In this document: piece after piece, positions 1 through 64,000 of the stretch
Numbering within the stretch: position 1 is the stretch's first letter
How the letters are laid out: each line of letters opens with the position of its first letter
Assembly: GCF_947486615.1 (NCBI RefSeq)
Contig: NZ_CANKUD010000006.1
Span: forward strand, 186,001 to 250,000
Direction of reading: 5' to 3'
From: an uncultured Modestobacter sp.
GTDB taxonomy: Bacteria; Actinomycetota; Actinomycetes; Mycobacteriales; Geodermatophilaceae
DNA length: 64,000 nucleotides
Notes under the pieces: generated by a model
The model's database searches: none
Told to the model about the DNA's origin: nothing
What the model saw: the letters and a program-made list of their open reading frames with translations, nothing else
Translations under genes and position numbers: made by a program

Positions 1-1173
1 GACGAGGTGCTGCCCGACGAGTTCGGGGTGCCGGCCTACGGCACCAACACCCTCGCCGACGTGCTCCCCAGCGTCGCCGCCGCGCTCGGCGTCCCGGTGC
101 ACCGCGGCGACCTGCCGGCCGACCCACTCGACCTGACCCCGGCGCTCGGCGGTGCCCGCCGGGTCGCCGTCCTGCTGGTGGACGGGCTGGGCGCCGACCT
201 GGTGGCCGCGCACCCGCACGAGGCGCCGGTGCTGAACGCGCTGGGCACCCCGGCCGGCGTGCTGTCCGCGCCGTGCCCCAGCACCACCCCGGTCAGCCTC
301 ACCACCCTGGGCACCGGCCTGCCTCCGGGCAGCCATGGCGTGCTGGGCTTCGTCACCGCGGTGCCGGGGGAGGGCCGCACCCTCAACCACGTGCAGTGGG
401 GCGACGACCCCGATCCCCGCCAGTGGCAGGCGCAGCGGACCGTGTTCGAGCAGGCCACCGCCGACGGGGTCGCCTGCACCGCGGTGGGCCCGCACACCTA
501 CCGTGGCTCGGGCCTGACCCGCGCCGCCTACCGGGGCGCCGACTACGCCGACGCCTACACCGCCGGTGACCTGGTCGCCGGCATGCACGCCGCCCTCCGC
601 GCCGGCGACCGCAGCCTGGTCTACGGCTACACCGCCGACCTCGACCTCATCGGGCACGTCCGCGGCGTCGACTCGCCCAGTTGGCGCGCTCAGCTGGGCA
701 TCGTCGACCGGCTGGTCGAGCAGCTCGCCGCCGGCCTGCCCGAGGACGCCGTCCTGCTGGTCACCGCCGACCACGGCATGGTCGACGTGCCTGAGCACAC
801 CCGGCTGGACGTCGACGAGGAGCCGGGGCTGCTCGACGGTGTCGCGCTGCTGGCCGGGGAACCGCGGGCCCGCTACGTGCACGCCGAGCCGGGCGCGGCC
901 GCCGACGTGCTCGCCGCCTGGCGCGCGGTGATCGGCCACCGCGGCTGGGTGGTCGGCCGGGACGAGGCGATCGCCAGCGGCGTCTTCGGCGACGTCGACG
1001 CGACACTCGCCGCCCGGATCGGTGACGTCGTCGCCCTCGCCCGCGGCACCTGGGCGTTCACCGCCAGCGCGCAGGAGGCCTACGGGTCGGTGCTGGCCGC
1101 CTACCACGGGTCGCTCACCCCGGTGGAACTGGCGATCCCGCTGCTCGCCGCCCGCGGCCGCGCCCTGCGCTGA
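1..1173 (+). CDS. Alkaline phosphatase family / nucleotide pyrophosphatase protein (5' end probably outside window)
   Basis: This is a metal-dependent phosphodiesterase or phosphatase of the type I phosphodiesterase/nucleotide pyrophosphatase family. The fold is recognised from three blocks: VLLVDGLGADL near residue 57 (first metal Asp), PSTTPVSLTTLGTG near residue 96 (the usual Thr nucleophile region), and LLVTADHGMVD near residue 252 (second-metal Asp/His). A further metal-ligand block DLDLIGH lies near 215. There is no signal peptide or membrane segment, so it is probably cytoplasmic. The frame is open to the window edge. A GTG at position 7 is possible, but no ribosome site is visible and the true start may lie upstream. 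It ends 3 nt before the converging sucrase/ferredoxin-like gene, with no terminator between them. The substrate is unknown. Confidence 0.85.
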   Translation, partial: DEVLPDEFGVPAYGTNTLADVLPSVAAALGVPVHRGDLPADPLDLTPALGGARRVAVLLVDGLGADLVAAHPHEAPVLNALGTPAGVLSAPCPSTTPVSLTTLGTGLPPGSHGVLGFVTAVPGEGRTLNHVQWGDDPDPRQWQAQRTVFEQATADGVACTAVGPHTYRGSGLTRAAYRGADYADAYTAGDLVAGMHAALRAGDRSLVYGYTADLDLIGHVRGVDSPSWRAQLGIVDRLVEQLAAGLPEDAVLLVTADHGMVDVPEHTRLDVDEEPGLLDGVALLAGEPRARYVHAEPGAAADVLAAWRAVIGHRGWVVGRDEAIASGVFGDVDATLAARIGDVVALARGTWAFTASAQEAYGSVLAAYHGSLTPVELAIPLLAARGRALR

Positions 1174-1176
1174 GGA

Positions 1177-2181
1177 TCAGGCGGGGACGCGCAGCGACAG
1201 CGGGTGCCAGGTGCGCCACCGGCCGGGCCGGACCGCCGCGCAGGTCAGCCGGTGCGCCTCGCCCGACAGCCGGCTCTCCACGGTGACCAGCACGTCGCCG
1301 GCCGGGCCGGCCAGCGTCACCTCGAACCGCTCGGCGCCCCCCTCCGGCGACTCGAGCGTCCGCACCCGCCGGGTGGCGAGGTCGTCGACGCCCAGCAGCC
1401 CGAGCTCCGAGCGGGCGTGCTGCTGCGCGGCCTGCGCGGCCGGCGCGACCCCGGCGCGGCCGCGCAACCACGGCAGCGCGACCTGGCCGGCCGCGTGTGC
1501 GGCGAGCAGCGCGGCGCCGTCCTCGGGCACCTGGCCGTAGACGAAGCCCCAGGGCAGGACGACGACGTTGGCGGCGAACCGGTCACCGCCCAGGTGGCTG
1601 GTCTCCCAGACGTCGGCCGGGACGCCGCCGGTGGGCAGCGCCCGGGCCAGCGGCCGGCCCCGCACCGCGCAGCAGACGTCGTGCGCCCCGTGGGTGCAGA
1701 CCAGGTAGGTGGGCACCTGCGTCGGCTCGCCGACCGAGCCGTCCCAGGGCCGCTCGAGCAGCTCGGCGTCGGACTCCCGGGTCGACCACGTGACCGTCTC
1801 CCGGCCCGGTGTGGTGTCGGCGACCGCCCAGCGCCGGCCGGAGTCGGCCAGCCGTTCCCCGGGCCGGCGCACCATCTGGATCCGCACGCCCAGCTCCCGC
1901 GCCCGGGCGGCCAGCCGGGAGGCGACCCGCCGGTCGAACCGGGACTCCAGCAGTGCGTCCCGGCCCCACGGCCCCGGCTGCTCCACCAGCAGCCACCGGC
2001 GGGCCGGCGGTGCGGTCGCGACGGGCGAGTCGCCCCGCAGCAGCGCCTGCACCGAGCACCGGACGTCGTCGAGCCGCCCCGGTGGGCTGGAGCGGGGCGC
2101 GACGACCTCCCCGGCGTCCTGGCAGAACTGGGGGTCGACCTCCGGTGGCTCAGGCCTCGGTGCGGTCGTCACGTGTCCCAT
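1177..2181 (-). CDS. Sucrase/ferredoxin-like family protein
   Basis: This is a sucrase/ferredoxin-like protein, a thioredoxin-fold family related to [2Fe-2S] thioredoxin-like ferredoxins. The family is named for a yeast gene, and its biochemical role is unsettled. The diagnostic segment is VCTHGAHDVCCAVRG followed by HLGGDRFAANVVVLPWG. The Cys/His-rich CTHGAHDVCC stretch is the likely cofactor-binding region. The ATG at 2181 is chosen because GGAG precedes it closely; a longer start at 2196 and a GTG at 2172 are also open. The start lies inside the end of the JmjC gene (about 30 bp overlap), so the two are probably co-expressed. An electron-transfer role for the neighbouring oxygenase is inference. 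Confidence 0.8.
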   Translation of the reverse strand: MGHVTTAPRPEPPEVDPQFCQDAGEVVAPRSSPPGRLDDVRCSVQALLRGDSPVATAPPARRWLLVEQPGPWGRDALLESRFDRRVASRLAARARELGVRIQMVRRPGERLADSGRRWAVADTTPGRETVTWSTRESDAELLERPWDGSVGEPTQVPTYLVCTHGAHDVCCAVRGRPLARALPTGGVPADVWETSHLGGDRFAANVVVLPWGFVYGQVPEDGAALLAAHAAGQVALPWLRGRAGVAPAAQAAQQHARSELGLLGVDDLATRRVRTLESPEGGAERFEVTLAGPAGDVLVTVESRLSGEAHRLTCAAVRPGRWRTWHPLSLRVPA

Positions 2182-3484
2182 CGTGCTCCGCGGCACCGCC
2201 GGCCCGGGCGCCCGGGACGATCGCGATCGACTCGGTCACCAGCCGGCGGGCCAGGGTGAGCTGGTCGGCGGCGTCCAGGCCCGGCAGATCACCCACCTTC
2301 AGCTCACCGGCGGCCAGCAGCGCGGCCAGCGCGGGGTGGGTGCTCGCCGGCAGGTCGTGGGTGCGGCGGCCGGCGACCAGGGCGACCCGCTCGCCGGCCG
2401 GCTCACGCAGCTGCAGGCGCAGCTGCGGCCGCACCCGCAGCACGGTGTCGGCGGTCAACGCCGCGATCGCGGTGGACTGGGCCAGCGGTGAGACCGGGGC
2501 CGGCCGCACCTGAGCCCAGGTGCGGGCCCGCAGCGCGTCGGCGACGGCGACCGGGTCGACCTCGCCGAGCCAGCGCTGCAGGCCCGACAGCACCGCGGCG
2601 ACGTCCTCGGTGGTGGCCGCCGGGTCGGCCAGGTCGACGCCGAGCGGCAGCGAGCCGCGCAGCGCGGGGTCGTCGGCGGCGAGCGTGCGCACCAGGTCCA
2701 GCGCCGACTCCACCGCGCCCCACCGGGTCACCGAGTGCACGCCGACGGTCAGGTGCGCGCTGATCTCACCGAGCGCGACCGCCGAGTGCAGGTAGCCGCG
2801 GGGCAGGTAGAGGGCATCGCCGGGGCGCAGCACGGCGTCGATGACCGGCGGGCGCTGCGCGGCGGCGGCGACCTCGTCGGCCCGGTCGGCCCAGGGGTGG
2901 GTGCGCAGCGGGTCGGGGAGCACCGGCTCGTGGATCGTCCAGTGCTTCTCACCGGCGATCTGCAGCACGAACACGTCATGCACGTCGTAGTGCGGGGAGA
3001 ACCCGCGCGAGGACGGCGGGGTGATGTAGGCGTTGACCTGGGTGGGGTGGCCGAGGTCGGCGGCGAGTTGGTTGGCGAAGTCGATCAGCGGCGGCCACAG
3101 CCGGTGCAGGCCCTGCAGGACGACGGTGCTGCCGTCGGCGAAGAGCCGGAGCACCGCGTCGGAGGAGACCTGGTCGGCGACCTCGGCCCCGGCGCCCTGG
3201 GGGCTGGTGAACCGCTTGGCGTCCACGACGGCGCCGTCCTTGGCGATCCGCAGGAACGGGGTGCGCAGCCCGCGGGTGCTCAGCAGCTCGTCGACGGCGG
3301 CCAGGTCGAGCAGGTCGGTGAAGGTGCCGCCGAGCTCGGCGGCGGTGGAGAGGAGGGGCCGGCGGGCCCAGTGCTCGGTGGCGAACACCTCCGGGTCGAC
3401 CCGGATGCACCGGCGCAACGCGGGACGGGCACCGTCCTCCGAGGTGGAGGACGGTGCCCGGTCCTGCAGATCAGGGTCGAGCAC
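2150..3484 (-). CDS. JmjC-type cupin 2-oxoglutarate/Fe(II) oxygenase (ROXA/MINA-like)
   Basis: A 444-residue cupin of the JmjC ribosomal-oxygenase type. Known relatives are YcfD/RoxA, which hydroxylates arginine, and MINA/NO66, which hydroxylate histidine, all in ribosomal proteins. The expected iron triad is present: His165 and Asp167 in FSPHYDVHDVF, and His233 in LPRGYLHSA. KHW (180-182) resembles the family's co-substrate region. A C-terminal region of about 150 residues fits the winged-helix domain of the family. Translation starts at a GTG only 2 nt after the stop of the repeat-peptide gene, which suggests coupling. The target could be that peptide or a ribosomal protein; the sequence alone cannot decide. 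Confidence 0.85.
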   Translation of the reverse strand: MLDPDLQDRAPSSTSEDGARPALRRCIRVDPEVFATEHWARRPLLSTAAELGGTFTDLLDLAAVDELLSTRGLRTPFLRIAKDGAVVDAKRFTSPQGAGAEVADQVSSDAVLRLFADGSTVVLQGLHRLWPPLIDFANQLAADLGHPTQVNAYITPPSSRGFSPHYDVHDVFVLQIAGEKHWTIHEPVLPDPLRTHPWADRADEVAAAAQRPPVIDAVLRPGDALYLPRGYLHSAVALGEISAHLTVGVHSVTRWGAVESALDLVRTLAADDPALRGSLPLGVDLADPAATTEDVAAVLSGLQRWLGEVDPVAVADALRARTWAQVRPAPVSPLAQSTAIAALTADTVLRVRPQLRLQLREPAGERVALVAGRRTHDLPASTHPALAALLAAGELKVGDLPGLDAADQLTLARRLVTESIAIVPGARAGGAAEHDGTRDDRTEA

Positions 3485-3486
3485 GG

Positions 3487-3786
3487 TCAGGCCGAGCCGT
3501 CCGCGCCGCCGTCGTGCTGCCCGGGCGTGCCGCCGCCGGCACCGGAGTCGGCCGGACCCTCGGCGCCACCGTCGGCACCGCCGTCCGCGCCACCGTCGGC
3601 ACCGCCGTCAGCGCCACCATCGGCACCGCCGTCGTGCTGACCCGGGGTGCCGCCGCCGGCGCCGGAGTCGGCCGGACCCTCGGCGCCACCGTCGGCACCG
3701 CCGTCGTGCTGACCGGGCGTGCCCTCGCCCGCGCCCGAGTCCGCGGGGCCCTCGGTGCTGGTCATGTCGTCGTCGTCGAACGCCAT
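3487..3786 (-). CDS. Gly/Asp/Ala-rich tandem-repeat peptide, candidate substrate of the JmjC oxygenase
   Basis: A 99-residue protein. It has an 11-residue acidic N-terminus (MAFDDDDMTST), then three 24-residue units (residues 12-35, 36-59, 76-99). Each unit begins EGPADSGAG and ends TPGQHDGGADGGA or a one-residue variant. Between units 2 and 3 lies a run of four DGGA tetrapeptides (60-75). There are no Cys, Trp, Tyr, Arg or Lys residues, and each unit has a single His. The start at 3786 is fixed by GGAGG 5 nt upstream. Its stop is 2 nt before the JmjC start. I recognise no family. It may be a ribosomally made, post-translationally hydroxylated peptide or a disordered surface protein. That it is a real gene is supported by the good ribosome site, the tight coupling and the in-frame repeats. 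Confidence 0.75.
   Translation of the reverse strand: MAFDDDDMTSTEGPADSGAGEGTPGQHDGGADGGAEGPADSGAGGGTPGQHDGGADGGADGGADGGADGGADGGAEGPADSGAGGGTPGQHDGGADGSA
3490..3753 (-). repeat. Three 72-bp coding tandem repeats with a 12-bp minisatellite run
   Basis: Within the peptide gene the units occupy 3682-3753, 3610-3681 and 3490-3561. A 48-bp stretch of 12-bp DGGA codon blocks lies at 3562-3609. Units 2 and 3 are nearly identical at the DNA level, whereas unit 1 differs at more third positions. This suggests recent duplication or gene conversion of units 2 and 3. Confidence 0.85.
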
Positions 3787-3923
3787 GGTTCCTCCGATCG
3801 TCGTCATCGTGACCGCCGGACGGCGGCCACCTGGAGCTGTTCTACCGCGAAGATCCATTCCCCACACCTCCGGGGCCCGAGGCGTCCCGGTTGCCCACAA
3901 CCGGTGTGGCAGGGTCGCAGGCG

Positions 3924-4910
3924 ATGAACGCCCCCGGAACTGCTGGTCCCGCCCCCGATGCGGTGGCCAGCACCGCGGCGGCGTTCCGTGCTCTGCTCGA
4001 GGACGGCTGGTCCCCGCCGCTGCCCGGCGCCGGCGCCACGCTCACCCGATGGCGGTCGCTGGCCGCGGTCGCCCGTCGCGACCTCCCGCTCGCCCGGCTG
4101 GCCGAGGGGCACGCCGACGCCGTGTCGGTGCTGGCCGAGCTGGGCGGCCCGGCGGTGCCCGAGGGCGCCCGGCTGGGGGTGTGGGCCGCCGAGCCGCCGG
4201 ACGGCCAGGTCGTCGCCACGTCGACGCCCGAGGGCTGGCGGTTGTCCGGCCGGAAGCGGTGGTGTTCCGGCGCCGGCACGCTGACCGCGGCCCTGGTCAC
4301 CGCGGCCGCCGAGGACGGGCGCCGGCTGTTCCTGGTCGAGCTCGGCCGGCCGGGCGTACGGGTCGACCGCACGACCTGGGTGAACGCCGGCATGGCCGGC
4401 AGCGACACCGCCGACGTCCACCTGCTCGACGTCGCGGGCGTCCCGGTGGGGGGCCCGCGCGGCTACCTGGACCGGCCCGGCTTCTGGCACGGCGGCATCG
4501 GGGTCGCGGCGGTCTGGGCCGGTGGCGCGCAGGGCGTGGCGGCGGCGCTGACCGCGGCCGCCGTCCAGCGCGGGCCCGACCCGCTGCGCGACGCCGCCCT
4601 CGGCGCGGTCGACGCGCTGCTCGCCGGGGTCGACGCGGCACTGCGGGCGGCCGCCGCGGAGGTGGACGCCGACCCGCTCGACCGCACCGGTACGGCGCAG
4701 CTGCGCGCGCAGCGGGTGCGTGCGCTGGTGGCGCGCGCCGGAGCGGAGGTGCTCGACGTCGTCGGGCGTGCCCTCGGCGCGGGCCCGCTGGCCCACGACG
4801 CCGAGCACGCCGCCCGGGTCGCCGACCTCACCGTCTACCTGCGCCAGCACCACGGCGAGCGCGACCTGGCCGCGCTCGGTGCACTGGTGCGGGAGCGGGG
4901 CGGCCGGTGA
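3924..4910 (+). CDS. Acyl-CoA dehydrogenase-like protein (short)
   Basis: A 328-residue protein of the acyl-CoA dehydrogenase superfamily, shorter than the usual 380 or so. The middle resembles the family's beta-domain: GWRLSGRKRWCSGAGTLTAA near 105 and WVNAGMAGSDTADVHL near 155. The C-terminal half is the helical bundle. The N-terminal helical part is abbreviated and I cannot place the catalytic Glu, so it may be a non-canonical FAD protein. The ATG at 3924 has a CAGGGT hexamer 8 nt upstream, which may be a -10 for a near-leaderless mRNA. Its stop overlaps the start of the PIG-L gene, making it the first gene of a four-gene cassette ending at 6995. Confidence 0.75.
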   Translation: MNAPGTAGPAPDAVASTAAAFRALLEDGWSPPLPGAGATLTRWRSLAAVARRDLPLARLAEGHADAVSVLAELGGPAVPEGARLGVWAAEPPDGQVVATSTPEGWRLSGRKRWCSGAGTLTAALVTAAAEDGRRLFLVELGRPGVRVDRTTWVNAGMAGSDTADVHLLDVAGVPVGGPRGYLDRPGFWHGGIGVAAVWAGGAQGVAAALTAAAVQRGPDPLRDAALGAVDALLAGVDAALRAAAAEVDADPLDRTGTAQLRAQRVRALVARAGAEVLDVVGRALGAGPLAHDAEHAARVADLTVYLRQHHGERDLAALGALVRERGGR

Positions 4911-5650
4911 CCGGGGACCGGATCGCCGCACCGGGCACCGCGGAGCAGGTCTGGACGCCGTGGCTGACCGCGCAGGACTGGCCGGCCTGGGTGCCGGACC
5001 CGAGCTGGACCAGGGTGGCCGTCTGCGCCGCCCACCCGGACGACGAGGTGCTCGGCGCCGGGGGAGTGCTGGCGCTGCTGGCCGGCGCGGGGGTGCCGGT
5101 GCACCTGGTCGCGGCCACCGACGGCGAGGGCAGCCACCCGGGCAGCGTGGCGCTGCCGGCGGCCGAGCTCGCCGCCGCCCGGGTGGCGGAGACCGTGGCC
5201 GCGCTGGCCGAGCTGGGCGTGCCGGCCCGGGTGACCCGGCTGCGGCTGCCGGACTCCGGGCTCGCCGGGTGCGAGGGCGAGCTCACCGAGCGGCTGGCCG
5301 CCGCCGTCGCCGGCTGCGACGCGGTGCTGGCCCCGTGGACCGGCGACGCGCACCCCGACCACGAAGCGGTGGGCCGGGCCGCAGTGGCCGCCGGGGCCGC
5401 CGCCGGTGTGCCGGTGTGGCAGTACCCGGTGTGGGCCTGGCACTGGGCCACCCCGGAGGACCCCCGGGTGCCCTGGCACACCGCGCACCGGGTCGACCTG
5501 CCGCCGGCGGTGCGGGCCGCCAAGCGGGCCGCGGTGGCCCGGTTCGTCACTCAGGTCCAGCCGCTGGGTCCGGCCCCGGCCGACCGGGCGGTGCTGCCGG
5601 CCGGGGTACTGGCGCACTTCGACCGTGACCTGGAGGTGCTCTTCCGGTGA
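4907..5650 (+). CDS. PIG-L family N-acetylglucosaminyl deacetylase-like protein
   Basis: A 247-residue LmbE/PIG-L zinc hydrolase, a family that de-N-acetylates sugar amides such as GlcNAc-inositol in mycothiol or bacillithiol synthesis. The signature AAHPDDEVLGAGG is at about 38-50 (zinc His and two Asp). The distal zinc His block DAHPDHEAVGRA is at about 146-157. It starts with a GTG overlapping the upstream stop (GTGA) and overlaps the methyltransferase gene in the same way, so the cassette is one translational unit. It is more likely specific to the cassette's own glycoconjugate than MshB, because the neighbours are a methyltransferase, a glycosyltransferase and an acyl-CoA dehydrogenase. 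Confidence 0.85.
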   Translation: MTGDRIAAPGTAEQVWTPWLTAQDWPAWVPDPSWTRVAVCAAHPDDEVLGAGGVLALLAGAGVPVHLVAATDGEGSHPGSVALPAAELAAARVAETVAALAELGVPARVTRLRLPDSGLAGCEGELTERLAAAVAGCDAVLAPWTGDAHPDHEAVGRAAVAAGAAAGVPVWQYPVWAWHWATPEDPRVPWHTAHRVDLPPAVRAAKRAAVARFVTQVQPLGPAPADRAVLPAGVLAHFDRDLEVLFR

Positions 5651-6261
5651 GCCTGCCGCCGTCCTTCTTCGACGCGATGTACGCCGCGGCCGACGACCCC
5701 TGGTCGATGCGCACCCGCTGGTACGAGGAACGCAAGTACGCCCTGACGACGGCGGTGCTCCCGCGGCGGCGGTACGCCGACGGGCTCGAAGTCGGCTGTT
5801 CGGTCGGCGAGCTCACCGCGCGGCTGGCCGACCGGTGCGACCGGCTGACCGGGTGGGACGCCAGCGCCGCTGTGGTCGAGCGGGCCACCGCGCGGGTCGC
5901 CGGCCGCGGACATGTGCGGATCGAGCAGGCCACCGTGCCGGCCCGGCCGCTGCCGCAGGTCGACCTGCTGGTGCTCTCCGAGGTGCTCTACTACCTCGAC
6001 GCCGCCGATCTGCAGCGGTTGCTCACCCAGGTGGCCGCCGCGGTCCGGCCCGGCGGCACGCTGCTCGCGGTGCACTGGCGGCACCCGGTGGCGGAGTACC
6101 CGCAGACCGGTGACGCGGTGCACCAGGCGTTGCGGGCGGCCCTGCCCTGGCCGCGGGTCGCCGCGCACGAGGAGCCGGACCTGCTGCTCGACTGCTGGGT
6201 GGCGGCCGACGCCGGGGACCTGCGGGCCGCGTCGGTCGCCGCTGCCGAGGACCTGTGGTGA
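5647..6261 (+). CDS. NodS-like class I SAM-dependent methyltransferase
   Basis: A 204-residue Rossmann-fold methyltransferase. DPWSMRTRWYEERKYALT at about 17-34 and LEVGCSVGELTARLAD at about 47-62 (SAM motif I) resemble NodS and related N- or O-methyltransferases. DLLVLSEVLYYLDAADL near 107-123 is the motif IV region. It begins at a GTG overlapping the PIG-L stop and ends by overlapping the glycosyltransferase start. Its position after a deacetylase suggests methylation of a freed amine on a sugar, as NodS does on Nod factor; this is inference. Confidence 0.8.
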   Translation: MSLPPSFFDAMYAAADDPWSMRTRWYEERKYALTTAVLPRRRYADGLEVGCSVGELTARLADRCDRLTGWDASAAVVERATARVAGRGHVRIEQATVPARPLPQVDLLVLSEVLYYLDAADLQRLLTQVAAAVRPGGTLLAVHWRHPVAEYPQTGDAVHQALRAALPWPRVAAHEEPDLLLDCWVAADAGDLRAASVAAAEDLW

Positions 6262-6995
6262 GCGGGGTCGACCTGCTCGGGGTCCTGGTGCCCGCGCGGG
6301 ACGAGGAGCAGTTGCTGCCGGGCTGCCTGGCGGCGCTGGCCACCGCCGCCCAGCTGCCGGGGTTGACCGGCACGGCGGTGCAGCTCGTGGTGGTCGCCGA
6401 CGGCTGCACCGACGGCACGGTGGCGGTCGCCCGCCGGGCCGGCGTCGAGGTGCTCACGGACGGCGGTCCGGCCGGCAACGTGGGCCGGGCCCGGCACCGC
6501 GGCGCGCTGCACCTGCTGTCGGTGGCCGCCCGGGCCGGGGTGGCCGCCGACCGCGTCTGGCTGGCCAGCACCGACGCGGACAGCCGGGTGCCGGCCGACT
6601 GGCTGGGCGTGCACCGGAGCGCGGCGCGGTCGGGCGCCGACGCGTTCGTGGGCACGGTGGAGATCGACGACTGGACGGGGTTCGCCCCCGGGGCCGTGCG
6701 GGCCTTCGACGTGGCCTACGACGCCTGGCGGGCCGGTGGCGCCGGCGCCGTCCACCCGCACGTGCACGGCGCCAACCTGGGCGTGCGGGGCAGCGCCTAC
6801 CTCCGGGCTGGCGGCTTCCCGCGGCTGGTGGTGAGCGAGGACCACGGTCTGGTGGACGCCCTGGTGCGGAGCGGGGCCAGCGTGCTGCGCAGCCCGCTGG
6901 CCCCGGTGGTGACCTCCGCCCGCCGGGCGGCCAGGTCACGAGGTGGTCTCGGCACCGATCTCGACCGCCTGGCGACGCGTTTCGGCGGCGGGTGA
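6258..6995 (+). CDS. Family 2 glycosyltransferase
   Basis: A 245-residue soluble GT-A glycosyltransferase. The N-terminus VLVPARDEEQLLPGCLAAL is the nucleotide-sugar binding start of the GT2 fold. ASTDADSRVPADW near 95-107 carries the D-x-D metal motif. GANLGVRGSAYLRAGGF near 173-189 and SEDHGL form the acceptor and catalytic region. There is no membrane segment, unlike NodC. It is the last gene of the acyl-CoA dehydrogenase/PIG-L/methyltransferase cassette. The GTG at 6258 forms the 4-bp overlap; a GTG one codon earlier is also open. Donor and acceptor are unknown. Confidence 0.85.
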   Translation: MSGVDLLGVLVPARDEEQLLPGCLAALATAAQLPGLTGTAVQLVVVADGCTDGTVAVARRAGVEVLTDGGPAGNVGRARHRGALHLLSVAARAGVAADRVWLASTDADSRVPADWLGVHRSAARSGADAFVGTVEIDDWTGFAPGAVRAFDVAYDAWRAGGAGAVHPHVHGANLGVRGSAYLRAGGFPRLVVSEDHGLVDALVRSGASVLRSPLAPVVTSARRAARSRGGLGTDLDRLATRFGGG

Positions 6996-7000
6996 CCGGC

Positions 7001-7023
7001 TACCCTCTCGAACAGGTGTTCGA
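7001..7023 (+). promoter_or_regulatory. Perfect LexA (SOS) box just downstream of a -10 hexamer, upstream of dinB
   Basis: TCGAACAGGTGTTCGA (7008-7023) is an exact TCGAAC-N4-GTTCGA palindrome, the actinobacterial LexA consensus. TACCCT at 7001-7006 is a plausible -10, so the box would cover the transcription start about 30 nt before the dinB GTG. Confidence 0.85.
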
Positions 7024-7044
7024 CACGAGGGATGGGGGTGTCAG

Positions 7045-8280
7045 GTGTCCGGACGCGCTACCGGTTGCACGGTGCTGCACGTCGACATGGACGCCTTCTT
7101 CGCCAGCGTCGAGGTGCGCCGGCACCCCGAGCTGGCCGGCACGCCGGTCATCGTCGGCGGCGCCGGCAACCGCGGGGTGGTCACCTCGGCCACCTACGAG
7201 GCGCGGGCCTACGGGGTGCACAGCGCCATGCCGACGTCGCGGGCCCTGCGGCTGTGCCCGACCGCCACCGTGATCCCCGGTGACCTGGCCCTCTACGCCG
7301 AGGTCTCCCGCTCGGTGATGGCGCTGTTCCGCTCGATCACCCCGCTGGTCGAGCCGCTGAGCCTGGACGAGGCGTTCCTGGACGTCGCCGGCGCCGGCCG
7401 CCGGCTGGGCGGGCCGGTGGAGATCGGTGAGTACATCCGGGCCCGGGTCTTCGACGAGCAGGGGATCACCTGCTCGGTCGGGGTGGCGGGCAGCAAGTTC
7501 GTGGCCAAGCTGGCCTCCACCCGCGCCAAGCCCGACGGGTTGCTGGTGGTGCCCCCGGCGCAGGTCATGGACTTCCTGCACCCGCTGCCGGTCGGGGCGC
7601 TGTGGGGCGTCGGTGCCAAGACCGAGGAGGTGCTGCTGCGGCTGGGCCTGAAGACGGTGGGCGACCTGGCGCACGTGCCGGCCCGCACCCTGCAGCGGGC
7701 GGTGGGTCAGGCGGCCGGCAGCCACCTGCACGAGCTGGCCTGGGGGCGCGACCCCCGCCGGGTGGTGCCCGACGAGCCCGACCGGTCGACCGGGGCGGAG
7801 GAGACCTTCGGCACCGACGTCGACGACCCGCAGGTGGTGCACCGGGAGCTGCTGCACCTGGCCGAGCGGACGGCGGGGCGGCTGCGCTCCACCGGGCACC
7901 TGGCCCGCACGGTCACCCTCAAGGTCCGGTTCGCCGACTTCACCACGATCACCCGCTCCCGCACCCTCAAGGTCCCGACCGACGTGGGCCAGGAGCTCTA
8001 CGACACCGCCCGCACGCTCTTCGACGCCCTCGGGCTGGACCGGGCCCGGATCCGGCTGGTCGGCGTGCGGGCCGAGGGGCTCGTGGAGGCCGACGCCACC
8101 GCCCGGCAGCTGGAGCTGGGGGCGCGCGAGCACGGCCGCCGGGACGCCGAGCTGGCCGCGGACCGGGCCGCCCGGCGGTTCGGCGCGGGTGCGGTCCGGC
8201 CGGCGACGCTGCTGGGCCGGCGGCACGTCCCGGGAGCCGGTCCGGTCGTGCGCGACCCATCCCGGGGAACCGGTCGCTGA
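7045..8280 (+). CDS. dinB: DNA polymerase IV (Y-family translesion polymerase)
   Basis: A 411-residue Y-family polymerase that extends mismatched or lesion-containing primers. VLHVDMDAFFASVEVRRHPEL at the N-terminus carries the first catalytic Asp. LSLDEAFLDVAGA near 104-116 carries the catalytic Asp-Glu pair. GVAGSKFVAKLAS near 148 and the helix-hairpin-helix thumb follow, then the little-finger domain. The GTG at 7045 is chosen because the DinB fold begins 10 residues in and GGGGG lies about 6 nt upstream. The perfect LexA box at 7008-7023 predicts SOS induction. The C-terminus lacks an obvious beta-clamp motif, though the last residues are Arg/Pro-rich. Confidence 0.95.
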   Translation: MSGRATGCTVLHVDMDAFFASVEVRRHPELAGTPVIVGGAGNRGVVTSATYEARAYGVHSAMPTSRALRLCPTATVIPGDLALYAEVSRSVMALFRSITPLVEPLSLDEAFLDVAGAGRRLGGPVEIGEYIRARVFDEQGITCSVGVAGSKFVAKLASTRAKPDGLLVVPPAQVMDFLHPLPVGALWGVGAKTEEVLLRLGLKTVGDLAHVPARTLQRAVGQAAGSHLHELAWGRDPRRVVPDEPDRSTGAEETFGTDVDDPQVVHRELLHLAERTAGRLRSTGHLARTVTLKVRFADFTTITRSRTLKVPTDVGQELYDTARTLFDALGLDRARIRLVGVRAEGLVEADATARQLELGAREHGRRDAELAADRAARRFGAGAVRPATLLGRRHVPGAGPVVRDPSRGTGR

Positions 8281-8445
8281 CCTGCTCGTCGGCCTCCGGG
8301 CACGCCCCGACGAGGGGTTCCGGGGCACCAACGGGTGTGTCGAGGGCAACTCGCCTTTCGCAGCCCGCCAACGGCTCGTATCCTCGGTGTCACCGCGGGC
8401 GGACTGCCGCCGGTGGCTGATTGCACTGCGCACCTGGAGGTCGAC

Positions 8446-8850
8446 GTGCCGCTCTCCGAGCACGAGCAGCGTCTGCTTGAGCAGATCGAGCGCGCCCTCG
8501 TCGATGACGATCCGAAGTTCGCCTCGACGGTCCGTACCAGCGACCGTCGGCAGAAGGCCCGCCGCAAGGTCCAACTGGGCGCGGTCCTGGTGGTCATCGG
8601 TCTGGCCGTGATGGTCGGCGGGGTCGCCCTGCCCAGCGTGCTCGTCGGGGTGCTGGGCTCGCTGATCTCCTTCGGTGGGCTCGCCCTCGGCGTGCTGAAC
8701 TACCAGGCCGCCACGGGCGCCGTCGAGAACGGTCCGACCGCCGCCGGACCGGGTGGCGCCACGACCGCGCGGGGCAAGCCGGGCAAGGCCCGCCGCCAGC
8801 CGATGAAGGACCGCCTCGAGGAGCGTTTCCGCCGCCGCTACGACCAGTAG
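8446..8850 (+). CDS. DUF3040 membrane protein
   Basis: A 134-residue actinobacterial DUF3040 protein. The cytoplasmic N-terminus MPLSEHEQRLLEQIERALV is the family hallmark. Two hydrophobic helices follow (about 45-64 and 67-88), then a basic C-terminal tail rich in Arg and Lys. The GTG at 8446 has GGAGG 5 nt upstream. TATCCT at 8379-8384 could be the -10. This small protein commonly lies between dinB and mraZ in actinobacteria; its function is unknown. It is followed by a strong two-way terminator. Confidence 0.9.
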   Translation: MPLSEHEQRLLEQIERALVDDDPKFASTVRTSDRRQKARRKVQLGAVLVVIGLAVMVGGVALPSVLVGVLGSLISFGGLALGVLNYQAATGAVENGPTAAGPGGATTARGKPGKARRQPMKDRLEERFRRRYDQ

Positions 8851-8868
8851 CCCGGCCCGCCCGTCGAC

Positions 8869-8908
8869 ACCAGCAGCCACCGTCCCGTCCGGGACGGTGG
8901 CTGCTGGT
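8869..8908. terminator. Bidirectional hairpin terminator between DUF3040 and prs-like gene
   Basis: A perfect 19-bp inverted repeat with only 2 nt between the arms (8869-8887 and 8890-8908) lies in the 75-bp gap of a convergent gene pair. There is no long T run on either side, as usual in high-GC actinobacteria. Confidence 0.85.
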
Positions 8909-8925
8909 CTCTCCGTGGCCGGGGG

Positions 8926-9882
8926 TCAGCTCCCGGGCGTCGGCACCGTGTCGAACAGGGCGCTGACCGACTCCCCGTCGTGGATCCGCTGCACCGCCTG
9001 GGCCAGCGCCGGGGCGACCGACAGCACGGTGAGCTTCTGCGACGCACCCGCCGGCACCGGCACCGTGTTGGTGCAGACGATCTCCAGCACGTCGGGCTGG
9101 GCGCCGATCCGCTCCAGGGCGCCGGCGGCGAAGAGCCCGTGGGTGCAGGCGACCCGGATCGACCGGGCGCCGGCGTCCCGCAGCCGGTCGATCAACTCCA
9201 GCACCGTGCTGCCCTTGGCGATCTCGTCGTCCAGCACGATCACGTCCCGGTCGGCGACGTCGCCGATGACGGCGCTGATGCTCACCCGGTCGTCGGCGAA
9301 CCGTTGCTTGGCCCCGGCCGCCACCGGCACGCCGAGCCGACGGGCGAACGCCGCGGCCTCCTTGGCGTTGCCCAGGTCGGGGGAGACCACGGTGGTGCGG
9401 GACAGGTCCAGCGTGCGGAAGTGGTCGGCCAGCTCCCGCAGCGCGTGCAGGTGGTCCACCGGCACGCTGAAGAAGCCGTGCACCTGCGGGGAGTGCAGCG
9501 TCATCGCCAGCACCCGGCCGGCCCCGGCGGCCACCATCAGGTCGGCGATCAGCCGGCCACCGATGGAGATCCGCGGGGCGTCCTTCTTGTCCGAGCGCGC
9601 GTAGGCGTAGTGCGGCATCACCACGGTGATCCGCCCGGCCGAGGCGCCGCGCGCCGCGTCGATCATCAGCAGCAGCTCGACCAGGGCCTCCTGCACCGGC
9701 GTCACCAGCGGCTGGACCAGGAAGACGTCGCGCTCCCGGCAGTTGGCCTGCAGCTGCACCTCGAGGCAGTCGTTGGCGAACCGGGTGGTCCGGACCGGGA
9801 GCAGCGGCACGCCCAGCTGCGCGCACATCTCCGCGGCCAGCTCGGGGTGGGCACTTCCGGCGAACACGGCGATCTCACGCAA
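8926..9882 (-). CDS. Ribose-phosphate pyrophosphokinase (divergent PRPP synthetase)
   Basis: A 318-residue member of the PRPP synthetase family, which makes phosphoribosyl pyrophosphate from ribose-5-phosphate and ATP. The order of parts is conserved: an N-terminal REIAVFAGSAHPELA, HYAYARSDKKDAPRIS (the catalytic-loop and regulatory Arg/Lys region), VSPDLGNAKEAAAFARRLG, and the PRPP loop IVLDDEIAKGSTVLELID. The PRPP loop differs from the usual VVDD-I-DTGGT. The SPDLGN segment also differs, so this looks like a paralogue rather than the housekeeping copy. TTG at 9882 is the start: GGAG lies about 7 nt upstream and the family's N-terminus begins exactly there. Confidence 0.85.
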   Translation of the reverse strand: MREIAVFAGSAHPELAAEMCAQLGVPLLPVRTTRFANDCLEVQLQANCRERDVFLVQPLVTPVQEALVELLLMIDAARGASAGRITVVMPHYAYARSDKKDAPRISIGGRLIADLMVAAGAGRVLAMTLHSPQVHGFFSVPVDHLHALRELADHFRTLDLSRTTVVSPDLGNAKEAAAFARRLGVPVAAGAKQRFADDRVSISAVIGDVADRDVIVLDDEIAKGSTVLELIDRLRDAGARSIRVACTHGLFAAGALERIGAQPDVLEIVCTNTVPVPAGASQKLTVLSVAPALAQAVQRIHDGESVSALFDTVPTPGS

Positions 9883-10043
9883 GGGGCGCTCCGGGGGTGC
9901 GGACGACGACGGCGGCAGCCGCCGGCGCCACCGTAACGAGGACCCGCGCCACCCCGCCGGGCGGAGCGGTGGGCGGGCCGGAGCGGTGCCGCCCGGCCGG
10001 GTGCCGCGGGCGCTCGGGCGGGAGAGGGCAGGTGCTCCAGGCG

Positions 10044-10112
10044 CCGGTGGCGCAGGTGCGCCGGGCCCGGTGGCGCAGGTGCCCCGGGTCCGGTGGCGCA
10101 GGTGCGTCAGGC
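10044..10112. repeat. Three tandem 23-bp repeats ending inside the transglutaminase gene
   Basis: CCGGTGGCGCAGGTG recurs at 10044, 10067 and 10090, an exact 23-bp period. The third copy contains the stop codon of the transglutaminase gene (10107-10109). The array lies in the 224-bp gap upstream of prs. It may be a slippage product or form an RNA structure at the 3' end of that operon. Confidence 0.8.
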
Positions 10113-12461
10113 CGGGCGGAGCGGGCGTGGGGTGTGCGCGGTGACCCAGCGCGCCGCAGCGGCCAGCGTCGAGGCCGGCCAGCACGCCGCCCGCAGCCGC
10201 TGCGGCCGCGTCGCCGAGCGCAGCAGCGCCCGCCGCACGGTGCCCAGCGCGTCGGTCAGCACCGGGTCGGGCCCCGGCCGGTCCGCGGGTGGGCCGTAGA
10301 CCGACCGCTCCTCGGCCAGGGCCAGGGTGCGCAGCCCGGCCACCGCGGCCGGCTCCGCCCCGGAGAGCCGCTCGGCCAGTTGCCGGGCCAGCTGGCGGGC
10401 GGTCGAGGCGCCCGCCACCTCGATGCCCAGGTCGGTGGTGGTGTCCAGCAGCTCGTCCCACAGCGCCGCCGGGCGGCCGTCGGCCAGCCGCGCCCGCCGT
10501 ACCCGGCGCCGGGCCAGCAGCGGCACCCCGGCGAGCGCGACGAGCAGCAGCACACCGCCGGCCCCGGCGAGCCAGGGGAGCAGCGGCGAGGGCTCGGCGT
10601 CCGAGGGCGCCGCCAGCGGCACCTGCTGGTCGTCCCGGTCCAGCTGGGCCGTCGGCCCGGCCGGCACCGGCGCCTCGGCGGACGGGGTCGCCGGGTCGGT
10701 GACCGCGTCGGCGATCGCCGCCGACCGGGGGGCCCAGGGCAGCGGCACCGCCCGGTTCGCCGCGATCGGGGTGGGGTCGAAGGGGATCCAGCCCAGCCCG
10801 GCGAACCACACCTCGACCCAGGCGTGCGCGTCGTCGGTGGTGACCACCCGGGAGCGCTCCTCGCCGCGCTCCCGGCCGGGGGTGTAGCCCAGCACCACCC
10901 GGGCCGGCACGCCGGCGGCCCGCACCAGCACCGCCATCGCCCCGGCGTACTGCTCGCAGTAGCCACGGCGCAGCCGCAGGAAGTCGGCGAGGTCGTCGCC
11001 GGTGGTGCCGGGCTGGGTGGACAGCGAGTAGGTGAAGCCGTTGGCCCGGTCGGTGAACAGGCCCAGGATCGCGCGCACCCGCTCGTAGGGGGTCTGCTCG
11101 GGGCCGGTCAGCTCGTCGGCCAGTGCGGTGACGCTGGGGTCCAGCTCCGGCAGCTCGGTGTACCGACGCTGCACGTCGGCCTCCTCCGACGTCTGCGGGA
11201 CCGCCAGCAGCTCGTCCACCGAGGGCTCGGGCTGTTCGGCGACGACCCGGTAGGAGAGATCCGCGGTGGTGGTGTCCCGGCCGAACGCCGTCCGGGCGTC
11301 GGAGTCGAAGCGCCAGTCGTCGGCGTCGGCGTCCTGCACCCGCACCGACAGCGGTGAGTAGAGCAGGGGCAGGAAGCGGTCGTCGTGCTCCAGCACGGTC
11401 ACGTCCGCGGTCACCCGGCGGCTGGCCTGGGCCTCCGACAGCGGGGCGAGCGTCCCGTCGTCGGCGATGGACCGCTGACCGTCCAGGTTGCTCAGGTGCC
11501 AGCCCTCGTCCCCGTCGTACTCGTCCAGGGCGACCGCCCGCAGGTAGCCGGGGTCCTCGACCGAGGAGTCGACGCGGAGCAGGTCGATCGGGTCGGGGAG
11601 GGAGAGCTGGCCCTGCATCTCCGCGACCGGGTCCAGCGCCGTCCCGACCCCGTCACCGGTGCCGGCCCCGCCCATCCCGGCGGCCAGCGAGCCCTCGGCC
11701 AGGGTGGGGACGGCGACCGGCAGGAGCACGCCGGCGACCAGCGCGACCAGCCCGGTGCGCAGCGCCGGGAGGGTGCCGGTGCCCAGCGGCGAACCGCTGC
11801 CACCCCGGGCGCTGCCGAGCAGCCGCCCGCGCTGGTCGGCCCACAGCAGGACGGCGAAGCCGGCGGCCGGCGCGGCGAAGGAGAGGAACGCGACGTCGCC
11901 GGTGACGGTGCTGACCGGGACGCAGTAGAGCACCAGCAGGCCCAGTCCACCCAGCGCCGGCTGCCGGGCGGGGACGGCGAGCAGGTCCACCGCCAGCGCC
12001 ACCAGCGCGACGAACACCGAGGTGAGCGCCACCAGGCCGGTCAGTGGCAGGGCGGGCGTGGCCTGCTCGCGGATCTCGGCCGCACCGTCGGTCAGCACAC
12101 CGCCCAGGTCGGCCACGCTGCTCGGCGTGGGCAGCACCCCGGCCAGCGCCTGCTCCGGGGAGAAGACCACGGTGAGGACGACCAGCACCAGGGCCAGCTG
12201 GCCCACCGGCACCAGCAGCCGGCTCGCCGCGACGACCAGCCGGCCGCCGTCCGGGTCGACCACCCTGGCCAGGCCGGCGCGCAGGGCGGCGCCGCCCAGC
12301 CCGACGGCCAGGACGGCGAGCGTCACCGGCGCGATCCAGGTGCGGGCGGCGAACACCGGGTCCAGCGCGAGGGCGCCGAGCAGCACGGCGACGGTGGCGG
12401 CCAGCGCGGTGCCCGTCCCGGTGTCGGTGGACCGGGGCAGCTCCCCGGGAGGGCGGGTCAT
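10107..12461 (-). CDS. TgpA-type membrane transglutaminase (DUF3488)
   Basis: A 784-residue protein. The N-terminal third has about six to seven hydrophobic helices (DUF3488). An extracytoplasmic region follows, then a transglutaminase-like core with a full Cys-His-Asp triad: Cys502 in [11 protein letters not shown], His546 in [12 protein letters not shown] and Asp562 in IPFDPTP. Another membrane helix lies near 610-630, followed by a C-terminal cytoplasmic DUF4129-like tail. The start ATG overlaps the stop of the DUF58 gene (ATGA). It forms the conserved MoxR-DUF58-TgpA operon, thought to act in protein or envelope maturation. The gene's 3' end runs into the 23-bp tandem repeat. Confidence 0.9.
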
Positions 12462-13804
12462 GCCGGCACCCGCCCGCCGGTGGCCGCCCCGGCGCCCAGC
12501 TGCGCCCAGACCTGCTCGACCGGCCGGTCCGGGCCGGCCAGGACCACCTGCCACCCGGCGGCGCGCAGCAGGTCGGCGGCCTGGCCCTGCCGGGTGCAGA
12601 CCTCCGCGCGCGCGGCGGGGCTCAGCGGCCGGCGTCCCCGGGTCGCGCCGGCGTCCAGCCAGCCGGCGGGGTCGACCAGCACGGCCACGTCGGTGCCCGG
12701 GCCCGAGCGGGACCGGGTCAGGGCCAGGACGTCGTCGGGGTCGACCAGGCCGAGCAGGCAGATGGCCGGGCCCTCGACCGAGGACCGGCGCATCGCCTCG
12801 GTGCCGGCCTGCAGGCCGGGAGAGCGGGAGCCGCCGAGGACGGCGAGCCGCTCGAGCAGCTCCTCCGGTCCCAGCTGACCGTGCCCGAGGGCGGGGGTGA
12901 GCTCGCCGGTGTCGGTGACCACGCGCAGCCCGGCGCCGCGGCGCAGCAGGTGGGTGCCGATGCTGGCGGCTGCCTCGACCACCCACTCCAGGGTGTCCTG
13001 CGGCGCCGCCGGGTCGGCCCCGGAGACCGAGCCGCCGAGCAGGTGCCCGGTGGCCCGGCCGTCCAGGAACAGCGTCGCCGCGGCGCGCCACGGCCGTTCC
13101 TCCAGCCGGACCATCAGCTCGCCGGTGCGGGCGGTGGCGCGCCAGTGCACCAGGCGCAGGTCGTCGCCGTAGCGGTACTCCCGGGTGCTGACGTCGTCCT
13201 CGCCGTGCACCGCGATGGACCGGCGGGCGCCCTCCCCGCCGGACCCGCCGGCGCCGGTCAGCGAGCCGCTGCCCTGCAGCGGGCGCACCCGCGGGACGAC
13301 CAGGAGCGGAGCGGTGTCGCTGCCGGCCGCGGTGCGCAGCACCAGCCCGAAGGGGTCGACCAGTCGGAGCTTGAGCGGGCCGAGGGAGAACCGCCCGCGC
13401 CTGGTGCCGTGCAGCCGGTAGCGCAGCGGGGCGGTGGCCCCGGCGGACAGCCGCTCGACGACGAACCGGGGCCGGCTGCCCAGCTCGGGCGGCAGCTGCT
13501 CGGTGAGCAGCCACAGCCCCCCGGCGCGGCGGTCGGTGTTGGCCACCTCCAGCAGCACGTCGGCGGTGCCACCCCGGGGCAGCCGGGCCGGTGTCACGGT
13601 GCGCCGGGTGGCGACCCGGAACCGCTGCCGGGCCACGCCGACCGCCGACACCACCGGGAGCGCCAGCACGAACAGCGCCAGCTGCACCAGGGCCTGCTCA
13701 CCGAGCAGCGCGCCCAGCAGCACCAGCGTGATCCCGGCGGCCACCAGGCAGCGACCGCGCAGGGTCAGGGACGAGGCGGCGTCGGCGAGCCGGGTGCGGG
13801 CCAT
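12458..13804 (-). CDS. DUF58 domain membrane protein
   Basis: A 448-residue protein. Two adjacent hydrophobic segments (about 17-36 and 38-55) are followed by a beta-rich region and the DUF58 core, with [22 protein letters not shown] near 210-231. The C-terminal part has a von Willebrand A-like character. It lies between the MoxR ATPase gene (25-nt gap) and the transglutaminase gene (4-bp overlap), the usual order for this system. It probably tethers or presents substrates for the MoxR ATPase at the membrane; this is inference from the family. Confidence 0.9.
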
Positions 13805-13829
13805 CGGCGGGTCCTGCGCGGGAGCCGGG

Positions 13830-14894
13830 TCAGGAGCCGCGCTGGACGGGCACGGCGGCCAGCAGGTCGGTCACGACCCGCTGGGTGTCCCGCCGGGCCA
13901 GCGCGGCGTCGGGGGTGAGCAGCAGCCGGTGCGCCAGCACCGGCACGGCCATCGCCTGGACGTCGTCGGGCAGCACGTGGTCGCGGCCGGCCAGCGCCGC
14001 GGTCGCCCGCGCCGCGCGCAGCAGCTGCAGGCCGGCCCGCGGTGAGGCGCCCAGGCGCAGGTCGGGGGAGCGGCGGGTGGCCTCCACCAGCGAGACCACG
14101 TAGCGGCGCAGCGGCTCGGCGACGTGCAGCCGGCCCACCGCGGCGACCAGGGCCCGCACGCCCGCCGCGTCGATGACGGGGGAGAGCGCGGTGAGCGGGT
14201 CCGTGGTCGCCCGCTCGTCGAGCATGGCCAGCTCGGCGTCCCGGTCGGGGTAGCCCATCGAGACGCGGGCGGTGAACCGGTCCCGCTGGGCCTCGGGGAG
14301 GGGGTAGGTGCCCTCCATCTCCTGCGGGTTCTGGGTGGCCACCACCATGAACGGCCGGGCCAGCTCGTAGGTGACGCCGTCCACGGTGACCTGGCGCTCC
14401 TCCATGCACTCCAGCAGCGCCGACTGGGTCTTGGGCGAGGCGCGGTTGATCTCGTCGGCGACCACCACGTTGGCGAAGACCGCACCCGGCTTGAACTCGA
14501 AGGCCCGGGACTCCTGGTCGTAGACGGCCACCCCGGTGACGTCGCTGGGCAGAAGGTCGGGGGTGAACTGGATCCGGCGCACCGTGCCGTCGATGGTGCG
14601 GGCCAGCGCCTTGGCCAGCGTGGTCTTGCCGACCCCGGGCACGTCCTCGATGAGCAGGTGGCCCTCGGCCAGCAGCACGACCAGGGCCAGCCGGACGACG
14701 TCGGGCTTGCCCTCGACCACCCGGCCGATCGCCTCGGCGAGCCGGGCGCCCTCGGCGGCCACGTCGAGGTCGGGCTGGTCGAGGTCGGGGTGCGCTGCTG
14801 TCTCCGCGGCGTGTGGCCCGGTGCCGTTCGAGGGCGCGGAGGTCAGCTCCGTGGCACCTCGACCCGACCGCAGCTCTGCCGTGCCCTCCGTCAC
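13830..14894 (-). CDS. MoxR family AAA+ ATPase
   Basis: A 354-residue MoxR chaperone-like ATPase. It has a variable 40-residue N-terminus, then Walker A EDVPGVGKTTLAKAL, Walker B VVVADEINRASPKTQSALLE, sensor 1 VVATQNPQEMEGTYPLPEAQ and the sensor 2/lid domain. It is the first gene of the MoxR-DUF58-transglutaminase operon, divergent from mraZ. I choose the GTG at 14894 because TACCGT (14902-14907) lies 7 nt upstream, predicting a leaderless mRNA. A GTG three codons earlier (14903) would overlap that hexamer. Confidence 0.9.
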   Translation of the reverse strand: MTEGTAELRSGRGATELTSAPSNGTGPHAAETAAHPDLDQPDLDVAAEGARLAEAIGRVVEGKPDVVRLALVVLLAEGHLLIEDVPGVGKTTLAKALARTIDGTVRRIQFTPDLLPSDVTGVAVYDQESRAFEFKPGAVFANVVVADEINRASPKTQSALLECMEERQVTVDGVTYELARPFMVVATQNPQEMEGTYPLPEAQRDRFTARVSMGYPDRDAELAMLDERATTDPLTALSPVIDAAGVRALVAAVGRLHVAEPLRRYVVSLVEATRRSPDLRLGASPRAGLQLLRAARATAALAGRDHVLPDDVQAMAVPVLAHRLLLTPDAALARRDTQRVVTDLLAAVPVQRGS

Positions 14895-14974
14895 GCGGCC
14901 CACGGTACGTGCTGTTCAGGGCCGGGTGCGGCCGGTCCGGTTCCGGTGATCGCGGCGGCCGGTGGTGGACCCGG

Positions 14975-15044
14975 TGGGGCGCGGTGGGGGAGAGGGGGCG
15001 ACACGTGCCGAAGTGGTGTCCAGTGGGGGCCAGTGGGTTACTGT
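14975..15044 (+). promoter_or_regulatory. mraZ promoter with 10-bp-spaced MraZ-type repeats
   Basis: AGTGG occurs three times at exact 10-bp spacing (15012, 15022, 15032). TGGGG occurs twice at 10-bp spacing (14975, 14985). MraZ proteins are known to bind several direct TGGG-containing repeats spaced by one helical turn upstream of their own gene. TACTGT at 15039-15044 is a fitting -10, so the repeats would cover the -35 region. Two more TGGGG sites follow within 45 bp. Confidence 0.75.
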
Positions 15045-15120
15045 GTCGCGCAATGGGGAGGTCGACCCCACGGATGGGGGTCGACACAGCCAGAGGAGGA
15101 CAGATGCGGGGGGTGATCCG

Positions 15121-15555
15121 GTGTTCGTCGGCAGCTACCCCCTGCGGCTCGACGAGAAGGGCCGGCTCGCCCTGCCGGTCCGTTACCGCGAGCTCGTGGC
15201 CGACGGGATGGTGATCAAGAAGGGCCAGGAACGCTGCATCTACGGGCTGACCATGGCCCGGGTCGCCGAGCAGAGCGCCGCCCTCAAGGCGATGGCCCCC
15301 GCCGACACCAACGCCGCCCGCATGCACGCCCGGATGAGCTTCGGCTCGATGGTCGAGGTCGAGGCGGACAAGACCGGGCGGATCACCCTCCCCGCCAGCC
15401 TGCGGGAGTACGCCGGCCTGGACCGCGACGTCGTGGTCGTCGGTGTCGACACCCGCTTCGAGATCTGGGACGCCACCACCTGGGACGGCTACGTGGCCGA
15501 GCAGGAGGCGATCTTCGCCGCGATGGAGAGCGAGGGGATGCCGACCCTGTCCTGA
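15121..15555 (+). CDS. mraZ: Transcriptional regulator MraZ
   Basis: A 144-residue MraZ with two AbrB-like halves: FVGSYPLRLDEKGRLALPVR at the N-terminus and MVEVEADKTGRITLPASLRE near 79-98, the two conserved DxKGR motifs of the family. It binds the dcw promoter and controls division and cell-wall genes. The start is the GTG at 15121, with a G-rich stretch upstream. An ATG at 15103 is out of frame. It opens the dcw cluster and is separated from rsmH by an unusually long 411-bp gap. Confidence 0.95.
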   Translation: MFVGSYPLRLDEKGRLALPVRYRELVADGMVIKKGQERCIYGLTMARVAEQSAALKAMAPADTNAARMHARMSFGSMVEVEADKTGRITLPASLREYAGLDRDVVVVGVDTRFEIWDATTWDGYVAEQEAIFAAMESEGMPTLS

Positions 15556-15966
15556 CCCGCCCCACCGGACCCCACCCAGACCCCGAGCACGTCCAGCACG
15601 ACCCCAGAACTCCCCGAGCGAGCCGACTTCCCCCCGGCTCGGTCGGGACCCGGGCACCGAGCCGACTTCCCCCCGGCTCGACGCCCACCGCACGGCAGGA
15701 CCGCACCACCGCACAGCAGGACGGCGAGACCGCCCCACCCGCCCAGCCGCCCCAGCAGGGCTCCTCCTGGTACCGCTTCCCCGGCGCCAGGCGGGCCCTG
15801 CGGGGCGGCGGGCCAGGGCAGGACCCGGTCCGCGCCCCACCCCCGCTCCACCCGGCTCCACCAGCCCCACTCCGCCCCACCCACCGGGCCGCCCCACCGG
15901 GCCGCCCGCCAGCACCGCCCGGCCACGAGCCGCCCACCCCCGGCAGCAGTCCAGAGGAGCCCGTCG
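15556..15966. other. Long mraZ-rsmH spacer, no gene; proline-codon-rich C-rich strand
   Basis: No convincing gene is visible in these 411 bp. The + strand is extremely C-rich. It holds two perfect copies of a 22-bp hairpin sequence (15620-15680) soon after the mraZ stop. Several reading frames are open only because of base composition. The hairpins could attenuate transcription from mraZ into rsmH. Confidence 0.6.
15620..15680 (+). repeat. Duplicated 22-bp hairpin-forming sequence
   Basis: The same 22 bp occurs at 15620-15641 and 15659-15680. Each copy has arms GAGCCG and CGGCTC around a loop of ACTTCCCCCC. The copies are identical and 17 bp apart, 65 bp after the mraZ stop. Confidence 0.8.
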
Positions 15967-16941
15967 ATGAGCAGCCCCGAGCCCACCGGGCCCGCGCTGC
16001 ACGTCCCCGTCCTCCTCGACCGCGTGACCGAGCTGCTGTCCCCGGCGCTGAGCGCCGACGGCGCCGTCCTGGTCGACTGCACCCTCGGCCTGGCCGGCCA
16101 CTCGCTGGCCCTGCTCGGCGCCCACCCCGGCCTGCGGCTGATCGGGCTGGACCGCGACCCCGACGCCCGCGCCGAGGCCGCCGCCCGGATCGCCGCCGCC
16201 GGCCACACCGACCGCGCCACCCTGGTGCCCGCCGTCTTCGACGAGCTGCCCGAGGTGCTCGACCGGCTCGGCGTGCCCGAGGTCCAGGGCGTGCTGTTCG
16301 ACCTCGGCGTCTCCTCCCTGCAGCTGGACCGGCCCACCCGTGGGTTCAGCTACTCCACCGACGCCCCGCTGGACATGCGGATGGACCCCAGCGGCCCGCG
16401 CACCGCCGCCGACGTGGTCAACACCTACTCCCGCGGCGAGCTCACCCGGGTGCTCAAGGTCTACGGCGAGGAGCGCTTCGCCGGCCGGATCGCCGCCGCC
16501 ATCGAGCGGGAGCGCGAGCGCGAGCCGTTCACCGGCACCGCCCGGCTGGCCGAGCTGGTGCGCGACGCCATCCCCGCCGCCACCCGCCGCACCGGCGGAC
16601 ACCCGGCCAAGCGGGCCTTCCAGGCCCTGCGGATCGAGGTCAACGACGAGCTGGGCGTGCTCACCCGCGCCCTCCCGGCCGCCATCGAGGCGCTCGCCGT
16701 GGGCGGCCGGCTGGCCGTGATCAGCTTCCACTCCCTCGAGGACCGCATCGTGAAGCAGACCCTCGCGGCCGAGGCCACCGACCGCACCCCGCCCGGCATG
16801 CCGATGCCGATGCCCGAGCACGCCCCGGTGCTGCGGCTGGTCACCCGGGGTGGCGAGGCGCCCGGCGAGGCCGAGCTCGCCGCCAACCCCCGCGCCGCCT
16901 CCGCGCGGGTCCGCGCGGCCGAACGGGTCCGGCGGCCGTGA
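15967..16941 (+). CDS. rsmH: 16S rRNA (cytosine1402-N4)-methyltransferase
   Basis: A 324-residue RsmH (MraW), which N4-methylates C1402 in the decoding centre of 16S r[16 protein letters not shown] at the N-terminus, [15 protein letters not shown] near 38-52 (SAM motif), [20 protein letters not shown] near 102-121 and [13 protein letters not shown] near 257-269 are all diagnostic. The ATG at 15967 follows GAGGAG. It is the second gene of the dcw cluster, and ftsL starts 82 nt after its stop. Confidence 0.97.
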
Positions 16942-17023
16942 CCCGGTACCCGGGTGCGCCCGCCCCGACCAGCCCGACCCCGATCACGCCGGCCCAGCCC
17001 ACCACCGTCCGCGAGGAGCACCC

Positions 17024-17689
17024 ATGAGCCAGCCCGCGCGGGCCGTGCCCCGCACCAGCACCCCCCGGACGACGGCCCGGGCCACCCCCACGCACGACAG
17101 CGCCGCACCGCGGAGCACCGCGCGCAGCGGCGCGGCCCGGGCCACCCCGGCCCGCGCCACCACCGCCCGCGCCACCGGCCCGCGCACCACCACCGGCCCG
17201 GTGCACGTGCCGCGCAGCTCCTCGACCCGGCGCACCGGGCCGATCACCGCCGGCGCGCAGCTGCGCCTGGTGCCCCCGGCGCCGGCCCGCGCGCCCGGCC
17301 GCAGCCGCGCCCGCCGCCCGGCCGCGCGCACCCGGCGGGCCCCGTTCGTCGTCCTGCTGGTCGGGCTGCTGGTCGCCACCACCCTGGGGCTGCTGCTGCT
17401 GAACACCGCGATCGCCGTCGACTCGCTGCAGGCCACCCAGCAGCGGGTCGCGAACGCCGAGCAGGCCGAGCAGGTCGCTCGACTGGAACAGCAGGTCGTC
17501 GCTGCCGATACCGCTGCCGAGCTGGCTCGCGCCGCCGCGGCGGCCGGGCTGGTCCAGCCGGGGGCAGCGGCCCACCTGGTGCTGCAGCCCGACGGCACCT
17601 CGGTGGTCGTCGGCAGCGCCGTCCCGGCGCCCGTGCCCGAGCCCCCGACCGAGACCGACGGACCCTCGTCGCCGACCCCCGGGAACTGA
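17024..17689 (+). CDS. ftsL: Cell division protein FtsL
   Basis: A 221-residue bitopic divisome protein. A long cytoplasmic N-terminus of about 105 residues, rich in Thr, Ala, Arg and Pro, precedes one membrane helix (FVVLLVGLLVATTLGLLLLN, about 107-126). A short coiled-coil region with Gln/Glu/Ala heptads follows (about 135-170), then a Pro-rich tail. The family is poorly conserved, so the call rests on topology and position between rsmH and the PBP gene. The ATG at 17024 follows GAGGAG. The low-complexity N-terminus is longer than that of E. coli FtsL, as is common in actinobacteria. Confidence 0.85.
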   Translation: MSQPARAVPRTSTPRTTARATPTHDSAAPRSTARSGAARATPARATTARATGPRTTTGPVHVPRSSSTRRTGPITAGAQLRLVPPAPARAPGRSRARRPAARTRRAPFVVLLVGLLVATTLGLLLLNTAIAVDSLQATQQRVANAEQAEQVARLEQQVVAADTAAELARAAAAAGLVQPGAAAHLVLQPDGTSVVVGSAVPAPVPEPPTETDGPSSPTPGN

Positions 17690-17692
17690 TCC

Positions 17693-19561
17693 GTGCGCTC
17701 CGCTGGCCCTCCTCCGCCGATCCGCCCTGCCGCCCCCCGCGGGGACGGCGGCCGGTCCACCGGTCCGGCGGGTCGCGGTGACGCGCTGCGGGCGCGCCGC
17801 GACCCGGGTCCCCGTCGCCGCCGGGCACCCCTGGGCGTGGTTCAGCGCGACCGGCGCAACCGGTTGGGGCTGGCCTTCCTGATCACCCTGCTGGTGGTCG
17901 TGGTGGGCCGGCTCGTCGTGCTGCAGGGTGTCGACGGTGCTGCGCTGCAGCTGGCCGCGGAGAACGACCGGCTGCGCTCCTACCCGATCGAGGCCGTCCG
18001 CGGTCAGGTCACCGACCGCAACGGCAACCCGCTGGCGTACTCGGTGAACGCGGTCACGGTGAACGCCGACCCCTCGGTGGTCGCCGACCCGACGCGCACC
18101 GCCCTGGCGCTGACCACCCTGCTCGGCGTCCCGGTCGACGAGCTGACCGAGAAGCTGTCGCGGGAGGGGCGCTTCGTCGTCCTGGCGGAGAAGGTGTCCA
18201 CCGAGGCCGCCGACGAGATCCGTGAGCTGCCGCTGAGCACCCGCGGCGGCCTGGTGCTGGTCGACGACCCGGTCCGGCTCTACCCGGCCGGTGCGGTGGG
18301 CGGCCAGGTCGTCGGCTTCGTGGGCTCGGACGGCGACGGGCTGGCCGGCATCGAGCAGACCTTCGACGAGGAGCTGGCCGGCACCGACGGCCAGGAGCGG
18401 ATCGAGGTCGACGGCAGCGGGAACCCCATCCCCTCCGGGATCGACGACTCGCAGCCGGCGACCGACGGCAGCAGCGTGCAGCTGACCCTGGACGAGGACC
18501 TGCAGTACGTCGTCCAGCAGACGCTGGACGCCGCCTGCGCCGACGAGGCCACCGAGTCCGCCTCCGCCGTGGTGCAGGACGTGCACACCGGTGAGGTGGT
18601 CGCACTGGCCTCCTGCCCGGGCTACGACCCGAACACCTACAACACCACCGACCCGGCGCTGCTGGGCAACCCGGTGGTCTCCGACGTCTACGAGCCCGGC
18701 TCGGTGATGAAGGCGGTCACCCTGGCCGCCGCCATCGAGGAGGGCAAGGCCACCAAGGACACGGTGCTGAACGTCGACGGGCACATCCAGGCCGGCGACG
18801 TCGTCGTCACCGACGCCCACGACCACGAGCCGATCGACTTCACCCTCACCGGCATCCTGGCCAAGTCCAGCAACGTCGGGTCGATCATGCTGGCCCGGGA
18901 GGTCGGCGACAGCACCTTCGAGCGCTACCTGCGGGCCTTCGGCCTCGGGTCGACCACCGGCGTCGAGCTGCCGGGGGAGAGCGCCGGCATCCTGCAGGAC
19001 TCCGCGGAGTGGAGCGCCGCGCGGGCGGCGAACGTGCCGATCGGGCAGGGCGTCTCGGTGACCACCCTGCAGATGGCCTCGGTCTACCAGGCCCTGGCCA
19101 ACGACGGCGTGCGCATCCCGCCGCGGATCGTCTCCTCGGTGACCGCCCCCGACGGCACGGTCACCGACACCCCGCAGCCCGCGGGCGTGCGCGTGGTCAG
19201 CGAGTCCACCGCCGACCAGCTCACCTACATGCTCGAGGCCGTCGTCGGCCCGGGCGGCACCGCGCCGCTGGGCGAGGTCGACGGGTTCCGGGTGGCCGGC
19301 AAGACCGGCACCGCGCAGCGGGCCAACCCCGAGACCGGCAGCTACGCCGGCGGTGGCTACTTCACCACCTTCGTGGGCTACGCCCCGGCCGACGACCCGC
19401 AGTACGTGGTCGCCGTCGACCTCGAGCGGCCCACCAGCGACGCCGAGGGCGGCCAGGTCGCCGCCCCGCTGTTCGCCGACGTCATGCGGTACGCGCTGAT
19501 GTCCGGCGGCGTCGTCCCCTCCGGTTCGCCGCGGCCGGACTTCACCCTCACCGTCCCCTGA
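17693..19561 (+). CDS. pbpB: Division-specific penicillin-binding protein (FtsI/PBP3 class transpeptidase)
   Basis: A 622-residue class B PBP that cross-links septal peptidoglycan. The cytoplasmic N-terminus is Pro/Arg-rich. One membrane helix lies near 57-80, then the PBP dimerisation domain. The transpeptidase domain has Ser337-Val-Met-Lys (SxxK, active serine), Ser392-Ser-Asn (SxN) and Lys537-Thr-Gly-Thr (KTGT). There are no PASTA repeats. The GTG start is 3 nt after the ftsL stop. It partners with FtsW and FtsL/FtsQ in the septal synthase complex. Confidence 0.95.
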   Translation: MRSAGPPPPIRPAAPRGDGGRSTGPAGRGDALRARRDPGPRRRRAPLGVVQRDRRNRLGLAFLITLLVVVVGRLVVLQGVDGAALQLAAENDRLRSYPIEAVRGQVTDRNGNPLAYSVNAVTVNADPSVVADPTRTALALTTLLGVPVDELTEKLSREGRFVVLAEKVSTEAADEIRELPLSTRGGLVLVDDPVRLYPAGAVGGQVVGFVGSDGDGLAGIEQTFDEELAGTDGQERIEVDGSGNPIPSGIDDSQPATDGSSVQLTLDEDLQYVVQQTLDAACADEATESASAVVQDVHTGEVVALASCPGYDPNTYNTTDPALLGNPVVSDVYEPGSVMKAVTLAAAIEEGKATKDTVLNVDGHIQAGDVVVTDAHDHEPIDFTLTGILAKSSNVGSIMLAREVGDSTFERYLRAFGLGSTTGVELPGESAGILQDSAEWSAARAANVPIGQGVSVTTLQMASVYQALANDGVRIPPRIVSSVTAPDGTVTDTPQPAGVRVVSESTADQLTYMLEAVVGPGGTAPLGEVDGFRVAGKTGTAQRANPETGSYAGGGYFTTFVGYAPADDPQYVVAVDLERPTSDAEGGQVAAPLFADVMRYALMSGGVVPSGSPRPDFTLTVP

Positions 19562-19642
19562 CCCCGACCAGCGCCGGGACCGGTGCACCGGCGCGGGCGA
19601 CACGGGCCCGGCGGGTGACCGGGCCGGACGGGCCCACGCCGG

Positions 19643-19659
19643 TAGATTGGACCGACGTG
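19643..19659 (+). promoter_or_regulatory. Candidate internal promoter for leaderless murE
   Basis: TAGATT at 19643-19648 ends 8 nt before the murE GTG (19657), the spacing expected if transcription starts at or next to the start codon. No ribosome-binding site precedes that GTG. I see no good -35, which is common for this promoter type. Confidence 0.5.
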
Positions 19660-21210
19660 ACCTCGACCGCGCCAGGGTCGGTGCCCCGGCCAGCGGGGAA
19701 CCGCCCGCTCCCGCTCCTCGACCTCGCCGATCTCGTCGGTGCTCCCGTGCAGGGAGCGGCCGACCTGACCGTCGGTGGCGTCACCCTCGCCTCCGGCGAG
19801 GTCCGCCCCGGCGACCTCTACGCGGCCCTGCCCGGTGCGCGCACCCACGGCGCCCGGTACGCCGCCGACGCCGCCGCCCGGGGTGCGGTCGCGGTGCTCA
19901 CCGACCCCGCGGGCGAGGCCGAGGCCCGGGCGACCGGGCTGGCGGTCTGCGTCACCCCGGAGCCGCGCGCCGTGCTCGGCGCGGTCGCCTCCCGGGTGTA
20001 CGGCCGGCCGACCGAGCAGCTGCGCGTGCTGGGCATCACCGGCACCAACGGCAAGACCACCACCGCCTACCTGGTCGAGGCCGGGCTGGCCGCGGCCGGG
20101 CTGCCCAGCGGCCTGATCGGCACCGTGCAGACCCGCACCCGGGGCCGGGACGCCGCCGGCGCGCCGGTCACCACCGAGCTGCCCAGCGTGCGCACCACCC
20201 CGGAGGCCACCGACCTGCACGCCCTGCTGGCCACCATGGTCGAGGCCGGGGTGCAGGCGGTGGTGATGGAGGTGTCCAGCCACGCGCTGGTGCAGGGCCG
20301 GGTCGGCGGCGTCGGGTTCGCCGCGGCCGGCTTCACCAACCTCTCCCGCGACCACCTGGACTTCCACGGCGACGAGGAGAGCTACTTCCAGGCCAAGGCG
20401 CTGCTGTTCGACGGGCGCGCCGCGGTCGAGGTGGTCGACGTCGACGACCCGGCCGGACGGCGGCTCGTCCGCCCCGGCACGGTCACCGTCTCCACTGCAG
20501 GTCCGGACGCCGACTGGTCGGCCACCGACGTGGCGAGCGTGCCGGCCGGCGGGTCGACGTTCACCCTGCACGGCCCCGGTGGGCGCAGCTGGCCCGCCCG
20601 GCTGCGGCTGCCCGGCCGCTTCAACGTCGCCAACGCCGTCCTCGCCGTCGCCCTGCTGGACGCCGTCGGCGTGCCGGTGGAGACCGCGGTCGCCGGGCTG
20701 GCCGAGACCGTCGTCCCGGGGCGGATGGAGCCGGTGGACGCCGGCCAGCGCTTCGTCGCCGTGGTCGACTACGCGCACACCCCCGACGCCGTGACGACGG
20801 CGCTGCGCGCGCTGCGCGGGGCGACCACCGGCCGGCTGGTCACCGTGCTGGGCTGCGGCGGCGACCGGGACCCGGGCAAGCGGCCGGCGATGGGCGCCGC
20901 GGCCGCGGCCGGCAGCGACGTGCTGGTGATCACCGACGACAACCCCCGCTCGGAGGACCCGGCGACGATCCGCAGCGCGATGCGGGCCGGCGTCGAGGAC
21001 GTCCCGGTCGGGGAGCGCGCCGAGGTGCTGGAGATCGGCGACCGGCGCGCCGCGCTGGCGGCGGCCGTGGCGCTGGCGCGCCCGGGTGACACCCTGCTGG
21101 TCGCCGGCAAGGGCCACGAGACCGGCCAGGAGGTGGGAGGTCAGGTGCTGCCCTTCGACGACCGTGCGGTGCTGCGGGAGCTGCTGACCGCCGGGACGGT
21201 GCCGGCGTGA
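19657..21210 (+). CDS. murE: UDP-MurNAc-L-Ala-D-Glu:meso-diaminopimelate ligase
   Basis: A 517-residue Mur ligase adding meso-diaminopimelate to the peptidoglycan precursor. The ATP loop is ITGTNGKTTTAYL near 127-139. The specificity motif DNPR (VITDDNPRSEDPATI near 426) indicates diaminopimelate rather than lysine. ADHP-type lysine carbamylation and C-terminal ligase blocks are present. I choose the GTG at 19657 because a -10-like TAGATT lies just upstream; a longer open frame upstream is PBP shadow. The next gene, murF, overlaps by 4 bp. Confidence 0.95.
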   Translation: MTSTAPGSVPRPAGNRPLPLLDLADLVGAPVQGAADLTVGGVTLASGEVRPGDLYAALPGARTHGARYAADAAARGAVAVLTDPAGEAEARATGLAVCVTPEPRAVLGAVASRVYGRPTEQLRVLGITGTNGKTTTAYLVEAGLAAAGLPSGLIGTVQTRTRGRDAAGAPVTTELPSVRTTPEATDLHALLATMVEAGVQAVVMEVSSHALVQGRVGGVGFAAAGFTNLSRDHLDFHGDEESYFQAKALLFDGRAAVEVVDVDDPAGRRLVRPGTVTVSTAGPDADWSATDVASVPAGGSTFTLHGPGGRSWPARLRLPGRFNVANAVLAVALLDAVGVPVETAVAGLAETVVPGRMEPVDAGQRFVAVVDYAHTPDAVTTALRALRGATTGRLVTVLGCGGDRDPGKRPAMGAAAAAGSDVLVITDDNPRSEDPATIRSAMRAGVEDVPVGERAEVLEIGDRRAALAAAVALARPGDTLLVAGKGHETGQEVGGQVLPFDDRAVLRELLTAGTVPA

Positions 21211-22643
21211 TCGCCCTGACGCTGGCCGAGGTGGCCCAGGCCGTAGGTGGAGAGCTGGCCGGCGGGCCGGGCGACCTGGTGGTCTCCGGCGCGGTGCTGG
21301 TCGACTCCCGCGCCGTGGCCGCCGGCGACCTGTTCGTCGCCCTGCCGGGGGAGCGGGTGGACGGTGCGGACTTCGTCCCCGCCGCCGCCGCCGCCGGCGC
21401 GGTCGCCGCACTGAGCACCCGGGCCGACCCCGCGCTGCCCTGCGTCGTCGTCGCCGACCCGGTCGAGGCCCTCGGCCGGCTGGCCGGGGCGGTGCACCGG
21501 CGCCTGGTGGACGGCGGCCTGGTCACCATCGGCATCACCGGCTCCTCGGGCAAGACCTCCACCAAGGACCTGCTCGGTCAGGTGCTGGCCACCGCCGGCC
21601 CGACCGTCAGCCCGCAGGGCTCCTTCAACAACGACATCGGGCTGCCGCTGACCGTGCTGTCCGCCGACGCGGACACCCGGCACCTGGTGCTGGAGATGGG
21701 CGCCCGCGGTCCCGGGCACATCGCCCGGCTGTGCCGGGTCGCCCGGCCGCGGATCGGCGTGGTGCTCAACGTCGGCTCCGCGCACCTGGGCGAGTTCGGC
21801 AGCGCCGAGGTGATCGCCACCAGCAAGGGCGAGCTGGTCGAGGCCCTGCCGGCCGAGGGCACCGCGGTGCTCAACGCCGACGACCCGCGGGTGATCGGCA
21901 TGGCGCCCCGCACCTCGGCCGCCGTCGTGACCACCGGCGTCGAGAGCGAGGCCGACGTCCGGGCCACCGACGTGACCCTGGACGAGGGCGCCCGCCCGCG
22001 GTTCACCCTGCAGGCCGGCGGTGAGCGGCACCCCGTCGCGCTGCAGGTCGTCGGGCTGCACCAGGTGGCCAACGCGCTGTCCGCGGCCGGCGCCGCCCTG
22101 GCCGCCGGGATGACCCCGGCGCAGGTCGCCACCGCGCTGTCGGCGGCCGGGCCGCGCAGCCGCTGGCGGATGGAGGTCACCCGGCGCGCCGACGGGGTGA
22201 CGGTGGTCAACGACGCCTACAACGCCAACCCCGAGTCGATGCGCGCGGCGCTGGCGGCGCTGGTCCGGCTCCCGGGCCGCCGCCGGATCGCCGTCCTCGG
22301 CGCAATGGGGGAGCTGGGGCCGGCCGCCGACGCCGCGCACGCCCGGCTGGGCCGGGACGCCGTGCGCGCCGGGGTCGACCTGCTGGTCGCCGTCGGCCCG
22401 GACGCCCTCGGTGTGCACACCGGTGCACTGGCCGAGCAGGGCGCGGCCGGGAGCAGAGCAGATGGCCACGGGGGAGAGCGGGAGACGAGCGTGCACGTGC
22501 CGGACCGGGCCGCGGCAGCGCGGCTGTTGGCCGAGGTGGTGGCCCCGGGCGACGTCGTCCTGGTCAAGGCCTCGCGCAGCTACGGGCTCGAGGAGCTCGC
22601 CGCCGAGCTGCTGGGCTCCGGCGGCACGGAGGTGACCGCGTGA
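21207..22643 (+). CDS. murF: UDP-MurNAc-tripeptide:D-alanyl-D-alanine ligase
   Basis: A 478-residue Mur ligase that attaches D-Ala-D-Ala to complete the pentapeptide. The N-terminal domain has DSRAVAAGDLFVALPGERVDG near 33-53. The P-loop is IGITGSSGKTSTKDLLG near 110-126. VVNDAYNANPESMRAAL near 332-348 is the MurF signature. A stretch near 405-430 (about codons 22420-22490) is polar and less conserved. The GTG overlaps the murE stop (GTGA) and the stop overlaps mraY, so it lies within a tight translational chain. Confidence 0.95.
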   Translation: MIALTLAEVAQAVGGELAGGPGDLVVSGAVLVDSRAVAAGDLFVALPGERVDGADFVPAAAAAGAVAALSTRADPALPCVVVADPVEALGRLAGAVHRRLVDGGLVTIGITGSSGKTSTKDLLGQVLATAGPTVSPQGSFNNDIGLPLTVLSADADTRHLVLEMGARGPGHIARLCRVARPRIGVVLNVGSAHLGEFGSAEVIATSKGELVEALPAEGTAVLNADDPRVIGMAPRTSAAVVTTGVESEADVRATDVTLDEGARPRFTLQAGGERHPVALQVVGLHQVANALSAAGAALAAGMTPAQVATALSAAGPRSRWRMEVTRRADGVTVVNDAYNANPESMRAALAALVRLPGRRRIAVLGAMGELGPAADAAHARLGRDAVRAGVDLLVAVGPDALGVHTGALAEQGAAGSRADGHGGERETSVHVPDRAAAARLLAEVVAPGDVVLVKASRSYGLEELAAELLGSGGTEVTA

Positions 22644-23719
22644 AGTCCGTGCTGGTCGCCGCCGCCATCGGGCTGATCGTCTCGATCCTGGTCACGCCGC
22701 TGGCGATCAAGGCCTTCCGCCGGCACGGCTTCGGCCAGGAGATCCGGGACGACGGCCCGGAGAGCCACCTGGCGAAGAAGGGCACGCCCACGATGGGCGG
22801 CACCGTCATGGTGCTGGCCACCGTCGTCGGCTACCTGGTCGCCCACCTGTTCCTGATCAACCAGGAGGGGCGCGGGGTCACCGCCACCGGCCTGCTGCTG
22901 CTCTTCCTGCTGATCGGCCTGGGCACCGTCGGCTTCCTCGACGACTACCTGAAGATCCGCTACCGGCGCAGCCTCGGGCTGAACAAGACCGCCAAGCTGG
23001 TCGGCCAGCTGGTCGTCGGGGTGACCTTCGCCGTCCTGGCACTGATGGCCGACGACGAGAACGGCACGGCCGTGGCCACCACGGCGGTCTCCTTCGTCCG
23101 GGACATCGCGCCGCTGACCCTGCCGGCGTTCCTGTTCGTGGCGCTGGCCTACGTGTTCATCGCCGGGTTCTCCAACGCCGTCAACCTCACCGACGGGCTG
23201 GACGGGCTGGCCGCCGGCTGCTCGGCGATGGTGTTCGCCTCCTACGTGATCATCTCGTTCTGGCAGTTCGGGCACGACTGCGCCGGCGAGCTGGTCGACG
23301 GCTGCTACACCGTGCGCGACCCGCTGGACGTCACCCTGGTCGCGGCCGCGGCGATGGGCGCTTGCCTGGGCTTCCTGTGGTGGAACACCTCCCCGGCCCG
23401 GATCTTCATGGGCGACACCGGGTCGCTGGCCCTCGGCGGGCTGATGGCCGGGCTGGCGATCGTCACCCGCACCGAGCTGCTGCTGGTCGTGCTCGGCGGC
23501 CTGTTCGTCGCGGTGACCCTCTCGGTGGTCATCCAGGTCGGCTTCTTCCGGGCCACCCGGCGGCGGGTGTTCCGGATGGCGCCGCTGCACCACCACTTCG
23601 AGCTGGCCGGCTGGGCGGAGAACACCGTCATCGTCCGGTTCTGGCTGGTCACCGGGATGGCGGTCGCCTTCGGGATGGGGCTGTTCTACGCCGACTGGCT
23701 CGCCTTCGCCGGGCTGTGA
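22640..23719 (+). CDS. mraY: Phospho-MurNAc-pentapeptide transferase
   Basis: A 359-residue polytopic enzyme (about 10 membrane helices) that transfers phospho-MurNAc-pentapeptide to undecaprenyl phosphate, giving lipid I. Catalytic motifs are FLDDYLKIRYRRSLGLNKT near 97-115, SNAVNLTDGLDGLAAG near 177-192 and MAPLHHHFELAGW near 312-324. The GTG start overlaps murF and the stop overlaps murD. A loop with two Cys (near 214 and 222) is an actinobacterial insertion between helices. Confidence 0.97.
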   Translation: MKSVLVAAAIGLIVSILVTPLAIKAFRRHGFGQEIRDDGPESHLAKKGTPTMGGTVMVLATVVGYLVAHLFLINQEGRGVTATGLLLLFLLIGLGTVGFLDDYLKIRYRRSLGLNKTAKLVGQLVVGVTFAVLALMADDENGTAVATTAVSFVRDIAPLTLPAFLFVALAYVFIAGFSNAVNLTDGLDGLAAGCSAMVFASYVIISFWQFGHDCAGELVDGCYTVRDPLDVTLVAAAAMGACLGFLWWNTSPARIFMGDTGSLALGGLMAGLAIVTRTELLLVVLGGLFVAVTLSVVIQVGFFRATRRRVFRMAPLHHHFELAGWAENTVIVRFWLVTGMAVAFGMGLFYADWLAFAGL

Positions 23720-25155
23720 GCGCACCGGTGGACGAGCAGGGACAGCAGCCGATGGGCACCGTGCTGGTGGCCGGGCTCGGCGTCTCCGGCGCCGCGGCCG
23801 CCCGGGTGCTGCTGGCCCGGGGCGACGAGGTGCTGCTCACCGACGCCGCGGAGCCGGCCGTGCTGGCCGAGCTGGTCGCCGCCGGCGCCCGGTGGCTGGG
23901 CCCGGTGGACGCCCCGCCGGAGGGGGTCGACCTGGTGGTGACCTCGCCGGGCTGGCGGCCCGACTCCCCGCTGCTGGTGGCCGCGGCCGCCCGCGGCCTC
24001 GAGGTCGTCGGCGAGCCGGAGCTCGCCTGGCGGTTGCGGATCGCCGCCCCCGGGGGCCGCCCGGCGCCCTGGTACGCCGTCACCGGCACCAACGGCAAGA
24101 CCACCACGGTGACCATGCTCGAGCAGGTGCTGCTGGCCGGTGGCCGGCGGGCGGTCGCCGCGGGCAACGTGGGCCGGCCGCTGGTCGAGGTGGTCACCGC
24201 CCGCGCCGCCGACGGCAGCCCCGCCTACGACGCGATCGCCGTGGAGCTGTCCAGCTTCCAGCTGCACTGGTCCTCCTCGATCGCCCCCGACGCCGCCTGC
24301 GTGCTCAACATCGCCGACGACCACGTCGACTGGCACGGCTCCTTCGACGCCTACCGGGACGCCAAGGCCCAGCTCGTCCGGCTGGCGCCGGTCGCGGTCG
24401 CCGACGCCGGTGACCCGGTGGCCTCCGCGGTCGTCGCCGCCCACCGGCACCCGGTCACCGTGACCCTCGACGAGCCGGCCCGCGGCCAGCTCGGGGTCCG
24501 GGCCGGGGCGCTGGTCGACCGCGCCTTCAGCGCCGAGCCCGCCGGTGAGGTGCTGGTCGAGCTGGACGCGCTGCAGGTCCGCGGGCCGCACAACACGGTC
24601 AACGCGCTCGCCGCCGCCGCGCTGGCCCGCGCGGCCGGGGTGGACCCGGCGGCGGTCGGCCGCGGCCTGGCCGCCTTCCGCGGCGGCGCCCATCGCAACG
24701 TGCTGGTCGGCAGCCTGGACGGCGTGGACTTCGTCGACGACAGCAAGGCCACCAACCCGCATGCCGCGGGTGCCTCGCTCGCCGCCTACCCGCGGGTGGT
24801 GTGGATCGCCGGTGGCCTGCTCAAGGGCGCCGACGTCGACCCGCTGGTCGCCGCGGTGGCCGACCGGCTGGCCGGGGTGGTGCTGCTCGGCCGCGATCGG
24901 GAGCAGCTGGCCCGGTCACTGGCGCGACACGCCCCGTCGGTCCCGCGCACGGTGGTGCCCAGCGGCGACGATGACGCTGTGACCGATGGGACTGACGGGG
25001 ACCGGGTGATGGGTGAGGTGGTGGCGGCCGCCGTCCGCCTGGCCCGGCCGGGTGACACCGTGCTGCTGGCGCCCGCGGCCGCCTCGATGGACGTCTTCAC
25101 CGACTACGCCCACCGCGGCCGGGCCTTCGCCGCCGCCGTCCGGGCGCTGGGCTGA
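23716..25155 (+). CDS. murD: UDP-MurNAc-L-alanine:D-glutamate ligase
   Basis: A 479-residue ligase adding D-Glu to UDP-MurNAc-L-Ala. It has an N-terminal dinucleotide-like fold TVLVAGLGVSGAAAARVLLAR, the P-loop AVTGTNGKTTTVTMLEQV near 118-135, VELSSFQLHWSSSI near 176-189 and FVDDSKATNPHAAGASLAAY near 338-357. The GTG at 23716 overlaps the mraY stop. An ATG at 23752, 12 codons in, is an alternative. ftsW follows after 7 nt. Confidence 0.95.
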   Translation: MSAPVDEQGQQPMGTVLVAGLGVSGAAAARVLLARGDEVLLTDAAEPAVLAELVAAGARWLGPVDAPPEGVDLVVTSPGWRPDSPLLVAAAARGLEVVGEPELAWRLRIAAPGGRPAPWYAVTGTNGKTTTVTMLEQVLLAGGRRAVAAGNVGRPLVEVVTARAADGSPAYDAIAVELSSFQLHWSSSIAPDAACVLNIADDHVDWHGSFDAYRDAKAQLVRLAPVAVADAGDPVASAVVAAHRHPVTVTLDEPARGQLGVRAGALVDRAFSAEPAGEVLVELDALQVRGPHNTVNALAAAALARAAGVDPAAVGRGLAAFRGGAHRNVLVGSLDGVDFVDDSKATNPHAAGASLAAYPRVVWIAGGLLKGADVDPLVAAVADRLAGVVLLGRDREQLARSLARHAPSVPRTVVPSGDDDAVTDGTDGDRVMGEVVAAAVRLARPGDTVLLAPAAASMDVFTDYAHRGRAFAAAVRALG

Positions 25156-25162
25156 CCCGCCG

Positions 25163-26920
25163 ATGGCCACGACCACCCGCGAACGCCGGGCCGTGCCCGC
25201 CCGCCCGCCCGAGCCCGCCACCACCCCGCGCACCGGGCTGACCGCCCGGTTCCGCGGCCCGGCCTGGCTGGACGGGCCGATGACCAGCGCGCACCTGGTA
25301 CTGGGCTCGGCCGGCATGCTGCTGGCCATCGGCCTGGTCATGGTCTTCTCCGCCTCCTCGATCGAGGCGGCCACCTCCGGCCAGCCGGCCTGGCTGCCCG
25401 GCGTCCGGCAGCTGACCTTCGCCGTCATCGGCCTGGCCGGGATGCTCGTGGCGATGCGGCTGCCGGTCGGGCGGATCCGGCAGTGGTCCGGCCGCGGCAT
25501 GCTGGTGGTGTTCCTCCTGCTGGCCCTGGTGCTGATCCCGGGCATCGGCATCAAGCTGAACGGCTCGCGGGCCTGGTTCGACCTGGGCTTCACCAACTTC
25601 CAGCCCTCCGAGCTGGCCAAGCTGGTCTTCGCGCTCTGGGGCGCCCACGTGCTGGCGCTGCGCGAGCGGTACCTGACCACCCGGACGCTGCTGGTGCCGG
25701 TCATCCCGGTGTTCGTGCTGATGTGCCTGCTGCTGATCGCCGAGCCGGACATGGGCGCCGTGGTCAGCCTGGGCCTGGTCGTGGCCGGGCTGATGTGGGC
25801 CGGCGGGCTGTCCCGCCGCTACCTCGCCGGCGCGGTCGCGGTGGTGGCCGCGCTGGTCGCGCTGATGGTGGCGGTGGCCCCGTACCGGATGGCCCGGGTC
25901 ACCTCGTTCCTCGACCCGTTCGCCGACCCCCTCGGCGACGGGATGCAGGCCATCCGCGGCTTCTACGCGCTGGCCACCGGCGGCGTGTGGGGCGTGGGCC
26001 TGGGCAACAGCGCGCTGAAGTGGAACCTGCTGCCGCACGCGGAGTCCGACTACATCTTCGCCATCATCGGTGAGGAGCTGGGCTTCCTCGGCTGTCTGGT
26101 GGTCATCGCGCTCTACGGGATGCTGGCGTGGGCCGGGTTCCGGATCGCCCGCCGCTCCACCGACCGGTTCGTGCAGCTGGCCAGCATCGCCATCACCGTC
26201 TGGCTGGTCGGCCAGGCGACGATGAACATGGGCTACGTCGTCGGGTTGCTGCCGGTCACCGGCGTCACCCTGCCGCTGATCTCCGCCGGCGGCACGTCGC
26301 TGGTGCTGACGCTGTTCGTGATCGGGCTGCTCGCCCGGTTCGCCCGCTCCGAGCCCGCCGCGATCGCCCACCAGCGGCACGCCCGGCGTGGCTGGCTGGC
26401 CCGGCTGCTGCTCCCGGTGCCGGCCGCCGCGGTCGACCCGGTGCCCGCCCGCCGGCGTCGTCCGGCGCGCCCGGACCGCGACCAGGGCCGGTCCTGGGCC
26501 CCGGGCCAGGGCTGGGCCGCGGGCCAGGGGTGGGGGCAGGGTCGCCGCCCGGAGCCCGTCCGCGAGCCGGACCGGTGGCGCCCGGGGCGGACGGTCACCC
26601 GGGTGCCGGGGCTGCGCACCCAGGAGCAGTTGGCCGTGCAGCCAGGCTCCCGGGAGCCCCGGCCCGACCCGCGCCGTGCCGCGCCGGGACCGGGGTCGGC
26701 GGCCCCGGACGCGCGCCGGGGAGCGGTCCAGCGGCAGACTGGACGCGGCCGGCTCCCCGCCGGTGACCGTCCGATCGTCCGCAACCGGCCCCCGGCCGCC
26801 GGGCCCGTCCTCCGCGACGTGCCCCGCGACCCCGGTGGGCCCGGTGAACCCCCCGCCGCGCGGGCGCGGCCGGTCGCCCGGCCCCGCCCCCCGAGAACGG
26901 AACGGCCACGCCCCCTGTGA
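25163..26920 (+). CDS. ftsW: SEDS peptidoglycan glycosyltransferase FtsW with long C-terminal tail
   Basis: A 585-residue SEDS polymerase that makes septal glycan strands from lipid II. About ten membrane helices span residues 45-395. [21 protein letters not shown] near 134-154 and [19 protein letters not shown] near 371-389 are family signatures. A cytoplasmic tail of about 190 residues is rich in Arg, Pro and Gly and has a GQGW repeat near 445-455. It starts at the ATG 7 nt after murD. The tail may be a protein-docking region, as in mycobacterial FtsW binding FtsZ; this is inference. Confidence 0.95.
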
Positions 26921-28089
26921 CCTCCCCCCAGCCCGCCCCCGGCGCCGGAGCGGCTGAGCCGACCGGTGACCGCCCGGTCTCCGTCGTGCTCGCCGGCGGC
27001 GGCACCGGTGGGCACATCGAGCCGATGCTGGCCCTCGCCGACGCCCTCACCCGGCGGGACGGCGCACCCGGTGGCACGCCCCGGGTCACCTGCCTGGGCA
27101 CCGCCCGTGGCATGGAGACCCGGCTGGTGCCGGCCCGCGGCTACGACCTGCGGCTCATCCCCCCGGTGCCGCTGCCCCGCAAGCCCACCCCGGACCTGCT
27201 CCGGGTGCCCGGGCGGGTGCGGCGGTCGGTCGCCGAGACGCGGGCCCTGCTCACCGAGCTGGACGCCGACGTGGTCGTCGGCTTCGGCGGCTACGTCGCC
27301 CTGCCGGCCTACCTGGCCGCGTGGCGGGCCGGTGTGCCCGTGGTCGTGCACGAGCAGAACGCCCTCCCCGGCCTGGCGAACCGGATCGGTGCCCGGGTGG
27401 CCGCGCGCGTCGCGGTCACCGTGCCCGCCACCCCGCTGCGCGGCGGGGAGCACGTCGGCATGCCGCTGCGCACCTCGATCAGCGGCCTGGACCGCGCCGC
27501 CCGCCGGGCCGAGGCGCGCGCCGAGTTCGGGCTGGACGCCGACCGGCCCACCCTGCTGGTCTTCGGTGGCTCGCAGGGCGCCGCCTCGCTGAACCGCGCC
27601 GCGGTCGCCGCCGCGGACCCGCTCACCGCCGCCGGCGTGCAGGTGCTGCACGCCCGGGGACCCAAGAACACCGACGTCACCGTGCCTCCCCGCCCGGCCG
27701 GCGCGGCGCCCTACGTCGTCGTCGACTACCTGGAGCGGATGGACCTGGCCTACGCCGCGGCCGACCTGGCGCTGTGCCGCTCCGGCGCGGTCACCGTCGC
27801 CGAGCTGTCCGCCGTGGGGCTGCCGGCCGCCTTCGTGCCACTGCCGATCGGCAACGGTGAGCAACGGCTCAACGCACTGCCCGTGGTCGAGGCCGGTGGC
27901 GGGCTCCTGGTGGCCGATGCCGACCTGTCGCCGTCCTGGATCGAGGCTCAGCTGGTGCCCCTGCTCACCGACCCCCAGCAGCTCGCCGGGCTGGCCCGGC
28001 ACGCGGCCGCCGCCGGCTCCCGGGACGCCGACGAGCGGCTCGCCGACCTCGTGCTGCAGGTCGCCGGCCAGGGGGTGGGCAGCCGATGA
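26917..28089 (+). CDS. murG: Lipid II synthase (UDP-GlcNAc:lipid I GlcNAc transferase)
   Basis: A 390-residue GT28 enzyme that adds GlcNAc to lipid I at the inner face of the membrane. [22 protein letters not shown] near 22-43 is the lipid-pyrophosphate G-loop. [18 protein letters not shown] near 145-162, [13 protein letters not shown] near 211-223 and [19 protein letters not shown] (UDP-GlcNAc site) near 287-305 follow. The GTG start overlaps the ftsW stop, and the stop overlaps the murC ATG. Confidence 0.97.
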
Positions 28090-29558
28090 GCGCCGACGAC
28101 GTCGCCGCCTGGCGCGGGCCGATCCCGGCGCTGGCCGACCTCGGCGCGGTGCACTTCATCGGCATCGGCGGCGCCGGGATGAGCGGGATCGCCCGGATCA
28201 TGCTGGCCCGGGGGGTGCCGGTCTCCGGCAGCGACCGCCGGGAGTCCCCTGCGCTGCGGGCGCTGGCCGCCCTCGGTGCCCGGGTGGAGGTCGGCCACGC
28301 CGGCGAGCACGTGGGCCAGGCTTCCACCGTGGTGGTCTCCACCGCGATCCGGGACGACAACCCCGAGCTGGTGGCGGCCCGCGAGCGCGGCCTGCGGGTG
28401 CTGCCGCGGGCGGTGGCGCTGGCCGCGGTGATGGCCGGGCGGCGCAGCGTCGCCGTGGCCGGCACGCACGGCAAGACGTCGACCACGTCGATGCTCACCG
28501 TCGCCGTCCAGGCCTGCGGGGTCGACCCCTCGTTCGCCATCGGCGGCACGCTGAACGAGTCGGGGTCCAACGCCCACTCCGGGCAGGGCGACGTCTTCCT
28601 CGCCGAGGCCGACGAGAGCGACCGGTCGTTCCTGCTGCTGGCGCCGTTGGGGGCCATCGTCACCAACGTCGAGGCCGACCACCTGGACAACTACGGCGAC
28701 CTGGCCGCGGTCGAGGCCGCCTTCGACACCTTCGTCGGCACGGTCGCCGACGGCGGCTTCCTGGTGCTCTGCCTGGACGACCCGGGTGCGGCCCGGCTGG
28801 CCGGCGTCGGTGCGGCGGCCCGGGTGCGCACCTACGGGCAGCACCCGGACGCCGACCTGCGGCTGGACGACCTGCGGGTGGCCGCCGACGGCACCCGCTA
28901 CACCGCGGTCCTGGACGGCCGGGTGCTCGGCGAGGTGCACATCCAGCTGCCCGGGGAGCACATGGCGCTCAACAGCGCCGCCGCGTTGCTGGCCGGGCTG
29001 GAGCTGGGGTTGCCGGCCAGCGGGCTGATCGGTGGCCTGGGCCGCTTCGGCGGGGTGCACCGGCGGTTCGAGCTCAAGGGGACGGCGGCCGGGGTACGGG
29101 TCTACGACGACTACGCCCACCACCCGACCGAGGTGTCCGCGCAGCTGCGGGCCGCCCGGGCGGTCGTCGGCTCCGGGCGGCTGCTGGTCCTCTTCCAGCC
29201 GCACCTCTACAGCCGCACCGCCCAGTTCGCGGCCGGCTTCGGGACGGCGCTGGGGCTGGCCGACGAGGTCGTGGTGATGGAGGTCTACGGCGCCCGCGAG
29301 GACCCGGTGCCCGGGGTGACCGGTGCGCTGGTCGCCGACGCGGTGCCGCTGCCCCCCGGCCGGGTGGCGTTCGAGCCGTCCTGGTCGGCGGCGGCACCGG
29401 CGATGGCCGCCCGGGCCCGGCCCGGTGACGTCGTGGTGACCATGGGCGCCGGTGACGTGTCGATGGTCGGGCCGGAGGTGCTGGCCGCGCTGGCAGAGCC
29501 GACGGCGCCGGACGGCGATTCGGAGCCGACGGGAGCCGAGCCGGGACCGACGCGGTGA
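28086..29558 (+). CDS. murC: UDP-N-acetylmuramate:L-alanine ligase
   Basis: A 490-residue Mur ligase that adds the first residue, L-Ala, to UDP-MurNAc. [20 protein letters not shown] near 23-42 is the MurC N-terminal nucleotide loop. [15 protein letters not shown] near 124-138 is the ATP loop. [19 protein letters not shown] near 341-359 is the C-terminal signature. The ATG overlaps the murG stop (ATGA) and the stop overlaps ftsQ. Confidence 0.97.
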
Positions 29559-30370
29559 GCCGGAACGGGATGACGACCAGCGACCGGGCCCGCAGCGGCC
29601 GGCGCGGCGCCGTCCCGTCCGGCGGTGCGACCTCGGTGACCTCGCTGCGGGCCCGGCGGCGCCGGTCCCGCCGGCGCACGCACCCGCGGCGCCGGCAGTT
29701 GGCCGTGCTGGCCGTGGGCGTGCTGCTGCTCGGTGTCCTGGCGTGGGTGTTCCTGGCCAGCCCGCTGCTGGCGGTGCGGACGGTGCGGGTCGACGGTGCC
29801 GGTGCGCTGTCGGAGGGGCAGGTCGTGGCTGCGGCCGGCGTCGCGGAGGGCACCCCGCTGGTGCGGGTGGACACCGACGCGGCGGCCGGACGGGTGGCCC
29901 AGCTGCCCCAGGTGGCCTCGGTGGAGGTCACCCGCGGCTGGCCGGGCACGGTGGTGGTGACCGTGGTCGAGCGCGTGCCGGTGGCCGTGGTCGAGCAGGC
30001 CGGTACGCGTCAGCTGGTCGACGCCGGGGGAGTGGTCTTCGACACCATCACCGGGGAGCCCCCCGCCGGCGTGGTCCCGCTGGACGTCCCGGACCCGGGG
30101 CCGGACGACGTGGCGACCCGGGCAGCGCTCGGTGCGCTGACCGCGTTGCCCGACGAGGTGCGGGACGTGGTGACCGGCGTGACGGCCTCCACCGGGGACG
30201 ACGTGACGCTGAGCCTCACCGACGACCGGACGGTGCGGTGGGGGAGCGCGGCCCGGACCGACCGCAAGGCCGAGGTGCTCGGCGCGCTGCTGGCCCAGAT
30301 CGAGGACGGCGAGCTGGAGCCGGCCGACACCCTCGACGTCAGCACCCCGGACTCCGTCGTCCTGCGCTGA
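29555..30370 (+). CDS. ftsQ: Cell division protein FtsQ
   Basis: A 271-residue bitopic divisome protein. The basic cytoplasmic N-terminus (Arg-rich, to about 46) precedes one membrane helix (LAVLAVGVLLLGVLAWVFLA, about 49-68). A POTRA domain follows (VRTVRVDGAGALSEGQVVAAAGV near 74-96), then the FtsQ/DivIB beta domain. It starts at a GTG overlapping the murC stop. It recruits FtsL-type partners to the septum. No ftsA follows, as expected for actinobacteria. Confidence 0.93.
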   Translation: MSRNGMTTSDRARSGRRGAVPSGGATSVTSLRARRRRSRRRTHPRRRQLAVLAVGVLLLGVLAWVFLASPLLAVRTVRVDGAGALSEGQVVAAAGVAEGTPLVRVDTDAAAGRVAQLPQVASVEVTRGWPGTVVVTVVERVPVAVVEQAGTRQLVDAGGVVFDTITGEPPAGVVPLDVPDPGPDDVATRAALGALTALPDEVRDVVTGVTASTGDDVTLSLTDDRTVRWGSAARTDRKAEVLGALLAQIEDGELEPADTLDVSTPDSVVLR

Positions 30371-30698
30371 ACGGGTGGCCGGCCGGAGCTGCCGGGGCTG
30401 TTCCGACACGCCCGGCGGGAAAATGACCTGCGCGTCGTCCTTCTCGGGCGCGCCGCTGTGCTCGCACCGGGTCTGCACCCGGGCCTGAGACGCCGGCCAG
30501 GCAAGTCGTCACTGGCGGTGAGCCAGATGTGACGGAAGGGTCGGGTGCGGCTCGTGCGAATCCGCTCTGTGGACACGCCGAGCAGGAAGGGGTGCTTGCT
30601 GCCCCCGGAGGGCGCACCTAACTTCGTCCTCACAACGACTCAGTTGACATAACTATAAGGCTTAACCTGAGGATGAGGGTCCAGTTGGGGAGCGCAGA
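30371..30698 (+). promoter_or_regulatory. ftsQ-ftsZ intergenic region with AT-rich ftsZ control block
   Basis: This 328-bp gap holds no convincing gene. Its last part (30640-30671) contains TTGACATAACTATAAGG followed by CTTAACC, a strikingly AT-rich block in DNA of about 75% GC. It lies 28-59 nt before the ftsZ ATG. TATAAG at 30654-30659 is a candidate -10. GGGGAG at 30687-30692 is the ftsZ ribosome site. Separate ftsZ promoters in this gap are usual in actinobacteria. Confidence 0.6.
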
Positions 30699-32000
30699 AT
30701 GACACCTCCGCACAACTACCTCGCGGTCATCAAGGTCGTCGGCATCGGCGGCGGCGGGGTGAACGCGGTCAACCGCATGATCGAGGTCGGCCTCAAGGGG
30801 GTCGAGTTCATCGCGATCAACACCGATGCACAGGCCCTGCTGATGAGCGACGCCGACGTCAAGCTCGACGTCGGCCGTGAGCTCACCCGCGGCCTGGGCG
30901 CGGGCGCGCAGCCCGACGTCGGCCGGCAGGCCGCCGAGGACCACCGCGAGGAGATCGAAGAGGTGCTCAAGGGCGCCGACATGGTCTTCGTGACAGCAGG
31001 CGAGGGTGGTGGCACGGGCACCGGCGGTGCCCCCGTCGTCGCCTCCATCGCCCGCAAGCTCGGTGCGCTGACCATCGGCGTGGTCACCCGCCCGTTCTCC
31101 TTCGAGGGGAAGCGGCGGGCCGTCCAGGCCGAGTCGGGCATCGAGGAGCTGCGCAACGAGTGCGACACGCTCATCGTGATCCCGAACGACCGGCTGCTGC
31201 AGCTGGGCGACCGGAACGTCAGCGTCATGGACGCCTTCCGCACCGCCGACCAGGTGCTGCTCTCCGGTGTCCAGGGCATCACCGACCTGATCACCACGCC
31301 CGGCCTGATCAACCTGGACTTCGCCGACGTCAAGTCGGTCATGTCCGGAGCGGGCTCGGCGCTGATGGGCATCGGCAGCGCCCGCGGTGACAACCGCGCG
31401 CTGCTGGCGGCCGAGCAGGCGATCGCCTCGCCGCTGCTGGAGGCTTCGATGGAGGGCGCCCACGGCGTCCTGCTGTCGATCTCCGGTGGCTCGGACCTCG
31501 GCCTGTTCGAGATCAACGAGGCGGCCTCGCTGGTCAGCGACGCCGCCCACCCGGACGCCAACATCATCTTCGGTGCCGTCATCGACGACGCCCTGGGTGA
31601 CGAGGTCCGGGTCACGGTGATCGCGGCCGGGTTCGACGGTGGCAAGCCGAGCAACCGCAAGGACGCCGGAACGACGCCGCTGGCGACGTCGGCCCCGGTC
31701 GCCCAGGCGGCTCCGGCTGCGCCGGCGGCCCCGCCCGCGCAGGTGCGGTCGGCGCCGACCCAGACCGGTGAGCGCCTCGCGGCGCCCGCTCCGGCTCCTG
31801 CCCCGGCTCCGGTGCCGCCGTCCACGACGGCTCCGCGGACCGGGCAGCCGGGCAGCACGCCGCCCCAGGGTGGTGGGCTGACCGTCCCGCCGCTGCCCCC
31901 GATGCCCGGCGGCCAGGGGAACGGCGGCACGCGTCGTCCGCTCGCCTCCGAGGACTTCGAGGAAGAGCTGGACATCCCGGAGTTCCTCCGCAGTCAGTGA
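30699..32000 (+). CDS. ftsZ: Cell division GTPase FtsZ
   Basis: A 433-residue tubulin homologue forming the Z ring. The nucleotide motifs are [17 protein letters not shown] near 13-29 and GGGTGTG at 103-109. The T7 loop [15 protein letters not shown] near 206-220 supplies the GTPase Asp. A Pro/Ala-rich linker (about 330-415) leads to the conserved C-terminal peptide [12 protein letters not shown], the docking site for SepF and FtsW. It is preceded by GGGGAG 6 nt before the ATG and followed by a strong hairpin. Confidence 0.99.
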
Positions 32001-32011
32001 GGAAGGACCCC

Positions 32012-32056
32012 GCTGCAGGGCCCCGGACGCGCACGCTCGGTCCGGGGCCCTGCAGC
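32012..32056 (+). terminator. Hairpin after ftsZ
   Basis: Perfect 16-bp arms (32012-32027 and 32041-32056) around a 13-nt loop start 12 nt after the ftsZ stop. It lies 44 nt before pgeF, so it could terminate ftsZ mRNA or attenuate read-through into pgeF-yggS-sepF. Confidence 0.8.
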
Positions 32057-32100
32057 GTGTCCGGACCGAGGCTGACCAGATCGTCGGAGGGAACGGCACC

Positions 32101-32832
32101 GTGAACAGCGAATCGGCCATCGCGCCGACGATGCGACCCCGTCGGGTCGTCACCGATCGGCGCGGCGGCCGTTCTGCTGCGCCGTACGAGTCGTTCAACC
32201 TCGGCGGGCACGTCGGCGACGACCCCGCCGCCGTCGCGGCCAACCGTGCCCGGCTGGCCGGTGAGCTCGGCGTGCCGGCCGACCGGCTGGTCTGGATGAC
32301 CCAGGTGCACGGCACCGGGGTCGCCATCGTCGAGGACGCCGACGAGAACCCGGTGGCCGACGTCGACGCGCTGGTCACCGCCACCCCCGGGCTGGTGCTC
32401 TGCGTGCTCGTCGCCGACTGCGTGCCGGTGCTGCTGGCCGACCCGGTGGCCGGCGTCGTCGCGGCCGTGCACGCCGGCCGGGAGGGCGTGCGGCGCGGGG
32501 TGGTGCCGGCGACGCTGGCGGCGATGACCCGGCTGGGCTCCCGTCCCGGCGACGTCGAGGCGCTGCTCGGCCCGGCCGTGTGCGGTCTGGACTACGAGGT
32601 CCCGGCGGCGATGCAGGCCGAGGTCGGCCGGGTCGCCCCGGCGGCGGTGGTGCGCACCCGCACCGGCACCCCGGGTCTTGACCTGCGGGCCGGGCTGGCC
32701 GAGGTGCTGCGCGGTGCCGGTGTCCGGCAGGTCGTCCACGACCCGCGCTGCACCGTGGAGGACCCCCGGCTGTTCAGCCACCGGCGGGACGGCGTCACCG
32801 GCCGGCAGGCCGGCGTCGTCTGGCTGCAGTGA
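32101..32832 (+). CDS. pgeF: Peptidoglycan editing factor / purine nucleoside phosphorylase (YfiH, laccase-domain)
   Basis: A 243-residue multicopper-polyphenol-oxidase-fold protein (DUF152). Relatives act as purine nucleoside phosphorylases and prevent L-Ser misincorporation into peptidoglycan. Conserved blocks are FNLGGHVGDDPAAVAANRA, WMTQVHGTGVAIV (metal His), VLVADCVPVLLAD (metal Cys) and VAAVHAGREGVRRGVV (metal His). The last usually reads HAGWRG; here Trp is Arg and Arg is Glu. The GTG at 32101 has GGAGG upstream. It overlaps yggS by 4 bp, the conserved ftsZ-pgeF-yggS-sepF order. Confidence 0.9.
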   Translation: MNSESAIAPTMRPRRVVTDRRGGRSAAPYESFNLGGHVGDDPAAVAANRARLAGELGVPADRLVWMTQVHGTGVAIVEDADENPVADVDALVTATPGLVLCVLVADCVPVLLADPVAGVVAAVHAGREGVRRGVVPATLAAMTRLGSRPGDVEALLGPAVCGLDYEVPAAMQAEVGRVAPAAVVRTRTGTPGLDLRAGLAEVLRGAGVRQVVHDPRCTVEDPRLFSHRRDGVTGRQAGVVWLQ

Positions 32833-33602
32833 GCACCTCCCGGCCCCGTCCCGAGGTTCGCCCCGAGCGTGCGAGGGGTGAGGAGGACGGGGTCCTCCGA
32901 CTCGCCGAGAACCTGCAGGCGGTCCGGGAACGGATCGACGCGGCCGCCCGGGCCGCCGGTCGCGACCCGGCGTCGGTGCGGCTGCTGGCGGTCAGCAAGA
33001 CCCGGCCCGCCGAGGACGTGCGGGCCCTGGCCGGCCTCGGGCAGTCCGACTTCGCCGAGAACCGGGTGCAGGAGCTCGCCGGCAAGGCGGCCGACCTCGC
33101 CGACCTGGCCGGGCTGCGCTGGCACCTGGTCGGGCAGCTGCAGCGGAACAAGGCCGCCGCCGTCGTCCGGCTGGGGGCCGGGGTGCACTCGGTCGACCGG
33201 GTGTCGCTGGTGGAGGCGCTGAGCCGGGCCGCCGACCGGGACGAGCGCACCGTCGAGGTCCACCTCCAGGTCGACCTGGGTGGGCCCGAGGGCGAGCTGG
33301 GCTCCCGGGGCGGCGCGCACCCGGACGAGGTCCCCGGCCTGGCCGACGCCGTCGCGGCGGCACCGGGCCTGCGGCTGCTCGGTCTGATGGCGGTGGCTCC
33401 CCGTGGGGAGGACCCCGCGCCGGCGTTCGCCCGGCTGGCCGAGCTCGCCGCCCGGGTCCGGGCCGACCATCCTGCTGCCGTGGAGCTATCGGCAGGCATG
33501 AGCGGCGACCTGGAGGCCGCTGTGACAGCTGGGGCCACCGAGGTGCGTGTCGGTACCGCGTTGTTCGGTGCCCGCCCCCTAACCTCCGGTCCAGGGAAGT
33601 GA
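32829..33602 (+). CDS. YggS/PipY family PLP-binding protein with repeat-derived N-terminus
   Basis: A 257-residue YggS-type protein (PLP homeostasis, alanine-racemase fold, no known catalysis). [18 protein letters not shown] near 55-72 contains the PLP lysine. [24 protein letters not shown] and [22 protein letters not shown] follow. The family N-terminus normally begins about where [14 protein letters not shown] starts (residue 23 here). The first 22 residues are encoded largely by a copy of a dispersed repeat (32853-32898) found elsewhere in intergenic DNA. The GTG at 32829 overlaps pgeF; a later start is possible. Confidence 0.9.
32853..32898 (+). repeat. Dispersed repeat copy 1, inside the 5' end of yggS
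   Basis: About 46 bp, beginning GAGGTTCGCCCCGAGCGTG and ending GACGGGGTCCTCC, match the intergenic copy at 51180 with only a few changes. Here it is translated in frame as part of YggS. Confidence 0.8.
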
Positions 33603-33705
33603 CGCGGGACCCGTAGACCCTCCCGAGTCACACCAGCACCACCCGCACCACCGATCACCCGTTCAGCACGAGTCGTCCTGCGACGAGACCAGAGGGAGAC
33701 GTCCG

Positions 33706-34557
33706 ATGGCCGGAGCCATGCGAAGGATGGGGGTCTACCTGGGCCTCGTCGAGGACGACGACGCCCGTGGTGGGTACGACCGCTACGCGTCGCGGCAGAG
33801 CGACTACGACCACGACGACCGGGGCTACGACCGCGGTTACGACCGGTACGCCACCTCCTACGACGACGACCCGGCGGCCGACGTCCCCGGGGAGCGGTAC
33901 GGCTACGCCGACGCCTACGCCTCGCCCGGCTACGACGACCAGCCGGCCGCCCAGTACGCCGGTGACAACTTCGCCCAGGAGCTCCCGCCCGAGCCCGAGG
34001 TCTCCCTCGGTCGCCGGCCGGCCACCCCGCGCACGCTCGGCCTGGCCGGGACGACGGCGGGCAGCACCTCGGCCCGGCTGGCCGCGGCCGGTGGGACGGG
34101 GCTCGGCTCGGCGTCCGCCGCGCGCAGCCGCATGTCCGGTACCGGTATCTCCGGCGGTGGCATCTCCGCTGGTGGCACGGCGACGTCCGGATCGGCCGGA
34201 CTGGCGATGAGCGAGCCGGTCGTCCCGGCCCCGGTCCCCGTGCCGGCGCCCGTCGCGGCCCCCGAGCCCAAGCCGCAGGGCTACCGGATCACCACCGTGC
34301 ACCCCGCCTCCTACAACGAGGCGCGCACGATCGGCGAGCGCTTCCGGGACGGCATGCCGGTGATCATGAACCTCACCGACATGGAGCACGCCGACGCGAA
34401 GCGACTGGTGGACTTCGCCATCGGCCTGACGTTCGGGCTGCACGGTAGTATCGAGCGGGTCACGGCCAAGGTCTTCCTGCTCAGCCCGCAGGACGTGGAC
34501 GTGACTGCTGAGGACAAGGCCCGCATCCGTGAGGGCGGGTTCTTCAGTCAGTCCTGA
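33706..34557 (+). CDS. sepF: Cell division protein SepF (FtsZ membrane tether)
   Basis: A 283-residue SepF. The N-terminal [19 protein letters not shown] is the amphipathic membrane-binding helix. A long linker follows. Its first part (about 24-85) is rich in Tyr and Asp with [11 protein letters not shown]-type repeats, and a Gly/Ser/Ala section comes after. The C-terminal SepF domain starts near [21 protein letters not shown] (about 193) and includes [20 protein letters not shown]. In actinobacteria lacking FtsA, SepF anchors FtsZ to the membrane. The ATG has GAGGGAGA upstream. The linker is longer than in B. subtilis SepF (about 150 residues in total). Confidence 0.95.
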
Positions 34558-34625
34558 TGGGCGATTCCTGCCTGATGGCTGCGCCCTGACCACCTGGCAC
34601 GAGGTGCCCTGAACGAGCGAGGACC

Positions 34626-34925
34626 GTGGCTCTCCTTCTGCAGATCGTCTCGTCGGTCTTGCTCGTCTTCCTGATCCTGCTGTTCGCCCGGTTCGTCGTG
34701 GACTGGGTGATGGTGCTCGCCCGCAGCTGGCGCCCGCAGGGTCTGGTCGCCGCCGGCCTCGAGGTCGTCTACGCCACCACCGACCCGCCGCTGAAGGCCG
34801 TGCGCAAGGTGATCCCGCCGCTGAACCTCGGTCAGATCCGGCTGGACCTCGGGTTTATGGTGCTCCTGATCGGCGTCATCCTGCTGCGCAGCGTCCTGAA
34901 CAGCCTGGCCTACTCCTACGCATGA
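34626..34925 (+). CDS. YggT family membrane protein
   Basis: A 99-residue YggT/YlmG protein with two membrane helices (about 5-27 and 75-95) around a conserved basic loop. The loop is RSWRPQGLVAAGLEVVYATTDPPLKAVRKVIPPL, read in two parts near 37-52 and 53-70. Its usual place between sepF and divIVA links it to septum placement or membrane-protein assembly. The GTG at 34626 has GAGG about 6 nt upstream. Confidence 0.93.
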   Translation: MALLLQIVSSVLLVFLILLFARFVVDWVMVLARSWRPQGLVAAGLEVVYATTDPPLKAVRKVIPPLNLGQIRLDLGFMVLLIGVILLRSVLNSLAYSYA

Positions 34926-35022
34926 CTCGTCCTGACTTCCCGGAGCGGGGTGCGGACACCGAGCGGTTCGCCGCCGGTCTGCGTCCGTCCCCGTCCCTCC
35001 CGTCCGACCTGAGGTGAGCCGC

Positions 35023-35754
35023 ATGCCACTGACTCCCGCCGACGTGCACAACGTCGTCTTCAAGAAGCCGCCGATCGGCAAGCGCGGCTACGACGAGGAC
35101 GAGGTCGACGCCTTCCTCGACGTGGTGGAGGCCGAGCTGGCCCGCCTGATCGAGGAGAACAACGACCTCCGCGCGTCCGGGAGCAGTGGCTCGCGCGACG
35201 AGCGCCCCGAGTCCGCCCCGATGACCGTCGCGGCCCCGCCGCCGCCCCCGGCCCAGCCGGCCGCGCCGCAGGTGCGTGAGGACGACGCCATCCGCGCCTC
35301 CCGGATGCTGGCCCTGGCGACCGAGACCGCCGAGCGGCACGTCAACGAGGCCAAGGCCCAGTCCGACCAGATGGTCGGCAGCGCCAAGAGCAACAGTGAG
35401 CGGATGCTCGCCGAGGCCCGTGCCAAGAGCGAGCAGATGGTGGGCGAGGCCAAGAGCCGCGCCGACGCGATGCTCGGCGACGCGCGCACCCGCGCCGACA
35501 CGATGGAGCGCGAGGCCCGCGCCAAGGCCACCGCCCTGCAGCAGGACGCCGAGCGCAAGCACGTCGAGGCGATGGGCTCCCTGGAGGAGAAGCGGGCGAG
35601 CCTGGAGCGCAAGGTCGACGAGCTGCGCACCTTCGAGCGCGAGTACCGCACCCGGCTGCGCTCCTACCTGGAGTCGCACCTGCGGGACCTGGACAGCCGC
35701 GGTTCGGCCGAGCCGTCGTCCAACGCCCGGCAGAACCAGCACGTCAGCGCCTGA
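35023..35754 (+). CDS. divIVA: Polar growth and septation coiled-coil protein DivIVA (Wag31)
   Basis: A 243-residue DivIVA. The N-terminal [20 protein letters not shown] with [18 protein letters not shown] is the membrane-curvature-sensing domain. A Pro/Ala-rich linker (about 58-88) follows. A long coiled coil (about 95-225) contains Ala/Lys/Met repeats such as [18 protein letters not shown]. It marks poles and septa and recruits the elongation machinery. The ATG at 35023 follows GAGGTGA; a GTG three codons earlier is less likely. Two tandem terminators end the cluster. Confidence 0.96.
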
Positions 35755-35759
35755 ACACC

Positions 35760-35819
35760 GACCGCCCTGAGGGGCGGTCGACGGAGCCCCTCCGGACCTC
35801 GGTCCTGAGGGGCTCCGTC
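35760..35819 (+). terminator. Tandem hairpin terminators after divIVA
   Basis: A first stem of 8 bp with a 4-nt loop (35760-35779) is followed at once by a 13-bp stem (35780-35792 with 35807-35819). The 14-nt loop of the second contains its own GGACC/GGTCC pairing. Together they mark the end of the dcw block. Confidence 0.85.
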
Positions 35820-35860
35820 GCGTCCGGGCCGGGGCGGGGCGGCGCGGCTAGCATCCGGCT

Positions 35861-36565
35861 GTGGTGCTCGTCGCAGGCGTCCTCGTGCTGGCAGCCGTGG
35901 GCCTGCTGGTCGCCGGGCTCGTCGCGGGCTCGGCCACGGTGCAGTGGATGTCCTTCGGCGTGAGCTCCGTCGCGGTGCTGCTGCTGGTGCTGGGCGAGCT
36001 CCGCCGGCGCCGGCACGCCCGGCGGGAGGACCGCCCGACCGGCACCGGGACGCGGCAGCGTGCCGGGACGGCCGACCCCGGGCCCGAACCGGTGCACCGC
36101 CTCCCGCAGGCGCACCTGCCCCCGGTCCCGCCCACGAACCCGGGCCTGGACACGGCCGGCGGTGCGACGGCCGCCTCGACCTGGCCGTCCGGTCCACCGT
36201 CGGGCTCCCACGCCCGCGCGGACGCTGGGCCGCCCACAGGAGCCCGCGCCCACGCGGACGGTGGGCCGCCCACGGGCGCCCACGCCCGGTCCGAGGCCGG
36301 CGCACCGGCGGTCGACGACGGCGGTGAGCCGCCGGTGGAGGAGGTCGAGGTCACCGACCTGCTGCTCGTGCTCGACCTCGCCGACGAGGTGCTGGTGGTC
36401 GACGAGCACCCGCGCTACCACCTGGGCCGGTGCGCGTACCTGGCCGGCGCGCAGCCGGTCCCGCTGCCCATGGTGGAGGCCCGTACCGACGGCTTCACCC
36501 CGTGCGGGGCGTGCACCCCCGACCGGGTGCTGGCCCAGCGGGAACGGGCCCGCCGCTCGGCGTGA
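35861..36565 (+). CDS. Membrane protein with C-terminal Cys/His putative metal site
   Basis: A 234-residue protein of unknown function. Two membrane helices at the N-terminus (about 2-22 and 27-46) are followed by a basic stretch. A disordered Pro/Gly/Ala linker with an internal duplication (GPPTGARAHADG, GPPTGAHARSEA, near 118-145) comes next. The conserved C-terminal domain (about 160-234) has HPRYHLGRCAYLAG and GFTPCGACTPDR. This gives a His-x4-Cys and Cys-x2-Cys arrangement that could bind zinc. TAGCAT (35849-35854) lies 6 nt before the GTG, so the mRNA is probably leaderless. It lies between the divIVA and ileS-side terminators as a single-gene unit. Confidence 0.75.
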   Translation: MVLVAGVLVLAAVGLLVAGLVAGSATVQWMSFGVSSVAVLLLVLGELRRRRHARREDRPTGTGTRQRAGTADPGPEPVHRLPQAHLPPVPPTNPGLDTAGGATAASTWPSGPPSGSHARADAGPPTGARAHADGGPPTGAHARSEAGAPAVDDGGEPPVEEVEVTDLLLVLDLADEVLVVDEHPRYHLGRCAYLAGAQPVPLPMVEARTDGFTPCGACTPDRVLAQRERARRSA

Positions 36566-36566
36566 C

Positions 36567-36616
36567 CGTCGTCCGCCCTCCCCGCCGCGGGACCGCGACG
36601 GGGAGGGCGGACGACG
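36567..36616. terminator. Bidirectional terminator between the membrane-protein gene and ileS
   Basis: A perfect 17-bp inverted repeat (36567-36583 with 36600-36616) and a 16-nt loop fill the gap between convergent genes. The arms begin immediately beside both stop codons. Confidence 0.9.
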
Positions 36617-39600
36617 TCAGCTGCGGGCCGGGGCGATCCAGACGGAGGCCCCGGCGGGAGCCTCGAGCGGCTCGCCGGGGCCGGTGGCCTGGGCGTGCAC
36701 CGTGAGGGCGAGCACCTCGGCGGAGAGCTGCCCGGCCTGCTCGGTGAGCGCCTGGGCGATGGCGCCGTCCCCGGTCCACCACAGCTCGATCCGGTCGCTG
36801 ACGGCCAGCCCGCGGGACTTGCGGGCGTCCTGGACCAGCCGGACCACCTCGCGGACCAGTCCGGCCCGCTCCAGCTCGGGGGTGAGCGTGAGGTCCAGCG
36901 CCACGGTCAGCCCGCCGGCCGAGGCCACGGTCCAGCCCTCGCGCGGGGTCTCGGTGACGATCAGGTCGCCCTCGGCCAGCGGCACGTCCGCACCCTCGAC
37001 CGGCACGGTGGCCGTACCGGTGCGGTAGGCGGCGACCAGCTCGGCCGGGTCGGCGGCGGCGACCGCCGTGGCGACCGCCTGCACCTGCTTGCCCAGCCGG
37101 CGGCCGACGGCCCGGAAGTCCACCTTCACCGACACGTCGACCAGCGACCCGTCGACGGCGGCGAGCTCGGTCAGCTCGGCGACGTTGAGCTCCTCGGCCA
37201 CCTCACCGACCAGGTCCCGGGGGAGCTGCGCCCAGCCCGGCGCGGCGATCAGCGCCTGGGCCAGCGGCTGCCGGGTGCGGGCCTTGGCCGAGGTGCGCGC
37301 CGAGCGGCCCAGCTCCACCAGCCGGCGGACCAGGGCCACCTGCTCGACCAGGACGTCGTCCCGGGCGTCCTCGTCGACGGTCGGCCAGCTGGCCAGGTGC
37401 ACCGAGTCGACCGCGCCCGCGGCACCGGGCAGCACGGCGTTGCGCCACACCTGCTCGGTGAGGAACGGGGTGAACGGGGCCATCAGCCGGGTCAGGCCGT
37501 CGAGCACCTCGTGCAGCGTGCCGAGCGCGGCCGGGTCGCCGTCCCAGAAGCGGCGGCGGCTGCGCCGGACGTACCAGTTGGACAGGTCGTCGACGAAGCC
37601 GGCGATCAGCCGGCCGGCGGTCTGGGTGTCGAACTCCTCCAGCGCGTCGGTGACCCCGGCGGTGACCGAGGCCAGCTCCGCCAGCGCCCAGCGGTCCAGC
37701 AGCGGCCGCTCCGCCCGCGGGGGGGCCGGGGTGGCAGCCGGGTCCCAGCCGTTGGTCTCGGCGTACAGGGTGAAGAAGCTGGCGGTGTTCCAGTAGGTCA
37801 GCAGGACCTTGCGGACCACCTCGGACAGCGTCTCGTGGCCCACCCGGCGGGCCGACCACGGCGAGCCGCCGGCCAGCATGAACCAGCGGACCGCGTCGGC
37901 GCCGTGCCGGTCCATCAGCGGCATGGGCTCGAGGATGTTGCCCAGGTGCTTGCTCATCTTCCGGCCGTCCTCGGCCAGGATGTGCCCCAGGCAGAGCACG
38001 TTCTCGTAGCTGCTCTGCTCGAACACCAGCGTGCCGACGGCCATCAGCGTGTAGAACCAGCCACGGGTCTGGTCGATGGCCTCGGCGATGAACTGCGCCG
38101 GGTAGGCCGCCTCGAACTCCGCCTTGTTGCGGTGCGGTGCGCCCCACTGGGCGAAGGGCATCGAGCCGGAGTCGTACCAGGCGTCGATCACCTGGCGGAC
38201 GCGGCGGTAGGTGCCCTCCTCGCCGTCCACGGTGAAGGTGACGTCGTCGATGAACGGCCGGTGCGGGTCCAGGTCGGACAGGTCGGTGCCGGTGAGCTCC
38301 GACAGCTCGGCCAGCGAGCCCACCACGACCATCCGGCTCGGGTCGGCGTCGTTGCGCCAGATCGGCAGCGGTGTGCCCCAGTACCGGTCCCGGGACAGCG
38401 CCCAGTCGACGTTGTTGTTCAGCCAGTCGCCGTAGCGGCCCCACTGGATGTTCTCCGGGTGCCAGTTCGTGCGCTCGTTCTGCGCCAGCAGCTGGTCCTT
38501 GACCTGGCTGGTGCGGATGTACCAGGAGGGCTGCGCGTAGTACATCAGCGGCGTGTGGCAGCGCCAGCAGTGCGGGTAGCTGTGCTCGTACCGCAGCTCC
38601 CGGTAGAGAACGCCCCGGTCCTGCAGGTCCTGCACCAGCGTCGGGTCGGCGGCCTTGAAGAAGTGCCCACCGACCAGCGGGACGTCGGCGGCGAAGTGCC
38701 CGGTCGGGTCGATCGGGTTGACCACCGGCAGGCCGTACTCGCGGCAGACGGCGAAGTCCTCGGCGCCGAAGGCGGGGGACTGGTGCACCAGCCCGGTGCC
38801 GTCCTCGGTGGTCACGTAGTCGGCCAGCAGCACGTAGTGCGCGTCCCCCTCGGGGAACTCCACCAGCTCGAAGGGCCGCTGGTAGTGCACCCGCTCCCAG
38901 TCGCGCCCGGTGGTGCGCGCCAGCACCTCGGCGCCCTCACCCAGGACGGCGGTCAGCAGCGGCTCGGCGACGACGAACGTGCCGTCGTCCGTGCGGGCCA
39001 CCACGTAGGTGACGTCGGGGTGCACGGCGACCGCGGTGTTGGAGGGCAGGGTCCAGGGGGTCGTCGTCCAGATGAGCAGGTCGGCCTTGCCGGCCCACTC
39101 GCCGCTGGTGACCGGCAGCCGGACGTAGACCGACGGGTCGGTCAGCGTCTCGTAGCCCTGGGCCACCTCGTGGTCGGACAGGCCCGTGCCGCAGCGCGGG
39201 CAGTACGGCGCCACCCGGTGGTCCTCCACCAGCAGGCCCTTGTCGAACACCTGCTTCAGCGACCACCAGACGCTCTCGATGTAGCTGGCGTCCATCGTCC
39301 GGTAGGCGGTCGACATGTCGACCCAGTAGCCCATCCGGTGGGTGAGCTCGGCGAAGGCGTCGACGTGCCGCTCCACCGACTCCCGGCACTTGGCGTTGAA
39401 CTCGGCGATGCCGAACCGCTCGATGTCGGGCTTGCCGGCGAAACCCAGCTCCTGCTCGACGGCGATCTCCACCGGCAGGCCGTGGCAGTCCCAGCCGGCG
39501 CGGCGGGGCACCGAGAAGCCCTGCATCGTCTTGAACCGGGGGAAGACGTCCTTGAACGCCCGGGCCTCGATGTGGTGGGTGCCCGGACGGCCGTTGGCGG

Positions 39601-39775
39601 TGGGCGGACCCTCGTAGAACACCCACTGCGGCTTGTCGGCCGACCCCTCGAGCGAGCGGGCGAAGACCTTGTCGGCCTCCCACTGCTCGAGGACCTCGTG
39701 CTCGAGGGCCGGCAGGTCGACCTGCGGGGGAAGGGCCCGGAACGGCCCGGTGGGAGCACTCACGGGGTCCATCAT
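36617..39775 (-). CDS. ileS: Isoleucyl-tRNA synthetase, type 2 (GTHH signature)
   Basis: A 1052-residue class I aminoacyl-tRNA synthetase charging tRNA-Ile. The first signature reads NGRPGTHHIEAR (residues 61-72), with Gly65-Thr-His-His68 where HxGH is usual. KMSKH replaces KMSKS (DGRKMSKHLGN). The CP1 editing domain (GWDCHGLPVEIAVEQELG onward, and TTPWTLPSNTAVAVHPD), the anticodon-binding domain and a long C-terminal region match the type-2 (eukaryote-like) enzymes typical of actinobacteria. Two ATGs are adjacent (39775 and 39772). The type-2 form is known for mupirocin tolerance, and the altered first motif for very high tolerance. Confidence 0.96.
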   Translation of the reverse strand: MMDPVSAPTGPFRALPPQVDLPALEHEVLEQWEADKVFARSLEGSADKPQWVFYEGPPTANGRPGTHHIEARAFKDVFPRFKTMQGFSVPRRAGWDCHGLPVEIAVEQELGFAGKPDIERFGIAEFNAKCRESVERHVDAFAELTHRMGYWVDMSTAYRTMDASYIESVWWSLKQVFDKGLLVEDHRVAPYCPRCGTGLSDHEVAQGYETLTDPSVYVRLPVTSGEWAGKADLLIWTTTPWTLPSNTAVAVHPDVTYVVARTDDGTFVVAEPLLTAVLGEGAEVLARTTGRDWERVHYQRPFELVEFPEGDAHYVLLADYVTTEDGTGLVHQSPAFGAEDFAVCREYGLPVVNPIDPTGHFAADVPLVGGHFFKAADPTLVQDLQDRGVLYRELRYEHSYPHCWRCHTPLMYYAQPSWYIRTSQVKDQLLAQNERTNWHPENIQWGRYGDWLNNNVDWALSRDRYWGTPLPIWRNDADPSRMVVVGSLAELSELTGTDLSDLDPHRPFIDDVTFTVDGEEGTYRRVRQVIDAWYDSGSMPFAQWGAPHRNKAEFEAAYPAQFIAEAIDQTRGWFYTLMAVGTLVFEQSSYENVLCLGHILAEDGRKMSKHLGNILEPMPLMDRHGADAVRWFMLAGGSPWSARRVGHETLSEVVRKVLLTYWNTASFFTLYAETNGWDPAATPAPPRAERPLLDRWALAELASVTAGVTDALEEFDTQTAGRLIAGFVDDLSNWYVRRSRRRFWDGDPAALGTLHEVLDGLTRLMAPFTPFLTEQVWRNAVLPGAAGAVDSVHLASWPTVDEDARDDVLVEQVALVRRLVELGRSARTSAKARTRQPLAQALIAAPGWAQLPRDLVGEVAEELNVAELTELAAVDGSLVDVSVKVDFRAVGRRLGKQVQAVATAVAAADPAELVAAYRTGTATVPVEGADVPLAEGDLIVTETPREGWTVASAGGLTVALDLTLTPELERAGLVREVVRLVQDARKSRGLAVSDRIELWWTGDGAIAQALTEQAGQLSAEVLALTVHAQATGPGEPLEAPAGASVWIAPARS

Positions 39776-39872
39776 CCCCGACCCCGCCACCCGCCCCGCG
39801 CAGCCGCCGGTCCGCGCCGGGTCCCGGGGCCGGCACCCCCGTACGGGAGACTGCCCCCATGGGGGCCTGCCG

Positions 39873-41384
39873 ATGAACACGACGGTCACCGTCGCGTTGG
39901 CCATCGGTGCGCTGGTGGTGCTCGTCGCCGCGGTGGCCCTGCGGCTGGCCGACCGGATCGGGCTGCCCTCGCTGCTGATCTACCTGGCCCTGGGCGTCGC
40001 GCTCGGGGAGAGCGGCCTGGGCGTCGAGTTCGAGGACGTCGGGCTCACCCAGACCCTGGGCGTCGCCGCCCTGGTGGTGATCCTCGCCGAGGGCGGGCTG
40101 ACCACCCGGTGGTCCGACGTGCGCCGGGCGGTCGGCCCCGGGATCGCGTTGGCCACGGTCGGCGTGGTCGTCAGCATCGCCGTGGTCGCCGGGATCGCCG
40201 TCTGGCTGCTGGACTTCTCCTGGCCGTTCGCGCTGCTGCTCGGTGCGGTGGTCACCTCCACCGACGCGGCCGCCGTCTTCTCCACCCTGCGCCGGATCCC
40301 GCTGCCCCGGCGGATGGTCGCAGCACTGGAGCTGGAGTCCGGGCTCAACGACGCCCCGGTGATCCTGCTGGTGCTCGCGCTCAGCGAGCAGCTGACCGGC
40401 GGGGCCACGCAGGCCTGGTACCTGGTGCTCGCCGAGGTGCTCGGTGAGCTGGCGGGCGGGACGGCGATCGGCGTGGGAATCGGCTTCGGTGGCGCCTGGC
40501 TGCTGCGCCGCGCGGCACTGCCGCTGGTCGGCTTCTACCCGCTGGCGACGCTGGCGCTCTGCGTGCTGGCCTTCGCCTCGGCGGACCTCGCGCACACCTC
40601 CGGCTTCGTGGCCGTCTACCTGTGCGGCCTGGTGCTGGGCAACGCGTCGCTGCCGCACCGCGCCGGGACCATCGGCTTCGCCGAGGGGCTGGCCTCCCTC
40701 GCCCAGATCGGGCTGTTCGTGCTGCTCGGGCTGCTCGTCTCACCCTCCCGGCTGCCCGATGCGCTGCTGCCGGCGCTGCTCATCGGCGGCGCGCTGCTGC
40801 TGGTGGCCCGCCCGCTGTCGGTGCTGCTCAGCCTGGTCTGGTTCCGGATGCCGTTCTCCCAGCAGCTGTTCGTCTCCTGGGCCGGGCTGCGCGGGGCGGT
40901 CCCGATCGTGCTGGCGACCTTCCCGATCGCCGCCGCGGTGCCCGGTGCCACGCGGGTGTTCGACACGGTGTTCGTGCTGGTGGTCGTCTTCACCGTCGTC
41001 CAGGGCTGGTCGCTGCCGGCGATGGCCCGGCTGCTGCGGATCGCCACCCCGGTCACCCCGCGTGACATCGACGTGGAGTCCGCGCCGCTGGACGAGCTGG
41101 GCGCGGAGCTGATGCAGCTGCGGGTGCCGGAGAGCTCCCGGCTGCACGGCGTCTACCTGCCCGAACTGCGGCTGCCCCAGGACTCCGCGGTCGTGCTCGT
41201 CGTGCGCGACGGCCGGCCGTTCGTGCCCGACCGGGACACCCGGCTGATGCGCGGTGACCAGGCGCTGCTGGTGTCCGCGCGCGGCTCCCGGGAGGAGGCC
41301 GAACGACGGCTGCGGGCCGTCAGCCGGGCGGGTCGCCTGGCCACCTGGCGCGGCGAGGGCGGCCGGCCCAGCGAGAGTGATTGA
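39873..41384 (+). CDS. Potassium/proton antiporter (CPA1, NhaP2/CvrA type)
   Basis: A 503-residue cation/proton antiporter. About 12-13 membrane helices fill residues 1-385. Conserved blocks include LILAEGG-type VVILAEGGLTTRW near 70-82, LLGAVVTSTDAAAVFSTLRR near 121-140 (ion-site Asp region) and LELESGLNDAPVILLVLAL near 151-169. The C-terminal cytoplasmic part (about 410-485) is a TrkA-C-like regulatory domain. It is divergent from ileS. The ATG at 39873 is used; the upstream ATG at 39859 is out of frame. It ends before a region of strong hairpins. Confidence 0.9.
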   Translation: MNTTVTVALAIGALVVLVAAVALRLADRIGLPSLLIYLALGVALGESGLGVEFEDVGLTQTLGVAALVVILAEGGLTTRWSDVRRAVGPGIALATVGVVVSIAVVAGIAVWLLDFSWPFALLLGAVVTSTDAAAVFSTLRRIPLPRRMVAALELESGLNDAPVILLVLALSEQLTGGATQAWYLVLAEVLGELAGGTAIGVGIGFGGAWLLRRAALPLVGFYPLATLALCVLAFASADLAHTSGFVAVYLCGLVLGNASLPHRAGTIGFAEGLASLAQIGLFVLLGLLVSPSRLPDALLPALLIGGALLLVARPLSVLLSLVWFRMPFSQQLFVSWAGLRGAVPIVLATFPIAAAVPGATRVFDTVFVLVVVFTVVQGWSLPAMARLLRIATPVTPRDIDVESAPLDELGAELMQLRVPESSRLHGVYLPELRLPQDSAVVLVVRDGRPFVPDRDTRLMRGDQALLVSARGSREEAERRLRAVSRAGRLATWRGEGGRPSESD

Positions 41385-41784
41385 GCCACTGGCCGCCACC
41401 GGCCTCCCGGCGGGAGCTGCACCCGGTCCCTGACGAGCCACGGCGAGGCGTTCAGCGCCGGCCCGGTCTCGGCGAGTGCTGCCGCTGTCCGGGTTGACCC
41501 GGTCGAGCGGGGGTTGAGCCGCGCTACGACGCGGCTCAACCCCCGCTGAGGCGGCTCAACCCGGGCATCGTCGAGCGGACATGGTCAACCCCGGCACTGT
41601 CGGCCCCGGACGGTGACGTCCGGTCTGCCGGCAGGTGCGGGTCGGTCGGTCGGTCGGTCGGTCGTCCCGACCCGGGGCCGTCGACGTCCGGGTCGACCCG
41701 GTTGGGATGGGGTCGAGCCGCGTCAGGGCGCGGTTCGACCCCAGATGGCGCGGCTCGACCCGCGGCGGGTGGAGGCGGTGCAGA
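41385..41784. other. Hairpin-rich 400-bp gap between the antiporter and mqo
   Basis: No credible gene is seen. The gap holds a perfect 17-bp hairpin (41507-41546), a second 14-bp hairpin with one G-T pair (41709-41742), and several related GCGGCTCAACCC or GCGGCTCGACCC words in both orientations. A TCGG tetranucleotide run (about 41641-41662) is also present. It separates two convergent genes, so termination is one role. The number of sites suggests something more. Confidence 0.7.
41507..41546. terminator. Perfect 17-bp hairpin downstream of the antiporter gene
   Basis: Arms 41507-41523 and 41530-41546 are exactly complementary around the 6-nt loop CTACGA. It lies about 120 bp after the antiporter stop in a convergent gap. 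Confidence 0.7.
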
Positions 41785-43272
41785 TCAGCCCTGGAGCTCC
41801 AGGGTCTTGGTGGTGTCGGCGCGCACCTGCGCCAGCAGCTCGGGCTCGGCGGAGAGCTCGCGGCCGTAGGAGGGGATGGCCTCCTGCAGCAGCGGCCGCC
41901 AGGCGTCGATCCGGTCGGGGAAGCAGCGCTCCAGCAGCGTGAGCATCGCCGCGGTGGCGGTGGAGGCACCGGGCGAGGCGCCCAGCAGGCCGGCGACCGT
42001 GCCCTCGGCGCCCACGATCAGCTCGGTGCCGAACTGCAGCACCCCGCGGCCGGTGGTCGGGTCCTGCTTGATCACCTGCACGCGCTGACCGGCGGTGATC
42101 AGCTCCCAGTCGTCCTGCTCGGCGGTCGGCACGAACTCCTCCAGCGCACGGAACCGGGCGCTGGTCGACTGCAGGACCTGGCCGATCAGGTACTTCGTCA
42201 GCGGGATGTTGGCGATCCCCGCGCCCAGCATCGAGCCCAGGTTGCCGCTGCGCACCGACTTCGGCAGGTCCCACATCGACCCGGCCTTGAGGAACTTGGG
42301 GGAGAAGCCGGCGTAGGGCCCGAACAGCAGGGCCTGCTCGCCGTCGATCAGCCGCAGGTCCAGGTGCGGCACCGACATCGGCGGCGCCCCGACCTTGGCC
42401 TGGCCGTAGACCTTGGCCTGGTGCCGGGCGACCAGCTCCGGGTTGCGGGTGCGCAGGAACTGGCCGCTCACCGGGAAGCCACCGAACCCGCGGATCTCCG
42501 GGATGCCCGCACCCTGCAGCAGGGGCAGCGCCCCGCCGCCCGCACCGACGAACAGGAACCGGCTCCGCACGGTGCGCTTCTTGCCGCTGGTGAGGTCGGT
42601 GACGGTGGTCGCCCAGCGGCCGTCCCGCTCCCGGCGGACCCTGCGCACCCGGTGCTGCAGGTGCAGCTGCACCCCGCGACCGACGGCGTCGTCCAGCAGC
42701 AGCCGGGTGAGCGCGCCGAAGTTGACGTCGGTGCCGGCCAGCGACCGGGTGGCCGCCACCGGCTCGCCGTCGGCCCGGTCGGCCATCATCAGCGGCAGCC
42801 ACTCGGCCAGGACGGCGGGGTCGTCGGTGAACTCCAGGCCGGCGAACAGCGGCTGCGGGGCCAGCGCCTCGTAGCGGTTGCGCATGTACCGGTGGCCCTC
42901 GGTGCCGGTGACGAAGCTGACGTGCGGCACCGAGGTGATGAAGGTCTTGGGGGAGTCGGTCAGCCCGCTGCGCACCAGGTGCGACCAGAACTGGCGGGAC
43001 ACCTGGAACTGCTCGTTGATGCCGACGGCCTTGGCCGGGTCGACCGTGCCGTCGGGGCGGGCCGGGGTGTAGTTCAGCTCGCACAGCGCGGAGTGCCCGG
43101 TGCCGGCGTTGTTCCACGGACCGGAGCTCTCCCCGGCCACCTCGGTGCCGGACTCGAACACCTGGACGGTCCAGTCCGGCGCGACGATGCCGAACAGGGC
43201 GGCCAGCGTCGCGCTCATGATGCCGCCGCCGACGAGGACTACGTCGGGGTTCGAGGAACCATCCGTGGTCAA
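41785..43272 (-). CDS. mqo: Malate:quinone oxidoreductase
   Basis: A 495-residue FAD-dependent peripheral membrane enzyme that oxidises malate to oxaloacetate and reduces quinone in the TCA cycle. The N-terminal [18 protein letters not shown] is the FAD Rossmann loop. [31 protein letters not shown] and [14 protein letters not shown] near the C-terminus are Mqo signatures. The start is the TTG at 43272, chosen because GGAGG lies 6 nt upstream and the FAD loop begins 10 residues in. No upstream ATG or GTG is better placed. Confidence 0.97.
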
Positions 43273-43584
43273 GATCTGCCTCCGAGACGTCAAGTGCGTA
43301 CCGACCCATCGTCGTCCGACCCTCAGGACGACACGGCCCGAACCCGGTGCTCCCCCCGATCTGAGGGGATGAGATGCATCACAACCGCTGTCCCGAGGGT
43401 CCTCTGCGCCCAGTCGGAGCGCATCGCGGCGGGAGGACAGCCTCGCACCGCCGGCCGACCGCGGCGCGGGCCTCCTGGGGCGTGCCGCGGTTGCCGGGGC
43501 AGCGTGGCAGCCGGCTCCCTCCTGCTCCGCCGCTATCGTCGTCGATGGACGTGGCCACCGGGGCCGCCAGCGGGGAGGACGGCG
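43273..43584. other. Divergent control region between mqo and lspA
   Basis: A 312-bp gap between divergent genes with no supported gene. It should contain both promoters. A 7-bp inverted repeat GTCGTCC...GGACGAC (43311-43332) lies 40-60 nt upstream of the mqo TTG and could be an operator or leader hairpin. I cannot assign a -10 confidently. Confidence 0.5.
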
Positions 43585-44154
43585 ATGTCCGAGCAGCCCG
43601 AGACCTCGACGCCCCCGTCGGCGGACGCACCCACCCCCGCGCGCCGGCCGAAGGCGGCCCTGCTGCTGGGGCTGGCCGCCGGCATCCTGGCCCTGGACCT
43701 GGCCACCAAGCTGCTGGTGGTCGCCACGCTGTCCGACCGTGAGCCGCTGCGGCTGCTGGGCGGCGCGGTCTACCTGACCGAGGCGCGGAACACCGGCGCG
43801 GCGTTCTCCTTCGCCGAGGGCGCCACCGTGGTGTTCACGCTGATCGCCGTGGCCGTCGCCGTGGTCATCGTCCGCAGCGCCCGCAAGCTGTTCTCCACCG
43901 GCTGGGCCGTGGCGCTCGGGCTGGTCCTCGGCGGGGCGCTGGGCAACCTGATCGACCGGGTGTTCCGCGACCCGGGCTTCCTGCGCGGCGGGGTCGTCGA
44001 CTTCGTCTCGCTGTTCGACCCCTACGGCGAGGTGTGGCCGATCTTCAACGTCGCCGACTCGGCGATCGTCTGCGGTGGGGTGCTGGGAGCGCTGCTCGCC
44101 TTCCGCGGCATCGAGTTCGACGGCAGCCGGGCCTCGGACAGCACCGAGGACTGA
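43585..44154 (+). CDS. lspA: Lipoprotein signal peptidase (signal peptidase II)
   Basis: A 189-residue aspartyl membrane protease that cleaves prolipoprotein signal peptides after lipid attachment. A Pro/Ala/Thr-rich cytoplasmic N-terminus (1-22) is followed by four membrane helices. [44 protein letters not shown] and VVDFVSLF with [11 protein letters not shown] hold the two catalytic Asp residues. The ATG follows GGGGAGG. The rluD-like gene follows after 76 nt that contain a dispersed repeat; lspA-rluD adjacency is common. Confidence 0.96.
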
Positions 44155-44170
44155 GCCGTGGCCCCGCCCA

Positions 44171-44217
44171 GAGGCTCGCCGCGAGCGTGCGAGCGGTGAG
44201 GGGGACGGCGTCCTTCT
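44171..44217 (+). repeat. Dispersed repeat copy 2, between lspA and the pseudouridine synthase
   Basis: About 47 bp beginning GAGGCTCGCCGCGAGCGTG and ending GACGGCGTCCTTCT, similar to copies at 32853 and 51180. It ends 13 nt before the GTG of the next gene, so it lies over that gene's promoter. Confidence 0.8.
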
Positions 44218-44230
44218 GCACAATGGGGCG

Positions 44231-45196
44231 GTGACCAGCTCTCCCGGCCCGACCTCGACCGACGGCCGCCGGGGGGAGCTCCGTTCGCTGCCAGTGCCCG
44301 ACGGGCTCGAGGGCCAGCGGGTCGACCAGGCACTGACCCGGCTGTTCGGGCTCACCCGGGCCGTGGCCGCCGAGCTGGCCGACGCCGGCGCGGTCGTCGT
44401 CGACGGGCGGGCCCGGGGCAAGGGCGACCGGCTGTCCGGGGGCAGCTGGCTGGAGGTCGAGCTGCCGCCGCCGCCGGGCGAGCCGGTGGCCCCGCAGCCG
44501 GTCGACGGGCTCACCGTCGTCCACGACGACGACGACGTGGTGGTCATCGACAAGCCGGTCGGTGTCGCCGCGCACGGCAGCCCGGGCTGGGACGGCCCGA
44601 CCGTCACCGGCGGGCTGGCCGCGGCCGGCTACCGGATCAGCACCAGCGGTGCGGCCGAGCGGCAGGGCATCGTGCACCGGCTGGACGCCGCGACCACCGG
44701 GCTGATGGTGGTGGCGAAGAGCGAGCGCGCGTACACCCTGCTCAAGGCGGCGTTCAAGGAGCGCACCGTCGACAAGGGCTACCAGGCGCTGGTGCAGGGG
44801 CACCCCGATCCGTCCAAGGGCACCATCGACGCCCCCATCGACCGGCACCCCAAGCACGACTGGCGGTTCGCCGTGGTGACCGGCGGCCGGCCCTCGGTCA
44901 CCCACTACGAGGTGGTCGAGGCGTTCCCGGCGGCCAGCCTGGTCGACGTGCACCTGGAGACCGGGCGCACCCACCAGATCCGGGTGCACTTCTCGGCGCT
45001 GCGGCACCCCTGCGTCGGTGACATGACCTACGGCGCGGACCCCACGCTCGCCGCCCGGCTGGGCGTCTCCCGGCAGTGGCTGCACGCCGTCCGGCTGGGC
45101 TTCGCCCACCCGGCCGACGGGCGCTGGGTGGAGTTCACCAGCGACCACCCCGCCGACCTGGCCGGGGCGCTGGCCGTCCTGCGCGCCGAGAACTGA
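44231..45196 (+). CDS. RluA/RluD family 23S rRNA pseudouridine synthase
   Basis: A 321-residue pseudouridine synthase. The N-terminal S4 RNA-binding domain ([22 protein letters not shown] near 28-49) is followed by the catalytic domain. Its [16 protein letters not shown] and active-site block [18 protein letters not shown] (Asp near 158) are diagnostic. [21 protein letters not shown] near 251-271 is also conserved. It probably modifies U1911/U1917-type positions in 23S rRNA, as RluD does; the exact target is uncertain. CACAAT lies 6 nt before the GTG, compatible with a leaderless mRNA. It overlies dispersed repeat copy 2 at its 5' side. Confidence 0.93.
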
Positions 45197-45208
45197 GCCC
45201 CGCCCCTC

Positions 45209-46006
45209 GTGACCGCAGCGACCGCCCTGCCCGCCTCCTTCGCCGACTTCGGTCCGGCGCAGCTGGCGGCGGGGATCGTCGCGGTCTACCTGGTCGTCGG
45301 GGAGCCGTTCGTGGGCTACGTGCTGCACCGGCGCTTCGAGGGCCGGCTGCGCACCGACCCGGCCGCCCGCCGGTCGTTCTACCGCCGGCTGCTGGTGCTC
45401 GAGTGGGGGCTGGCCCTCGTCGTCCTGGTGGTCTGGCTGGCCGCGCCCGGGGTCTCGGCGGGCGAGGTCGGCCTGGTCTGGCCGACCCGCTGGCCGGGCC
45501 CGTTCACCTGGGCCGCGGTGCTGGTGCTGGTGCTCCTGGTGCTGCTGTCCACCCGGGCGCTGCGCGGGGGAGCGGTGGCCGGCCCGCCGCCGGAGGCGCT
45601 GCGCCGGACCCGACCGGGGGAGGCCCGGCACGCCGAGCCGCCCGGGCACGCCACCCTCGCGCTGCTGCCCCGCAGCCGATCGGAGCGCCGGCTCTTCGGC
45701 CTGGTGGGGGTGACCGCCGGGGTGTGCGAGGAGTGGCTGTACCGCGGCTTCTTCCTCGCCGTGGTGGCCGCGCTGGTGCCGGCGCTGCCGGTCGGCCTGC
45801 TGGTGCTGGTCGCCGGTGCCGCCTTCGGCCTGGCGCACGCCTACCAGGGGCTGACCGGGGTGCTGACCACCGGCGTGCTGGGCGGCGTCCTGGCCGCGGT
45901 CTACCTCGGCACCGGGTCGTTGCTGCTGCCGGTGCTGCTGCACGCGGCGATCGACCTGCGCTTCCTGCTGGTGCCCTCCTCGGCGCTCCCGGCGGCGCTG
46001 CGGTGA
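45209..46006 (+). CDS. CPBP family intramembrane metalloprotease
   Basis: A 265-residue membrane protein of the CAAX-protease/bacteriocin-processing (Abi) family. About seven hydrophobic helices are seen. Motif 1 is CEEWLYRGFF near 173-182 (EExxxR), motif 2 is FGLAHAYQG near 211-219 and motif 3 is LLHAAIDLRF near 244-253. All catalytic Glu and His residues are present. The GTG start is 12 nt after the pseudouridine synthase stop, and its stop overlaps the GNAT gene (GTGA). The substrate is unknown. Confidence 0.9.
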   Translation: MTAATALPASFADFGPAQLAAGIVAVYLVVGEPFVGYVLHRRFEGRLRTDPAARRSFYRRLLVLEWGLALVVLVVWLAAPGVSAGEVGLVWPTRWPGPFTWAAVLVLVLLVLLSTRALRGGAVAGPPPEALRRTRPGEARHAEPPGHATLALLPRSRSERRLFGLVGVTAGVCEEWLYRGFFLAVVAALVPALPVGLLVLVAGAAFGLAHAYQGLTGVLTTGVLGGVLAAVYLGTGSLLLPVLLHAAIDLRFLLVPSSALPAALR

Positions 46007-46467
46007 GCGCACCCCGGGCGACGGTGGCCACCGCCGAGGACTGGCCGGAGGTGACGGCGCTGCGGCACCGGGTGTTCGTGGCCGAGCAGGGCGTCCCCGC
46101 GGAGCTGGAGCACGACGACGCCGACACGACGGCCGTGCACGCGGTCGGCCGGGACGAGGCCGGCCGGGTGGTGGCCACCGGCCGGCTGCTGCTGGACGCC
46201 GCCGGGCCCGGCCGTGCCGTGATCGGCCGGATGGCCGCCGACGCCGCGGTGCGCGGCCGCGGGCACGGGGCCGCGGTGCTCGCCGCCCTGCACCGGGCGG
46301 CCGCGGAGCACGGGCAGGTGGAGGTCGAGCTGCACGCGCAGGCGACCGCGCGCGGCTTCTACGAGCGGGCCGGGTACCGCACCGTCGGTGCGGAGTACCT
46401 GGAGGTCGGGATCGCCCACGTCACCATGCGCCGCCGCCTCGACGCGGAGCGCGCGGGGCAGGTGTGA
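46003..46467 (+). CDS. GNAT family N-acetyltransferase (ElaA-like)
   Basis: A 154-residue acetyl-CoA-dependent acetyltransferase. RHRVFVAEQGVPAELEHDD near 19-37 is typical of ElaA/YjcF-like members. The acetyl-CoA loop is MAADAAVRGRGHGAAVLAAL near 77-96, and FYERAGYRTVGAEYLEVGIAH closes the fold. It starts in a 4-bp overlap with the CPBP gene, so they are co-translated. The acceptor is unknown. Confidence 0.9.
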   Translation: MSAPRATVATAEDWPEVTALRHRVFVAEQGVPAELEHDDADTTAVHAVGRDEAGRVVATGRLLLDAAGPGRAVIGRMAADAAVRGRGHGAAVLAALHRAAAEHGQVEVELHAQATARGFYERAGYRTVGAEYLEVGIAHVTMRRRLDAERAGQV

Positions 46468-46678
46468 CGGAGTGGTCCGGATCGCGGAGACACGTCCTGT
46501 CGGACCCTCGGCGTAGGACTCCGGAGGTGCGAGGATCGGAGGACCGGTCACCGCACCGAGCCCAGTCGTAGAGCAGCACCGAACGGCCTTCCCCGCCGGT
46601 CACCCAGAACCACCCGCCGCCCCTGCCCACCCGCCGGTGAGCAGGCGGTGTGCACGACCGTGAGGAGCACCCCACAGC

Positions 46679-49600
46679 ATGAGCAGCGCCCCGTCGTCCG
46701 AGAACTTCGTGCACCTGCACGTGCACACCGAGTACTCGATGCTCGACGGGGCCGCGAAGCTCGGTGAGGTGACCAAGGCCGCCGCTGCGGAGGGCATGCC
46801 GGCGCTGGCGATGACCGACCACGGCAACGTGTTCGGCGCCTACGACTTCTACAAGCAGGCCAACGCCGCCGGGGTCAAGCCGATCATCGGCATGGAGGGC
46901 TACTACACGCCCGGCTCCCGGTTCGACCGCGCCCCGTTCGACTTCGGCGACAAGCTGATCGACGAGGAGGGCGACGGCGGGTCCAACCGTGGCAAGGCCG
47001 CCTACACGCACATGACCCTGCTGGCCAAGACCACCGAGGGCATGCACAACCTCTTCCGCATCTCCTCGCTGGCCAGCCTGGAGGGCCAGTACCGCAAGCC
47101 GCGCTTCGACCGCGACCTGCTGGAGCGGTACGGCAAGGGCCTCATCGCCACCACCGGGTGCCCGTCCGGTGAGGTCAACATGTGGCTGCGGGCCGGCAAG
47201 GTCGACAAGGCCCGCCAGGCCGCCGCGGACTTCCAGGACATCTTCGGCAAGGAGAACTTCTACGCCGAGATCATGGACCACGGGCTGTCCATCGAGAAGA
47301 AGACCAAGCCCGCCCTGCTGGAGATCGCCAAGGAGCTGGGCATCCCGCTGCTGGGCACCAACGACCTGCACTACACCCACCGCGAGGACGCGCAGGCGCA
47401 CGACGCCCTGCTGTGCATCCAGACCGGCTCACGGCTCAACGAGCCCAACCGGTTCAAGTTCAACGGCGACGGCTACTACCTGAAGTCCGCCGCCGAGATG
47501 CGCGCGCTGTTCCGGGAGCACCCCGAGGCCTGCGACAACACACTGCTGATCGCCGAGCAGTGCGAGGTGCACTTCACCGAGGGCGCCGACCTGATGCCCC
47601 GCTTCCCGCTCCCCGAGGGTGAGGACGAGACCTCCTGGTTCATCAAGGAGGTCGAGGTAGGGCTGCACAAGCGCTACCCGGCCGGCATCCCCGACCACGT
47701 GCGCAAGCAGGCCGACTACGAGGTCGGGATCATCACCCAGATGGGCTTCCCGGGGTACTTCCTCGTGGTCGCCGACTTCATCAACTGGGCCAAGGACAAC
47801 GGCATCCGGGTGGGCCCCGGCCGTGGCTCGGCCGCGGGCTCCATGGCCGCCTTCGCCATGGGCATCACCGACCTCGACCCGCTGGCGCACGGGCTGATCT
47901 TCGAGCGGTTCCTCAACCCCGAGCGCGTCTCCATGCCCGACGTCGACATCGACTTCGACGACCGCCGCCGCGGCGAGGTCATCCAGTACGTCTCGCAGAA
48001 GTACGGCGAGGAGCGGGTCAGCCAGATCGTCACCTACGGCACCATCAAGGCCAAGGCCGCGATCAAGGACGCCGCCCGGGTGCTGGACCGGCCCTACTCG
48101 GTGGGCGACGAGCTGACCAAGCTGATGCCGCCGGGCGTCATGGGCAAGGACATCCCGCTGTCGGGGATCTTCGACCCCAAGCACGACCGCTACAAGGAGG
48201 CCGGGGAGTTCCGGGCCCGCTACGAGTCCGACCCGGGTGCGGCCGAGGTCGTCGACCAGGCCCGCAAGCTCGAGGGCCTGAAGCGGCAGTGGGGCGTGCA
48301 CGCGGCCGGGGTGATCATCGGCCGCTACCCGCTGATCGACAGCATCCCGATCATGCGGCGCGAGGCCGACGGCGCGATCATCACGCAGTTCGACTACCCG
48401 ACCTGCGAGACGCTCGGCCTGCTCAAGATGGACTTCCTGGGCCTGCGCAACCTCACCGTGATCGACGATGCGCTGCGCAACATCGTCATCAACGGCAAGG
48501 AACCGGTCGACCTCGACGAGATCAGCAAGGACCTCACCGACCCGAACACCTACGCGCTGCTCTCCCGCGGGGACACCCTGGGCGTCTTCCAGTTCGACGG
48601 CGGCCCGATGCGGTCGCTGCTGCGGCTGATGCGGCCGGACAACTTCGAGGACATCTCCGCCGTCGGCGCGCTCTACCGGCCCGGCCCGATGGGCGCGAAC
48701 TCGCACACGAACTACGCGCTGCGCAAGAACGGCCAGCAGGAGATCACCCCGATCCACCCCGAGCTGGCCGAGCCGCTCGCGGAGATCCTGGGGCAGACCT
48801 ACGGCCTGATCGTGTACCAGGAGCAGGTCATGGCGATCGCGCAGAAGGTCGCCGGGTACTCCCTCGGCAAGGCCGACCTGCTGCGGCGCGCGATGGGCAA
48901 GAAGAAGAAGTCGGTGCTGGACGCCGAGTACGTCGGCTTCGAGGCCGGCATGAAGGCCAACGGCTACTCCGCCGCGGCGGTCAAGACGCTCTGGGACATC
49001 CTCGTCCCGTTCGCCGACTACGCGTTCAACAAGGCGCACTCGGCGGCCTACGGCCTGGTCTCCTACTGGACCGCCTACCTCAAGGCCAACTACCCGGCCG
49101 AGTACATGGCCGGCCTGCTCACCAGCGTCGGCGACGACAAGGACCGCCGGCCGGTGTACCTGGCCGAGTGCCGCCGGATGGGCATCAAGGTGCTGCCGCC
49201 GGACGTCAACGAGTCCTCCTGGGACTTCACCGCCGTCGGCAACGACATCCGGTTCGGGTTGGCCTCGGTGCGCAACGTGGGCACCAACGTGGTGGAGTCG
49301 ATCGTCCGGGCGCGCGAGGAGAAGGGCGCGTTCAAGGACTTCGCCGACTTCATGCGCAAGATCGACACGGTCGCCTGCAACAAGAAGGTCATCGAGTCCC
49401 TCGCCAAGGCCGGCGGGTTCGACTCCCTGGGCCACTCCCGGCAGGGCATCGCGGCGATCCACGTCCAGGCCGTCGACTCCGCGATGAGCCTCAAGCGCAA
49501 GGAGGCCGAGGGGCAGTTCGACCTCTTCGGCAGCTTCGGCGAGGACGGCGGCGGTGAGCTCGGCGATCCGCTGAGCGCCGCGCTGGACATCCCGATCCCG

Positions 49601-50248
49601 ACCGCCGACTGGTCCAAGGCCGAGCGGCTGGTCTTCGAGCGCGACATGCTCGGCCTCTACGTCTCCGACCACCCGCTGCACGGCGTGGAGCACGTGCTGA
49701 CCTCGCACGCCGACACCGCACTCGCCGAGATCATCGCCGGGGGAGTGGAGGACGGTGCGAACGTGACCATCGCCGGCATCCTGACCGCGGTCGGCCCGCG
49801 CACCAACAAGCAGGGCGCCCCGTGGGCGATCGCGACCATCGAGGACCTCGAGGCCGGCCTGGAGGTGCTCTTCTTCCCGAAGACGTGGGCCCAGGTGTCG
49901 GACAAGGTCGTCCGGGACCAGATCGTGGTGGTCAAGGGGCGGATCAGCCGCCGCGACGACACCCCGTCGCTGTTCGCCTCCGAGGTGACCGTCCCCGAGC
50001 TCACCGAGGGGCCGCGCGGGCCGGTGCTGGTCTCCATGCCCGCCGCCCGCTGCACCCCGCCGGTGGTGGAGCGGCTGCGTGAGGTGCTGGGCAGCCACCC
50101 GGGCACCACCGAGGTGCAGCTCAAGCTGCTCAACGGCGGCCGGGAGACGGTGCTGCGGCTGGACCAGGGGCTGCGGGTGCGCCCGAGCACCGCGCTGATG
50201 GGCGACATCAAGGCCCTGCTGGGGCCCACGAGCGTCGCCCTGCTGTGA
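46679..50248 (+). CDS. dnaE: DNA polymerase III alpha subunit (DnaE1)
   Basis: The 1189-residue replicative C-family polymerase. The N-terminal PHP domain starts FVHLHVHTEYSMLDGAAKL and keeps its metal-binding His and Asp residues, so a proofreading-type exonuclease is likely, as known for mycobacterial DnaE1. Catalytic Asps are in PDVDIDFDDRRRGEV (about 420-434) and LLKMDFLGLRNLT (about 582-594). Helix-hairpin-helix and OB domains follow (IAGILTAVGPRTNKQG near 1028). The length fits DnaE1 rather than DnaE2. GAGGAG lies about 12 nt before the ATG. Confidence 0.98.
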   Translation: MSSAPSSENFVHLHVHTEYSMLDGAAKLGEVTKAAAAEGMPALAMTDHGNVFGAYDFYKQANAAGVKPIIGMEGYYTPGSRFDRAPFDFGDKLIDEEGDGGSNRGKAAYTHMTLLAKTTEGMHNLFRISSLASLEGQYRKPRFDRDLLERYGKGLIATTGCPSGEVNMWLRAGKVDKARQAAADFQDIFGKENFYAEIMDHGLSIEKKTKPALLEIAKELGIPLLGTNDLHYTHREDAQAHDALLCIQTGSRLNEPNRFKFNGDGYYLKSAAEMRALFREHPEACDNTLLIAEQCEVHFTEGADLMPRFPLPEGEDETSWFIKEVEVGLHKRYPAGIPDHVRKQADYEVGIITQMGFPGYFLVVADFINWAKDNGIRVGPGRGSAAGSMAAFAMGITDLDPLAHGLIFERFLNPERVSMPDVDIDFDDRRRGEVIQYVSQKYGEERVSQIVTYGTIKAKAAIKDAARVLDRPYSVGDELTKLMPPGVMGKDIPLSGIFDPKHDRYKEAGEFRARYESDPGAAEVVDQARKLEGLKRQWGVHAAGVIIGRYPLIDSIPIMRREADGAIITQFDYPTCETLGLLKMDFLGLRNLTVIDDALRNIVINGKEPVDLDEISKDLTDPNTYALLSRGDTLGVFQFDGGPMRSLLRLMRPDNFEDISAVGALYRPGPMGANSHTNYALRKNGQQEITPIHPELAEPLAEILGQTYGLIVYQEQVMAIAQKVAGYSLGKADLLRRAMGKKKKSVLDAEYVGFEAGMKANGYSAAAVKTLWDILVPFADYAFNKAHSAAYGLVSYWTAYLKANYPAEYMAGLLTSVGDDKDRRPVYLAECRRMGIKVLPPDVNESSWDFTAVGNDIRFGLASVRNVGTNVVESIVRAREEKGAFKDFADFMRKIDTVACNKKVIESLAKAGGFDSLGHSRQGIAAIHVQAVDSAMSLKRKEAEGQFDLFGSFGEDGGGELGDPLSAALDIPIPTADWSKAERLVFERDMLGLYVSDHPLHGVEHVLTSHADTALAEIIAGGVEDGANVTIAGILTAVGPRTNKQGAPWAIATIEDLEAGLEVLFFPKTWAQVSDKVVRDQIVVVKGRISRRDDTPSLFASEVTVPELTEGPRGPVLVSMPAARCTPPVVERLREVLGSHPGTTEVQLKLLNGGRETVLRLDQGLRVRPSTALMGDIKALLGPTSVALL

Positions 50249-50351
50249 AGAAGGTGGAAGGACCCCCGTGCCCCCCACCACTCGCGAGCTCGCGGCGGGA
50301 CCCCGCACGGGGGCCGGGCCTCATTCCTCGCCCGCTCGGCACGAGCCTCTG
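50248..50351 (-). repeat. Dispersed repeat copy 4 (reverse), split by a GC-rich hairpin
   Basis: On the minus strand CCAGAGGCTCG...CGAGCGGGCGAGG (50319-50351) matches copy 3 at about 29 of 34 positions. The GGTCC-type end lies at 50248-50265. Between them about 53 bp include a 9-bp inverted repeat (50263-50271 with 50305-50313). It begins at the dnaE stop codon and could also act as a terminator. Confidence 0.7.
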
Positions 50352-50398
50352 GACGGGGCCGCCGGGGCGGGCCACGGGGCGCAGGTGAGGATGGGGCG

Positions 50399-51127
50399 GT
50401 GAGCGATCCTCGTCCGGCCGGTCCGGGTCGGCCGTTCCCCTCCGGTCCCGCGGTGCCGACCGGACGGCCGGTGCCTGCTCCGCCGGTCGCGGTCGGGCCG
50501 TCGACGACGAGGCCGGGCTGGCTGCCGGCCCGCCCGGCGGGGACGCCCGGACTGCGGGACAGCCGCGCGGACCTGCGCCCGGCACTGGTCACCGTGCTCG
50601 TGCTGGCCGTCTCCGGACTGGTCGCCGGGGGGCTGTGGCTGTGGCTGGCCCCGCGCGCCGACTACCGGGTCACCGACGCGGGCGTCGTCCCGGTGGACGG
50701 GCCGGTGTCGGCGGAGATCTTCATGGCCGACGACGGCGTCTTCGTGCTCCTGCTGGCTGCCCTCGGGCTGCTCGCCGGCCTCGCGGGCTGGTTCCTGCTG
50801 CGCCGCTACCGCGGGGCACTGACCCTGGCCGCACTGGCCACCGGGTCGCTCGCGGCCGGCGTCGTCGCCTGGCAGCTCGGCGAGCGGCTGGGCGCCGGGC
50901 CCACCGAGGCCCAGCTGGCCGAGGTCGGGACGACGGTCACCACCGGGCTCGACCTGGGTGCCGCTGCCGCGCTCGCGGTCGGCCCGTTCTTCGCCGTCCT
51001 GGCCTACCTGGTGGCCGCGGTGCTCTCCAGCGAGGACGACCTCGGACGCCCGGACGACCAGCTCGTCCCGGTGACCCCGCCTCGCCCCCCACTGCCGCCG
51101 GTCCCGCCACCGGCTCCCCGCCCGTAG
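50399..51127 (+). CDS. DUF2567-like membrane protein
   Basis: A 242-residue protein of unknown function with a Pro/Gly-rich cytoplasmic N-terminus (1-55). Four membrane helices follow (about 61-80, 105-124, 137-157, 185-208). The loop after helix 1, APRADYRVTDAGVVPVDGP, and the segment after helix 3, GERLGAGPTEAQLAEVG, resemble actinobacterial DUF2567. GAGGAT lies 6 nt before the GTG, suggesting a leaderless mRNA. It is bracketed by inverted copies of the dispersed repeat (50248-50351 and 51180-51227). Confidence 0.75.
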   Translation: MSDPRPAGPGRPFPSGPAVPTGRPVPAPPVAVGPSTTRPGWLPARPAGTPGLRDSRADLRPALVTVLVLAVSGLVAGGLWLWLAPRADYRVTDAGVVPVDGPVSAEIFMADDGVFVLLLAALGLLAGLAGWFLLRRYRGALTLAALATGSLAAGVVAWQLGERLGAGPTEAQLAEVGTTVTTGLDLGAAAALAVGPFFAVLAYLVAAVLSSEDDLGRPDDQLVPVTPPRPPLPPVPPPAPRP

Positions 51128-51179
51128 CCGGCCGGCGGCCCGGAACCCGTCCACGGTCCGCCCGACCCGGCCTCGTCCA

Positions 51180-51227
51180 GAGGCTCGCCCCGAGCGTGCG
51201 AGGGGTGAGGAGGACGGGGTCCTTCTT
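51180..51227 (+). repeat. Dispersed repeat copy 3, abutting the LON-domain gene
   Basis: About 48 bp, GAGGCTCGCCCCGAGCGTG through GACGGGGTCCTTCTT. Its last base is the last base of the minus-strand stop codon of the LON-domain gene (51227-51229). It is in opposite orientation to copy 4. Confidence 0.8.
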
Positions 51228-52156
51228 CAGTTGGCGGTCATCGGGGTGGCGAACTGGCGCAGCGGCACGGGCACCGCGCCCAGCGTGCGCAGCAGGGTGA
51301 GCTCGCGGCGCAGCAGCCGGGACTCCAGCGTCAGCCGGCGGCGGGTGGCCGACTCGGCGAGCAGCGCCTGCCGGTCCTCGGTCGTGAGCAACGCGGCCGA
51401 GGCGACCAGGTAGGACAGCCCGCGCGCGTCGTCGCTGACCTCCCGCAGCAGGGCGGCGGTGGCGCTGAGCTCGGCCGGGGTGCCGTCGTCCTCGGGGAGC
51501 AGCTCGCCGGGGGTGAGCGCCTCCAGCACCTCGTCGGAGAGCCCGTCGGGGTCCCCGCCCTGGCGGACGGCGACGTCGGCGACGTAGCGGGCGAAGAGGT
51601 CCCGGACGTTGCCGGCCAGCACCTCCAGTGACCCGCGGGCCACCTCGCTGACCACCTCCTCGGGCACGATGCCCGCCGCGGACTCCGGTCCGACCAGACC
51701 GTCCGCGTTGCCGGCGGCCTCCTCGGCGGCCTCCTCCTCGTCCAGCCACTCGACGACGGCCTGCAGGTACGGCGGCTCGGCGCCGTCGGCGTCCTGCCCG
51801 CCGTCGGGCGGCACGATCACGTCCAGCAGCCGGAACCGGTCGCTGCCCACCGCGACCAGCCGGTAGCCGCCGTCGCTCTGCGGCGCGATGACCCGCACGA
51901 CCGCGGTGCAGCCCACGTCGTAGAGCGCCTCGGCCGGGGCGACCCGCTCGACCTCCCAGCCCTGCCGGATGGCGACCACGCCGAAGCGCCGCTGGGCGCC
52001 CTCGGGCCGGGCGGTGAGGTCGACGACCAGCCGGCGGTAGCGGGGCTCGAAGATCTGCAGCGGCAGGACCACACCGGGGAACAGCGGGGTCTCCAGCGGG
52101 AACAGCGGGATGACCTCGCGCCCGCTCGCGCCCGCCCCTGCGCCTGGCTCAGCCAC
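51227..52156 (-). CDS. Stand-alone Lon substrate-binding (LON N-terminal) domain protein
   Basis: A 309-residue protein with only the Lon substrate-recognition domain and no ATPase or protease part. [29 protein letters not shown] near the N-terminus (about 16-44, read in two blocks) is the family hallmark. [15 protein letters not shown] and [22 protein letters not shown] follow. The C-terminal half is helical. It may present or sequester proteins. TAGGCT (52163-52168) lies 6 nt before the GTG, so the mRNA is predicted leaderless. It is divergent from hisD with 82 bp between the start codons. Confidence 0.88.
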
Positions 52157-52162
52157 GCGGCG

Positions 52163-52241
52163 AGCCTACGGGCAGCAGGGCCGCTGCACCGGAGCGTCTA
52201 CGGTTGGGTGTTCTCCCGCTCGTACCCGGAGGTGCTCCGTG
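52163..52241. promoter_or_regulatory. Divergent promoters for the LON-domain gene and hisD
   Basis: On the minus strand TAGGCT (52163-52168) serves the LON-domain gene. On the plus strand TACGGT (52199-52204) is a candidate -10 for hisD, giving a leader of about 28 nt that includes GGAGG (52229-52233). The two control regions share about 80 bp. Confidence 0.5.
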
Positions 52242-53543
52242 CTGTCCCGCATCGACCTGCGTGGGTCCGCTCTGCCCGGGCCGCGTGAGCTCGCCCAGCT
52301 GCTGCCCCGCGCCGGCACCGACATCGACTCGGTGCTGTCCGTCGTCCGCCCGATCTGCGAGGACGTGCGGCTGCGCGGCGCCGAGGCGGTCCGCGAGATC
52401 ACCGCCCGGCTCGACGGCGTCGACGTCCCGCACCTGGCGGTGCCGCAGGCCGCGCTGGACGAGGCGCTGGCCACGGTCGACCCCGCGGTCCGCGCCGCCC
52501 TGGTCGAGGCGATCGCCCGGGTGCGCAAGGTGCACGCCGACCAGCGCCGCACCGACGTCACCACCGACGTCGTCCCCGGCGGCATGGTCACCGAGCGCTG
52601 GGTGCCGGTGCGCCGGGTCGGCCTGTACGTGCCCGGCGGGCTCGCCCCGCTGCTGAGCTCGGTGGTGATGAACGTCGTGCCGGCGCAGCTGGCCGGCGTC
52701 GAGTCGATCGCGGTGGCGAGCCCGCCGCAGCGGGACAACGGCGGGCTGCCCGACCCCGGCGTCCTGGCCGCCTGCGCCCTGCTCGGCGTGACCGAGGTCT
52801 ACGCCGTCGGCGGCGCGCAGGCGATCGCCGTCTTCGGCTACGGCGCCGGGCCCTGCCAGCCGGTCGACATGGTCACCGGGCCGGGCAACGTCTACACGAC
52901 CGCGGCCAAGCGGCTGCTGCGCGGGCTGATCGGGATCGACTCCGAGGCCGGGCCGACCGAGGTCGCCGTGCTGGCCGACGACACCGCCGACGCCGGGCAC
53001 GTGGCCGCCGACCTGATCAGCCAGGCCGAGCACGACCCGCTGGCCGGTGCGGTGCTGGTGACCACCAGCGAGCAGCTCGCCGACGACGTGGTCGACCTGC
53101 TGCCCGGGCTGGTCGCGGCCACCAAGCACACCGAGCGGATCACCACCGCGCTGGGCGGCAGCCAGTCCGGCATCGTGCTGGTCGAGGACCTGGAGACCGG
53201 CCTGGCCGTGGTCGACGCCTACGCCGCCGAGCACCTGGAGATCCAGACGCGGGACGCTCGCGAGGTGGCGATGCGGGTGCGCAACGCCGGTGCGGTCTTC
53301 GTCGGCCCGTGGGCGCCGGTCTCCCTGGGCGACTACTGCGCCGGCTCCAACCACGTGCTGCCCACCGGTGGCTGCGCGCGGCACTCCAGCGGGCTGAGCG
53401 TGCAGTCGTTCCTGCGCGGCATCCACCTGATCGAGTACGACGAGCAGGCGCTGGCCGACGTCGCCGGACACATCGACGCGCTCGCGGGTGCGGAGGACCT
53501 CCCCGCCCACGCGGCCGCCGTCCGGGCCCGGCAGCGTCGATGA
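52239..53543 (+). CDS. hisD: Histidinol dehydrogenase
   Basis: A 434-residue zinc enzyme that oxidises L-histidinol to L-histidine in two NAD-dependent steps. [20 protein letters not shown] near 126-145, [18 protein letters not shown] near 213-230, [22 protein letters not shown] with ISQAEHDP (zinc ligands) near 240-268 and [18 protein letters not shown] near 364-381 are diagnostic. The GTG at 52239 follows GGAGG by about 6 nt. It opens the his operon and its stop overlaps hisC (ATGA). Confidence 0.97.
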
Positions 53544-54646
53544 CCGGTCTCGAGGAGCTGCCGCTGCGCCCGGAGCTGCGGGGGAAGTCCGCCTACGGGG
53601 CACCGCAGCTCACGGTCGCGCACCAGCTCAACACCAACGAGAACCCCCACCCGCTGCCCGCGGGGCTGCTGGCCGACCTGGGCACCGCCCTGGCCGAGGC
53701 CTCGCGAGGGCTCAACCGGTACCCCGACCGCAACGCCGAGGCGTTGCGCACCGACCTGGCCAGGTACCTGACCCGCACCAGCGGCGAGCAGGTCGGCGTC
53801 GACCAGGTGTGGGCGGCCAACGGCTCCAACGAGGTGATCCAGCAGCTGCTCCAGGCGTTCGCCGGTGCGGGCCGTACGGCACTGGGCTTCACGCCTTCCT
53901 ACTCGATGTACCCGGTCTACTGCACGGGCACCAACACCGCCTGGGTCGAGGGGCACCGCCGTCCGGACTTCACCCTGGACGTCGACGCCGCGGTCGCCCA
54001 GGTGCGCGAGGTGCGCCCCGACGTCGTCTTCGTGACCAGCCCGAACAACCCGACCGGTACCGCGGTCGACCTCGAGACGATCGCCGCGCTGTACGAGGCG
54101 ACCACCGGCGTGCTGGTGGTGGACGAGGCCTACACCGAGTTCGCCCGCACCGGCACCGTGTCGGCGCTGTCGCTGTTGCCCGGGCGGCCGCGGCTGGTCG
54201 TCAGCCGGACGATGAGCAAGGCCTTCGGCATGGCCGGGCTGCGGCTGGGCTACCTGGCCGCCGACCCGGCGGTGGTCGAGGCCGTGCAACTGGTGCGGCT
54301 GCCGTACCACCTCAGCTCGCTCACCCAGGCCGCCGCGCGGGCCGCGCTGGCGCACACCGACGAGCTGCTGGCCACCGTCGAGGCGGTCAAGGCCGAGCGG
54401 GACCGGATCGTGGCCGCGCTCCCGGCGATGGGGCTGACCAGCGTGCCCAGCGACGCGAACTTCGTGCTGTTCGGGCACCTCGCCGACTCGGCGGCCGCCT
54501 GGCAGGCGCTGCTGGACCGCGGCGTCCTGGTGCGCGACGTCGGGCTGCCCGGCTGGCTGCGGGTCACCGCCGGCACCACCGAGGAGACCGACGCCTTCCT
54601 CACCGCCCTGGGTGAGGTGGCCCCGGCCCACCGCCTGGGAGACTGA
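53540..54646 (+). CDS. hisC: Histidinol-phosphate aminotransferase
   Basis: A 368-residue fold-type I PLP aminotransferase converting imidazole acetol phosphate to histidinol phosphate. [11 protein letters not shown] near 28-38, [13 protein letters not shown] near 92-104, [16 protein letters not shown] near 166-181, VDEAYTEFA (PLP-contacting) near 197-205 and the Schiff-base Lys in [17 protein letters not shown] near 222-238 are clear. The ATG overlaps the hisD stop. hisB follows after 4 nt. Confidence 0.96.
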
Positions 54647-54650
54647 GCGC

Positions 54651-55247
54651 ATGAACCGCACTGCACGCGTCGAGCGGGCGACCAAGGAGACCACGCTCGT
54701 CGTCGAGCTCGACCTGGACGGCACGGGCGTGGCCGACGTCGCCACCGGGGTCGGCTTCTACGACCACATGCTCACCGCGCTGTCCAAGCACAGCGGGATC
54801 GACCTGACCGTGCGCGCCGACGGCGACCTGCACATCGACGCCCACCACACCGTCGAGGACGTCGCCATCGCCCTGGGGCAGGCGTTCGCCGAGGCGATGG
54901 GCGACAAGCGCGGCATCACCCGGTACGGCGACGCCACCATCCCGATGGACGAGGTGCTGGTGCAGGCCGCCGTCGACCTGTCGGGGCGCCCGTACTTCGT
55001 GCACGCCGAGCCCGAGAACATGACGCCGATGATCGGGCCGGACTACCCGACGTCGCTGACCAAGCACGTGCTGGAGTCCTTCGCGTTCAACGCGAGGATT
55101 AGCCTGCACGTGCGGGTGCTCTACGCCGGCCGCGACGCCCACCACATCGTGGAGGGGCAGTTCAAGGCGCTGGCCCGGGCGCTGCGCACCGCCGTCGCGC
55201 TGGACCCGCGGGTGACCGACGTGCCGTCCACGAAGGGCGCTCTGTGA
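54651..55247 (+). CDS. hisB: Imidazoleglycerol-phosphate dehydratase
   Basis: A 198-residue monofunctional IGPD (no phosphatase domain). It removes water from imidazole glycerol phosphate using a di-manganese site. [20 protein letters not shown] near 31-50 and [17 protein letters not shown] near 63-79 provide metal-binding His/Glu ligands. [16 protein letters not shown] near 163-178 is the second repeat's cluster. The ATG at 54651 is 4 nt after the hisC stop. Its stop overlaps a tiny membrane-protein gene. Confidence 0.97.
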
Positions 55248-55423
55248 CCTTCGGGGTCGCGCTGCTGATCGTCGGCGGCTTCCTGCTCGGCGGTGCCTTC
55301 AGCATCTTCAAGGCCGACTCCGACGCCAAGGGCCGCACCAGCGGGCAGCTGGTCTTCGCCAGCACCCTCCTGGTGGCGGCCCTGCTGGCCACCGCCAGCG
55401 GCATCCTCTACCTGGTGGGCTGA
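55244..55423 (+). CDS. Small two-helix membrane protein coupled to hisB
   Basis: A 59-residue protein starting [19 protein letters not shown], with one hydrophobic segment (about 2-20), a polar loop [14 protein letters not shown], and a second hydrophobic segment (about 34-57). The GTG overlaps the hisB stop (GTGA), the same coupling seen for real genes around it, and codon third positions are G/C as in neighbours. The function is unknown; I do not recognise a family. It could be a regulator or stabiliser of a membrane partner, but nothing in the sequence shows which. Confidence 0.7.
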
Positions 55424-55519
55424 ACGCCGGTCCTCCCCGCGGTGCGGGGAGGGGGCCGGTGCTCCGCCGAGTCGGGCGCGGACTCCCGGACTGTCGGCGT
55501 CGTGCGGCAGGCTGCGCGC

Positions 55520-55975
55520 ATGGACCTCCGTCTCGCCCTGGTCACGCCCGAGAACGTCGTCGAGGCCTGTCGTCTGGAGGTCCGACCGGAGCAGCAGGGC
55601 GTGGTCGCGCCGGTCGCGGTGTCCCTCGCCGAGGCCTACGCCAGCCCACGGATCGCGTGGCCGCGGGTGGTCACCGACGGCGACGGCGGGCCGGTCGTGG
55701 GGTTCGTGATGGGCGGCTTCGACCCGGACAACGAGGTCCCGGCGTTCCGCTGCGGCATCTGGCGGCTCACCGTGGCGGCGGCCGCGCAGGGTGCCGGCGT
55801 CGGCCGGTTCGCTGTCCAGGCGGTCGCCGAGGAGGCCCGCCGTCGTGGCAATGACCGGCTGACGGTGCTCTGGGTCCGGCACGACAACGGGCCGGAGGGG
55901 TTCTACCGGCACCTGGGCTTCCGTCCGACGGGGGAGCTGTTCGGTCAGGTGCTCGGCGAGCTGGCGCTGCGGTGA
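55520..55975 (+). CDS. GNAT family N-acetyltransferase (spermidine/spermine type)
   Basis: A 151-residue acetyltransferase. [19 protein letters not shown] starts the fold, and [14 protein letters not shown] and [14 protein letters not shown] form the central sheet. The acetyl-CoA loop is [20 protein letters not shown] near 83-102. [20 protein letters not shown] is the C-terminal GNAT block. It resembles BltD/PaiA-type polyamine acetyltransferases. CAGGCT lies 6 nt before the ATG, suggesting its own leaderless promoter. The stop overlaps the nucleotidyltransferase gene. Confidence 0.85.
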
Positions 55976-56565
55976 CCGAGGACGAGCAGCGTTTCCTCGA
56001 CCTGGTCCTCGCCAACCCGACGGTCGCCGCGGTGCTGGAGCGGGCGCCGTCCCTGGGGGTGTCGGACTGGTGGCTCACGGCCGGGGTGCTGTTCCAGTCG
56101 GTCTGGAACGGGCTCACCGGGCGCGCCCCGGGGGAGGGCGTCCGGGACGCCGACCTCTTCTACTTCGACGCCGACACCTCCTGGGACGCCGAGGACGCCG
56201 TCCTCCGCCGCGGTGCGGAGCTGTTCGCCGACCTGCCGGTGCCGGTGGAGATCCGCAACGAGGCACGGGTGCACCTCTGGTACGCCGACCGGTTCGGCGT
56301 ACCCGCGCCCGCGCCGTTCCGCGACTGCCGGGACGCGATCGACGCTTTCGCGGCGGTCTGCTGCTGCGTCGGCGTGACGGCCGACGCCGGTGGGCTGCGC
56401 GTCTACGCCCCGCACGGCTACGGCGACCTCTTCGACATGGTGGTGCGGACCAACGGCGGCCCGGCGCCGCGCGACGTCTACGAGGGCAAGGCCGCCCGCT
56501 GGCGCCACGAGTGGCCACAGCTCACAGTCCTGCCCTGGGAACACTCCGGGCCCCCGCGCGGCTGA
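55972..56565 (+). CDS. Nucleotidyltransferase family protein (COG3575/DUF925)
   Basis: A 197-residue member of the small COG3575 nucleotidyltransferase-like family. [21 protein letters not shown] near 34-54 and the acidic [17 protein letters not shown] near 58-74 are the family's conserved blocks. [15 protein letters not shown] near 98-112 and Cys-Cys-Cys at 129-131 follow. Acidic residues suit a metal-dependent nucleotidyl transfer, but no substrate is known for the family. It starts in a GTGA overlap with the GNAT gene and ends next to hisH. Confidence 0.8.
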
Positions 56566-56582
56566 TGGGTAGCGTGGCAGCT

Positions 56583-57221
56583 GTGAAGAAGGTCGTCGTC
56601 CTGGACTACGGATCGGGCAACCTGCGGTCGGCGGAGCGTGCGCTGACCCGGGTCGGCGCCGACGTCACCGTGACCGCCGACCCGCAGGCGGCGCTGGACG
56701 CCGACGGCCTCGTCGTCCCCGGGGTGGGCGCCTACGCCGCCTGCATGGACGGCCTCCGGGCGGTCGACGGGCCGAAGGTGATCGGCCGCCGGCTGGCCGG
56801 CGGGCGTCCGGTGCTGGGCATCTGCGTGGGCATGCAGATCCTGTTCGAGCGCGGCGTCGAGCACGGCCAGGACACCGAGGGGTGCGGTGAGTGGCCCGGG
56901 GTGGTCGAGCAGCTGCAGGCGCCGGTGCTGCCGCACATGGGCTGGAACACCGTGCAGCCGCCGGAGGGCTCGACGCTGTTCGCCGGCCTGACCGACCAGC
57001 GCTTCTACTTCGTGCACTCCTACGGCGTGCGTGAGTTCCCGCTGGCCGAGGTCGGCGTGACCGGGCGGCTGACGCCGCCGTCGGTCACCTGGGCCGAGCA
57101 CGGTGACCGGTTCGTCGCCGGAGTGGAGAACGGACCGCTGTCGGCCACCCAGTTCCACCCGGAGAAGAGTGGCGACGCCGGCGCCCAGCTGCTCACCAAC
57201 TGGCTCGACACCCTGGACTGA
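56583..57221 (+). CDS. hisH: Imidazole glycerol phosphate synthase, glutamine amidotransferase subunit
   Basis: A 212-residue class I glutaminase that makes ammonia for His[19 protein letters not shown] is the N-terminus. Cys81 in [14 protein letters not shown] is the nucleophile. His190 and Glu192 in [12 protein letters not shown] complete the triad. TAGCGT (56570-56575) lies 7 nt before the GTG at 56583, which favours this start over an in-frame ATG at 56565. It ends 10 nt before a converging methyltransferase gene, so hisH and hisA are on separate transcripts. Confidence 0.96.
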
Positions 57222-57231
57222 CGGGCCTCGA

Positions 57232-57936
57232 TCAGGGCAGGGCGAGCAGTCGGAGAGCGAGGAACCCAGGGCGCCTGCTGAGCTCCGCGTGCTCGGCGGG
57301 CCACTTCCGGCGCATGCTCTCGGGCGGGCGCGGCTCGACGAGCCGCTGGATGACGAATCCCGCGTCCGTCGCCGCGGCGCAGAAGTCGGACAGCGGTTCG
57401 CGCCAGAAGCGCACCTCCTGGTCACCCGAGGCGAACGCCCACGTGTCGGTCTCCAGCGCACGGTCGAAGTAGGAGCCGCCCTTGCGGAGCCAGTCGGTGG
57501 TCGGGTGCTGCGTGGAGACGACGGCGGCCCCGCCGGGGCGCAGCACCCGGTGCAGCTCGGTGAAGGCAGCCTGCCGATCCTCGACGTAGTGGATGGCGAG
57601 CGCGCACACCACCAGGTCGACGGCGTCGTCCGGGTAGGGGAGCGGCTGGTCCAGCCGGGCCAGGTCGATCCGGGCCCGGTTCCCGACCCGTGCCCGGGCC
57701 AACTCGACCATCGCCGCGCTGGCGTCGAACCCGATGACCTCGGCGCCGCGCGCCAGCAGCGCCTCCGCGTACAGGCCGGGACCACACCCGGCGTCCAGCA
57801 CCCGCCGGCCCGCGACGTCCCCGAGCAGGTCGAGCACCGCCGGCCGGTCGTAGTGCGCGTTGTAGGCGTTGTCCTCGGCGTGGGCGCGGAACTCGTCGGC
57901 CACCCGGTCGTAGAAGCGCCACAGCTCGTCGGCCAC
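57232..57936 (-). CDS. Class I SAM-dependent methyltransferase
   Basis: A 234-residue methyltransferase. RVLDAGCGPGLYAEALLARG near 44-63 is SAM motif I. VIGFDASAAMVELARAR near 66-82 and DLVVCALAIHYVEDRQAAF near 106-124 (motif IV) follow, then HRVLRPGGAAVVSTQHP. TACGGT (57943-57948) lies 6 nt before the GTG, predicting a leaderless mRNA. It is the last of three reverse-strand genes lying between hisH and hisA. The substrate is unknown. Confidence 0.88.
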   Translation of the reverse strand: MADELWRFYDRVADEFRAHAEDNAYNAHYDRPAVLDLLGDVAGRRVLDAGCGPGLYAEALLARGAEVIGFDASAAMVELARARVGNRARIDLARLDQPLPYPDDAVDLVVCALAIHYVEDRQAAFTELHRVLRPGGAAVVSTQHPTTDWLRKGGSYFDRALETDTWAFASGDQEVRFWREPLSDFCAAATDAGFVIQRLVEPRPPESMRRKWPAEHAELSRRPGFLALRLLALP

Positions 57937-57983
57937 CCGGCGACCGTAGCCAGGAACCGGACCCCGGGGCGGTGATCGCGCCC

Positions 57984-58757
57984 TCAGCTGCGCAGGTAGG
58001 ACGCCCCGTTGACGTCGATGATCGTGCCGGTGGAGAACCGGGCCCCCGGCGAGGCGAGCCAGAGCACCGCTGAGGCGACCTCCTCCGGCCGGGCCACCCG
58101 ACCGTAGGGCGACTGCGCGCGGACGGCGTCCCCACCCGGTCCGTCGAGCACCTCGCGGGCCATCTCGGTCTGCACGAAGCCCGGGGCGACCGTGCCGACC
58201 GAGATGCCGTGCGGGGCCAGGGCGAGGGCCATGGACTGGCCGAAGGCGTTCAGCCCGGCCTTCGAGGCGCCGTAGGCAGGGGTGTTCGGCTCTCCGCGGA
58301 AGGCGCCACGACTGGAGACGTTGACCACTGCGCCACCGCCGGCGGCGATCAGGTGCGGCAGCGCGCGGAAGGTGGCGTTGGCCGGGCCGAGCAGGTTCAC
58401 CGCCAGGGTGCGCTCCCAGGTCTGCTGCCACTGCGCGTAGTCGACCTCCAGCGGCGGGTGGGCGGTGAAGACCGCGGCGTTGTTGACCAGCACCTGCAAG
58501 CCGCCCAGTGCCTCGGCGGCCTCATCGACGGCGCGGCCGATCGCCTCGGCGTCGGCGACGTCGGCGGTGACCACGGTGTGGCCCTCGCCGGGCAGCTCGT
58601 CGCGGACCGCCTCGGCCTGCTCCCGGGAGGTGTTGGCGTGCACCGCCACCCGGTCGCCCTGCGCGGCGAAGGCCAGTGCGATGGCCCGGCCGATGCCGCG
58701 GGAGGCGCCGGTCACCAGGACGGCGCGGGAGGTCGTCGACTGCTCGTTCGAGGTCAC
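57984..58757 (-). CDS. SDR family NAD(P)-dependent oxidoreductase
   Basis: A 257-residue classical short-chain dehydrogenase/reductase. VLVTGASRGIGRAIALAFA near 14-32 binds the cofactor. VLVNNAAVF, the serine in VVNVSSRGAF and the catalytic YGASK near 162-166 are all present, so it should be active. The C-terminal GTIIDVNGASYL is typical of FabG-like enzymes. The GTG at 58757 lacks a clear ribosome site. Its start is 16 nt after the nitroreductase stop, so the two are probably one transcript. Confidence 0.9.
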   Translation of the reverse strand: MTSNEQSTTSRAVLVTGASRGIGRAIALAFAAQGDRVAVHANTSREQAEAVRDELPGEGHTVVTADVADAEAIGRAVDEAAEALGGLQVLVNNAAVFTAHPPLEVDYAQWQQTWERTLAVNLLGPANATFRALPHLIAAGGGAVVNVSSRGAFRGEPNTPAYGASKAGLNAFGQSMALALAPHGISVGTVAPGFVQTEMAREVLDGPGGDAVRAQSPYGRVARPEEVASAVLWLASPGARFSTGTIIDVNGASYLRS

Positions 58758-58773
58758 GGGGGGAGTCAACCAG

Positions 58774-59373
58774 TCACCAGGTGCCCCGGTGCACGACCTC
58801 GTCCAGCCCCCGCCGGCCACGCTTGAGGGAGGGCGACCGCCTGTCCTCGGCGCCGGGGTAACCGACCGAGACGCAGCCGATCGGGGTGTAGGCCGCCGGC
58901 ACGCCGAACGCATCGCGGAAGCCGTCGATCCGCTCGGGTGGCACGCCGAAGAAGCAGGCCCCCAGGCCCTCGTCGACCGCGGTGAGCAGCATGAGCAGCG
59001 ACGCCATCCCGGCGTCGACGTCCCAGTAGGGCACCGGCCAGCGGGCCTCGTCCCGGTCGGTCCAGCCCTTGTCCGGCTCGGCGTACCGCTCCAGGTAGGC
59101 GGCCTTGTGCGAGAGCGGCACGATCAGCAGTGGTGCCCGGCGCATCCGGCTCAGCCAGCCGTCGGGGGCGCCGCCGTCGGTGGTCGCGGCCCAGAACCGG
59201 TCGCGCTCCTCCGGCGTCTCCAGCACCAGGAACGCCCAGCCCTGGCTGAACCCGGCCGAGGGTGCCCGGATCGCGTGCTCCAGCAACCGCTCGCGGACCT
59301 CGGCCGGCACCGGCCGGTCGGGGTCATAGTCGCGGACCATGCGGCGGCGGCGGACGGCGTCCCGGAACTCCAT
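58774..59373 (-). CDS. Nitroreductase family FMN-dependent oxidoreductase
   Basis: A 199-residue nitroreductase. RRRRMVRDYDPDRPVPAEV near 8-26 contributes the FMN-phosphate Arg cluster. RAPSAGFSQGWAFLVLET near 36-53 binds flavin, and DAGMASLLMLLTAVDEGLGA near 118-137 is the dimer/FMN helix. FGVPAAYTPIGCVSVGYPG closes the fold. CAGGGT (59380-59385) lies 6 nt before the ATG. The gene is divergent from hisA with 60 bp between start codons. The physiological substrate is unknown. Confidence 0.9.
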   Translation of the reverse strand: MEFRDAVRRRRMVRDYDPDRPVPAEVRERLLEHAIRAPSAGFSQGWAFLVLETPEERDRFWAATTDGGAPDGWLSRMRRAPLLIVPLSHKAAYLERYAEPDKGWTDRDEARWPVPYWDVDAGMASLLMLLTAVDEGLGACFFGVPPERIDGFRDAFGVPAAYTPIGCVSVGYPGAEDRRSPSLKRGRRGLDEVVHRGTW

Positions 59374-59379
59374 GCCGCC

Positions 59380-59433
59380 ACCCTGCCGCAGCGGTCCGAC
59401 AGGACCGTCAGTGGCGTTCCCTAGGCTGGACCC
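59380..59433. promoter_or_regulatory. Back-to-back leaderless promoters for the nitroreductase and hisA
   Basis: CAGGGT on the minus strand (59380-59385) and TAGGCT on the plus strand (59422-59427) each end 6 nt before their start codon. The two promoters face away from each other across only 60 bp, so they probably compete or share control. Confidence 0.5.
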
Positions 59434-60168
59434 GTGCCGAAGCTGGAGCTGCTCCCCGCCGTCGACGTCGCCGACGGCCTCGCCGTCCGTCTGGTCCAGG
59501 GGGAGGCCGGCAGCGAGACCTCCTACGGCGACCCGCTCGAGGCCGCGATGGCCTGGCAGCGGGACGGCGCCGAGTGGGTCCACCTGGTCGACCTCGACGC
59601 CGCCTTCGGCCGCGGTTCCAACCGCGAGCTGCTGGCCCGTGTGGTGGGCGCCCTGGACGTCGACGTGGAGCTCTCCGGCGGCATCCGGGACGACGAGTCG
59701 CTGGCCGCCGCGCTGTCCACCGGCTGCAAGCGGGTGAACCTGGGCACCGCCGCGCTCGAGTCGCCGGAGTGGTGCGCGCGGGCCATCGCCGAGCACGGCG
59801 ACCGGATCGCCGTCGGCCTGGACGTGCGCGGCACCCGGCTGGCCGCCCGCGGCTGGACCAAGGAGGGCGGCGAGCTGTACGAGACCCTCGCCCGGCTGGA
59901 CGACGAGGGCTGCGCCCGGTACGTGGTCACCGACATCACCAAGGACGGCACGCTGCGCGGCCCGAACCTGGAGCTGCTGCGCGAGGTCTGCGCCGCCACC
60001 CCGCGCCCGGTGGTGGCCTCCGGCGGCGTCAGCTCGCTGGAGGACATCCGCGCCCTGGCCGGGCTGACCGGCATCGGCGTCGAGGGTGCGATCGTCGGCA
60101 AAGCGCTCTACGCCGGCCAGTTCACCCTCCCCGAGGCGCTGGCGCTGACCGCCGAGGTGGCCGGATGA
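59434..60168 (+). CDS. hisA: Phosphoribosyl isomerase (HisA; PriA-type in actinobacteria)
   Basis: A 244-residue (beta-alpha)8 barrel. [21 protein letters not shown] near 5-25 carries the first catalytic Asp. [14 protein letters not shown] near 82-95, [20 protein letters not shown] near 129-148, [14 protein letters not shown] (second Asp) near 169-182 and [14 protein letters not shown] near 197-210 follow. In actinobacteria without a trpF this protein (PriA) also serves tryptophan synthesis; whether that holds here cannot be seen. TAGGCT (59422-59427) lies 6 nt before the GTG, indicating its own leaderless promoter. Confidence 0.95.
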
Positions 60169-60554
60169 GCGCCGTCCGGCTCGGCTCTGGGGCGCCCTGG
60201 GAGACGGTCGTCGGCTACAGCCGGGTCGTCGCAGCCGGCGACTCGGCGTGGGTGAGCGGCACGACGGCCACGGTCGACGGTGCGGTTGTGCACCCTGGTG
60301 ATGCGGCGGCCCAGACGCGGGTGGCGCTGACCGGCGTCCAGCGTGCGCTGGCCGACGCCGGCTTCGCCCTCGGCGACGTGGTCCGCACCCGCGTGTACGT
60401 CACCGACATCAGCGAGTGGGAGACGGTCGGGCGGGTGCACGGGGAGTTCTTCGGCGACGTGCGGCCGGCCACCTCGATGGTGCAGGTGGCCGCGCTGATC
60501 GACCCGGCGATGCTGGTCGAGGTCGAGGCGGACGCCGTGCGGGGTGCGGCATGA
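60165..60554 (+). CDS. RidA family protein (reactive intermediate deaminase-like)
   Basis: A 129-residue YjgF/YER057c/UK114 trimer-type protein. [21 protein letters not shown] near 12-32, [16 protein letters not shown] near 72-87 (the conserved Arg that binds the imine carboxylate) and [20 protein letters not shown] near 96-115 are family blocks. It hydrolyses 2-aminoacrylate-type enamines. It lies between hisA and hisF with 4-bp overlaps on both sides, so it is made with the histidine enzymes. Confidence 0.9.
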
Positions 60555-61345
60555 GCCTGGCCGTGCGGGTGATCCCGTGCCTGGACGTCGACGCCGGCCG
60601 GGTGGTCAAGGGCGTGAACTTCGTCGACCTGGTGGACGCCGGCGACCCGGTGGAGATGGCCCGGGTCTACGACGCCGAAGGCGCCGACGAGCTCACCTTC
60701 CTGGACATCACCGCGTCCTCCGGCAGCCGGGAGACCACCTACGACGTCGTCCGGCGCACCGCGGAGAGCGTGTTCATCCCGCTCACCGTCGGTGGGGGCG
60801 TGCGCAGCGTCGCCGACGTCGACAAGCTGCTGCGGGCCGGCGCGGACAAGGTCGCGGTGAACACCGCGGCGGTCGACCGTCCCGAGCTGATCGCCGAGAT
60901 CGCCGACCGGTTCGGCAACCAGGTGCTGGTGCTCAGCCTGGACGCCCGCCGGGTGCGCGACGGGGCGCGCACCGACTCCGGCTTCGAGATCACCACGCAC
61001 GGCGGACGCCGCGGCACCGGCCGGGACGCCGTCGAGTGGGTGGTGCAGGCCGCCGAGCTGGGCGTGGGCGAGGTGCTGCTCAACTCCATGGACGCCGACG
61101 GCACCCGGGCCGGCTTCGACACCGAGCTGATCTCCGCGGTCCGCCGCGAGGTCACCGTCCCGCTGATCGCCAGCGGGGGAGCGGGCGCGGTCGACCACTT
61201 CCCGCCGGCGGTCGCGGCCGGCGCGGACGCGGTGCTCGCCGCCAGCGTCTTCCACTTCGGCCAGCTGCGGGTCGGCGACGTGAAGGCCGGGCTCGACGCC
61301 GCCGGCGTGCCCATCCGGCACGAGGCCGACCGCCCGCTCGCCTGA
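60551..61345 (+). CDS. hisF: Imidazole glycerol phosphate synthase, cyclase subunit
   Basis: A 264-residue (beta-alpha)8 barrel that joins ammonia from HisH to PRFAR, giving imidazole glycerol phosphate and [24 protein letters not shown] near 6-24 contains the catalytic Asp. [17 protein letters not shown] near 49-65, [20 protein letters not shown] near 78-97, [17 protein letters not shown] (second Asp) near 175-191 and [11 protein letters not shown] near 213-223 follow. The ATG overlaps the ridA stop. Confidence 0.97.
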
Positions 61346-61483
61346 GCCAGGGGCGGCTCTCGCCGCCTCGGTGGTGGGCTGCGCCGTCTCGTCTGGCCGC
61401 CCGCCGGGACATCAGTGCCGCTCGGGCCGTTGCGGTCCGTTGGAGGCGGGGTGTCCGTCGTGAGCCAGCCGTGCCGGGAGCGG

Positions 61484-62212
61484 TCAGTCCGGGCGGTGGG
61501 CGATGACGACGAGCTCGCGGCCCGGCCGGTCAGGGGCGTCCCGGACGTCGTCGACGACCAGCCCGGCCGCAGTCACCGACCCCACCAACTCGGCACGGGT
61601 GCGGAAGCGGAGCGTGGAGTCCGACGTCAGCACGGCGCCGTCGCTGCCGAAGACGAAGGTCCACCGGAAGGAGACCAGGTCGCCCCGCACCGCCAGCACC
61701 TCCACCCACGTCTCGACCGGGCCGATGCCAGGCACGACCGCCGAGGTGTACGACCGTTCCCGGTCCCACTCCTCCCACGCCCGCCGAGCCGGGTCCCGAC
61801 TCTCGAACGCCAGCCGGCCGCCCGGCCGGAGGGCGTGGCGGGCCGCGTGCAGCGTCGCCGTCCACTCGGCGTCGGTGCCGAAGACCTGCGCCACGTTCGC
61901 GGTCATGGTCACCAGGTCGACGGCGAGTGGCGGCAGCGTGGAGACGTCGCCGACCACCCACTCGACCAGCTCGGCAGCCGGCTTCCGCCGCGCTACCGCG
62001 ATCGACGCCGCAGCCGGGTCGAGCGCCGTGACCGCCACACCGCGGTCGGCGAGCAGGCAGGCGAAGGTGCCCGTGCCGCACCCGATGTCGAGTACGGCTC
62101 GCGCCCCGACCTCGTCGACCAGCGCCGCGTACGGCTCGAGGTCGGAACGGTCGGGGTCCAACGGGTCGTACACCTCGGCGAGTCGCGGGTCGGCGAAGAT
62201 CGGGTCCACCAC
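61484..62212 (-). CDS. Class I SAM-dependent methyltransferase
   Basis: A 242-residue methyltransferase. AVLDIGCGTGTFACLLADRG near 39-58 is SAM motif I and VTALDPAAASIAVARRK near 61-77 motif II. LVTMTANVAQVFGTDAEW and ALRPGGRLAFESRDPARRAW match the methyltransferase family that often includes DUF4942-like or ubiquinone-type members. TACGGT (62219-62224) ends 6 nt before the GTG, so the mRNA is predicted leaderless. It converges with hisF across 138 bp. The substrate is unknown. Confidence 0.87.
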   Translation of the reverse strand: MVDPIFADPRLAEVYDPLDPDRSDLEPYAALVDEVGARAVLDIGCGTGTFACLLADRGVAVTALDPAAASIAVARRKPAAELVEWVVGDVSTLPPLAVDLVTMTANVAQVFGTDAEWTATLHAARHALRPGGRLAFESRDPARRAWEEWDRERSYTSAVVPGIGPVETWVEVLAVRGDLVSFRWTFVFGSDGAVLTSDSTLRFRTRAELVGSVTAAGLVVDDVRDAPDRPGRELVVIAHRPD

Positions 62213-62270
62213 GCGGCGACCGTAGGCGCCCCCGCGCCGGCTGCCCAGCCGGTTTCCCGGCGTCGCCGGA

Positions 62271-62900
62271 TCAGTCGACGACGAGGTCCACGCAGGCGAC
62301 GTCGCGGCGGCCGCTCACCCAGAGCAGCACCTCCAGCGGGGCACCGACCACCGTGGTCGTCGGCTCGCCGTCGTGCAGTCGCCGCTCGCTGCCGGCTGCG
62401 CCGTCCGGCACGTCGCTGCGCCGCACCAGCAGGCCACCGGCCGGCCGGGAGGACGCCCGGCCGCGGGCCAGGAAGGGCACCGTCCGCCACAGCTGGTCCT
62501 GCACGGCGCGCGGCAGGTCCCGCGGCGCCCAGCCCGGCTGTGCCCGCCGGACGTCCTCGTGGTGGATGACGAACTCGGCGGTGTTGGCCAGCCGGTCCAC
62601 GGCCGGCCAGGCGGTCGGGACCCAGGAGGGCGGACCGGACCGGACGCCGGCCACCAGCTGCTCGAAGGGCGCCCGGCTGCGTGCGTGGGTGTGCACCCGC
62701 TCGGTCCACCGGGTGAAGGGGCCACCCAGTGCGTAGCCCGGCATGGCGTCCGGACGCCGGTCGCGGACCACCAGGTGGGCGGCGATGTCCTGCGTCGTCC
62801 ACCCCGCGCAGCAGGTGGGCTGGTCGGGCCCGAGCTGGTCGAGCAGATCAGCCAGCGCGGCTCGCTCCGACTGCGACACGGGCACGGCAGAGGTCGGCAC
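62271..62900 (-). CDS. TIGR03085 family metal-binding (mycothiol-type DinB-fold) protein
   Basis: A 209-residue DinB-fold protein of the TIGR03085 group, related to mycothiol-dependent maleylpyruvate isomerase. CCAGWTTQDIAAHLVVRDRRPDAMPG near 30-55 (read in two parts) holds one metal His. FVIHHEDVRRAQPGW near 108-122 holds the other His ligands. Placement near hisF is usual in actinobacteria. TAGCCT (62907-62912) ends 6 nt before the GTG at 62900, another predicted leaderless start. The gene is divergent from the ABC exporter. Confidence 0.88.
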   Translation of the reverse strand: MPTSAVPVSQSERAALADLLDQLGPDQPTCCAGWTTQDIAAHLVVRDRRPDAMPGYALGGPFTRWTERVHTHARSRAPFEQLVAGVRSGPPSWVPTAWPAVDRLANTAEFVIHHEDVRRAQPGWAPRDLPRAVQDQLWRTVPFLARGRASSRPAGGLLVRRSDVPDGAAGSERRLHDGEPTTTVVGAPLEVLLWVSGRRDVACVDLVVD

Positions 62901-63088
62901 GCACCGAGGCTATGCCAGCCGCGGCTCCCGGGGGCAGGCAGCAGAAGCCCACACCGCGCGGCACCGATCCGCCGAGCGGCCATGTTCGCCGACATGTCCG
63001 CTCGGGGCGTCGGCCTCGGCCGCACGGGGCGTCGTCCGGCGCGGCCGGGTCCGCCGACACGGCCGCGCCGGCAGTCATTCGAAAGCCG

Positions 63089-63153
63089 TTAGGAGGGGTA
63101 ACCAAGTCGCGTAGGCTGGGGCCACCGATCGCACCACCCACCGGAGGACACCT
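63089..63153 (+). promoter_or_regulatory. Promoter and ribosome site of the ABC exporter gene
   Basis: TAGGCT at 63112-63117 is a good -10, and TTAGGA at 63089-63094 (17-bp spacing) is a weak -35. The predicted leader is about 30 nt and includes GGAGG at 63143-63147 before the GTG. The rest of the 62901-63088 gap shows nothing I can assign. Confidence 0.55.
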
Positions 63154-64000
63154 GTGCCGCGCCGCAGAGAAGCCGTTGTCCGGCGCGGGCTCGGGCACGT
63201 CCGCCGGGCCATCCGGGAGCAGCCCGGCATCTTCACCCTCGCCCTGCTGGGCAGCAGCCTCTACGGCGGCATGACGGTGGCCAGCGCCTACGTCATCGGC
63301 GGCATCACCGACCGGGTGCTGCTGCCGGCCTTCGACGAGGGGGCCACCACCACCGCGGCGCTGAGCCTGGCCGCCCTGGCGATCCTGGTCGTCGCCGTCC
63401 TCAAGATCGTCGGGATCATCGGCCGGCGGCTGTTCGCCGGGATGATGACCTACCGGCTGCAGGCCGACTACCGCCGCCGGGTCACCGGCCAGTACCTCCG
63501 GCTGCCGCTGTCCTGGCACCAGCGGCACCCCACCGGTCAGCTGCTGTCCAACGCCAACTCCGACGTAGAGTCCGCCTGGTTCTTCGTCTCCCCGCTGCCC
63601 TTCGCCTGCGGCGCCCTGGTCATGATCGCCATCACCGCGGTCGCGCTGGTGCTCACCGACCCGCTGCTGGCGATCGTCGGTCTGGTCGTCTTCCCGCTGG
63701 TCTTCGTGATCAACGCGGTCTACAGCCAGGTGATGTCCCCGCGGATGGCCCGGGCCCAGCAGCTGCGCGCCGAGGTCAGCGAGATCGCCCACGAGAGCTT
63801 CGACGCCGCGCTGGTGGTGAAGACCCTGGGTCGCGAGTCCAGCGAGACCACCCGCTTCGCGGCCAAGGCCGACGAGCTGCGCGACGGGCTGGTCGCCGTC
63901 GGCCGGGTCCGCGGCCTGTTCGACCCGATCATGGAGGCGCTGCCGAACCTGGGCACCCTCGCCGTCCTGCTGGTCGGTGCCGAGCGGGTGGCCGGCGGTG
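63154..64000 (+). CDS. ABC transporter permease/ATP-binding exporter, 5' part
   Basis: The first 282 residues of a half-size type IV ABC exporter that runs off the window. After a basic N-terminus, membrane helices lie near 27-47, 66-88, 136-158 and 161-181. MMTYRLQADYRRRVTGQYLRLP near 97-118 and WHQRHPTGQLLSNANSDVES (intracellular coupling region) near 120-139 are typical of the transmembrane domain. The nucleotide-binding domain is not yet reached. The GTG has GGAGG 6 nt upstream and its own promoter. The substrate cannot be told from this part. Confidence 0.9.
   Translation, partial: MPRRREAVVRRGLGHVRRAIREQPGIFTLALLGSSLYGGMTVASAYVIGGITDRVLLPAFDEGATTTAALSLAALAILVVAVLKIVGIIGRRLFAGMMTYRLQADYRRRVTGQYLRLPLSWHQRHPTGQLLSNANSDVESAWFFVSPLPFACGALVMIAITAVALVLTDPLLAIVGLVVFPLVFVINAVYSQVMSPRMARAQQLRAEVSEIAHESFDAALVVKTLGRESSETTRFAAKADELRDGLVAVGRVRGLFDPIMEALPNLGTLAVLLVGAERVAGG

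Follow-up and report, generated by a model that had tools for sequence, protein, structure and literature searches.

An Asp-rich repeat peptide conserved beside a ROX-type JmjC oxygenase in Actinomycetota: a putative RiPP-like system

The closest described relatives of the enzyme studied here, the ROX oxygenases, which include NO66/RIOX1, MINA53/RIOX2 and YcfD/RoxA, are known for hydroxylating ribosomal proteins. In the available parts of two reports, a Ser residue (S421 in NO66, S257 in MINA53) is described as a substrate contact (PMC6006756, PMC9994133). RRE-like folds fused to the JmjC family PF08007, with bacterial relatives in RiPP-like contexts, appear in a further report (PMC12710340). 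The available portion of it mentions neither a precursor family nor a repeat core, and neither a Suc_Fer partner nor a distribution in actinobacteria; the same domain pairing, with a weakly RRE-like domain, is predicted for the locus described below. BipG, according to the accessible part of its report, is a JmjC enzyme that hydroxylates ornithine in the biosynthesis of biphenomycin (PMC12707348). Like BipG, the JmjC enzyme of the present locus would act on a ribosomal peptide, whereas the substrate residue of BipG is Orn and its cluster adds a transporter, an MNIO, an rSAM enzyme, an HExxH hydroxylase and a metallopeptidase. A preliminary description of the present locus stated that no described family was known to have its combination of repeat peptide, JmjC oxygenase and Suc_Fer protein, and none was found in the literature searched, which covered few subscription papers; searches with the peptide motif strings returned matches that were unrelated by title.

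The window, the whole stretch of 64,000 nucleotides analysed from an uncultured Modestobacter sp. (contig NZ_CANKUD010000006.1), contains the three genes as one tight operon on the minus strand. The repeat peptide gene (3487..3786; 99 aa by translation) is preceded by a Shine-Dalgarno-like GGAGGA (3790-3795, minus strand) and followed by the gene of a 444-aa ROX-like JmjC 2OG oxygenase (2150..3484; PF08007, E 7e-27), then by that of a Suc_Fer-like protein of an HxGGD subtype (1177..2172, with a possible start at 2196; PF06999, E 1e-16). The 2-nt gap and the gene overlap reported earlier were both found: two bases separate the peptide TGA from the JmjC GTG, and with its ORF start at 2172 or 2196 the Suc_Fer gene overlaps the JmjC stop. 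Domain scans of seven window proteins identified no transporter or protease and no azole-forming, radical SAM or similar enzyme.

Translation of the peptide gene yielded the three 24-residue units that had been claimed: unit 1, EGPADSGAGEGTPGQHDGGADGGA (residues 12-35; 3682..3753), unit 2 (residues 36-59; 3610..3681) and unit 3 (residues 76-99; 3490..3561), the last of these preceded by four DGGA tetrads (3562..3609) and ending in HDGGADGSA, all on the minus strand. The peptide has no Arg, three His, one per repeat as stated previously, and no Cys. A C-terminal DGGADG[ST]A was present in 85 of 135 related peptides, the window peptide included, in a comparison in which codon positions 1 and 2 are set by the choice of motif. 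Comparison with the relatives' peptides also placed an acidic leader segment, MAFDDDDMTST, at 3754..3786 (minus strand). The short acidic leader of the preliminary description recurs as [DNSE]D[DES][DMIT] within residues 1-25 of 113 of the 135 DGGAD-type peptides; the 22 in which the regular expression found none are partly explained by start trimming. The leader is kept in DDD[MI]/DEDI-like form while the cores switch between (DGGA)n and DADGTDGD types, that is, a conserved leader with a more variable core, as in RiPPs. Peptide length tracks repeat number (55-177 aa in the 135 peptides as trimmed by a rule that sets some starts wrongly). The window peptide has no family in Pfam, NCBIfam or PADLOC, and nine related peptides had no Pfam family and a single NCBIfam match far under the cut-off.

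The peptide-JmjC pairing recurs across much of Actinomycetota. With a DGGAD motif set that was written after the peptides had been viewed, a repeat ORF was found upstream of the JmjC gene in 135 of 138 loci (JmjC identity at least 43%; mostly best matches rather than a random sample), compared to 7 of 1,674 control stretches. This bears out the tight coupling proposed earlier, and JmjC orthologues are thus not regularly without a repeat peptide. The sample includes 29 new loci from class-genome matches and 60 more, among the matches listed; at phylum level, 10 new loci came from 42 genomes with matches. At the distant loci (JmjC identity below 43%) 29 of 38 have a small ORF rich in Asp, whose product mostly carries a leader resembling DDD[MI] or DEDI, and 9 have no Asp-rich ORF; these peptides differ in their cores from the DGGAD type and have only Asp-richness in common. 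Overall, by an Asp-rich rule also written after viewing the peptides, 149 of 176 JmjC loci have such an ORF, versus 20 of 3,418 control positions. Individual departures were L070, where a JmjC of 57% identity has no recognisable peptide, and L153 and L157, which have a different acidic ORF instead. When 394 class genomes were searched, all 45 with a peptide match had the peptide beside the JmjC gene, and no match lay away from that gene at E <= 1e-5, in a search that misses some real peptides, such as that of G023/L119. The JmjC itself was matched in 132 of the 394 at E <= 0.001; orthology is not universal.

The peptide is under purifying selection: across 60 pairs of equal length drawn from 57 loci, pN/pS was 0.23 in its own frame, against values of 2.5 and 2.0 for the two alternative frames. 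A short precursor-like gene adjoining an enzyme gene and kept together with it is also a RiPP trait. The JmjC enzyme probably modifies the adjoining Asp-rich repeat peptide. The reading we favour, with a probability of roughly 0.6, is of a putative phylum-wide RiPP-like system in which the small ORF encodes an in-operon substrate, with an acidic leader (approximately residues 1-11) and an Asp/Gly/Ala repeat core, and the JmjC enzyme oxidises Asp residues of that core.

The predicted structure of the JmjC enzyme (pLDDT 92.9) is of the ROX type. Its best PDB match was NO66, with an alignment that covers nearly the whole NO66 length, followed by MINA53 and YcfD, and the model has the JmjC, dimerisation and winged-helix domains of these enzymes together with their Fe/2OG residues. 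The intact iron triad noted previously, His165 (2990..2992), Asp167 (2984..2986) and His233 (2786..2788, all minus strand), does not vary across alignments of 55 homologues and of 172 loci. Also shared with the ROX enzymes are Lys180, which we take to bind 2OG and which is present in 172 of 172 aligned loci, and the pair Asn151 and Tyr153 (171 of 172). In contrast to the ROX enzymes, there is here a conserved acidic peptide in the operon, and the position of the substrate-contact Ser (NO66 S421, MINA53 S257) is occupied by Gly248 in 168 of 172 loci and by Ser in one, an equivalence taken from an alignment with residue numbers counted by hand.

These findings bear on which residue would be modified. 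The preliminary description had pointed to the His of each repeat. The nearest solved structures are indeed those of His hydroxylases, and 117 of the 135 peptides contain His, often as GHDGG or QHDGG; in the available part of one report, NO66 and MINA53 are highly selective for His (PMC9994133). However, His is absent from 18 of the 135 DGGAD-type peptides, whose JmjC enzymes are 35-77% identical to that of the window; among the distant peptides listed, most cores are free of His and Asp-richness is all they share; and the ROX Ser is replaced by Gly. One peptide that naturally has no His is that of L077, from Micromonospora avicenniae. Asp is present in all 135 peptides and Cys in none. His is therefore not supported as the shared target, and we regard C-3 hydroxylation of His, as by NO66 and MINA53, as quite unlikely to be the modification of this substrate. 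We propose instead that the enzyme, as an Fe(II)/2-oxoglutarate oxygenase, would oxidise the repeated core, the likeliest target being the Asp beta-carbon in the DGG and ADG steps; as the Asp targets are repeated, one substrate molecule could be modified many times.

The third gene of the operon is a frequent companion, found at 138 of 174 JmjC loci in line with the trio first described. The operon that was proposed as a peptide-modification system, which we also infer it to be, stands in its conserved peptide-JmjC coupling and its common Suc_Fer gene, and not in His as the target. In the window's genome the Suc_Fer gene is a single match. Apd1 of yeast, which we take to be a Suc_Fer member, has in common with these proteins the conserved Cys residues and the HxGG motif. 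In Suc_Fer proteins with HxGGH, that motif presumably supplies two His ligands of the cluster. All 138 aligned Suc_Fer copies from JmjC loci have HxGG followed by Asp (124) or Cys (14) and never by His, whereas HxGGH was present in 18 of 19 unlinked copies, and in 2 of 6 in a second, picked unlinked set. The copies from JmjC loci thus lack the 2Cys2His site with HxGGH, 2Cys2His being the coordination of the Apd1 [2Fe-2S] cluster in the available part of its report (PMC11126956), and by sequence are a dedicated subtype, its Asp or Cys standing at the position of the His found in the majority of unlinked copies. The Suc_Fer protein may supply electrons, which would either maintain the oxygenase iron as Fe(II) or serve an additional redox step.

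The enzyme would hold the leader by its C-terminal winged-helix, RRE-like domain (approximately residues 345-421; 2222..2452, minus strand), which was also modelled separately (pLDDT 87.8). Foldseek matched this domain first to the ROX winged helix, then to TruD, another heterocyclase, ThcOx, TigE and the microcin complex McbBCD. The matches to TruD, the cyanobactin heterocyclase, ThcOx, TigE and McbBCD, which we take to contain RREs, were weak (E 0.045-0.74), the list also containing unrelated proteins from rank 35 onward, and PqqD (PF05402) had no match in 33 C-terminal domain sequences. RRE-bearing RiPP enzymes are therefore the next, if weak, structural neighbours of the domain after ROX, and share with this system a short substrate leader; unlike them, the JmjC enzyme has no azole-forming or radical SAM partner among the scanned window proteins. 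Among 139 loci, leader loss and shrinkage of the C-terminal domain were concordant in 108 + 15 and discordant in 14 + 2, several of the 14 being contig edges or misplaced motifs. We rejected this covariation as independent evidence because on the tree it comes down to roughly one or two events, and independent pairs gave no support.

The junction of the peptide and JmjC genes has features that may affect translation. A perfect 15-bp hairpin with a 5-nt loop lies at the 5' end of the JmjC ORF (3426..3460, minus strand), and a perfect arm of at least 9 bp occurs within 80 nt past the peptide stop at 68 of 135 loci, compared to none of 135 at +400. At 3487..3490 (minus strand) the sequence CTGA combines the peptide stop with an overlapping CTG that is in frame with JmjC; a GTG at 3484 is available in the window as well. 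At 25 of 135 loci there is no ATG, GTG or TTG before residue 34, and each of these 25 has a CTG in frame close to the peptide stop, 23 of them as CTGA; such a CTG is also present at 63 of the 110 loci with a usual start (47 as CTGA). CTG starts for the JmjC enzyme are, on this pattern, likely. Measured against the peptide's frame, 88 of 135 JmjC ORFs lie at -1/+2, which prompted us to consider a programmed -1 frameshift as the route to JmjC; it is disfavoured because in L063 and L136, which have no usual starts, the JmjC is in the peptide's own frame, past its TGA.

The CTG over the peptide stop and the hairpin suggest translational coupling, and together with the ROX fold, winged helix included, and the lack of peptide matches away from the JmjC gene they would suit a housekeeping ribosomal oxygenase regulated by an unmodified peptide (as inhibitor, substrate mimic or translational throttle). 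We consider this unlikely, as the purifying selection exceeds the needs of a coupling ORF, length variation by repeat number better suits a polymeric substrate than a stoichiometric inhibitor, and the ROX Ser is replaced by Gly. For a modified substrate, the hairpin and weak CTG-type starts could keep the enzyme scarce relative to the peptide. Less probable than our main reading is the full proposal of an undescribed, phylum-wide class of ribosomal poly-hydroxyaspartyl peptides, which we hold as a tentative possibility: one ROX-type JmjC with an RRE-like domain would oxidise many Asp per precursor, helped by a dedicated Suc_Fer ferredoxin with an Asp/Cys cluster ligand, and many species would start the enzyme at a CTG overlapping the precursor stop. 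On this proposal the winged helix common to ribosomal oxygenases and RiPP leader-binding enzymes would join the two in a single lineage.

Upstream of 15 of 134 peptides we found GKTT-N13-17-GGGTA (shuffled mean 0.17), a pattern picked after the aligned upstream regions had been seen and one that presumably resembles a general-stress sigma promoter. Asp-rich cores bind divalent metals, and this pattern, with the absence of an exporter or protease among the scanned window proteins, would be consistent with a disordered protein, related to metals or stress, to which the partner enzyme would add hydroxyls that tune metal binding, with no RiPP-type natural product. This is very unlikely in our view: the leader-plus-variable-core pattern is more RiPP-like, and no IdeR- or Zur-like pattern was matched in 135 upstream regions, on which ground iron or zinc regulation of the peptide gene was also set aside. 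An SOS-like pattern was present in 29 of the 135 upstream regions.

If the RiPP-like reading is correct, a family spread across Actinomycetota would be added to the RiPP-like systems, and an orphan ferredoxin subtype would gain a partner. It would also hint at a relation of ribosomal oxygenases to leader-binding enzymes. As a large bacterial ROX branch brings its own encoded repetitive partner peptide, the question of its substrate is directly testable.

Relatives of the JmjC enzyme also occur on plasmids, all 135 records with less than 60% identity. Two plasmid neighbourhoods were viewed, and at the S. clavuligerus plasmid locus a 48-aa Asp-rich ORF lies upstream, with S9 peptidase and ABC genes nearby.

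Translation of the minus strand showed that three 24-residue units had been correctly described in the 99-residue peptide, whose gene (3487–3786) is followed after 2 nt by that of the 444-residue JmjC protein (2150–3484), in turn overlapped by the Suc_Fer-like gene (1177–2172). The peptide and Suc_Fer genes each gave a single match in the 4.7-Mb genome (E <= 0.001), and the nearest relatives of the JmjC gene were those in named Modestobacter records. Codon comparisons indicate that the peptide is a genuine protein under selection, since pN/pS, taken over 60 pairs of equal length drawn from 57 loci, was low only in its own frame (0.23; shifted frames, 2.5 and 2.0). In addition, third codon positions differed between successive GGAD units inside one peptide (0.47 per codon), and therefore the repeats are more than recent DNA copies. 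Divergent to the trio, at 3891–6995, are genes annotated from sequence as acyl-CoA dehydrogenase-like, PIG-L and NodS-like methyltransferase, together with a putative glycosyltransferase ORF; this set jointly adjoins the trio in some Geodermatophilaceae loci only.

A JmjC match was found in 108 of 112 Geodermatophilaceae genomes. Duplicate removal reduced the fetched loci from 199 to 176, of which 10 with less than 400 nt upstream were left out of the upstream counts. An ORF with the DGGAD-type repeat lay upstream of the JmjC gene in 57/57 loci at JmjC identities to the window of at least 70%, 52/53 at 50–70%, 26/28 at 43–50%, 0/3 at 39–43%, 1/18 at 33–39% and 0/7 below 33%; control stretches contained one in 7 of 1,674 cases. 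The co-occurrence in related genomes that the preliminary description had suggested checking was thus consistent at identities of at least 43%, and the loci above this level with no DGGAD-type ORF upstream were L070, L153 and L157. When the edge loci were counted as well, a DGGAD-type match was present in 142 of 176, and the 135 trimmable to a start (55–177 aa) formed the peptide set. A one-peptide query of 394 Actinomycetes genomes (E <= 1e-5), which misses genuine peptides such as that of genome G023 (locus L119), matched 45 genomes, every match being at most 268 nt from a JmjC match. In L153 and L157, whose JmjC proteins are ~48% identical to that of the window, an acidic ORF ending GPTxEPGA replaces the peptide; the sole Suc_Fer copy typed from their genus (L272) is HxGGH.

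The pairing theme is broader than the DGGAD repeat, as distant JmjC genes, some from outside the class, have another small Asp-rich ORF at the equivalent position. Core types there were DADGTDGDATD-type, DTTDSTD, and 35–38-aa peptides ending GTDSSSDFI or GTDGSSDFI, commonly preceded by leaders such as LSDDDMTT or VEDEDIVTT. A composition rule, which fails some recognised peptides, identified Asp-rich ORFs in 149 of 176 loci (the 166 of the upstream count plus 10 phylum loci), including 29 of 38 below 43% identity, and at 20 of 3,418 control positions. In L192, L196, L200 and L204 the DFI-ending peptides (35–38 aa) lie between a putative S9-peptidase-like ORF and the distant JmjC gene. On a S. 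clavuligerus plasmid (L210:8808-10203), a 48-aa ORF with repeated ADxDPxDP precedes the cupin gene, with an S9 peptidase and an ABC transporter close by. The ORF immediately before the distant JmjC gene of L201 is presumably TfuA-like; TfuA is a partner in RiPP thioamidation.

A same-strand Suc_Fer match followed the JmjC gene in 138 of 174 loci, and in the 138 copies aligned from JmjC loci the residue after HxGG was Asp in 124, Cys in 14 and His in none. In a JmjC-blind sample (30 Suc_Fer loci from the best hits of 118 genomes), linked copies all had Asp (11/11), and unlinked copies had His in 18/19 and Asp in 1/19. Eight further hand-picked copies comprised two with His, in genomes likewise JmjC-bearing (G159, G192), and six with Asp. 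Of these six, the G205 copy adjoins a JmjC gene, and in G128 a distant JmjC gene lies some 2 kb away. Overall, unlinked copies were HxGGH in 20 of 25. The unlinked Asp copies (G157, G175, G190, G204 and G139) were all in genomes with JmjC elsewhere, and therefore the HxGG[D/C] subtype accompanies the JmjC system, non-adjacent cases included. The Asp or Cys suggests an altered cluster ligand. The subtype was seen at 1177–2172 and in L264, L269–L271 and L274, and every Asp copy among those typed came from a genome that has a JmjC match.

The AlphaFold model of the JmjC protein (pLDDT 92.9) best matched NO66, MINA53 and YcfD (TM-scores about 0.5–0.64, rmsd mostly 6–8 Å), and alignment of the family profile with NO66 spanned nearly the full NO66 length. 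The His165/Asp167/His233 triad, Lys180, Asn151 and Tyr153 are conserved among the JmjC loci. The C-terminal domain modelled alone (pLDDT 87.8) had ROX winged helices as its top structural matches. Further ROX rows aside, ranks 25–34 were TruD, a heterocyclase, which we take to be LynD, and ThcOx, followed by TigE and McbBCD chains; these RiPP-enzyme matches were weak (E 0.045–0.74), with unrelated proteins intermixed from rank 35. No PqqD sequence match was found in 33 sequences of this domain, and tree-aware tests of leader against C-terminal domain added no independent support. A recent survey of RREs describes fusions of RRE-like folds with PF08007 (PMC12710340). The main rival explanation is that the peptide regulates a ribosomal oxygenase; a RiPP-like module, with the repeat peptide as its candidate in-operon substrate, fits the sequence evidence best. 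No description of the trio was found in the literature searched on peptide motifs, JmjC/RiPP and Suc_Fer.

Within such a module, His or Asp of the peptide had been proposed as the site to check. Asp was present in all 135 peptides and Cys in none, and 18 lacked His. The position of NO66 Ser421, described in sections of two papers as making substrate contact (PMC6006756; PMC9994133), aligned with Gly248 of the window JmjC (residue numbers counted by hand) and was Gly in 168/172 loci; NO66 Arg297 had no certain counterpart in this alignment. Based on the universality of Asp, the peptides without His and the Ser-to-Gly change, we favor Asp over His as the probable oxidised residue. For FIH, also a JmjC enzyme, oxidation of Asn, Asp and His is described (PMC9994133).

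The pattern GKTT-N13-17-GGGTA occurred upstream of 15/134 peptides (shuffled mean 0.17), with 11 of the 15 matches in the 13-locus Micromonospora-like set where it was first noticed. Of the 135 loci, 25 had no ATG, GTG or TTG ahead of the conserved JmjC Phe34 (L020, L024, L036, L040, L112, L125 and 19 more), and all 25 had a CTG in the JmjC frame close to the stop codon of the peptide, in 23 as a stop-overlapping CTGA. CTG starts are likely used for JmjC, and likely at most, because the CTG is also carried by 63/110 loci with a usual start, as CTGA in 47 of them, and any peptide gene ending GCC-TGA with JmjC in the matching frame produces the overlap. In 68/135 loci the 80 nt that follow the peptide stop contained a perfectly paired hairpin arm (9 bp or longer), compared with 0/135 at +400; the hairpin of the window, between the peptide and JmjC genes, is at 3426–3460. 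Hairpin and CTG start together would keep the enzyme low and the substrate high. The post-stop hairpins (L018, L021, L033 and others) vary in sequence with pairing retained, and reach 21 bp.
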